A stretch of DNA of 30,450 nucleotides, taken from positions 1 to 30,450 of the IMG/VR virus record IMGVR_UViG_3300042691_031196. One strand, given 5' to 3'. Each line of letters starts with the position of its first letter. Within the stretch, counting starts at the first letter, position 1. The notes beneath the pieces were generated by a model, which worked only from the letters and a program-made list of their open reading frames with translations, made no database searches and was not told the origin of the DNA. This DNA comes from a virus. Shown here piece by piece: positions 1-30,450 of the stretch. The position numbers and the translations under genes are program-made.

Positions 1-609
1 AAACCTATTACCTTTACTTTCAAAGAATTGAAAGAAGAAAATCCAGGACTTTCTTTAGTTTGGAAAAATTATTGTAATTACATAAATAATCATTCATCCA
101 TTGTCGGAGATGATTCTTATGAAATATGTTGGATGGATAAGGCTATGAATGTACCTGAATTTTGTAAATTAGATATGGTATGTCTTGGTTTTATGTCAGA
201 AGGTAAACTAAAAACTAAGGAGATTAAAGGTGAAGAAATTTATATATTGAACGAATTAAATAAAATTTTAAATAAAGTTCAAGATAATGAATGGGTTTTA
301 TGTGGGTGGAATATCAAAAACTATGATGTTCCACTTCTCAACAAACGTTTTATGATCAACAAAATAAAACCACATCCAATTCTACCTAAATCAGATACCA
401 AACCTTGGGAAATGAAACAGTTGTTTGATCTTAAAGAGTTTTGGAATGGAGTCGCATCAAGAGGTATCAATTCAATTGATGCACTTTATTACTCAATTTG
501 TGATGATAAAGACACTTCTATTATGGAAGGATTAAACGAAGAAGAAAACGAAAGAAATAAAATTTTAAAAATGTATAACATCATAAAAGAGTTATCAAAT
601 ATAGAATAA
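1..609 (+). CDS. Phage 3'-5' exonuclease (PolB-like, DEDD), 5' end cut by window
   Basis: The frame is open to base 1, so the gene begins outside the window. A TTG at 28 is only an internal codon. The visible part resembles phage PolB-like DEDD 3'-5' exonucleases. The family's early stretch FKEL...LVW is at about nt 19-65. The Exo II motif, GWNIKNYDVPLL, is at nt 304-339. FDLKEFW follows at about nt 424-444, and the Exo III-like NSIDALYYS is near nt 469-495. The first catalytic motif (DxE) normally lies just before FKEL, so it should be just off the left edge; probably only about 25-30 residues are missing. Such enzymes trim single-stranded or mismatched 3' ends during phage replication or repair. 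Which substrate this one uses cannot be read here. The gene ends 50 bases before the dUTPase gene. Confidence 0.7.
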   Translation, partial: KPITFTFKELKEENPGLSLVWKNYCNYINNHSSIVGDDSYEICWMDKAMNVPEFCKLDMVCLGFMSEGKLKTKEIKGEEIYILNELNKILNKVQDNEWVLCGWNIKNYDVPLLNKRFMINKIKPHPILPKSDTKPWEMKQLFDLKEFWNGVASRGINSIDALYYSICDDKDTSIMEGLNEEENERNKILKMYNIIKELSNIE

Positions 610-638
610 CTCTATTTTCTTTTGATCAATAAATTATT

Positions 639-647
639 ATATTTAAA
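639..647 (+). promoter_or_regulatory. ATATTTAAA element before dUTPase
   Basis: ATATTTAAA lies 12 bases before the ATG at 660, in the 50-base gap after the exonuclease gene. It differs at two positions from the ATATTTATA element seen before other unit-leading genes in this window. In such AT-rich DNA it could be chance. Confidence 0.25.
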
Positions 648-659
648 AAAAAAATTATC

Positions 660-1214
660 ATGTGGGAATCATTTAATTATCAAGATTTTAATCCTTTTTC
701 TTATTTAAGTGGAAATACCTCAACAACAGGGGGTGACTTTAAAATGACAATTGAGGAACTTCTAAAGAATGCTAGAATACCTACAAAATTTAAAAATGTA
801 TCAAATAATCCTGATCCTACATATGCACATGAATGTGATTCGGGTTTTGATTTAAGGGCATATATAAGTGAGACTATAGTTTTAAAACCTATGGAAAGAA
901 AATTAATTCCCACAGGTTTATATTTTGAATTACCTGAAAGTTATGAGTTACAAATTAGAAGTAGATCAGGACTTGCAGTAAAACATGGTATTGGTGTTTT
1001 AACAGGTACTGTTGATAACGCATATCGTGGTGAAGTTCATGTATTACTTATAAATTTAGGTAATGAAGACTTTAAAATAGAAAATGGAGATAGAATTGCT
1101 CAAGGAGTTATTATGTCAAGATTATCTACAGAGTTCGGAGCACTAACAAAGGTCGATAAAATAAACGAAACCAAACGAGGATTGGGTGGTTTTGGATCTA
1201 CAGGTAAAAAATAA
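660..1214 (+). CDS. dut: dUTP diphosphatase (trimeric dUTPase)
   Basis: Hydrolyses dUTP to dUMP and PPi, keeping uracil out of phage DNA and feeding dTMP synthesis. All five trimeric dUTPase motifs are present: DSGFDLRA (60-67), RSRSGLA (100-106), GTVDNAYRGE (116-125) with the catalytic Asp and Tyr, NGDRIAQGVI (142-151), and the C-terminal P-loop-like RGLGGFGSTG (173-182). From the ATG at 660 the protein is 184 aa, longer than the usual ~150. An in-frame ATG at 744 gives 156 aa and is preceded by AGGGGG about 10 bases upstream, so it is a good alternative start; the extra 28 residues match no domain I know. The methyltransferase gene at 1219 follows after 4 bases. Confidence 0.93.
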   Translation: MWESFNYQDFNPFSYLSGNTSTTGGDFKMTIEELLKNARIPTKFKNVSNNPDPTYAHECDSGFDLRAYISETIVLKPMERKLIPTGLYFELPESYELQIRSRSGLAVKHGIGVLTGTVDNAYRGEVHVLLINLGNEDFKIENGDRIAQGVIMSRLSTEFGALTKVDKINETKRGLGGFGSTGKK

Positions 1215-1218
1215 AAAT

Positions 1219-1812
1219 ATGGCACATAAAGAACAAAAACAATTTTTAGACAGGATAAAAAATAAATTCCCTAATGCATTTAAAAATTGTAAAGTATTGG
1301 ACGTTGGATCATTTGATGTTAACGGTAACGAAAAACCTTGGTTTGAAAATTGTGATTTTATTGGTCTAGATATCGGTGCCGGTAAAGGAGTTGATGTTGT
1401 TTGTCCTGCCAATGAATATGATGCACCTGACGAATCTTTTGATACAATTATTTCTTGTGAATGTTGGGAACACAATCCTTTTTATAAAGAAAGTATTTTA
1501 AATTGTGTTAGAATGTTAAAATCTGGTGGATATTTTATTTTTACTTGTGCCACCACAGGAAGACCAATACATGGTACTGCAACACAAGATAAAATAGATC
1601 AAGAAAAAAATAAAACATTACAAGGTAACTCATTTAAAGAATGGATAACGATGCCAAATGTTTTTAGAAGAGAATGGGATAACGAGTACTATAAAAATGT
1701 TACTGAAGAAGATATACGTATTTTTTTAGATGTAGACTCAATATTTTCTTCTTATGAATTTGAAATTGAAAAAAATCATTGCGATTTATACTTTTGGGGG
1801 ATAAAAAAATGA
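1219..1812 (+). CDS. Class I SAM-dependent methyltransferase (type 11)
   Basis: Transfers a methyl group from S-adenosylmethionine to an unknown acceptor, most likely a sugar or glycan given the cassette it opens. The SAM-binding motif I is VLDVGSFDVNG near residue 27. A second acidic motif, FIGLDIGAGKG, follows, then the motif-IV-like FDTIISCECWEHN and the post-IV CVRMLKSGGYFIF. At 197 aa it has the size of a minimal Methyltransf_11 domain. I chose the ATG at 1219, four bases after the dUTPase stop. An upstream TTG at 1186 would overlap dUTPase and adds nothing family-like. Its stop TGA overlaps the next gene's ATG (ATGA), suggesting translational coupling. The acceptor is unknown. Confidence 0.8.
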   Translation: MAHKEQKQFLDRIKNKFPNAFKNCKVLDVGSFDVNGNEKPWFENCDFIGLDIGAGKGVDVVCPANEYDAPDESFDTIISCECWEHNPFYKESILNCVRMLKSGGYFIFTCATTGRPIHGTATQDKIDQEKNKTLQGNSFKEWITMPNVFRREWDNEYYKNVTEEDIRIFLDVDSIFSSYEFEIEKNHCDLYFWGIKK

Positions 1813-2465
1813 AAAAATTTATTTATAATACTAATGATTATGACTTTAATGTTATAATATCTAAAATATTAAATTGTAATAATTTATCTAAGATACATGG
1901 AGAAAAAGACTTTAATAGTTTAATAAAAGAATCTATTAATAATACACATAAATTTCAACAATCAGAATATCATCAAAAATATTATAATAACTTTGATTTA
2001 ATAAAACCATTATATGAAAAGTTTTTAAAAGAAATTATTAAACCATTATATTTGGGTGAAAATATTGTTTATCAAAAAATACCAACATTTAGAATACATT
2101 TTCCCAATGGAATGTCCGTTGGTATGTTTCATAAAGATAAAGATTTACGTGATTATAGATGGCATGAACTAATAAAAGAAGACAATTATTATTTACCATT
2201 TACGGATAGTTATGGATCTAATACCATATGGTATGAGACTGAAGAAGATAAAAAAGATTACACTCCAATGGAATGTAAGTATGGTGAAATTGTTAAATGG
2301 GATGGTACTAATTTAAGTCACGGTAATAAAATAAATGAGACTGAACATACTAGAGTTAGTATTGATTTTAGAGTAACTAGTGAATCTTTATTTAAGAATA
2401 ATAATAATAAAAGTAAAAATGAAAAAACGTCATTTGTTATTGGCGGTTATTATCAAATTATATGA
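1809..2465 (+). CDS. 2OG-Fe(II) dioxygenase family protein, StrG-like
   Basis: Likely a mononuclear iron, 2-oxoglutarate-dependent oxygenase acting on a sugar or small molecule. The facial triad can be read: H108-x-D110 (FHKDKD) and distal H171 in LSHGNKIN, followed by R182 and S184 in TRVSIDFRV, the usual position of the 2-oxoglutarate-binding Arg/Ser. The segments SYGSNTIWYE and YGEIVKWDGTNLSHGN are the pattern I associate with StrG of streptomycin clusters; that link rests on memory of the family. The start at 1809 (ATGA overlap) is preferred over an upstream ATG at 1779 inside the preceding gene. The protein is 218 aa with a low-complexity Asn/Lys stretch near 197-206. Its stop overlaps the next gene, whose N-terminus is StrF-like. 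Confidence 0.65.
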   Translation: MKKFIYNTNDYDFNVIISKILNCNNLSKIHGEKDFNSLIKESINNTHKFQQSEYHQKYYNNFDLIKPLYEKFLKEIIKPLYLGENIVYQKIPTFRIHFPNGMSVGMFHKDKDLRDYRWHELIKEDNYYLPFTDSYGSNTIWYETEEDKKDYTPMECKYGEIVKWDGTNLSHGNKINETEHTRVSIDFRVTSESLFKNNNNKSKNEKTSFVIGGYYQII

Positions 2466-3985
2466 GAAATAATTTAAGTGTAATTGTTAGTACTAAAAAA
2501 ATAGATGAAAAATATAAACAACATCTATATGAAACATGTGGTTTAAAAGATGTTGAAATTTTATTCTATGAAAATCCTAATGGAATATCTTTAACTGAAA
2601 TTTACAATAAGGGTCTTTCAGATTCAAAAAATGAAATTGTAGTCTTTTGTCATGACGATTTAATTTTTAATTCCCAAAAATGGGGGAAAAAATTATTAAA
2701 TATTTTTAATAATTCGGAATATGGTATTATTGGAGTTGCGGGTAGTACATACATGCCAACTAGTGGTAAATGGTGGGAAGATCAATCTAAAATGGTTGGC
2801 ATAGTAAAGCATTCAAAAGATGGTAAAACTTGGGTTAGTAAATACTCATCAAAGTTTGATACCATTATTGATACTTGTAATTTAGATGGTTTATTTTTTT
2901 CTTGTGATAAACATAGAATAAAAAATAAATTTGATGAAAATATTAAAGGATTTCATTTTTATGATGTAGATTTTACATTTGGGAATTATATTTCAGGTGT
3001 AAAAATTGGTGTTACTTTTGACATAGAATTAACACATAAATCAATCGGTATGACTAATGATGAGTGGGAACAAAATAGAAGACAATTTATACAAAAATAT
3101 ACATTTAAACCTAATACAAAGGAAATTTGTTTACCCACTAAAATTAAAAGTAAAATTTTTTATGAAGATAGAAAATTAAATTTTAAAACGGCACCTAAAG
3201 TTGAAATCATAATACCCAATATAAACAAATTTGAATTATTGCGCAACTGTATAGAATCTTATTTAAAAAAATCTACCTATCCAAATATGAAAATAACAGT
3301 TGCCGATACAGGTAGTGATGATGAAAATTTGCCAAAAATTAAAGATTATTGTGAAAAAAATAATGTAAAATTAATTGAGTACGATTATTATCATTTTGAA
3401 AAAATAAACAATGATGTAGTAAAAAATCATTTAGATCCCGATACAGAATTATTATTATTTTCGAATAATGATATAGTCTTAATAAACGATTGTGTTTCTG
3501 AAATGATTAATTTGTATTTAAAAAATAAAAATATTTGTGGTACTGTGGGTGCTAGATTGTATTTTGAAGACGATACAATTCAACATGCAGGAATAGATGT
3601 TTTAGGTACGGTAAATTCTCAAAATCAATTTGCACTTAGAATTGGTCATGTTGGATTTAAAAGTGAATATCTTTACCCTAATACTGATTTAGTGGGTACT
3701 ATTGGGAACACTGCAGCGTTACAATTAATATCTAAAGAATTATTTATTGATATGGGATATTTCCCTGAAGATTATTTATTTTCATTATCGGATGTGGAAT
3801 TTAACCTTAAAACTACTCTATGGGGTAAAAAAAATTGTTTTGCACATAATGCAGTTGCCTATCATTTTGAAAGTTTAAGTAAAGCTGAAAAAGGTATTAA
3901 TAAACCTGAAGATTGGAAAAGAGTTACTGATTACGTGTTTAATAATAAAAGAATTTTAAATAGTATAAAGACAATTAAAATATGA
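2462..3985 (+). CDS. Two-domain glycosyltransferase: StrF-like N-terminus plus GT2 C-terminus
   Basis: A 507-residue fusion of two GT-A-like domains. The N-terminal half (about 1-215) has VIVSTK at the start, NGISLTEIYNKGL, the acidic CHDDLIF (63-69) and GVAGSTYMP, typical of the StrF / Glyco_tranf_2_5 family. The C-terminal half (from about 243) begins VEIIIPNINKFELLRNCIES, has an acidic metal-binding-like FSNNDIVL near 334, and continues with GTVGARLYF and IQHAGIDVLG as in GT2 rhamnosyltransferase-type enzymes. It probably transfers one or two sugars from nucleotide donors onto a growing glycan in the cytoplasm. No membrane segment was seen. It overlaps its neighbours by ATGA on both sides. 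Donor and acceptor cannot be assigned. Confidence 0.75.
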   Translation: MRNNLSVIVSTKKIDEKYKQHLYETCGLKDVEILFYENPNGISLTEIYNKGLSDSKNEIVVFCHDDLIFNSQKWGKKLLNIFNNSEYGIIGVAGSTYMPTSGKWWEDQSKMVGIVKHSKDGKTWVSKYSSKFDTIIDTCNLDGLFFSCDKHRIKNKFDENIKGFHFYDVDFTFGNYISGVKIGVTFDIELTHKSIGMTNDEWEQNRRQFIQKYTFKPNTKEICLPTKIKSKIFYEDRKLNFKTAPKVEIIIPNINKFELLRNCIESYLKKSTYPNMKITVADTGSDDENLPKIKDYCEKNNVKLIEYDYYHFEKINNDVVKNHLDPDTELLLFSNNDIVLINDCVSEMINLYLKNKNICGTVGARLYFEDDTIQHAGIDVLGTVNSQNQFALRIGHVGFKSEYLYPNTDLVGTIGNTAALQLISKELFIDMGYFPEDYLFSLSDVEFNLKTTLWGKKNCFAHNAVAYHFESLSKAEKGINKPEDWKRVTDYVFNNKRILNSIKTIKI

Positions 3986-4749
3986 AAATAGGGGTTAGTT
4001 ACAATACATTTGACGGTGAAGAGTTATTAGAAGGGTCAATAAAACAAATACGAGATCAAGTTGATTATATAAGTATTGTTTATCAAACCACCTCTAATTT
4101 TGGAAACGAATGTGACTCATCTTTATTAGATACTCTAAATAATTTAAAAAATATTGGGTTAGTCAATGAACTTTATGAGTATAAACCAAAACTAAATAGT
4201 GGTGGACATTTTAATGAAATTACTAAAAGAAATATTGGACTTGCCCTATCTATTGGTAATGGTTGTACACATCACATGTCTATGGACTCTGATGAATATT
4301 ATTTGATGGATCAATTTAGATTTTTAAAAGAAGAAATGATTAATGGTGATTATGATTCTTCATTTTGTCAATTAAAGACATATTACAAAGAAAAAGACAT
4401 AGTAATTGATCCACCTGAAGATTATTATGTGTCATTACTTTACAAAATTAGCCCTTATAGTATATTTGAGATGAATGCTTTCAGTCCTGTTTTAGTTGAC
4501 CCAACTAGAAGAATAAAGGCGGAAAAATATAGAATTTTTAAAAGAGATGAAATTGAAATGCACCATTTAAGTTATATTAGAAATGATATTCGTAGAAAAT
4601 TAACTAATTCATCGGCTTCTGTGAATTTTAAAAATAGAATAGATGACTTGGTAAAGTATCACCAAGAATGGGAATACCCAAAAAAAGCATTAATGGCAGG
4701 ATTACCTGATAAATATTATAACGTTAAAAGAGTTAAAAATTTATTTTAA
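3982..4749 (+). CDS. GT-A-type glycosyltransferase-like protein
   Basis: 255 aa. The N-terminus (MKIGVSYNTFDGEELLEGSI) has the early beta-strand-plus-loop form of a GT-A nucleotide-binding fold. An acidic MDSDEYY motif near residue 101 is a good candidate DxD metal site. The middle (TKRNIGLALSIGNGCTH) matches the helix that usually precedes the DxD in GT2-type enzymes. No signal peptide or membrane helix was seen. It starts inside the stop of the previous gene (ATGA), so it is part of the same operon. I call it a glycosyltransferase from fold-level features and context, not from a specific subfamily match. Confidence 0.6.
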   Translation: MKIGVSYNTFDGEELLEGSIKQIRDQVDYISIVYQTTSNFGNECDSSLLDTLNNLKNIGLVNELYEYKPKLNSGGHFNEITKRNIGLALSIGNGCTHHMSMDSDEYYLMDQFRFLKEEMINGDYDSSFCQLKTYYKEKDIVIDPPEDYYVSLLYKISPYSIFEMNAFSPVLVDPTRRIKAEKYRIFKRDEIEMHHLSYIRNDIRRKLTNSSASVNFKNRIDDLVKYHQEWEYPKKALMAGLPDKYYNVKRVKNLF

Positions 4750-4768
4750 TTTTTTATAAAAAAAAGAC

Positions 4769-5485
4769 ATGATAACAGTAATTTTAAATGGTTATAAAAG
4801 ACCACAATTTTTTAAAGAACAATTATTAGCGATTGAAAATCAAACTATTAAACCTGAAAGAATTATGTTTTGGCAAAATAGTGATTTAGATTTTGATGTT
4901 CCTAGTCACATCGAACATTGTAAATCCAATACAAATTACGGAGTTTGGTCTAGATTTATTTATGCACTAAATAGTGATAGTGAATATATTTGTGTTTTTG
5001 ATGATGATACTATTCCCGGTAAAAAATGGTTAGAAAATTGTTTAAATACTATGAAAACGCATGAAGGTTTATTGGGGACAGTAGGATTAATTTTTAATAC
5101 TAAACAAAGTTATGGACATCATTTTAGGGTAGGTTGGCCAAATGCAAATATGCATACAACTAAGGTTGATATTGTTGGTCATTCTTGGTTTTTTAAAAGA
5201 GAATGGTTAGAAGTTTTATTTAGAGAAAAACCATTCATTAGTGGTAAAACAAAATTAGTGGGTGAAGATTTACACTTTTCATATATGTTACAAAAGTATT
5301 TAAATATTGATACATATGTACCTCCACACCCCATTAATGATAGAGAACTTTGGGGTAGTTTAAAAGCTATACAATATGGTACAGAACAACATGCAATATC
5401 AAATGATGGTGGAAATATGAAAGAAATGTATGATTATTATTTGGAAATATTAAAACAAGGATTTAAAATAACAAGAGAAAGATAA
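4769..5485 (+). CDS. GT2 family glycosyltransferase
   Basis: 238 aa GT-A glycosyltransferase. MITVILNGYKRPQFFKEQLLAI is a standard GT2 opening, ENQTIKPERIMFWQNS follows, and CVFDDDTIPGKKWLENCL near residue 78 is the metal-binding acidic cluster. VGEDLHFSYMLQ near 170 resembles the ED motif that carries the GT2 catalytic base. Its start lies 19 bases after the previous gene, in an A-rich leader without a Shine-Dalgarno sequence. It is likely to add one sugar in the pathway built by this cassette; the donor is unknown. Confidence 0.75.
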   Translation: MITVILNGYKRPQFFKEQLLAIENQTIKPERIMFWQNSDLDFDVPSHIEHCKSNTNYGVWSRFIYALNSDSEYICVFDDDTIPGKKWLENCLNTMKTHEGLLGTVGLIFNTKQSYGHHFRVGWPNANMHTTKVDIVGHSWFFKREWLEVLFREKPFISGKTKLVGEDLHFSYMLQKYLNIDTYVPPHPINDRELWGSLKAIQYGTEQHAISNDGGNMKEMYDYYLEILKQGFKITRER

Positions 5486-5495
5486 AAAAAATAAT

Positions 5496-6215
5496 ATGAA
5501 TAAATTTGAAAAAGATTTTGAATATTTTTGGGATTTAATAGAAAAAAATATAAATTTTAGTTATGTTAGATATGCTGATGGGGAAGTTTTACTAATGAGG
5601 GGTAATGAAGTTGGTAAAGTTAGTCAGGCGTTTATTACAGATAAATGGTATTCACCAAACACTTTAACTAAAGTCGGTAGAGAATTATTAGAAACATTAG
5701 AACACACTGAAAATAATTTTTATTATGCAATATCAGGAATAAATGATAGTATAGATGACTATAAATTTTTAAGAAGTAATATCCCTCAAAAAGAAGAAAA
5801 TATTACTTTTGCCAATTTATGGATCAATAACAATTACCAAAAAATGAAAAATAAACTTTTAAATTTAAAAAGAGAAGTCATTTTAATTTGTAACCATAGT
5901 GCATCAAAAGAAAATTTTCCTTTTGCGGTTGAAGATATTACCCCATTTCCTGATGATTGTATAAATTTTTGGGACAAACATGGAGATGATTTTTTAAAAA
6001 ATATTGTTAAAAAATATGGTAATTTTAAAAATAAATTATTTTTTATTTCTTGTGGACCCATATCAGAAATAATAATACATGAATTATATAAGAATAATCC
6101 TGAAAATTCTTATATAGATGTAGGGTCATCAATTGATGAGTTTGTGCATGGTAGACCTACTAGACCATACATGATCCCAAACTCATTTTATGGTAAATTA
6201 ATATCACATTTTTAA
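5496..6215 (+). CDS. GT-D fold glycosyltransferase (DUF1792/SP_1767-like)
   Basis: 239 aa. FSYVRYADGEVLLMRG (21-36) carries the RYxDGE signature of the GT-D fold, with D28 and E30 in the positions of its DxE metal motif. Towards the C-terminus FFISCGPISEIIIHELY and SYIDVGSSID are the second conserved block (a GP...L segment, then IDxGS). In studied members the enzyme extends O-linked glycans on bacterial surface adhesins, with a UDP-sugar as donor. Here the acceptor is unknown. Its position in a run of glycosyltransferase genes (11 bases after one, 2 before the next) supports the call. Confidence 0.65.
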   Translation: MNKFEKDFEYFWDLIEKNINFSYVRYADGEVLLMRGNEVGKVSQAFITDKWYSPNTLTKVGRELLETLEHTENNFYYAISGINDSIDDYKFLRSNIPQKEENITFANLWINNNYQKMKNKLLNLKREVILICNHSASKENFPFAVEDITPFPDDCINFWDKHGDDFLKNIVKKYGNFKNKLFFISCGPISEIIIHELYKNNPENSYIDVGSSIDEFVHGRPTRPYMIPNSFYGKLISHF

Positions 6216-6217
6216 AT

Positions 6218-6904
6218 ATGGAAAATTTAAGTTTATTAACATATACACATAGTAAATGTGAGGATTTACATAAAATTTATTTTGACAGGATAAAAAAATT
6301 TTTTCCTGAATTATTTCATAATTTTGTTACTTCTAATAAATATGTACCATACGGCACTTTCATAGAATATGATGATGAAAAAAATCATAGCGAACAAATG
6401 ATAAATGCAATTAATAAAATCCCTACCGATTATTTAATTTATTCTCAAGAAGATTATATATTATTTGATAGAGTAAAAGTTGAAGAATTATATAATGCAA
6501 TAAAAATTTTAGATAATGATAAAAATATAGGATTTATACGATTAATACATAGTGGTTTAGGTTTTGACAAAAATAAAGTATATGATGAAAATTATGCTTA
6601 TATAGATAAATTATCTGAATATTTTTATTCTACTCAAATTACAATATGGAAAAAAAACGTTTTAAAAAATATGTTTGATTTATCAAAAATTAAAACAATA
6701 TTTGACGAACCAAAAAACTCACCATTTTTAAGAAATTTGAATATTGATGGACTATATGAAATAAAACATGGCAATGCCGTTGGTAATCATTATAATTCGT
6801 ACACATATCCGTACATTGCAACTGCAAAAGTAAAAGGAAAGTGGAATTTAATTGAATACCCAAACGAAATAACTCAATTATTTGAAGAATATAATATAAA
6901 TTAA
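6218..6904 (+). CDS. Probable glycosyltransferase-like protein
   Basis: 228 aa. It begins LSLLTYTHSKCEDLHKIYFDRIKKFFP and contains IPTDYLIYSQEDYILFD near residue 65-80, an acidic loop placed like the metal site of GT-A enzymes, then IGFIRLIHSGLG. This resembles small uncharacterised glycosyltransferase-like proteins found in O-antigen and phage glycan loci. I do not recognise a named family with certainty. No membrane segment or signal was seen. It sits between the GT-D gene and the epimerase gene with gaps of 2 and 4 bases, so it is very likely cotranscribed with them. Confidence 0.5.
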   Translation: MENLSLLTYTHSKCEDLHKIYFDRIKKFFPELFHNFVTSNKYVPYGTFIEYDDEKNHSEQMINAINKIPTDYLIYSQEDYILFDRVKVEELYNAIKILDNDKNIGFIRLIHSGLGFDKNKVYDENYAYIDKLSEYFYSTQITIWKKNVLKNMFDLSKIKTIFDEPKNSPFLRNLNIDGLYEIKHGNAVGNHYNSYTYPYIATAKVKGKWNLIEYPNEITQLFEEYNIN

Positions 6905-6908
6905 AAAA

Positions 6909-7901
6909 ATGATATTAATTTGTTATGGAACAAGACCTGAATGGTTAAAAGTTAAACCAATAATTGAAGAAATTAAAAAAAGAAAAATGCCCTTTAAAAC
7001 ACTATTTACGGGGCAACATAAGAATTTAATTGATGTTATCGGTGACTATCAATTAAAAATTGAAGATTTGACTGAAAATAGATTGGATAATATAATATCT
7101 TCAATATTAGTGGATAGTCAAAATATATTTGAAAATATTACACATATATTAATACAGGGAGATACAACATCAGTATTGGCTTTAGGAATAAAGGCATTTC
7201 ACCATAATGTTAAAATTATACATTTAGAGGCAGGTTTAAGGACGTATGATTTAAATAATCCATGGCCAGAAGAAATGAATAGACAACTCATTTCTAGAAT
7301 TTCAGATATAAATTTTTGTCCTACAAAATTAAATCAGAAAAATTTAATTAAAGAAAAAATTTTTGGTAAAATATATGTAGTAGGTAACACTATTTTAGAC
7401 AATATTAAAGACATTCCTACTTCGTATGAAAATAAAATTTTGATTACGTTACATAGAAGAGAAAATCATAATATTATTGATAAATGGTTTATTGAAATAG
7501 ATAAAATTGCAAAATTTAATAAAGACATAGAATTTGTATTACCAATACACCCAAATCCAAATGTTAAGAAAAATCAACATTTTTTAAAACACGTAAAAGT
7601 AGTTGATCCTATGAATCATAATGAATTAATTGAATTTTTATCAAAATCATTAATGGTAATTACAGATAGTGGTGGGATTCAAGAAGAGGCTTCATTTTTA
7701 AATAAAAAAATAATTATTTGTAGAAAAACTACAGAAAGACCTGAATCTTTAGGTATACATAGTTTTTTATGTAAAACACCAAAAAATATATATAAAATTT
7801 TTAATAAAATTAAAAATAATTTTATAGTAAATGAACCATGCCCGTTTGGTGATGGTTATTCTTCTATAAAAATAGTAGATATCTTAGAAAACTTATGTTA
7901 A
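6909..7901 (+). CDS. wecB: UDP-N-acetylglucosamine 2-epimerase (non-hydrolysing, WecB type)
   Basis: Interconverts UDP-GlcNAc and UDP-ManNAc by elimination and re-addition of UDP, supplying ManNAc or ManNAcA precursors. The GT-B-like fold is evident. CYGTRPEWLKVKP opens the protein; QGDTTS gives D85, HLEAGLRT gives E108, and PWPEEMNRQ gives E121/E122, matching the catalytic acids of the family. LHRRENHN (181-188), PIHPNPN with H214 and ITDSGGIQEEA (251-261) follow. The length of 330 aa is slightly below the usual ~370, mainly from short loops. It overlaps the next gene by 7 bases. This is the most securely assigned precursor enzyme of the cassette and implies an N-acetylhexosamine in the product. 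The gene symbol is by family only. Confidence 0.88.
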   Translation: MILICYGTRPEWLKVKPIIEEIKKRKMPFKTLFTGQHKNLIDVIGDYQLKIEDLTENRLDNIISSILVDSQNIFENITHILIQGDTTSVLALGIKAFHHNVKIIHLEAGLRTYDLNNPWPEEMNRQLISRISDINFCPTKLNQKNLIKEKIFGKIYVVGNTILDNIKDIPTSYENKILITLHRRENHNIIDKWFIEIDKIAKFNKDIEFVLPIHPNPNVKKNQHFLKHVKVVDPMNHNELIEFLSKSLMVITDSGGIQEEASFLNKKIIICRKTTERPESLGIHSFLCKTPKNIYKIFNKIKNNFIVNEPCPFGDGYSSIKIVDILENLC

Positions 7902-8509
7902 TAGATTTAAATGAATTAAAAAATAAATATGATTTAAAAATAAAAGGTGTAATACATATTGGTGCCCATTATGGTGAAGAATTTAACGTATACGATAAAT
8001 TAAAAATAAAAAACATAATTTTTTTTGAACCTTTATTAGAAAATTTTAAAATTCTAAAAGAACGTATCGGAGATAAGGCTATATTAGTAAATAAAGCATT
8101 AGGTAATGAAAATAAAAAAATTACTATGAATGTTGAAACCAATAATCAAGGACAATCATCATCCATATTGGAACCACATATTCATTTAACACAATATCCT
8201 TGGATTATTTTTAATAAAAAAGAGATAGTTGAAATGGTAAGATTAGATGATGAATTAAAAGATAATGATAAGTATAATTTTATTAATATTGATGTACAAG
8301 GATATGAATTAGAAGTTTTTAAAGGATCTTCTCAGATCTTAAAAAATGTTGATTATATTATGACTGAAGTTAACAAATCTGAAGTTTATAAAAATTGTGC
8401 TATGGTAGAAGATTTAGATAATTTTTTATCTAAATTCAATTTTAAACGTGTAGAAACCACTTGGGATGGCATAACATGGGGTGATGCGTTTTATATTAAA
8501 AATCAGTAA
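7895..8509 (+). CDS. FkbM family methyltransferase
   Basis: 204 aa SAM-dependent O-methyltransferase of the FkbM family. VIHIGAHYGEEF near residue 19 is the SAM-binding loop, IIFFEPLLENFKIL is the acidic strand that follows it, and NKALGNENKKITM with SSSILEP is the FkbM middle block. FINIDVQGYELEVFKGS near 130-146 is the family's most recognisable motif. Members commonly methylate sugars in glycans or natural products. It overlaps the epimerase by 7 bases. A second, divergent FkbM protein lies at 12191-12835, so the glycan may be methylated at two positions; this is inference. Confidence 0.85.
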   Translation: MLIDLNELKNKYDLKIKGVIHIGAHYGEEFNVYDKLKIKNIIFFEPLLENFKILKERIGDKAILVNKALGNENKKITMNVETNNQGQSSSILEPHIHLTQYPWIIFNKKEIVEMVRLDDELKDNDKYNFINIDVQGYELEVFKGSSQILKNVDYIMTEVNKSEVYKNCAMVEDLDNFLSKFNFKRVETTWDGITWGDAFYIKNQ

Positions 8510-8510
8510 C

Positions 8511-9161
8511 ATGGAAGATTTTTGTGTAGTAGTAACTGGTGAAAGTAAGTTTGTTGATGAAATTAAAAAATCATTTAAGGATTCAAACATTAAAATATTA
8601 TTTTCAACATGGGTTGGATCTGAAGATAAATATTCAGATAAAGATATCGTAGTTTTTGACAATTTACCTAGTTACTGTGGTAATGGTAATATTAATTTAC
8701 AAAAGATATCAACACTTAACGGACTTTTAAAGGCTAAGGAATTAGGATATCGCAGGGCATTAAAAATAAGAAGTGATATTATACCAACTAATAGTAAATC
8801 ATTTTTAAATTTATTAAATAATGAAAAAATAAATTTATTATGTTGGCATCAACATTTTGTTGGATTAAATGGTTATTTTGTTGACTATTTAATGTCAGGT
8901 ATTATTATTGATTTAATAGATATTTGGAAAAATGTCAACATAAATTTACATAATGTTACCGAAGTTATGTTAACTAATAGTTTAATAAATCATTTAGATA
9001 ATATAAATTATTTATTAAATGATTTAAATAATGACAATGACTTATTTTGGTTAAAATATGGAAAAAAACTAAGTGACTACAAACCAAATAAAAATTATGA
9101 TAAATATTATCATAAGTATGATTTTGATAATATTAAAAAAGAATATTTAAAACTGTCATGA
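8511..9161 (+). CDS. WavE-like lipopolysaccharide-synthesis family protein
   Basis: 216 aa. The pattern ILFSTWVGSEDKYSDKDIVVFDNLP, then INLQKISTLNGLLKAKELGYRRALKIRSDI (about 30-100), is that of WavE-type proteins of LPS-core and capsule loci, which are putative glycosyltransferases. The KIRSDI segment is the most conserved part and may bind donor or metal. I chose the ATG at 8511, one base after the previous stop; an ATG at 8481 lies inside that gene. Residues 140-190 are low-complexity Asn/Leu/Asp. A second WavE-like protein, of divergent sequence, is at 10192. The activity of the family is poorly established, so a transferase role is inference. Confidence 0.65.
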   Translation: MEDFCVVVTGESKFVDEIKKSFKDSNIKILFSTWVGSEDKYSDKDIVVFDNLPSYCGNGNINLQKISTLNGLLKAKELGYRRALKIRSDIIPTNSKSFLNLLNNEKINLLCWHQHFVGLNGYFVDYLMSGIIIDLIDIWKNVNINLHNVTEVMLTNSLINHLDNINYLLNDLNNDNDLFWLKYGKKLSDYKPNKNYDKYYHKYDFDNIKKEYLKLS

Positions 9162-9886
9162 ACATATTAATACCAATGGCTGGATTAGGGGATAGGTTTA
9201 AACGGGCAGGTTTTTTAAGGACAAAACCTATGATACCTATATTAGATAAACCTATGATAGAATGGGCGATAAATAGTTTAGGTGTTAACGGTAATTTTAT
9301 TTTTATATTAAATAACAAGAATGAAGAATTTAATGAATTAAAAAATTTATTAAATAAAATATGTAAAAATCCTAAAATAATTGATATTGATTATCTTACC
9401 GAAGGTCCGGCAAGTACTTCTTTGTTGGCTAAAGAATATATAAACAATGACGATCCTTTACTAATAATAAATTGTGATCAAATAATGACTTGGGATTCTA
9501 ATAATTTTTTAGAATTTATTAAAAAATTTAAAGACGATGGTTTTGTTGTAACATATGAGATAAAAACAATAAAAAATAGTTACGTAAAGATAGATGAATT
9601 TGGTTACGCAATAAAATTTGCGGAAAAAGAAATTATTAGTGATTATTCATTAAATGGTATACATTATTGGACAAAAGGAAAAGATTTTGTTATGTCTGCA
9701 GAAAAAATGATCAAAAAAAATATTAGAGTTAATGGAGAATTCTATATTGCACCCACCTATAACGAATTATTATTGGAAAATAAAAAAATAAAAATTTACC
9801 ATATAGATAAAAATAAACATTGGTCTGTTGGTACACCTGAAGATTTAAACATTTTTTTAGAAAAAATTAAAAATGAAAATATTTAA
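9158..9886 (+). CDS. Sugar-1-phosphate nucleotidyltransferase
   Basis: 242 aa NTP_transferase protein, expected to activate a sugar-1-phosphate to an NDP-sugar. ILIPMAGLGDRFKRAGFLRT with KPMIPILDKPMIEW (3-36) is the nucleotide-binding signature (GxGxR then the KPM lysine). YLTEGPASTSLLAKEYI (80-95) is the substrate loop, and INCDQIMTWD (104-113) carries the metal-binding Asp. GEFYIAPTYNELL near 187 and HWSVGTPEDL near 225 are typical C-terminal blocks. It is short, lacking the left-handed beta-helix of GlmU- or GlgC-type enzymes. It overlaps both neighbours. The following cupin gene suggests a specialised sugar rather than glucose. Nucleotide and sugar cannot be fixed from sequence alone. Confidence 0.85.
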   Translation: MNILIPMAGLGDRFKRAGFLRTKPMIPILDKPMIEWAINSLGVNGNFIFILNNKNEEFNELKNLLNKICKNPKIIDIDYLTEGPASTSLLAKEYINNDDPLLIINCDQIMTWDSNNFLEFIKKFKDDGFVVTYEIKTIKNSYVKIDEFGYAIKFAEKEIISDYSLNGIHYWTKGKDFVMSAEKMIKKNIRVNGEFYIAPTYNELLLENKKIKIYHIDKNKHWSVGTPEDLNIFLEKIKNENI

Positions 9887-10199
9887 AATGTCAGAAATGA
9901 AAGATGGTTGGTTTGTTGGTGATTTTATTCCATCAGCATATAAGACTTCTTATTTTGAAGTTTGTTATAAAAAACACAAAAAAAATGAAAAGTGGGACAC
10001 ACATTATCATAAAAAAAGTATAGAAATTAATTATTTAATAAGTGGTGAAATGATAATTAATGAGACTAAATTAACTGCGGGAGATATATTTTTAATTGAA
10101 CCATATTTTATATCAACACCAACATTTTTAGAAGACTGTACATTAATTATAATTAAAACCCCTTCTATAATTGGGGATAAATTTGTTATAAATGAATAG
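9873..10199 (+). CDS. Single-domain cupin protein
   Basis: 108 aa beta-barrel protein. Cupin motif 1 is readable: WDTHYHKKSIEINYLISGEM, with H44, H46 and E51 as metal ligands. Motif 2, GDIFLIEPYFIST (70-82), lacks the usual His. The size suits a sugar-nucleotide or sugar-phosphate isomerase, epimerase or sensor. In polysaccharide loci, small cupins are often next to nucleotidyltransferase genes, as here (14-base overlap upstream, 8-base overlap downstream). The substrate is unknown. It might act on the same sugar as the nucleotidyltransferase or as the RuBisCO-like protein two genes on; that is inference from gene order. Confidence 0.7.
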   Translation: MKIFKMSEMKDGWFVGDFIPSAYKTSYFEVCYKKHKKNEKWDTHYHKKSIEINYLISGEMIINETKLTAGDIFLIEPYFISTPTFLEDCTLIIIKTPSIIGDKFVINE

Positions 10200-10983
10200 T
10201 GATGTGACTATATTAATCCAAGGTCCAATTAGAAATAACCTTTTGATTGAATCAATACCATTTTATCAAAAATATGGAGAGGTTTTGTTTGTTCATTATG
10301 ATTATGAAAATATTTACCACATTGAAAATACGGGAATTAAATTTTTAAAAATTAATTTACCGACAATAAATAGTGAAATATTCAATTTTAATAATACATT
10401 TTTACAGACTAATGGAATTTTAATGGGTTTAAAAAATATTAAAACAAAGTACACTATAAGAGTCAGAAGTGATGAATCATTCCCTAATTTAGATAATTTT
10501 TTAACTAATATTATGACACATGAAAATAAAATACACGTAACTAATCTATATAGTTTTAAAGATAATGAACATAAATTTTGTTTAGGTAATCATATTTTTG
10601 CAAGTAAAACAGAAATTATGTTAAAAGCTTTTGAATGGGCATATGATGTATGTATAAATAAAAATGATAATATAAGAAAAACTAATAATATTTTATATTA
10701 TAAAGATATTAACAATATTGAAATTCCTATGTGGTCAGAAATTCTACAAACTATTTCTTTTTTAATTGCTAAGAAAGTTAATATCGACTCAAAAAATTCT
10801 AAAAATCAAATTATTGAAAATTTTTATATGACACCATTACGAGATTTACCCAATTTTAAATGGACACATAAGTATAATAATTATCAACCTATTACCTCTA
10901 GTACTATTATGGAGTATGACCCTAATTGGGAAGATAGTAAATCAAAAATAAACAGATTTATGATTAAGATTGAAGATATATAA
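10192..10983 (+). CDS. WavE-like / LPS-synthesis family protein
   Basis: 263 aa. It opens with VTILIQGPIRNNLLIESIPFYQKYGEVLFVHYD and has TYTIRVRSDESFPNLDNFL-like sequence near 95-110 (ILMGLKNIKTKYTIRVRSDE). The ILIQGP opening and the RxRSDE block are shared with WavE-type putative glycosyltransferases, including the paralogue at 8511. Cys and Trp are few and no membrane helix is seen. It overlaps the cupin gene by 8 bases and is followed by a 24-base leader of AATAAAT repeats before the RuBisCO-like gene. It is probably a transferase of the same glycan pathway. Confidence 0.55.
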   Translation: MNSDVTILIQGPIRNNLLIESIPFYQKYGEVLFVHYDYENIYHIENTGIKFLKINLPTINSEIFNFNNTFLQTNGILMGLKNIKTKYTIRVRSDESFPNLDNFLTNIMTHENKIHVTNLYSFKDNEHKFCLGNHIFASKTEIMLKAFEWAYDVCINKNDNIRKTNNILYYKDINNIEIPMWSEILQTISFLIAKKVNIDSKNSKNQIIENFYMTPLRDLPNFKWTHKYNNYQPITSSTIMEYDPNWEDSKSKINRFMIKIEDI

Positions 10984-11007
10984 TAAATAAATAATAAATT
11001 ATTAACT

Positions 11008-12189
11008 ATGAAAATTTTTAGAAAAAAAATAGACAATGAAAAATATTTTACAATAAAATATTTTTTAAAATCAAAAACTAATTTGAAAGATGCGGCATGG
11101 AATTTGGCCATAGGTCAAAGTGTTGGTAATCCTAACGTTAGAAACAATTGGGAGACTGATGAATTATTTGAAAATCATTCTTGTTTTGTTTTAGAAGATG
11201 AAAACATTTTAATGAGTAAAGAAGAAGGTATAGTAGAAATTGCTTTCCCTATTGAAAATATTGATTTTAAAACTGATGGTGTTGCTCATTTATTGGTTAA
11301 CATAATGGGTGGACAATTAGATATCGAAAATATTTTAAAATGTCACATAATTGATATTAATTTTCCTGAATGGGTAGAAAAAAAATATTTTATGAAGCCT
11401 AAATTTGGAATTACAGGAATCAGAGAATTTACTAAAACATTTGATAAACCTTTATTTGGTGCAATAATAAAACCAAAAATTGGTATTACACCACAAATAT
11501 TATTGGAAATGGTCAAAGAATTAGTTGAAGGTGGTGTTAACTTTATCAAAGAAGATGAAATTATGAGTAACCCAAAGACATGTCCAATTGAAGAAAGAGT
11601 CCCATTAATTATGGATTATCTAAAAGATAAAAATGTAATATATTCGGTATCTATACATTCTGATCCTGCCTATATTTTAAATAGAGTTAAAAAAGTTTAT
11701 GAATTGGGTGGTAACTCAGTACATGTAAATTTTTGGTGCGGATTAGGGGTTTATAAATCGATTAGAGAATTAGATCTACCAATTTTTGTACATTTTCAAA
11801 AATCTGGAGATAAAATTTTTACTAATAAATCCCATGATTTTCACATTGATTGGAGGGTAATTTGCAAATTAGCAGGTTTAATGGGTGTCGATTTTATACA
11901 TGCAGGTATGATAGGTGGATATTATAAATGGGACGAAGAAGAAACATTAGATGCGGTTAAAATTTTAAATAAATATAACGTTATGCCCGCATTAAGTTGT
12001 GGATTTCATCCTGGTTTAACTGAATGGGTTACCGAAAAAGTAGGTTTTAACTATATGGCTAATGTAGGTGGCGCATTACACGGACACCCTAATGGAACTT
12101 TAGCAGGAGCTAAAGCTATGAGACAAAGTATTGATAAAAATTATGATATTGAATATAATGATGCAATAAAAAAATGGGGAGTTAAGTAA
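11008..12189 (+). CDS. RuBisCO-like protein (form IV), phage-encoded
   Basis: 393 aa with the RuBisCO large-subunit fold. GAIIKPKIG (151-159) holds K155 and K157, equivalent to spinach K175 and K177. GGVNFIKEDE (175-184) keeps K181, D183 and E184, the carbamylated lysine and metal ligands (K201, D203, E204). H262 and H298 match H294 and H327; S330 in LSCGFHPG matches S379; VGGALHGHPNG (353-363) is the phosphate-binding GG loop. Against carboxylase activity, loop 6 reads GMIGGYYKW, so the K334 position is Tyr305. R295 is Phe263, N123 is Gly102, and the E60 region reads AIGQSVGN. These losses place it among form IV proteins, which enolise, isomerise or decarboxylate phosphorylated sugar-like substrates (MtnW, OiaC/OiaX types). 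No methionine-salvage or apiose-pathway gene is nearby. Base composition matches its neighbours and the frame is intact. The substrate is unknown. Confidence 0.9.
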   Translation: MKIFRKKIDNEKYFTIKYFLKSKTNLKDAAWNLAIGQSVGNPNVRNNWETDELFENHSCFVLEDENILMSKEEGIVEIAFPIENIDFKTDGVAHLLVNIMGGQLDIENILKCHIIDINFPEWVEKKYFMKPKFGITGIREFTKTFDKPLFGAIIKPKIGITPQILLEMVKELVEGGVNFIKEDEIMSNPKTCPIEERVPLIMDYLKDKNVIYSVSIHSDPAYILNRVKKVYELGGNSVHVNFWCGLGVYKSIRELDLPIFVHFQKSGDKIFTNKSHDFHIDWRVICKLAGLMGVDFIHAGMIGGYYKWDEEETLDAVKILNKYNVMPALSCGFHPGLTEWVTEKVGFNYMANVGGALHGHPNGTLAGAKAMRQSIDKNYDIEYNDAIKKWGVK

Positions 12190-12190
12190 A

Positions 12191-12835
12191 ATGTTAATAG
12201 ATAAATTTATTTTTCATATTAGAAATATTGACCCAAACTTTGAGCCTAATATAATTTTAGATATAGGTTCTAGGGATTTAGAACAAAGTATAGAATTTAA
12301 TAGTGTCTATAAAAATTCAATTATTTATGCTTTTGAACCAAATCCTGAACAATTTAGTATATGTTTAGAAAAAAGTAAAAACTATAAAAATATAAAAGTT
12401 GAACAGTTGGCAATAAGTGAAGAAAATGGTAAACTAAATTTTTTTATAACACATGGGAACGTAGGGGCTTCATCACTTTTAGAGCCAATAAACGTTCCAT
12501 TTGCGAGTACTCAAGACTTTACAAAAATAACTGTTGACTCAGTAAGATTAGACAAATGGTTGGAAAATAATCAAATAAATAATGTTGATATTATGTGGTT
12601 AGACACACAAGGTGTAGAGTTATCTGCATTAAAAAGTATGGGTAATAAAATAAAAAATGTTAAATTTATTCATTGTGAAGCTTCAGAATTACCTTATTAT
12701 AAAGGGCATTTATTGAAAAAAGAATTATCTAATTTTTTATTAGATTTGGATTTTGATTTAAAATTTATTAATGATAATTATCACCCTTTTAAAGAGGGTG
12801 ATATAATTGCAACTAATAAAAAATATGTTAAATGA
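12191..12835 (+). CDS. FkbM family methyltransferase (second copy)
   Basis: 214 aa. IILDIGSRDLEQSIEF near residue 22 is the SAM-binding loop, IIYAFEPNPEQFSICLEKS the next strand, and VEQLAISEENGKLNFFI with VGASSLLEP the FkbM middle. VDIMWLDTQGVELSALKSMG near 132-151 corresponds to the DVQGxE motif, with D137 and E142 kept. It starts one base after the RuBisCO-like gene, so the two are almost certainly translated from one mRNA. It differs much from the other FkbM protein at 7895, so it is not a recent duplication. Sugar O-methylation is the most likely role. Confidence 0.82.
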   Translation: MLIDKFIFHIRNIDPNFEPNIILDIGSRDLEQSIEFNSVYKNSIIYAFEPNPEQFSICLEKSKNYKNIKVEQLAISEENGKLNFFITHGNVGASSLLEPINVPFASTQDFTKITVDSVRLDKWLENNQINNVDIMWLDTQGVELSALKSMGNKIKNVKFIHCEASELPYYKGHLLKKELSNFLLDLDFDLKFINDNYHPFKEGDIIATNKKYVK

Positions 12836-13298
12836 CCAAAAAATTTTAATATCACATAGAGGTAATATTAATGGTAAAAATATTGAATTAGAAAATAAAC
12901 CTGACTACATAGATAAAGCCATTAATTTAGGTTATAATGTTGAAATTGATGTGTGGGTAAAAAATAGAGAATTATTATTAGGTCATGATGAACCAATCTA
13001 TAAAATAGATATTGATTGGGTTAAGTTTAGATCTAATTTACTATGGATTCATTGTAAAAATGTGGAAGCAATTATATTTTTTAAGGAAAATAATTACGAA
13101 TTTAATTATTTTTGGCATGAAAATGATACCGTTACATTAACATCAAAAAACTATATTTGGGCATATCCAGGTAAACAACCTATTAAAAATAGTATTGCAA
13201 TTATGCCTGAGATATATGATGATAATGTCTCAGAATGTATGGGAATATGTAGTGATTTTATAAAAAAATATGAGGAATATTTGATACTGAATAAATAA
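12825..13298 (+). CDS. Short GDPD-like phosphodiesterase-fold protein
   Basis: 157 aa. It resembles the first half of the glycerophosphodiester phosphodiesterase TIM barrel. ISHRG gives H11 and R12; YNVEIDVW gives E40 and D42; LLLGHDEPIY gives H54. Together these are the catalytic and metal-binding set of GDPD enzymes. LLWIHCKN near 78-85 is the next conserved strand. It is shorter than true GDPDs (about 240 aa), but similar short proteins end polysaccharide loci, where they may act on a phosphodiester-linked group; I am not sure of that. I chose the ATG at 12825, overlapping the FkbM stop; the TTG at 12807 is weaker. It is the last gene of the cassette. Confidence 0.65.
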   Translation: MLNDQKILISHRGNINGKNIELENKPDYIDKAINLGYNVEIDVWVKNRELLLGHDEPIYKIDIDWVKFRSNLLWIHCKNVEAIIFFKENNYEFNYFWHENDTVTLTSKNYIWAYPGKQPIKNSIAIMPEIYDDNVSECMGICSDFIKKYEEYLILNK

Positions 13299-13354
13299 AA
13301 ACACTTGAAAATCAGATACAAAACTTTATACTATAAATTTTTGTATACTATGAG

Positions 13355-13363
13355 ATATTTATA
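13355..13363 (+). promoter_or_regulatory. ATATTTATA element before PhoH
   Basis: ATATTTATA lies in the 69-base gap between the glycan cassette and phoH, ending 4 bases before the ATG at 13368. The same element precedes several other unit-leading genes. No clear TTTG box sits at the matching distance upstream. If it is a promoter -7 box, the transcript would be nearly leaderless or translation would start further in. Confidence 0.4.
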
Positions 13364-13367
13364 GTAT

Positions 13368-14174
13368 ATGAGTAAGAATAGACGCACCAAAAAGTTGTCT
13401 AAGGAGGAGCAGTTTGAAGTTGAAAAACTAATGGAGAAACAGCTCACGGAGTATACGAATTCTTTAGAAAATAATTCAGTACAGAGTCTTTTAAAACAAA
13501 TCCATATCGAGATTAAATGTAAATCCGAAAATCAAAAAAAACTTATTAATTCCATTAAAGAAAAAGAAGTCACTATATGTGATGGTCTTGCCGGATGTGG
13601 TAAAACATTTTTAAGTTGTGCTGAAGCGCTTAAACTACTTAAAAACAATTACCCCGTGTACAAAAAGATTGTCATAGTAAAATCGGTGACTACACTAAAA
13701 GACGAAGAGTTAGGTTTCCTTAAAGGGGATTTATCAAGTAAACTAGAACCTGTCATGTATTCTTTTACCGGTAATTTTAAAAAGTTAATTGGTACTGAAT
13801 TATATGAAAAATTATCGGCACAACATTTAATTGAAGAAATGCCAATAGCTTATCTTAGGGGGGTAACATTATCGGATTGCATTGTAATCATAGATGAAAC
13901 TCAAAATATCTCTGTTGAGAATATGAGAACAATTATGACACGTATTGGTGAAAATACCAAGTATATCATTTTAGGTGACATTAAACAAATAGACCTTAAA
14001 AACAAAAAGAATAGTTCTTTGGAAAGAATTATGACTAAATTTGAAGAATACTCTGATTTTGGTATTGTTAGATTGGGTAAAGAGGATATTGTTCGTCATA
14101 GATTAATTGCAATGATAGATGAAGTATTTGATAGTATAGAAAAAGAAAATTTGGAAAACCAACCAAAAAAATAA
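13368..14174 (+). CDS. phoH: PhoH-like ATPase
   Basis: 268 aa P-loop ATPase of the PhoH family, common in marine and T4-like phages. Walker A is GLAGCGKT (73-80), Walker B CIVIIDETQN (171-180), and the downstream YIILGDIKQID matches the family's conserved GDxxQ(I/T)D block. KSVTTLKDEELGFLKGDLSSKLEP (105-128) corresponds to the RPxxxxGExLGFLPGD region of PhoH, here without the Arg-Pro. The role in phages is unsettled; RNA or nucleotide metabolism is usually proposed. The first 50 residues are charged and outside the ATPase core. It starts a new unit after the glycan cassette. Confidence 0.9.
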   Translation: MSKNRRTKKLSKEEQFEVEKLMEKQLTEYTNSLENNSVQSLLKQIHIEIKCKSENQKKLINSIKEKEVTICDGLAGCGKTFLSCAEALKLLKNNYPVYKKIVIVKSVTTLKDEELGFLKGDLSSKLEPVMYSFTGNFKKLIGTELYEKLSAQHLIEEMPIAYLRGVTLSDCIVIIDETQNISVENMRTIMTRIGENTKYIILGDIKQIDLKNKKNSSLERIMTKFEEYSDFGIVRLGKEDIVRHRLIAMIDEVFDSIEKENLENQPKK

Positions 14175-14204
14175 ATTTTTTCTTTACAAAAAGATAAAAT
14201 ACGT

Positions 14205-14212
14205 TAATTTTA
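14205..14212 (+). promoter_or_regulatory. Possible promoter before HAD-like gene
   Basis: TTTACA at 14183-14188 is followed after 16 bases by TAATTTTA at 14205-14212, 5 bases before the ATG at 14218. The layout resembles the TAnnTTT(A/G) boxes before other genes here. AT-rich sequence makes chance matches easy. Confidence 0.25.
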
Positions 14213-14217
14213 ATGGT

Positions 14218-14808
14218 ATGACTATAGGCATATCATTAGATGATGTATTAAGAGATTTTTTAGGTAAATTTAAAAATCTTTATAAAAAAGAATTTGAAAA
14301 AGATCCCATTGAACCCATAAGTACTTTGGATCTATTAGTTCATTTTCCGTTTGATTCGGAAACCGAATTGAACAATTTTTTATATGAAGATTTTAGTTTA
14401 GAATTATTTGGACATGCGAATGAGAAATATAAAAACGCAGTTATAGATTTAAATAATCTATATAGTCAACACAAAGATAATCATGATTTTATTATTATCT
14501 CAAAAGAATATGGTAACTCAATCCCCGCCACTTTATTCTTTTTGAGTAAAACTTCTTGTAAAATTAGAGACTATAAATTTGTAACTTCAAATGATGACGT
14601 ATGGGATACGTGCGATGTCATGATTAGTGCAAACCCAAACATTTTATTAAATAAACCTGAAACTAAAATATCAATAAAAGTTCAAACTGATTACAATTCT
14701 AATATAAAATCAGATTATGAGGTTGAAAAATTAAAAAATATATTAGAAGAAAACTTGTTGTCTAATATATCCAATACCAAAATAATAACATTTACAAAAA
14801 TAGATTAA
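14218..14808 (+). CDS. HAD-like (5'-nucleotidase-type) protein with lost nucleophile
   Basis: 196 aa. The N-terminus IGISLDDVLRDFLGKFKNLY has the form of the HAD motif I of phage and bacterial 5'(3')-deoxyribonucleotidases (normally IGxDxDGVLADF), but the nucleophile Asp is Ser (S5) while the second Asp is kept (D7). DFIIISKEYGNSIPATLFFLSK (about 93-114) matches the motif II region (Ser/Thr then helix), and TCDVMISANP (136-145) matches the motif III-IV region where Asp pairs bind Mg. It is probably a binding or structural derivative, not an active phosphatase. It ends one base into the next gene (overlap at 14808). The fold call rests on these segments only. Confidence 0.55.
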   Translation: MTIGISLDDVLRDFLGKFKNLYKKEFEKDPIEPISTLDLLVHFPFDSETELNNFLYEDFSLELFGHANEKYKNAVIDLNNLYSQHKDNHDFIIISKEYGNSIPATLFFLSKTSCKIRDYKFVTSNDDVWDTCDVMISANPNILLNKPETKISIKVQTDYNSNIKSDYEVEKLKNILEENLLSNISNTKIITFTKID

Positions 14809-15131
14809 TGGGAAATTACGAATACGATAAGAATTATTTAGAATTCGGAGGCGAATATCTTTATATAGATTTTGACGAGATAATCAATGTAGTCAAATTA
14901 GAGGGTGCACCTCAAAAAGATGAAGACGGTAATGAATACCCTACAGGAGTAATTACAATTGATGTCACTAAATGGGAATTAGTAAATAGAATGATCGATA
15001 CCGTTTTAGATGAAATGAGTGAAGAAGATCCTACTATGGGTAAAAAAAATCTTGAAAAGTTATCTGTAAGTTTTAAACTTGCGTATAATACATTATTAAA
15101 TTATAATATTTTAAAAATCGTAGAAGAATGA
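14808..15131 (+). CDS. Hypothetical acidic protein
   Basis: 107 aa, not recognised. It is acidic (many Glu/Asp), with an N-terminal beta-rich half (YLEFGGEYLYIDFDEIINVV) and a helical C-terminal half (WELVNRMIDTVLDEMSEED, LEKLSVSFKLAYNTLLNYNIL). No signal peptide, membrane segment or metal motif was seen. It is overlapped by its upstream neighbour (1 base) and overlaps the downstream glycosyltransferase (ATGA), so it is in the same operon. A small phage regulatory or accessory protein is possible. Confidence 0.7.
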   Translation: MGNYEYDKNYLEFGGEYLYIDFDEIINVVKLEGAPQKDEDGNEYPTGVITIDVTKWELVNRMIDTVLDEMSEEDPTMGKKNLEKLSVSFKLAYNTLLNYNILKIVEE

Positions 15132-16240
15132 CAAACGAAAAAAATCAACAAATTTTAGAAAGAAACCAACAAATTCTAGAAACAATTAAAAAGATCGAAG
15201 ACAAAGATTTTAATATTTATTTTTTTGTCTTAGATTCTAAAGGCAACCCAATCGCTGAGTTGGCTTATATCTATGAACACGCAAAAGTTCTTAGAGATAG
15301 TGGATTAAACGCTTCCATTATAACAGAAAAAAATGATTATACCGGAGTAGGTGAATGGTTAGGTGAGGAATATATGAATATACCTCATACCTCAATTGAG
15401 TCCCAAAATTTAAAAGTGGGTCCTCAAGATTTTTTAATCATTCCTGAAATTTTTGCTAACGTAATGGATCAAACTAAACAGTTTCCATGTAAAAGAATTG
15501 TTTTCTCACAAAGTTATGATTACATTTTAGAAATTTTAAATCTCGGTGCTAAATGGACTGATTATGGAATTAAAGATTGTATAACAACTTCAGAAAAACA
15601 AAAACAATATATAAAGGAATTATTCCCTTTAGTAAATGTTGAAGTTATTCCTATTGGAATTCCTGACTACTTTAAACCTACAGATAAATTACAAAAACCA
15701 ATAGTTGCACTTTCATGTAGAGACCCAAGAGACACTACTAAAATTGTTAAATCGTTCTACTTAAAATATCCACAATATAAATGGGTAACATTTAGAGACA
15801 TGAAGGGTTTACCAAGAACAAGTTTCGCACAAATACTCAGTGAGGCATGTTTAGGTGTATGGGTAGATCCAATCGCAGGATTTGGTACTTTCCCATTAGA
15901 GGCAATGAAATCAGGAGTTCCTGTTATAGGTAGAGTACCACACATGACACCTGAGTGGATGGAACAACCATCTACTGAAAATAATCAAGATAAAATGTTA
16001 AAAGAAAATGGTATTTGGACTTATGATACGTTAAGATTACCTGATCTTATTGCGACTTTTATTAGACTTTGGTTGGAAGATAACATTCCAAATGACGTTT
16101 ATGAAAAAATGAAAGATACTCCAATGGAATATAGTATGGAGAAAATGAATTCATCTATAGTCGAATACTATAATAAACAAATTGCGGCAAGATTATCAGA
16201 ATTAGCTTCAACAATAACATCAGAACAAACAAATGCATGA
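15128..16240 (+). CDS. GT-B-type glycosyltransferase (GT4-like)
   Basis: 370 aa. A Rossmann-like N-terminal half opens IYFFVLDSKGNPIAELAYIYEHAKVLRDSG (a GT-B acceptor-domain start), with FPCKRIVFSQSYDYIL and DCITTSEKQKQYIKELFP later. In the C-terminal half, VIPIGIPDYF marks the domain joint, and SEACLGVWVDPIAGFGTFPLEAMKSGVPVIG (about 236-266) is the donor-binding E-x7-E-like block of GT4 enzymes. The first 25 residues contain a QQILE repeat and look helical. It lies in an ATGA-linked pair with the GT2-like gene at 16233, outside the main glycan cassette. It could modify DNA, virion or host glycan; not decidable here. Confidence 0.7.
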   Translation: MTNEKNQQILERNQQILETIKKIEDKDFNIYFFVLDSKGNPIAELAYIYEHAKVLRDSGLNASIITEKNDYTGVGEWLGEEYMNIPHTSIESQNLKVGPQDFLIIPEIFANVMDQTKQFPCKRIVFSQSYDYILEILNLGAKWTDYGIKDCITTSEKQKQYIKELFPLVNVEVIPIGIPDYFKPTDKLQKPIVALSCRDPRDTTKIVKSFYLKYPQYKWVTFRDMKGLPRTSFAQILSEACLGVWVDPIAGFGTFPLEAMKSGVPVIGRVPHMTPEWMEQPSTENNQDKMLKENGIWTYDTLRLPDLIATFIRLWLEDNIPNDVYEKMKDTPMEYSMEKMNSSIVEYYNKQIAARLSELASTITSEQTNA

Positions 16241-17036
16241 TATGAAAGATATTACAGTAATATTACCAATACACGAATTTAATGCCGATACACCAAAATG
16301 GTTTAAGATGTCGGTTAATAGTGTTAATACTCAGGTAGAAAAACCTGAAAAACTTATAATAGTTTATAACCCAAAAATTGAAAATGACATTAAGAATGTT
16401 TTAGGTGAAGAAGAAACATCAAACATCAAAGACATTATTGAGTTTTTACCAAATACTAGTGGTGAGTATGATGTATGTAGTCAAATAAATTTTGCTTCAG
16501 AACATGTTAAAACAGAGTACCTTTCATTTTTAGAATACGATGATGAATATTCAAGAATATGGTTTAAAAATGTTAAAAAATATACCGAAGTTTATCCTGA
16601 GATAGATTTATTTTTACCTATTGTAGTTGAAACAGATCCTAATGGTAATTTCATTTCATTTACTAATGAAACTGTTTGGGCAAAAGATTTTTCAGAAGAA
16701 ATGGGAATTTTAGATAACAATACTCTATCAAGATATGCTAATTATAATTTTGATGGTATGGTAATTAAAACTAAAACCTTCCAAAGATTAGGTAAACTAA
16801 AACCTTCTATTAAGTTAACATTCATATATGAATTCTTACTTAGAACAACATTCAATGATTCTAAAGTTATGGTTATACCTAAATTAGGTTACAGACACAG
16901 TAACCAAAGAGCAGGATCTTTATTTGTAGAATATCAAACAACTCTAAATCAAGATGAGGCAAGATTTTGGCTAAATTTAGCTAAAAAAGAATACTTCTTT
17001 AAAGAAGATAGAAAAATAATGTACGAACCGGTTTAA
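16233..17036 (+). CDS. GT2-like glycosyltransferase
   Basis: 267 aa. ITVILPIHEFNADTPKWFKMSVNSVNTQVEKPEKLIIVYNP is a GT2 opening. INFASEHVKTEYLSFLEYDDEYSRIWFK near 88-115 carries the acidic DDEY metal site, and the C-terminal YRHSNQRAGSL resembles the R-x-H region of related transferases. The ATG at 16233 overlaps the previous stop; an ATG at 16242 is an alternative. The gene ends 6 bases before the late sigma factor gene. It probably works with the GT-B enzyme upstream. Confidence 0.65.
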   Translation: MHDMKDITVILPIHEFNADTPKWFKMSVNSVNTQVEKPEKLIIVYNPKIENDIKNVLGEEETSNIKDIIEFLPNTSGEYDVCSQINFASEHVKTEYLSFLEYDDEYSRIWFKNVKKYTEVYPEIDLFLPIVVETDPNGNFISFTNETVWAKDFSEEMGILDNNTLSRYANYNFDGMVIKTKTFQRLGKLKPSIKLTFIYEFLLRTTFNDSKVMVIPKLGYRHSNQRAGSLFVEYQTTLNQDEARFWLNLAKKEYFFKEDRKIMYEPV

Positions 17037-17042
17037 AATATT

Positions 17043-17792
17043 ATGGCCACAAAAAAAGGAAGAAAGAAAAAATCGGAAAGTGTAGTGGCACAGAATGGAA
17101 TGTATTTTGGAGAAAGACAGGAAAAGGCAGTTTTAGACTTTCTTACCTGTCTTGATCCATTAGAAAAAGATAGAATTTTTACTAAAGAGTTAAAAAAACC
17201 TTTAGATAAGATGATAGAGAGTATCATTAGGAGATATAAACTATATGTTAAAAATTATTCTTTTGAAGACTTACATTCCGATACCTTTTCGTTTTTAATG
17301 ACTAAAATAGAAAAATTTGACCCAAGTGCTAATAAGAAGGCATACTCTTATTTTGGGACAATAATTAAAAATTATTTGTTGGGTAAAATTTTAAAGCAAG
17401 ACAAAGAAATGAAACAAAACTTGTCTTATGAGGACATTTATATGTCAATTGAGGAAAATGAAAAATACAGTTACTGTATAGATAAACCTGAAGGGTCATA
17501 TGATGAATTTATTATTGATATCGCAAATAAAATTGAAGAAAAAATTACCAATAAAGGGTTGAATGAAAATGAAATGAAAGTTGCATTCGCACTAATTGAT
17601 ATATTAAAAAATTGGGAATCGATTTTTATTGACACTGCAGGATCAAGTGACAAGTTTAATAAGAATAAAGTCTTATCTCACATACGAGATTATACCCTTA
17701 TGAGTACTAAAGATATTCGTATTTCAATGAAAAAATTCAAAGAAATTTATGGTAATATTAAAATTTTTAGAATAGACGAAGGTTTGTTATAA
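17043..17792 (+). CDS. Late transcription sigma factor (T4 gp55-like)
   Basis: 249 aa. Directs host RNA polymerase to late promoters in T4-like phages. After a basic N-terminus (KKGRKKK), the region YSFEDLHSDTFSFLMTKIEKFDPSANKKAYSYFGTIIKNYLLGKI (about 72-116) matches sigma-70 region 2 in its minimal phage form; the KAYSYFGTIIKNYL core is the part I recognise in gp55-like proteins. No region 4 helix-turn-helix is evident, as expected for gp55, which relies on gp33 and the sliding clamp. The C-terminal half is unassigned. It lies ahead of the tail/baseplate genes. The clue that it controls the ATATTTATA elements is only circumstantial. Confidence 0.75.
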   Translation: MATKKGRKKKSESVVAQNGMYFGERQEKAVLDFLTCLDPLEKDRIFTKELKKPLDKMIESIIRRYKLYVKNYSFEDLHSDTFSFLMTKIEKFDPSANKKAYSYFGTIIKNYLLGKILKQDKEMKQNLSYEDIYMSIEENEKYSYCIDKPEGSYDEFIIDIANKIEEKITNKGLNENEMKVAFALIDILKNWESIFIDTAGSSDKFNKNKVLSHIRDYTLMSTKDIRISMKKFKEIYGNIKIFRIDEGLL

Positions 17793-17814
17793 ATTACTCA
17801 TTATCATATTTATA
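17783..17814 (+). promoter_or_regulatory. Candidate promoter, TTTG-N19-ATATTTATA
   Basis: TTTG at 17783-17786, overlapping the end of the gp55-like gene, is followed after 19 bases by ATATTTATA at 17806-17814, which ends 11 bases before the ATG at 17826. The TTTG to AT-box spacing equals that before the HNH gene on the other strand. It resembles Bacteroidota -33/-7 promoters, with A in place of the last G. Confidence 0.4.
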
Positions 17815-17825
17815 TATAAAAAGAT

Positions 17826-18200
17826 ATGCCAAAACCTAAAAAAACAAAAATTAAATTAGATAATGATAGTTTTCAAACCCTTTTACAGGAGATATATAAC
17901 GATATCCTAACTGTACAAAAAAAGGCTAATTCTCAAATGGAAGAAAGAAAAGGACTTCCTGTGAATACAACTACCGATGCCTTCCAAATAGGTAAAGTCA
18001 ATAACGAATCATTAAAAATAATTGATTCGACTGTTGAAAAAAAATTAGCATTGGCAAAATTACAGTCTCAAATCCTAACAGGGGATAAGGAAACTAAAGA
18101 GACTAATAAAGCGGGAATGACCGATGACGATAAAAAGTTAATTAGGGACTTAATTGAAAATCAAAAAAATAAAAATAATTTAGATTTTGAGGTGGAATAA
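17826..18200 (+). CDS. Hypothetical charged helical protein
   Basis: 124 aa, not recognised. A Lys/Pro-rich start (PKPKKTKIKL) is followed by helical stretches (SFQTLLQEIYNDILTVQKKANSQMEE; LKIIDSTVEKKLALAKLQSQIL; DDDKKLIRDLIENQKNK) that could form coiled coils. No Cys, signal or membrane segment. Its stop overlaps the ATG of the membrane-segment protein at 18200. It heads the tail/baseplate gene run and may be a small structural or chaperone protein; that is inference. Confidence 0.7.
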   Translation: MPKPKKTKIKLDNDSFQTLLQEIYNDILTVQKKANSQMEERKGLPVNTTTDAFQIGKVNNESLKIIDSTVEKKLALAKLQSQILTGDKETKETNKAGMTDDDKKLIRDLIENQKNKNNLDFEVE

Positions 18201-19699
18201 TGGCAGAAGATACAAATACAGCGGGTGGAGTACCTGCCGCAGGTAAAAGTGGTGGGGGTGATGGTATTAGTAAACTTTTTGATAAAATAAAGGAAAGAAT
18301 AAATGCTCTTTTTGCTTCAAGAAGAAATGCTGACGAAAAATTAGATAAGAAAAAAAAACAATATAATGATTTTAAAACAAAATTTTTAGAATTTTTATTT
18401 GATTTATTACTTATTTTAGGGTTAGTTGAAGTATTTGTACGAGACATTAATGATTTTTTAAGTAAAGGTAAAAAATATGAGCCCAAATTTAAAAAAACAT
18501 TAATTGATTGTTTTAATGCTAACATTGCATGTAATTTAGATGACGTAATTAAACCCAATCAAGCGTATGACCCATCCTTAAATCCAGGAGCAAATCCTTA
18601 TTTTATTATCAATGTTTCTAAGTTAGATTTTTTTGGGTTATTAAAAATTGATCCTAACTCTACTGGAGGGAATATTTTTTATGGTTCACCTAGTGACAAT
18701 ACGTTAAACAGAGCAATTAAAACTGCCATAGATAGTGGTCAAAGACAAAATTGGTCTGATATACTTTGGATAGAATACGACCCTAATACCAACTACGTAC
18801 TTTTTTACGTTAATTATTCTTATCGGAATAAACCTGTCAATGCGTTAGTTACTGATTTAGTAAATAAAATAGATCTGATACCAAATTTTAGTATGTTATT
18901 AAATCTATTTGATAATATGTACGGATCATTTTCCTATTCAATTCAACCAACAAGAATCGACCCATTAAGTTTAATTAATAGAAATACTTTAAACAAATAT
19001 ATTGAAAAAATTTTGGATGGCGGAGAAGATTTATTAATTGATGATTCATTTTTTAATTTTGGTAATGAAGAATTATTTGACATAGAAAGAATATCATTAA
19101 ACCAAAGTAAAAACTTTTTAGAGATAAAATCTTGTAATAATGCAGAATCGGTCGTAACACCAAATGATTTATATCCTATATTAGAACAAATAATTTCGGC
19201 GGGCACTTTTAATGAAAGAGTTCAAATAATTGAAGCGGGTATGAGTACATTAGAAACCGTAGCCGCAAGAAATGTCACTAGATTAGATTTACCGAAGTTT
19301 AAAGTTGAATTTTATTTTAATATTTTTAAAGAAATTATAAACACATTAGTTACTTTTGTTTATTCACCACAATTTTTAACAATAATGATGATTTATTTTA
19401 AATTAGCGAACAGTAATCCAAATAGTCAAGAGCCTTTAGATTATGAAGATATGAAAGATTTTTTGAAAAAAACTAGAAATATATTAGTTTGTATTGTATG
19501 GTCATATTTTAAATTATTATTATTATTGATCATTGTCCCTATTATACTAAAAAAATTAATCACAGAGGCAAATAAAGAGAGATACGAAAGAAATAAAGAA
19601 AAGTATGAACTTTTTGTTGCACAATATTTAGCTCTTAGAGGTCTATTAGATATAGTCAAAAATAACGAATTATTAAGACAAATAACATCCGCAGTATGA
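18200..19699 (+). CDS. Large hypothetical protein with hydrophobic segments (probable structural)
   Basis: 499 aa, no family recognised. A Gly-rich start (AGGVPAAGKSGGGDG) is followed by a basic helical stretch, a first hydrophobic helix (FLEFLFDLLLILGLVEVFV, about 58-76), a long soluble middle, and then a strong hydrophobic helix near 430-450 (LVCIVWSYFKLLLLLIIVPIIL) with a weaker one before it. The C-terminus is charged and helical. Hydrophobic helices flanking a soluble domain suggest membrane contact, e.g. a tail-tip or injected protein. Its place before the baseplate spike gene supports a tail role. The next gene starts in its stop (ATGA). Confidence 0.65.
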   Translation: MAEDTNTAGGVPAAGKSGGGDGISKLFDKIKERINALFASRRNADEKLDKKKKQYNDFKTKFLEFLFDLLLILGLVEVFVRDINDFLSKGKKYEPKFKKTLIDCFNANIACNLDDVIKPNQAYDPSLNPGANPYFIINVSKLDFFGLLKIDPNSTGGNIFYGSPSDNTLNRAIKTAIDSGQRQNWSDILWIEYDPNTNYVLFYVNYSYRNKPVNALVTDLVNKIDLIPNFSMLLNLFDNMYGSFSYSIQPTRIDPLSLINRNTLNKYIEKILDGGEDLLIDDSFFNFGNEELFDIERISLNQSKNFLEIKSCNNAESVVTPNDLYPILEQIISAGTFNERVQIIEAGMSTLETVAARNVTRLDLPKFKVEFYFNIFKEIINTLVTFVYSPQFLTIMMIYFKLANSNPNSQEPLDYEDMKDFLKKTRNILVCIVWSYFKLLLLLIIVPIILKKLITEANKERYERNKEKYELFVAQYLALRGLLDIVKNNELLRQITSAV

Positions 19700-20124
19700 T
19701 AAATTCAATAGGTAACATCCCAATCAAAGAACTTCCGGTTAAAGATATTTTAAAAGCAATTATAGGAATATTTAAAATTCCCGATGTACCACCTCCACCA
19801 ATTGATCCGTTGACAATACAAACTAGTTTAAAGAATCCAGGTCTTTCTCCTAGAAAAATTGCCGCAGAAATAATTGCGAGACAATCAGAAGCGGGAGCGC
19901 CATTCGGTCCATTACCGAGTGGGGCAGCTAATGTGGCGGAAAAAATGGAATTAATAAGAGTCCAAGAAATAACCAAGGCAATACAACAAGATGCTAGAAC
20001 TATAGTTAGTATACCGCCAGGAATTACTTCAATCGGTTTTATATCGATGCCCCCATTACCACCGATACCTGTAATAAGTTTTACTACTACTCCAGCACAC
20101 ATTGCACCTGCCATAATATCATGA
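19696..20124 (+). CDS. Hypothetical proline-rich protein
   Basis: 142 aa, not recognised. Two proline clusters (KIPDVPPPPIDP near 27-38 and MPPLPPIPVISF near 118-128) flank a helical middle. Ala, Ile and Pro dominate and Cys is absent. GC is locally higher than in the glycan cassette. It is coupled by ATGA overlaps to the genes on both sides, so it is likely to be made in step with the hydrophobic protein upstream and the small protein downstream; a baseplate or tail-tip linker is possible. A long opposite-strand frame (19656-20114) overlaps it and is taken as a shadow. Confidence 0.65.
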   Translation: MINSIGNIPIKELPVKDILKAIIGIFKIPDVPPPPIDPLTIQTSLKNPGLSPRKIAAEIIARQSEAGAPFGPLPSGAANVAEKMELIRVQEITKAIQQDARTIVSIPPGITSIGFISMPPLPPIPVISFTTTPAHIAPAIIS

Positions 20125-20291
20125 GTTACACGGATAAAACAAATAAAGATATTTTAATCGAAATTAAACAGATGGAGATGGATCATCAAAATCTAAAAAC
20201 TAGAGTTATATCTCTTTTAGATCAAATAAATGAAATTGAAAAGAAATATAATATTGCAATTAATGAATTAAAAAAAAGAGGAGTTAAATAA
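20121..20291 (+). CDS. Small coiled-coil-like protein (56 aa)
   Basis: A short gene that completes the operon tiling. The ATG at 20121 overlaps the previous stop (ATGA), and its TAA at 20289-20291 overlaps the ATG of the spike gene (TAATG). The product begins MSYTDKTNKDILIEIK, continues LLDQINEIEKKYN and ends ELKKRGVK. It is almost entirely helical and charged, with Ile/Leu at spacings fitting a short coiled coil. The double overlap and the absence of any other way to fill the 166-base gap are the main evidence. Function unknown; a small baseplate chaperone or trimerisation helper would fit. Confidence 0.75.
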   Translation: MSYTDKTNKDILIEIKQMEMDHQNLKTRVISLLDQINEIEKKYNIAINELKKRGVK

Positions 20292-21586
20292 TGGCACTAA
20301 ATAATAGTTACACAGTAGGTGGTAATACAGATGAAACTATAATATACAAAGGTAAAGTTGAAAGTATATCTAATAATATTTATGAACCTAATGGGGATAT
20401 TGGATATTCTCCAATAAAAGTTAGATTAGAAGTTCCTGATAGTACTATAATAGAAACTAAAGACTTACCCGATTGTTATCCACTTTTACCAAAACATTTA
20501 AATGTTTATCCAAAAGTAGGTGAATATGTTTATGTAATAACTTTAGCTAAAGGCAGTACACAACAACTTAGATATTTTTTAGGTCCCGTTATAGATAGTT
20601 TTGGGAGTTTAAACTTCAATGAATTTGATAACACTGAGACTAACTCAAATATAAAACCAAATTTAAGAAAACCTGAGGATGGTATATACCCTAAGAGAGA
20701 ATGGATTTCTATTCAAGGTAGAAATAATTCAGATATAGTTTTTAAAGATCAGGAAGTATTATTGCGCGCAGGAAAATTTAATTCTGGAGATCCGTACACT
20801 TTTAACATAAAAGATACGGCTTATATTCAAATGAGATACGGTCAACCTGAAACGATAGAGACCAACGAATTACAAACTACAAGAGAAGTTAAATTAGCAA
20901 AATACGATGGGTTTGTTTCGGTCAATATAATCTCAATTCAAAATGTACTTTACGATTGGGTAGTAAACATACAAGTTCAAGATAAAGATAATAGACCAAT
21001 AGGTAAAATTTATAAAACGTTTACTGGTAAAGAAAATGCAACTTTATTTGTTAAAGAGACATATATAAAATTAAAACAAAATGATTTAAAAACTAAATTA
21101 TTAATTACTAATAATTTTCAAAAACAAATTGAGGTCGATAAATATGACTTTAAAAATTTTAAATATAGTGCACCACCAATTGATGGATTAGACGTAGTTG
21201 CGGATGGACTAAATGATAAAATAATGACAACTATTAAAACTAACATAGTTCCTGTCACAAAAACTCAATTTGATAACACTAAAGGATCGGCCATAAACGT
21301 AGTTGCAAGTAAAATAAATTTGGTTTCTTATGGAAATAAAAATCAATTTAAGTTGTTGGATCCCGATGTTACAATAACACCCGAACAACAATTAAAAATT
21401 AATAGTGAGAGTCAACCTATACCCTATGGGTACGCATTAAATGATTTTTTAAAACTAATTAAATCATTTGTGGAAACTCACGTACATCCATATCATGGAA
21501 TGCCACCAGATCCTACTCCTGTGGTGTTACAAATTTTAAATTTTGATTTAGAAACTATTTTAAATCAAAACGTAAGAACTGCTTAA
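20291..21586 (+). CDS. Baseplate central spike / hub protein with OB fold (gp5-like)
   Basis: 431 aa. The N-terminal part is an OB-fold-like beta barrel: after a variable region, SPIKVRLEVPDS and CYPLLPKHLNVYPKVGEYVYVITL (about 60-85) match gp5 N-terminal domains of T4-like phages. The C-terminal SFVETHVHPYHGMPPDP (about 394-412) is the His-rich segment I associate with such baseplate proteins. There is no obvious lysozyme domain, unlike T4 gp5. It probably trimerises at the tip of the tail tube and pierces the outer membrane. It is the last of a run coupled by overlaps (18200-21586). Confidence 0.65.
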   Translation: MALNNSYTVGGNTDETIIYKGKVESISNNIYEPNGDIGYSPIKVRLEVPDSTIIETKDLPDCYPLLPKHLNVYPKVGEYVYVITLAKGSTQQLRYFLGPVIDSFGSLNFNEFDNTETNSNIKPNLRKPEDGIYPKREWISIQGRNNSDIVFKDQEVLLRAGKFNSGDPYTFNIKDTAYIQMRYGQPETIETNELQTTREVKLAKYDGFVSVNIISIQNVLYDWVVNIQVQDKDNRPIGKIYKTFTGKENATLFVKETYIKLKQNDLKTKLLITNNFQKQIEVDKYDFKNFKYSAPPIDGLDVVADGLNDKIMTTIKTNIVPVTKTQFDNTKGSAINVVASKINLVSYGNKNQFKLLDPDVTITPEQQLKINSESQPIPYGYALNDFLKLIKSFVETHVHPYHGMPPDPTPVVLQILNFDLETILNQNVRTA

Positions 21587-21591
21587 GTTTG

Positions 21592-21600
21592 ATATTTATT
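21592..21600 (+). promoter_or_regulatory. ATATTTATT element before 21611 gene
   Basis: ATATTTATT sits in the 24-base gap after the spike gene, 10 bases before the ATG at 21611, and differs by one base from the element before other genes. No TTTG box was seen at the expected distance. Confidence 0.3.
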
Positions 21601-21610
21601 ATTAAAAAAG

Positions 21611-23023
21611 ATGATATTTAGGACTTATATTAATAAAAACAATACCCTTATTGAAGATCAATATACCAATACAGGGTTAAATCCCATAACTGAATTAGTT
21701 TATGGTGGATTTAATAGTGGGAATACTAGTAACATATATAGTAGGTTTTTGTTACATTTTGACCTTTCTTATCTCATATCTCAATATAATGACGGTAATT
21801 TAGGGGATTTATCTCAAGTCACACATACACTGAAAATGTATAATAGTCAGGCGTTTGAGGCAGATCTAAAAGGTGCGATGACTTTCGATAATAAACGAAG
21901 AGCGTCATCTTTTGATTTAGTTATGTGGAAAATAGATCAGGAATGGGATGAAGGTAATGGTTATGATTATTATTGTTATAATGTTTTAAATCAATTGGCT
22001 TGTAAAAATTATAAAGAAACATATTCAAATTGGTATTTTGCACAAAATTTAAGTCCTTGGACTAATTTTGGAACTGCCAGCGGATCTACTACGGGTATTA
22101 CGATTGCAACTCAACATTTTGATCATGGGAATGAAAATTTAAGTATGGATATTACATCTATAATAAATGATATGATTACAGGTGGGAGTCAAAATTATGG
22201 ATTTACAATTGCCTATTCTTATGAATTTGAACAAAAACAAACTAAAGAATTAAATTATGTAGGTTTCTTTACGAGACATACTCAAACATACTTTGAACCG
22301 TTTTTAGAAACTAATTATGAAAGTTATATTTTAGATGATAGAAATCTATTTTTTACCGATAAATTAAATCGACTTTATCTGTATACAAATTTAGGTAATA
22401 ACCCTACTAATTTGGATTTTAACCCCTCTGTTACGATTTTAGATAACAATGGTGATATTTTCTTATCCATACCATCGTCAGGTGTTACAAGACAATTTGA
22501 GGGGGTTTATTACGTAGAATTCAACGTACCTTCAAGTGCATATACAGATTGTTTCACATTCCAAGACGTTTGGTCAAACATATCAATTAACGGATCAGCA
22601 AGACCCGATGTCACATTAGAATTTGCTTTAAAGAAAAGTGAAGAATGGTTTAACTTTGGAGATAATGATGGTGAGCCAAAACAATATGGGTTTTCTATGA
22701 GTGGCGTAAAACGTGAAGAAAAGATTAAAAGAGGTGATATTAGAAAAATATTAGTTTCTGCTAGAATACCATATACAGTAGATAGGAAACAAGTAATAGA
22801 CGGTTTAAAATATCGTCTATATGTTAAACAAGGTACTGCCGAAATAAATGTAATTGATTGGGATGATGTAAATAGAACCAATAATCAAAATTACTTCTTA
22901 TTAGACACCTCATGGATGATACCAAATACTTACTATTTGGATTTAAAACTTTATAGTAATCAAGAAGTTAGAGATTATCCTGAGATTACTAAATTTTATA
23001 TTGTTAATCAAATATATCCATAA
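21611..23023 (+). CDS. Probable virion structural protein, beta-sandwich type
   Basis: 470 aa. The segment SRFLLHFDLSYLISQYNDGNLG near 45-66, then HTLKMYNSQA and DLVMWKIDQEWDEGNGYDYY (about 99-118), follow the layout of DNRLRE/CBM-like beta-sandwich domains (an RxLLxFDLS strand, a W-x-EG loop), often found in phage adhesins and cell-wall-bound proteins. IDPEWDEG-type loops commonly bind calcium. The remaining C-terminal 230 residues are beta-rich with several aromatic residues and give no further family match. It follows the spike gene and precedes an FKBP gene, so a baseplate or tail-fibre role is likely. Confidence 0.5.
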   Translation: MIFRTYINKNNTLIEDQYTNTGLNPITELVYGGFNSGNTSNIYSRFLLHFDLSYLISQYNDGNLGDLSQVTHTLKMYNSQAFEADLKGAMTFDNKRRASSFDLVMWKIDQEWDEGNGYDYYCYNVLNQLACKNYKETYSNWYFAQNLSPWTNFGTASGSTTGITIATQHFDHGNENLSMDITSIINDMITGGSQNYGFTIAYSYEFEQKQTKELNYVGFFTRHTQTYFEPFLETNYESYILDDRNLFFTDKLNRLYLYTNLGNNPTNLDFNPSVTILDNNGDIFLSIPSSGVTRQFEGVYYVEFNVPSSAYTDCFTFQDVWSNISINGSARPDVTLEFALKKSEEWFNFGDNDGEPKQYGFSMSGVKREEKIKRGDIRKILVSARIPYTVDRKQVIDGLKYRLYVKQGTAEINVIDWDDVNRTNNQNYFLLDTSWMIPNTYYLDLKLYSNQEVRDYPEITKFYIVNQIYP

Positions 23024-23025
23024 GG

Positions 23026-23058
23026 TTGACAATATAAAATTTAATACTTATGTTTATA
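23026..23058 (+). promoter_or_regulatory. Candidate promoter TTGACA-N17-TATGTT
   Basis: In the 49-base gap before the FKBP gene, TTGACA at 23026-23031 is followed after 17 bases by TATGTT at 23049-23054, i.e. within ATGTTTATA (23050-23058), the same AT element with one change. The ATG is 14 bases after the element. It is the best match to a housekeeping-type promoter in the window and could be read by unmodified host polymerase. Confidence 0.5.
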
Positions 23059-23072
23059 AAAAAATATAAGTC

Positions 23073-23498
23073 ATGAAAAAAATACAAAATGGGGACACTG
23101 TTAGTGTCAATTATATCGGTAGATTAGAGGACGGTACTGTTTTTGATAGTTCGTTAACCGAAGGTAGAGAACCTCTTAAAGTAACACTTGGTCAAGGACA
23201 ATTGATTAAAGGTTTTGAAAATGGACTATTAGAAATGTCAGTAGGTGATAAGAAAACTATTACTCTTAATCCGTCTGAGGCTTATGGTGAACCAAACCCT
23301 GAAGCTATTATTGATGTCCCACTTTCAAATTTACCTGAAGGAGTTCAAATCGGACAAACACTTCAAGGACAAGGACCACAAGGACCTTTTATTGTTACTG
23401 TAGTTGATGTAAATGAAACAAGTGCAAGACTTGATCATAACCATCCAATGGCAGGTAAAACACTAACATTTGATTTAGAAATTGTAGAAGTACAATAA
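23073..23498 (+). CDS. SlyD-type FKBP peptidyl-prolyl isomerase
   Basis: 141 aa. Catalyses cis-trans isomerisation of prolyl bonds and may act as a folding chaperone. IQNGDTVSVNYIGRLEDGTVFDSSLTEG opens the FKBP fold; PLKVTLGQGQLIKGFENGLLEMSVGDKKTITLNPSEAYGEPNPEAI (about 35-80) is the SlyD/FKBP2 signature. The IF-domain insert (LSNLPEGVQIGQTLQGQG) and the closing RLDHNHPMAGKTLTFDLEIVEV complete it. It lacks the His-rich metal-binding tail of E. coli SlyD. It is a single-gene unit between its own promoter and a strong terminator. It may help fold tail or glycoprotein products; that is inference. Confidence 0.93.
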   Translation: MKKIQNGDTVSVNYIGRLEDGTVFDSSLTEGREPLKVTLGQGQLIKGFENGLLEMSVGDKKTITLNPSEAYGEPNPEAIIDVPLSNLPEGVQIGQTLQGQGPQGPFIVTVVDVNETSARLDHNHPMAGKTLTFDLEIVEVQ

Positions 23499-23504
23499 AA
23501 TTTT

Positions 23505-23529
23505 AAACCCCTCAATTGAGGGGTTTTTT
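23505..23529 (+). terminator. Rho-independent terminator after FKBP
   Basis: Stem AAACCCCTC / GAGGGGTTT with loop AATT at 23505-23526, followed by T's to 23529. It starts 6 bases after the FKBP stop and just before the end of the convergent HNH gene (23528), so it may serve both strands. Confidence 0.85.
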
Positions 23530-24010
23530 ATTTTTGTAAAAGAATTTTTAAAAATTCATTCCAAGTTTCAATATCATTTTCATTTCTACCTATATTGGCG
23601 GAATAACAACATAAAACCACATTTTCTTTTGTATATCCTTTAGACCTATCTAATCTGTCTAAAGATGGTTGTTGAGGGTGTTTATGTTTATCAGAAGGAA
23701 TTAATGGTACATTAAACCAATAACATTTACCTTCTTGTTTTTCGTATAAATCATTTATATCGTTAACATTTAGTGTGTGTTCTAAATCTCGATTTTTAGA
23801 ATCATTTATTAGTGTATTTTGCCACAATCTAAGTCTTCTTTCTTTTTGTTTATTACCTTCTAACTTTCTGAAATTAGAATCTTTCCTTTTTTCTCTTTTA
23901 TATGTACGTGTAATCTCTAAGACGCATTTTTTGCATTTTTTACCTCTTTGTGATTTATAAAAATCATCTAAAGACTTCAATTTTCCACAAATTTTACAAA
24001 GTTTATCCAT
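23528..24010 (-). CDS. HNH endonuclease with N-terminal zinc ribbon
   Basis: 160 aa from the ATG at 24010. The open frame continues upstream to 24097, but the extra N-terminus is a hydrophobic non-family sequence read through the promoter region. MDKLCKICGK...KKCKKC gives C5, C8, C26 and C29, a zinc ribbon. The middle is very basic (KREKRKD, KQKERRLRLWQ). GKCYWFNVPL (95-104) and PSLDRLDRSKGYTKENVVLCCYSANIGRN (115-143) are the HNH core, with LDR-D, GY and N in the pattern of phage homing endonucleases. It probably cuts double-stranded DNA as a free-standing homing enzyme. It faces the FKBP gene and is flanked by terminators. Confidence 0.8.
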   Translation of the reverse strand: MDKLCKICGKLKSLDDFYKSQRGKKCKKCVLEITRTYKREKRKDSNFRKLEGNKQKERRLRLWQNTLINDSKNRDLEHTLNVNDINDLYEKQEGKCYWFNVPLIPSDKHKHPQQPSLDRLDRSKGYTKENVVLCCYSANIGRNENDIETWNEFLKILLQK

Positions 24011-24013
24011 ACT

Positions 24014-24045
24014 TATAAATATATGGGTAAACATAAAAAAACAAA
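24014..24045 (-). promoter_or_regulatory. Candidate promoter of HNH gene, TTTG-N19-ATATTTATA
   Basis: On the minus strand, TTTG (24042-24045) is followed after 19 bases by ATATTTATA (24014-24022), then 3 bases and the ATG at 24010. Spacing is identical to that at 17783. The TTTG overlaps the terminator hairpin of the upstream gene. Confidence 0.4.
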
Positions 24046-24070
24046 AAAGGAAAATATATTTTCCTTTTTT
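24043..24070 (-). terminator. Terminator after the 82-residue gene
   Basis: Stem AAAAAAGGAAAA / TTTTCCTTTTTT with loop TATA, perfectly paired, 6 bases after the stop of the gene at 24076-24324 on the minus strand. The stem is mostly A-T, so it is weaker than the others, but it ends in a U-rich tail on either strand. Confidence 0.55.
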
Positions 24071-24075
24071 TAATA

Positions 24076-24324
24076 TCAACAGTATGGAGGTGAGCACCTT
24101 TTTTTACCATCAAGTCCTTTCATTCTTCCTTTACATACTTGTACGGCGAACCCATTCGAATAGGCGCTGGGATAAACTTTAAATTTAGCCTTAGCGGCGG
24201 CTTTACCTCTTGCACAAAGTTTAGTCCCTGTTTTCTTTTTACCCTCATTTAATTCTTCTTCATTAATCATCATTTCAATTACTTTTTGTAATTGACTTTC
24301 AGTTACTCTTATAATTTTTCCCAT
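24076..24324 (-). CDS. Small basic Cys-containing protein
   Basis: 82 aa. The N-terminus, KIIRVTESQLQKVIEMMINEEE, is a short helix motif (I/VTESxLxKVI) that recurs at the start of many unrelated phage proteins. After a Lys-rich linker comes LCARGKAAAKAKFKVYPSAYSNGFAVQVCKG, a basic block I recall from small uncharacterised proteins of marine viruses (DUF5872-like; not certain). Four Cys (LC, VC, RC, YC) could bind zinc or form disulfides. A role as a small DNA-packing or virion protein would fit its strong positive charge, but is only a guess. It lies downstream of the unknown gene at 24339. Confidence 0.65.
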   Translation of the reverse strand: MGKIIRVTESQLQKVIEMMINEEELNEGKKKTGTKLCARGKAAAKAKFKVYPSAYSNGFAVQVCKGRMKGLDGKKRCSPPYC

Positions 24325-24338
24325 TTTTTTTTAATTTT

Positions 24339-25061
24339 TTATCTAATAATTCGTTGTGTATCTGTTATTTCGTATAAATAGTCGTCAAAAAAATTCTCAT
24401 ATCGATATAAAAAATCTTGATTGTCGAGCATCTTTATCAAGTTTTCTATTGTAATATTTTTAATATTTCCCCAAGGTTGTTTCATAATAAATTTTTCTTT
24501 TTTTCTCTCAAATAACTGAAATGTAATTTCTATGTCATTAAAATTTGGGATATCAAAATCAATAAAAAATGTATTTTCTCTTCTGTAAATATTTTCACCC
24601 TCAACATTAATACATTTAATGTGTGCAGTAGAATAAATCATCGATCTATCTACTTTAAATTCTTCTAAATCAATAAAACAAGTTTTTGTTTCACCTCTAA
24701 TGTCAAAAGTTTTTTGTAGATGATTTAAATTTAATTTAAATTTTTCTGACTTAATTATTTGTTTAATAATGTGATCAAAAAACGTTGTACTAATTACATC
24801 TTCTTCGGTATTATAAGAATAATGAACCTCATCCCTCTCTAATGCGTCAATGTGATACCTTAATATCATCGAGTATTTGTAAATATCATATAATGAAAAA
24901 CTTTTACCGTATTTAGAAACCAAAAAATCGAATAAATTGACAAACATAAATTCATTACTCCTATCAAGGTTATTTTTTTTTATTACATTATGTAAAAAAG
25001 TTAACGCTTTTTTATCATTTTCTGTAAGAAACTTAAATGTTGCAAAATTTAGTTTTTTCAT
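24339..25061 (-). CDS. Hypothetical protein, 240 aa
   Basis: No family recognised. It has a helical N-terminal third (FLTENDKKALTFLHNVIKKN; FLVSKYGKSFSLYDIYKYSMILRYHIDAL) that could be a small winged-helix or helical-bundle domain, and a middle rich in beta-strands (KTCFIDLEEFKVD; TFFIDFDIPNFNDIEITFQLF). The C-terminus is acidic and aromatic (YRYENFFDDYLYEITD). No membrane segment or Cys motif. Its start shares a 16-base palindromic promoter region with the divergent HExxH gene at 25080. The gene is intact and has normal phage-like composition. Confidence 0.75.
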   Translation of the reverse strand: MKKLNFATFKFLTENDKKALTFLHNVIKKNNLDRSNEFMFVNLFDFLVSKYGKSFSLYDIYKYSMILRYHIDALERDEVHYSYNTEEDVISTTFFDHIIKQIIKSEKFKLNLNHLQKTFDIRGETKTCFIDLEEFKVDRSMIYSTAHIKCINVEGENIYRRENTFFIDFDIPNFNDIEITFQLFERKKEKFIMKQPWGNIKNITIENLIKMLDNQDFLYRYENFFDDYLYEITDTQRIIR

Positions 25062-25062
25062 G

Positions 25063-25078
25063 ATATTTATATAAATAT
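25063..25078. promoter_or_regulatory. Perfect palindrome between divergent genes, ATATTTATATAAATAT
   Basis: A 16-base perfect inverted repeat fills most of the 18-base gap between the starts at 25061 (minus) and 25080 (plus). Each strand has ATATTTATA reading towards its gene, 8 bases before the ATG, and each also contains TATAAATA, the T4 late promoter sequence. It may be a bidirectional promoter or an operator. Confidence 0.5.
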
Positions 25079-25079
25079 T

Positions 25080-25475
25080 ATGAGAAATATAAAAATTTAC
25101 GTAGAAGAGGGGGCAGAAAACATGACTCCAAGATTTGTGGAATTATTAAAAAAATTCATACCTTTTGCGATTAAATTTTTAAATATTGAAACCCCATTTA
25201 CCCTTCATTTAGTTCACTCAAAAGTTCCACAATTAAGAACTACAGGTGTATACATAAATAATGATAATGAAATTTGGATAAGGGTTAAAAATAGACACCA
25301 AGTAGATCTATTCAGAAGTATTTGTCATGAAATGGTTCATCACAAACAAAATGAATTGGGTATGTTAAATTCTCGTTCAGGGGAGGATTCTTCAGTAGAA
25401 GAAGGGCAAGCAAATAGATACGCAGGAATTGTTATGAGAAAATTTGGTAGAAAATATCCTGAAATATACGAATAA
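25080..25475 (+). CDS. Putative zinc metallopeptidase (HExxH)
   Basis: 131 aa. The core is FRSICHEMVHHKQNELG (79-94) with the zincin motif H83-E84-x-x-H87. SVEEGQANRYAGIVMRKFG (105-123), 20 residues later, supplies E107 or E108 as a likely third zinc ligand (gluzincin-type layout). The N-terminal half has beta strands (FTLHLVHSK, GVYINNDNEIWIRV) as in small phage or SprT-like peptidase domains. The start could also be the ATG at 25122 (residue 15): AGAGGGGG lies about 9 bases before it, whereas the ATG at 25080 nearly touches the promoter palindrome. Its partner downstream is a second protease gene. Confidence 0.65.
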   Translation: MRNIKIYVEEGAENMTPRFVELLKKFIPFAIKFLNIETPFTLHLVHSKVPQLRTTGVYINNDNEIWIRVKNRHQVDLFRSICHEMVHHKQNELGMLNSRSGEDSSVEEGQANRYAGIVMRKFGRKYPEIYE

Positions 25476-25497
25476 TAAAAAAGATAAAATTTTAAAA

Positions 25498-26337
25498 ATG
25501 GGTAAATCAAGAAAACCTTCTAAAAAAGTAACTAAAAAAACGACAAAATCAAAATCGAATCCAACGGACAAATTAAAACCTAAAAGTAAGGCGTATTATG
25601 GTTGGACTCCTGATACTCCTGACCATCGTGACTTAATGTTTTCTCTTCCTAAGAAGATGAAAAAACTACCATCAAAGGTAGATTTAAGAACCGAAGAATT
25701 ACCACTATTCGATCAAGGATCTTTGGGTAGTTGTACCGCAAATGCAGTATCTACAGCATTTGCCTTTAGTGTACTTAAACAAAAAGAAGAAGAACTTTAT
25801 ACACCTTCACGTTTATTTATTTATTATAATACTCGTTTATTAGAAGGTAATGTAGGTATAGATAGTGGGGCAACACTTAGGAACACTGTTAAATCTATGA
25901 ATAAAGTTGGTACATGTGGTGAAGATAATTGGCCATATGTAATAACAAAATTTACCAATAAACCTGGTGATACTTGTTATAAAATTGCAAAAGACAATAA
26001 AGCAATAAAATATGAAAGATTAAATCGTTCTTTATATGATTTCAAATCATGTTTAGCCTCAGGATTTCCTTTTGTGGGTGGATTTGCAGTTTATGAAAGT
26101 TTCCAATCTCGTGAAGTGGCTAAAACAGGTATGATGCCAATGCCCGGTAAAGATGAAAAATTTTATGGTGGACACGCAATAATAGTAATGGGTTATGATG
26201 ATGAAATGGAATGTTTTATCGTAAGAAATTCATGGGGTAAAAAATGGGGCGATAAAGGTTATTTTTATATGCCTTACGAATATCTTTTAAATAGACAACT
26301 ATCTGATGACTTTTGGGTGATACAGAAAGTATCTTAA
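25498..26337 (+). CDS. Papain-like cysteine peptidase (C1A)
   Basis: 279 aa from the ATG at 25498; the frame upstream to 25444 overlaps the previous gene and is not family-like. The catalytic set is complete: Q73 of the oxyanion hole and nucleophile C79 in FDQGSLGSCTANAV, H226 in YGGHAIIVMGYDD, and N244 in VRNSWGKKWGDKGYFYMP. SVDLR-type sequence (KVDLRTEELP) precedes the domain as in other C1A enzymes. The first 32 residues are strongly basic (KSRKPSKKVTKKTTKSKSN), with no signal peptide, suggesting a nucleic-acid- or virion-bound enzyme. It follows the HExxH gene by 22 bases and ends just before a terminator. The target is unknown. Confidence 0.9.
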   Translation: MGKSRKPSKKVTKKTTKSKSNPTDKLKPKSKAYYGWTPDTPDHRDLMFSLPKKMKKLPSKVDLRTEELPLFDQGSLGSCTANAVSTAFAFSVLKQKEEELYTPSRLFIYYNTRLLEGNVGIDSGATLRNTVKSMNKVGTCGEDNWPYVITKFTNKPGDTCYKIAKDNKAIKYERLNRSLYDFKSCLASGFPFVGGFAVYESFQSREVAKTGMMPMPGKDEKFYGGHAIIVMGYDDEMECFIVRNSWGKKWGDKGYFYMPYEYLLNRQLSDDFWVIQKVS

Positions 26338-26342
26338 AATAT

Positions 26343-26367
26343 AAAGGGGGTCTAAACCCCCTTTTTT
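26343..26367 (+). terminator. Terminator between papain-like and phosphatase-like genes
   Basis: Stem AAAGGGGG / CCCCCTTT with loop TCTAAA (26343-26364), followed by T's to 26367. It begins 6 bases after the papain-like stop. The convergent gene ends at 26366, inside the T-tract, so the hairpin may stop transcription from both sides. Confidence 0.85.
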
Positions 26368-27841
26368 ATTTATCTATCTGAAAATAATCTATTACAGTAC
26401 CATTTGTTAATGGACCTACATAGTCGTCGTTATAACTATATATATGATAATAGGTTAACCTATCGGTACCTCCAGTACCTACGCCAGGTTCGATGTCAAT
26501 TATACCCGAACCTAACCAATTTCCGGGACAATTGTTCATTAAATTTGTACCTGCATTACTCCCAGTAGTTGCAGTATTCCATCCACTTATAGTTTTACTA
26601 CTAACGGCCATTAAACCACCATATAATCCACCAGTTACATAAAAACTAGGATTACCATTTCCTTGAACAATATGTACCGCACCAGAATATGAAATGTTTT
26701 TTAGATATGGTGATCCCGTTGCTGCGGGAAATAATTGATTTGACCCCCTACCTAAACTACCAACATATGGTGGCCACACATTTGCTGCATTACTAAAAAG
26801 ATTATTTTGATTTCCTGTATAATCATGAAAAAACCAAGTTCTATAATAATTATGATCGTGTCCGTATAAAACTAAGTCAACATCCCCTTGATTTAAAATT
26901 GACACAAATCTATTTCTAAAATTTGTTCCTTGAGTTGAACTATCATTATATGTTCGATGACCGCTATCACTAAATGCGGGAAAATGACATATCACAATTA
27001 ACCATTTTTTTCTTCCCGCCAATTTTTCTTTATTGTAGAATTCTATTTCGTTTTTTAACCATCTCATTTGAGTAGAGTTTACGTCAAGTGAACTAGATGG
27101 ATCATCAATTGTAGATAAATGATAACCATCTAATGATATAAAATGTATGTTACCGTAATCCCAAGAATAAAACCTTGGACTAAATGGTGCGATACCACCT
27201 GTTTCAGTATACCTAGAATATCCAAAATAATTAAAACAAACAATTGACGACATTGGACTGAGTGTAGAATTTGTAGCATAATCATGATTACCCTGTGCAA
27301 TAAATAAATTTGCATTTTTTAATATTGGCTCCCAATTATTAAAAAAATTATTTTGATATTCAGTGATATCACCACTACCATAGGCATTATCACCTATTGA
27401 TATGATACCATCTACTCTATTAGTCCCATTAGGATTTGACGAATTAAAATTATTAAAACCGGTTAACAATACACTGTTTGATCCTATACCCGCATCTGCA
27501 TGAACCCAAAACCTTCTTTTTGCGGAATTATCTCCTATTAATGGTACTGTCCAAAAATATAAATTATTCGACGCAGGGGTAATAGGTATCCCAATCCTAC
27601 CCACAGTATAAAAATATTTAGTCAATGGTGATAATCCTGTTACCCTAACTCGATGTAGGTATCTATTTAAAGCCCCGTTAAGAGTTGGTGCCACAGTACT
27701 CCTATATGATTGATTTAAAGTGGTTGTAGATGTACCTATTTTAACTTCACTACTTGCACTATCTGCCGCGTCAGTAGTCCAACAAATCAATAAATCTCTC
27801 CTTGATGTGTTTATAATATAAGGTCCGTCTAGTAATGCCAT
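26366..27841 (-). CDS. Purple-acid-phosphatase-like metallophosphoesterase
   Basis: 491 aa. An N-terminal FN3-like beta domain (1-100; RDLLICWTTD and HRVRVTGLSPLTKYFYTVG) is followed by a metallophosphoesterase domain with all five metal motifs: D116 in VHADAG, D151 and Y154 in SIGDNAYG (the Tyr is the PAP charge-transfer residue), GNHD (184-187), H286 in VICHFP and GHDHNYYR (327-334). The domain order is that of purple acid phosphatases. No signal peptide is seen, so it is not obviously exported. The C-terminus (about 350-491) has Gly/Asn/Tyr-rich beta sequence. It is in the late minus-strand block after gp23, so it may be virion-bound. Substrate: a phosphomonoester or diester, unknown. Confidence 0.85.
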   Translation of the reverse strand: MALLDGPYIINTSRRDLLICWTTDAADSASSEVKIGTSTTTLNQSYRSTVAPTLNGALNRYLHRVRVTGLSPLTKYFYTVGRIGIPITPASNNLYFWTVPLIGDNSAKRRFWVHADAGIGSNSVLLTGFNNFNSSNPNGTNRVDGIISIGDNAYGSGDITEYQNNFFNNWEPILKNANLFIAQGNHDYATNSTLSPMSSIVCFNYFGYSRYTETGGIAPFSPRFYSWDYGNIHFISLDGYHLSTIDDPSSSLDVNSTQMRWLKNEIEFYNKEKLAGRKKWLIVICHFPAFSDSGHRTYNDSSTQGTNFRNRFVSILNQGDVDLVLYGHDHNYYRTWFFHDYTGNQNNLFSNAANVWPPYVGSLGRGSNQLFPAATGSPYLKNISYSGAVHIVQGNGNPSFYVTGGLYGGLMAVSSKTISGWNTATTGSNAGTNLMNNCPGNWLGSGIIDIEPGVGTGGTDRLTYYHIYSYNDDYVGPLTNGTVIDYFQIDK

Positions 27842-27858
27842 AATATTTTCTATTTATT

Positions 27859-27867
27859 TATAAATAT
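27859..27867 (-). promoter_or_regulatory. ATATTTATA element before the phosphatase-like gene
   Basis: On the minus strand ATATTTATA lies 17 bases before the ATG at 27841. It is just downstream of the gp23 terminator, so the phosphatase gene can be an independent unit. The strand also reads TATAAATA, the T4 late box, through the overlapping bases. Confidence 0.45.
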
Positions 27868-27870
27868 CAT

Positions 27871-27908
27871 AATAAAAAAATAAGGGTGATCTTTTGGATC
27901 ACCCTTAT
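27871..27908 (-). terminator. Terminator after gp23
   Basis: Perfect 12-bp stem, ATAAGGGTGATC / GATCACCCTTAT (27880-27908), 5-base loop, followed on the minus strand by a T-rich tail (27871-27879). It begins 22 bases past the gp23 stop. Confidence 0.9.
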
Positions 27909-27930
27909 AATTTATTGACTATTTAAAGAA

Positions 27931-29727
27931 TTAACGTAATTCTCTAACATCAAATGTTACGATACCATCAACATTAACTGTTGCGTAGAAGCGGTTATTA
28001 ACCATCTTCTTAGCGTAACGAGTCATGATACCTTTTACAGGTGCAAAGTTGAATGGATTGTACATTGTAGGTGTCAATTGGAGAGGTACATACGGTGCGT
28101 AGATGTAACCGGTATCCAACAACGACTTACCTTTGTGTCCAATAATGATTGAACCAGCAGGTGCGTATGGATCACGATATACAGTGTAACGACCACCTAA
28201 AGAACCAACTCTTTCGATACCCATGTTATACTGATCTTGTTCAGGAGCAGCGTTAGATACGTGGAAATACTCAAGATCGTCAAAGATAGCAGATACTTCA
28301 GAAGATACTACGATGAAGTTTGCACCACCACGTAATGTCGACTTGTGAATCTGAGCCGAAGCTTGGTTAATCTTTGTGATAAGAGTTTGATTCCATTCTT
28401 TTTGGGTATATGGTGTAGCAGCGGTAGACACACGCTTCCAACCATTGTAATCCCAACGTAATTGCCATGCCGCACCTTTACGTAAGTCACGTAAAATTTC
28501 ACGATCGATTTCAGCTGCAACTTGCTCAGACAATAAAGCTGTCAATTCAGCCTCTGCATCGATGTTATGGAATGCAGATACGTCTTGTGCGAGTTCAGGT
28601 GACCATGTAGCTCTTAACTTACGCTCAGTTACCGATACAACTACCTCATCAAGTTTGAAAGATACTTCACCCATCTCAGAAGATAATTCAAGAGATGCAT
28701 ATCTTCTCCAAGTGATTGCCCAAGAATCTAAAGTATTACCGGTACTGTCAGCACCTACGTAACCATCAATTCTACCTGAATCACAATCAACGCATGCAGG
28801 ATGTGTTAAATCAACCTCGATATACATTTTACCATCAGGAGTACAAATGTCTCTTGAAGAATCATAAGATGCATAACCGTAGTCTACGATACCACGACCA
28901 TAACGTTGTGTTACAACACGGAAAGGTGCTGAACCTAAATCTGCGATAATAGTTTTACCGTCAGGATCAACGATATTTGCGGCACCTGCGTTAAATACTG
29001 CTAAAGATGCTAAGAAAGCTTCAGTATCCATTTCATTACCATCAGGACCTGTTAATTTACCTGCACCTGAGTTTTGGAATCCTGTGATTTCAAGAATTAC
29101 ACTACGAACTGTACCATCCATAGCTAATGGGAAGTCAGAACTTGCCACAAAACTAGAACAGTCTGCAGACCAAGTTACTGTAGTTGCAGTACCTACGATT
29201 AATTCAAATGAACCTTTAGAGTGATCATAAAGACCATCATTGTAGAAGATATCATAAAGATTCTTACAGAATTCAGAGAATGTTGTAGGAGAGCAACCTG
29301 AATTTACACACTTAGGTAAGTTACTAGCACCCATAGATGTATGTTCACCTGTAGTTGGTTGACCATACTCATCTAATGCACCGTATTCTCTTTTAGAGGT
29401 TACTGGTACGAAGTAGAATAATTTACCGATAGGCATGTTCAATGCTTGTACAGAAACGATATCGTTAGCTAACAATTTAGAGAAAACACGTCTTACGATT
29501 GGGAATACTACAGTTTCAAATGCACCTGAAGAGGTTGCTGTTGTAGATTCGTTCAAAAGTACAGATGCTGTATTTTCATAAAGTTGAGCGATGTTTTCTT
29601 TCAAGTGTCCGTTAAGACCTTTCAAGAATCCTAATTGATCCCATTTTGCAATGGTTTTTTGGCGTATTTGGCGGAGGTGCTCAAGACCTATGTTACCAAC
29701 TTCACCAGAGTTAATTAAATTTCCCAT
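27931..29727 (-). CDS. 23: Major capsid protein (T4 gp23-like)
   Basis: 598 aa, forming the hexamers of the head. FPIVRRVFSKLLANDIVSVQALNMPIGKLFYFVP (about 75-108) is a hallmark of gp23, as is the N-terminal WDQLGFLKGLNG. QLYENTASVLLNE ends at E60 followed by Ser, matching the T4 prohead protease rule (L/I)xE, so residues 1-60 are a probable propeptide (T4 removes 65). The C-terminus has ERVGSLGGRYTVYRDPYAP and MTRYAKKMVNNRFY. The central region (about 135-330) contains an unusual set of Cys, including CVNSGC, EFC and ACVDCDSG, that may bind metal or cross-link. Codons are GC-richer than in the glycan cassette, as expected of a highly made protein. Confidence 0.96.
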   Translation of the reverse strand: MGNLINSGEVGNIGLEHLRQIRQKTIAKWDQLGFLKGLNGHLKENIAQLYENTASVLLNESTTATSSGAFETVVFPIVRRVFSKLLANDIVSVQALNMPIGKLFYFVPVTSKREYGALDEYGQPTTGEHTSMGASNLPKCVNSGCSPTTFSEFCKNLYDIFYNDGLYDHSKGSFELIVGTATTVTWSADCSSFVASSDFPLAMDGTVRSVILEITGFQNSGAGKLTGPDGNEMDTEAFLASLAVFNAGAANIVDPDGKTIIADLGSAPFRVVTQRYGRGIVDYGYASYDSSRDICTPDGKMYIEVDLTHPACVDCDSGRIDGYVGADSTGNTLDSWAITWRRYASLELSSEMGEVSFKLDEVVVSVTERKLRATWSPELAQDVSAFHNIDAEAELTALLSEQVAAEIDREILRDLRKGAAWQLRWDYNGWKRVSTAATPYTQKEWNQTLITKINQASAQIHKSTLRGGANFIVVSSEVSAIFDDLEYFHVSNAAPEQDQYNMGIERVGSLGGRYTVYRDPYAPAGSIIIGHKGKSLLDTGYIYAPYVPLQLTPTMYNPFNFAPVKGIMTRYAKKMVNNRFYATVNVDGIVTFDVRELR

Positions 29728-29768
29728 GTTTATTTGTTTTATTTTTTTAGGAATTTGTTATTTATTGT

Positions 29769-30450
29769 TTATTTTCTATTATCTAATTTATCCATCAAAT
29801 CGTGGATTTTAGATATTTGAGGATCTACATATGCTCTAGATTCTACTAAAGTGTCAGAAGATGCTTTAGTCAATGACTCATTAATCTTCTTTTCTACTTT
29901 TTCGGAAATAGGCTTTCTATCCTTTAATTCATTAGTTATTGTCTTATAAAGACGCTTAGATTCTTTAAGTGTAGTTGCCTCATCATCAAATCTCTTCATA
30001 ATGTCAGTTTTTTCTACCTTAGTAGTAGTATGTTCCATGAACAATTTAACTGCATGTGTTAAGTTTGAATTGAATAATGCAATCTCACCTAATTTATCAC
30101 GAAATACTTTTAAAGCATCTTTAGTTTGATTGTATTTGTCTTTTAATTCTTTGTACTCCTTAATAATTTGTTTGTACTCAGATTTAACAGACTCATTTGT
30201 TGGATAATTCTGAGGATGAATTTGTTTTGCTCTACGATCATGTAAAGTTCTTCTACTGCCCTCATCTGAACCACCCCAAGACTCATCGTTATCTTCTTCA
30301 GAATCCATATCCATGTCCATGTCTATATTCATGTCCATTTCTTCTTCATCATCATATTCTTTTTCGATGTGTTTTGGTTTTGGCATTTTTGGTATACGAC
30401 TTAACATATCATAATCATGATTGTCATCATCTTCATCATCAAAAGTGATT
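29769..30450 (-). CDS. 22: Prohead core scaffold protein (T4 gp22-like), 5' end beyond window
   Basis: The frame stays open to the right edge upstream of the ATG at 30407 (adding about 14 residues rich in Asp, ...DDEDDDNHDYD), so the real start is probably outside the window. The visible protein has a very acidic N-terminal region (DDEEEMDMNIDMDMDMDSEED), a long helical charged middle (KSEYKQIIKEYKELKDKYN) and LGEIALFNSNLTHAVKLF, a segment I recognise in gp22 proteins. ASSDTLVESRAYVDP near the C-terminus includes LVE followed by Ser, a prohead-protease-like site, as gp22 is degraded during maturation. It lies directly upstream of gp23 as in T4. There is no recognised gene in the 41 bases between them. 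Confidence 0.85.
   Translation of the reverse strand, partial: ITFDDEDDDNHDYDMLSRIPKMPKPKHIEKEYDDEEEMDMNIDMDMDMDSEEDNDESWGGSDEGSRRTLHDRRAKQIHPQNYPTNESVKSEYKQIIKEYKELKDKYNQTKDALKVFRDKLGEIALFNSNLTHAVKLFMEHTTTKVEKTDIMKRFDDEATTLKESKRLYKTITNELKDRKPISEKVEKKINESLTKASSDTLVESRAYVDPQISKIHDLMDKLDNRK

Follow-up and report, generated by a model that had tools for sequence, protein, structure and literature searches.

RuBisCO-like proteins (RLPs) are known to act in methionine salvage and in the catabolism of apionate and related sugar acids. Within the parts of the literature accessible to our search, no earlier assignment of the RuBisCO family to surface-sugar biosynthesis was found. Among the closest described analogs of the locus reported here is the DeepYkr RLP of the MTA-isoprenoid shunt, a 5-methylthioribulose-1-phosphate 1,3-isomerase that works with a cupin methylsulfurylase in Rhodospirillum and Rhodopseudomonas, and which sets a precedent both for the pairing of an RLP with a cupin and for ketose-phosphate 1,3-isomerization (PMC5893883). 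Here we compare with these systems an RLP encoded by a virus, the partner genes that accompany it in viruses and cells, and related viral cassettes that do without it.

The RLP gene and its surroundings

The window (the whole stretch of DNA analyzed, 30,450 nucleotides) corresponds to positions 1–30,450 of IMG/VR virus record IMGVR_UViG_3300042691_031196. The initial annotation described an intact RLP in the glycan island of a T4-like phage, and this is confirmed by an open frame of 393 codons with an ATG start and no internal stops, by the Pfam match (Table 1), and by a gp23-type major head protein (phrog_138, E = 1.9e-66), PhoH and dUTPase in the same window. The neighbors of the RLP that it listed (sugar-nucleotide, cupin, methyltransferase and glycosyltransferase genes) are likewise all present.

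Table 1. Features of the window, with the matches on which their assignments are based
Feature	Position	Strand	Matches and remarks
Two-domain glycosyltransferase, wider glycan island	2462–3985	+	Glyco_tranf_2_5 2.6e-28; Glycos_transf_2 2.9e-14
Family-2 glycosyltransferase, wider glycan island	4769–5485	+	Glycos_transf_2 2e-5
WecB-like UDP-GlcNAc 2-epimerase, wider glycan island	6909–7901	+	TIGR00236 3.8e-74, above cut-off
FkbM-family methyltransferase, wider glycan island	7895–8509	+	Methyltransf_21 8.2e-19
RmlA/GlmU-type nucleotidyltransferase (NTPT), 242 aa, conserved RLP partner	9158–9886	+	Pfam NTP_transferase 1.2e-9; best PDB match of profile 4evw, 1.3e-33
Small single-domain cupin (CUP), 108 aa, conserved RLP partner	9873–10199	+	Cupin_2 0.00086 (below Pfam cut-off); profile against solved cupins 4.5e-5; phrog_24762 9e-32
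263-aa ORF between cupin and RLP, not a conserved partner	10192–10983	+	No Pfam, PHROG or NCBIfam match
RLP, 393 aa	11008–12189	+	Pfam RuBisCO_large (PF00016) 4.6e-33; model pLDDT 95.1, pTM 0.92
FkbM-family methyltransferase, frequent but inconstant RLP neighbor	12191–12835	+	Methyltransf_21 1.4e-18
Compact glycerophosphodiester-phosphodiesterase-like protein (GDPD), 157 aa	12825–13298	+	ATG at 12825; ORF opens at TTG 12807
FKBP-type prolyl isomerase	23073–23498		Encoded between phage structural genes
Peptidase, papain-type cysteine protease-like	25444–26337		phrog_16701; unusual beside T4-like head genes
Metallophosphoesterase-like protein, 491 aa	26366–27841	–	phrog_1649 (weak); resembles the purple-acid-phosphatase type; adjoins the major head gene

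Fold, phylogeny and distribution of the RLP family

A structure predicted from 52 relatives has the RuBisCO large-subunit fold (N-terminal alpha/beta domain and TIM barrel) over the full chain. It matches archaeal RuBisCO and MtnW over its whole length, with a Z score of 45.2 against Pyrococcus horikoshii RuBisCO (2cwx; 378 residues, 2.3 Å) and 44.5 against Geobacillus kaustophilus MtnW. Archaeal form III RuBisCO is also among the best sequence matches. Of the NCBIfam models, rubisco III, MtnW and OiaX come closest, all of them far under their curated cut-offs (126 bits versus 513.6 for MtnW, TIGR03332; 133 bits versus 700 for OiaX, NF042437, E = 1.2e-38). Relatives at 54–80% identity have open frames in the approximately 80 loci examined first, and dN/dS against nearer relatives is about 0.08–0.17; the protein is under strong purifying selection.

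Our first tree joined long branches (MtnW with L105, and L097 with L100), and it was rebuilt without L097 and L100 and with extra references, leaving the support of the family clade unchanged at 100/100. The family forms an RLP clade of its own, apart from MtnW, the OiaX and four-carbon-acid-kinase RLPs, IV-Photo, and forms I and III, which group in a separate clade. A DeepYkr-like reference (L174), named by sequence resemblance only, branches apart from the family as well, on a very long branch. The clade may be the same as IV-GOS, an RLP group described from ocean-sampling sequences. As judged by the tests made, the window protein is a member of the RuBisCO superfamily, of form IV insofar as this means a non-carboxylating protein, and is not an MtnW, an OiaX or a carboxylase.

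It had been considered unusual for a phage to carry such a gene. This holds for sequenced isolates, where a search of INPHARED gave no match in 50,697 phage records, but not for metagenomic viruses, as IMG/VR yields at least 172 stretches with a relative when the window protein is the query and 338 with the family alignment. Among the matches listed from the predicted viral structures of BFVD there was no RuBisCO-like model, the best being partial barrels with a query TM of about 0.4. A cellular search of GTDB, with one genome per species, returned 24 loci, one of which (L105) falls in a different RLP group; among the taxa represented are SAR11, Legionella, Azospirillum, Elusimicrobia, Verrucomicrobia, Bacteroidota and DPANN archaea. 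In the portions of the literature open to a search on phage, viral, glycan, LPS, Legionella or SAR11 RLPs, nothing was found that describes this clade.

Active-site residues

We aligned 34 family members with form I, form III, MtnW, OiaX, four-carbon-acid-kinase and IV-Photo references. The equivalents of K175, K177, K201, D203, E204, S379, G381 and G403 (K155, K157, K181, D183, E184, S330, G332 and G354 in the window protein) are kept in 34/34 members, and that of G404 (G355) in 32. From viruses to bacteria and archaea, the family shows little or no variation in its metal/carbamate residues and phosphate-site glycines. With the metal-site residues K181, D183 and E184 present throughout, carbamylation of the lysine is predicted. 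A second set of positions is replaced in all 34 members: E60 and N123 are Gly, T65 is Asn, W66 is Pro, H294 is Gln and K334 is Tyr. The R295 position holds Lys in 28 members, Ser in five and Arg in one. Accordingly, the carboxylase residue set of K334, E60, N123, H294 and R295 is absent from the window protein, which has Tyr305, Gly36, Gly102, Gln264 and Lys265 at these positions. Since carboxylase residues are replaced in all members, carboxylation is very unlikely, but the family could plausibly carry out metal-enolate chemistry on a phosphorylated substrate. The replacements and the position of the family in the tree both bear out the non-carboxylating character proposed in the initial annotation.

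Realignment upheld most of the individual residues in that proposal: K155, K181, D183, E184, H298, S330, G354 and G355 were correctly aligned to carboxylase residues, as were the Tyr at the loop-6 lysine and the Gly at N123. Two assignments, both two positions out of register, have to be revised. H262 aligns with H292, the catalytic H294 being replaced by Gln264, and the residue at R295 is Lys265 and not the Phe placed there. H298, the counterpart of H327, is variable in the family (Gln in 7/34).

Conserved partner genes in viral loci

Partner genes were counted within five genes of the RLP over 98 viral loci. NTPT was found in 94, the GDPD-like gene in 82 and the cupin in 70, with the direct order NTPT-CUP-RLP in 53; after thinning to 21 representatives at 70% RLP identity, NTPT remained in 19 and the cupin and GDPD in 17 each. 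WecB and FkbM, both of which had been put forward as associated genes, were near the RLP in 6 and 38 of the 98 loci, counts that rule them out as conserved partners and leave their presence incidental. Among the neighbors first named, then, only the nucleotidyltransferase and the cupin are conserved, and the GDPD-like gene, which had gone unnamed, joins them. The GDPD-like protein (approximately 150 aa) has invariant H-R-G, E-N, E-x-D, H-D, H and C-x-D motifs across 13 sequences, at positions common to full-length homologs in Verrucomicrobia and Nanoarchaeia, and its profile matches solved GDPDs at 1.8e-9.

The partner genes of known RLP routes were reported missing from the window, and the wider set agrees: no MtnA-family gene (PF01008; MtnA/R15P isomerase) was detected in 25 related viral records of 80–294 kb, themselves incomplete, there was no apionate partner, and next to the RLP no gene for a four-carbon acid kinase was seen.

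RLP-NTPT pairs in cells and possible exchange with viruses

The RLP-NTPT pair recurs in SAR11 (GDPD-NTPT-RLP-NTPT), Verrucomicrobia (GDPD-RLP-NTPT), Sphingobacteriales (RLP-CUP-NTPT), Elusimicrobia and Nanoarchaeia (both RLP-NTPT), Legionella and Azospirillum, with all four genes in Azospirillum oleiclasticum (GDPD-RLP-CUP-NTPT), where the RLP is at L099, 4396–5643, a start that may be internal. A gene order conserved across viruses, bacteria and archaea backs the earlier suggestion that the RLP helps to make a sugar building block.

In Legionella, a LicD phospho-transferase gene (4.7e-44), the sole LicD gene in the three genomes concerned, is divergent from RLP-NTPT, which from its family would fit transfer of a phospho-linked unit. 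LicD was rejected as a general partner, only these three Legionella being positive among 41 genomes or records. In Azospirillum, cysD- and cysN/C-like genes directly follow the RLP operon (L099, 6771–9568; PAPS-reductase domain in the first, 4.1e-58), which may mean that this same glycan is sulfated.

Virus-type RLPs occur in some of the SAR11 single-cell genomes (L083, L085 and L086). The L086 gene occupies the chromosomal position of the native SAR11 version, with downstream gene clusters in common, which suggests that RLPs have been exchanged between viruses and hosts. This site, which holds either the virus-type NTPT-RLP pair (L086, 821–2011) or the native RLP operon (L089–L092), adjoins genes that by eye resemble HflK/HflC/DegP, and suggests a hypervariable glycan spot common to SAR11 and phages. 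In SAR11 operons L088–L092 two nucleotidyltransferase paralogs flank the RLP; the upstream one (e.g. L088, 5883–6620) lacks the G-x-G-x-R-F signature and may be inactive or regulatory.

Sister cassettes without an RLP

Cyanophages without an RLP retain homologs of its partner genes. Using one cupin query, from cyanophage Bellamy, we collected 72 viral loci, related to each other, and counted genes over the 70 that have a called cupin gene (cyanophage references included). None of the 70 has an RLP; GDPD is present in 62, and in 59 the NTPT is fused to RpiB. Upstream of the NTPT-RpiB fusion, a KdsC-like phosphatase and a PfkB-like kinase were found in 68/77 and 72/77 loci respectively, while both are absent from all RLP loci, and an RpiB gene occurs in one RLP contig only (L118). 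The RpiB domain matches solved ribose-5-phosphate isomerases at 8e-29, and for the phosphatase the matches are KdsC-type enzymes (7e-23) and a related structure without a name (1.5e-26); the kinase is a borderline PfkB (Pfam 25.4 versus a cut-off of 25.8, and one PDB match at 2e-6). The two kinds of cassette have homologous NTPT, cupin and GDPD proteins (36, 44 and 41% identity, respectively). With RpiB, kinase and phosphatase present where the RLP is absent and the rest homologous, the RLP and this set are mutually exclusive; on gene content the RLP thus takes the place of isomerase, kinase and phosphatase in a cassette that is otherwise homologous, the absences being provisional as the viral records are incomplete.

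The NTPT-RpiB fusion and its linked KdsC-like and PfkB-like genes (L124, 1769–2926, and relatives in L175–L246) look like an undescribed nucleotide-sugar pathway of cyanophage-like viruses. In another cyanophage locus (L123, 1797–3182), a HAD phosphatase is fused to the same nucleotidyltransferase family, with a GDPD-like gene near.

Proposed role and alternatives

We think it somewhat probable that the RLP is a ketose-phosphate isomerase, or a related enolate enzyme, that delivers, by a single step, a sugar phosphate for nucleotide-sugar synthesis by the neighboring NTPT. A phosphorylated keto-sugar would be bound as a metal enediolate, with the metal on the Lys181 carbamate, Asp183 and Glu184. 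Isomerization, the likeliest reaction, would shift the carbonyl to another position on the chain, the change that the DeepYkr RLP brings about in 5-methylthioribulose-1-phosphate, and would turn an abundant ketose phosphate of the host (e.g. a pentulose 5-phosphate) into a differently placed phosphate ester with neither kinase nor phosphatase. NTPT would convert this product to a nucleotide-activated sugar, and glycosyltransferases of the island would put the activated unit on a virion or cell-surface glycan. For the other two partners we can only guess: the cupin probably isomerizes or epimerizes the RLP product, and the GDPD-like protein may act on, or recycle, a phosphodiester in the same route.

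This isomerase reading draws on the NTPT/GDPD/cupin module of the viral loci, the recurrence of the RLP-NTPT pair in cells up to the four-gene set of A. oleiclasticum, the RpiB fusion with KdsC-like and PfkB-like genes in sister cassettes, the divergent LicD of Legionella, an active site that keeps metal and phosphate residues without H294, R295, K334, E60 and N123, and the DeepYkr precedent. Several points count against it. The chemistry is borrowed by analogy from DeepYkr, whose long-branch relative stands apart from the family, and OiaX-type RLPs decarboxylate. The sugar made by the RpiB cassette may be another one, and the exchange would then be less informative on RLP chemistry; the RLP-less set comes from one cyanophage cupin and its members are kin; the kinase assignment is borderline; and contig L118 has both an RLP and an RpiB gene. 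The model also leaves the two SAR11 NTPT paralogs per operon unexplained, and because the cupin is missing in 28/98 viral and most cellular loci, it is not essential. A wider claim, which we offer tentatively and hold somewhat short of probable, is that the clade, which T4-like viruses have in common with SAR11 and other cells, is a dedicated nucleotide-sugar biosynthesis enzyme. One enolate step, by moving the carbonyl with respect to the phosphate, would replace isomerase, kinase and phosphatase and yield, for the surface glycans of virus or host, an activated (keto)sugar not known before.

Among the alternatives, the one that survives best, though unlikely, is a decarboxylase or C-C bond-cleaving enolate enzyme whose ketose phosphate product would be activated by NTPT. 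OiaX, which makes L-erythrulose 1-phosphate and has phosphorylated keto-sugars both as substrates and as products, ranks with the closest curated families and has K175 and the metal site in common with the RLP. However, the family lies apart from the OiaX/four-carbon-acid-kinase clade (100/100), lacks the equivalents of H294, R295 and K334 that OiaX keeps, has no four-carbon acid kinase gene seen beside it, and is stood in for by an isomerase in the sister cassettes. A non-catalytic RLP (structural, regulatory or a scaffold), or one with a substrate other than a sugar phosphate, is more doubtful still. Several canonical catalytic residues are indeed replaced, and we know of no agreed reaction yet for IV-Photo RLPs, but near-invariant metal/carbamate residues and phosphate-site glycines, a dN/dS of approximately 0.1 and constant linkage to a nucleotidyltransferase argue otherwise.

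The RLP and cupin could also be the MTA-isoprenoid-shunt pair (1,3-isomerase and methylsulfurylase) in phage methionine/MTA salvage, placed in a glycan island by chance. The cupin is often directly upstream of the viral RLP, as this would predict, but the same cupin occurs without an RLP beside RpiB-fused NTPT, the constant partner is NTPT and not the cupin, the RLP falls outside the one, very long DeepYkr-like branch of our tree, and MtnA-family genes were not found in the 25 related, incomplete records. We hold salvage to be quite improbable. Least credible of all, and in our judgment extremely improbable, is an active or relic carboxylating RuBisCO for phage CO2 fixation or nucleoside salvage, which has the form III sequence matches in its favor and, against it, the Tyr at the loop-6 lysine and the replaced E60, N123 and H294 in 34/34 members, the tree, and the lack of a PF01008-type gene among the 25 related viral records.

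If the isomerase reading is true, the RuBisCO superfamily gains a biosynthetic role in surface-sugar making. The clade puts the superfamily in viruses, despite leaving no trace in isolate phage records or, among the matches listed, in predicted viral structures, and links marine viruses and their likely hosts by common glycan genes. Since all four genes form a complete operon in an Azospirillum that is in culture, the reaction can be put to a direct test.

Comparison with known systems

DeepYkr resembles the window family in its superfamily, in the proposed metal-enolate chemistry and in its pairing with a small-cupin gene. The window family differs in lying on another branch (as judged against one reference), in having NTPT and GDPD-like partners and no MtnA-family gene, and in its viral, glycan-island setting. 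MtnW/YkrW, the 2,3-diketo-5-methylthiopentyl-1-phosphate enolase (2oek, 2zvi), is close in fold (Z 43–45), in the change of E60 to Gly and in an H-x-x-x-S-G motif at the H292 strand, but is on a separate branch with Met at K177, Ala/Phe at H294/R295 and Ser at K334, and the window RLP is not in a methionine operon. OiaX and the four-carbon-acid-kinase-linked RLPs of apionate and related catabolism belong to the same superfamily and act in phosphorylated keto-sugar chemistry, whereas they form a separate supported clade, keep H294, R295 and K334, and sit in catabolic operons with a kinase. Form III RuBisCO (2cwx, 3a13, 8dht) gives the top fold scores and sequence profile matches, yet its carboxylation residues are replaced in every family member aligned. 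The IV-GOS RLPs, ocean-sampling sequences (Tabita 2007; cited in PMC10173188), are marine, as are many family members by origin, and could be the same clade. Finally, the ADP/GDP-heptose and Kdo-type pathways follow the same enzyme logic as the RLP-less cassette (RpiB, PfkB-like, KdsC-like, NTPT), while the RLP cassette is without that isomerase, kinase and phosphatase set and has the RLP in their place.
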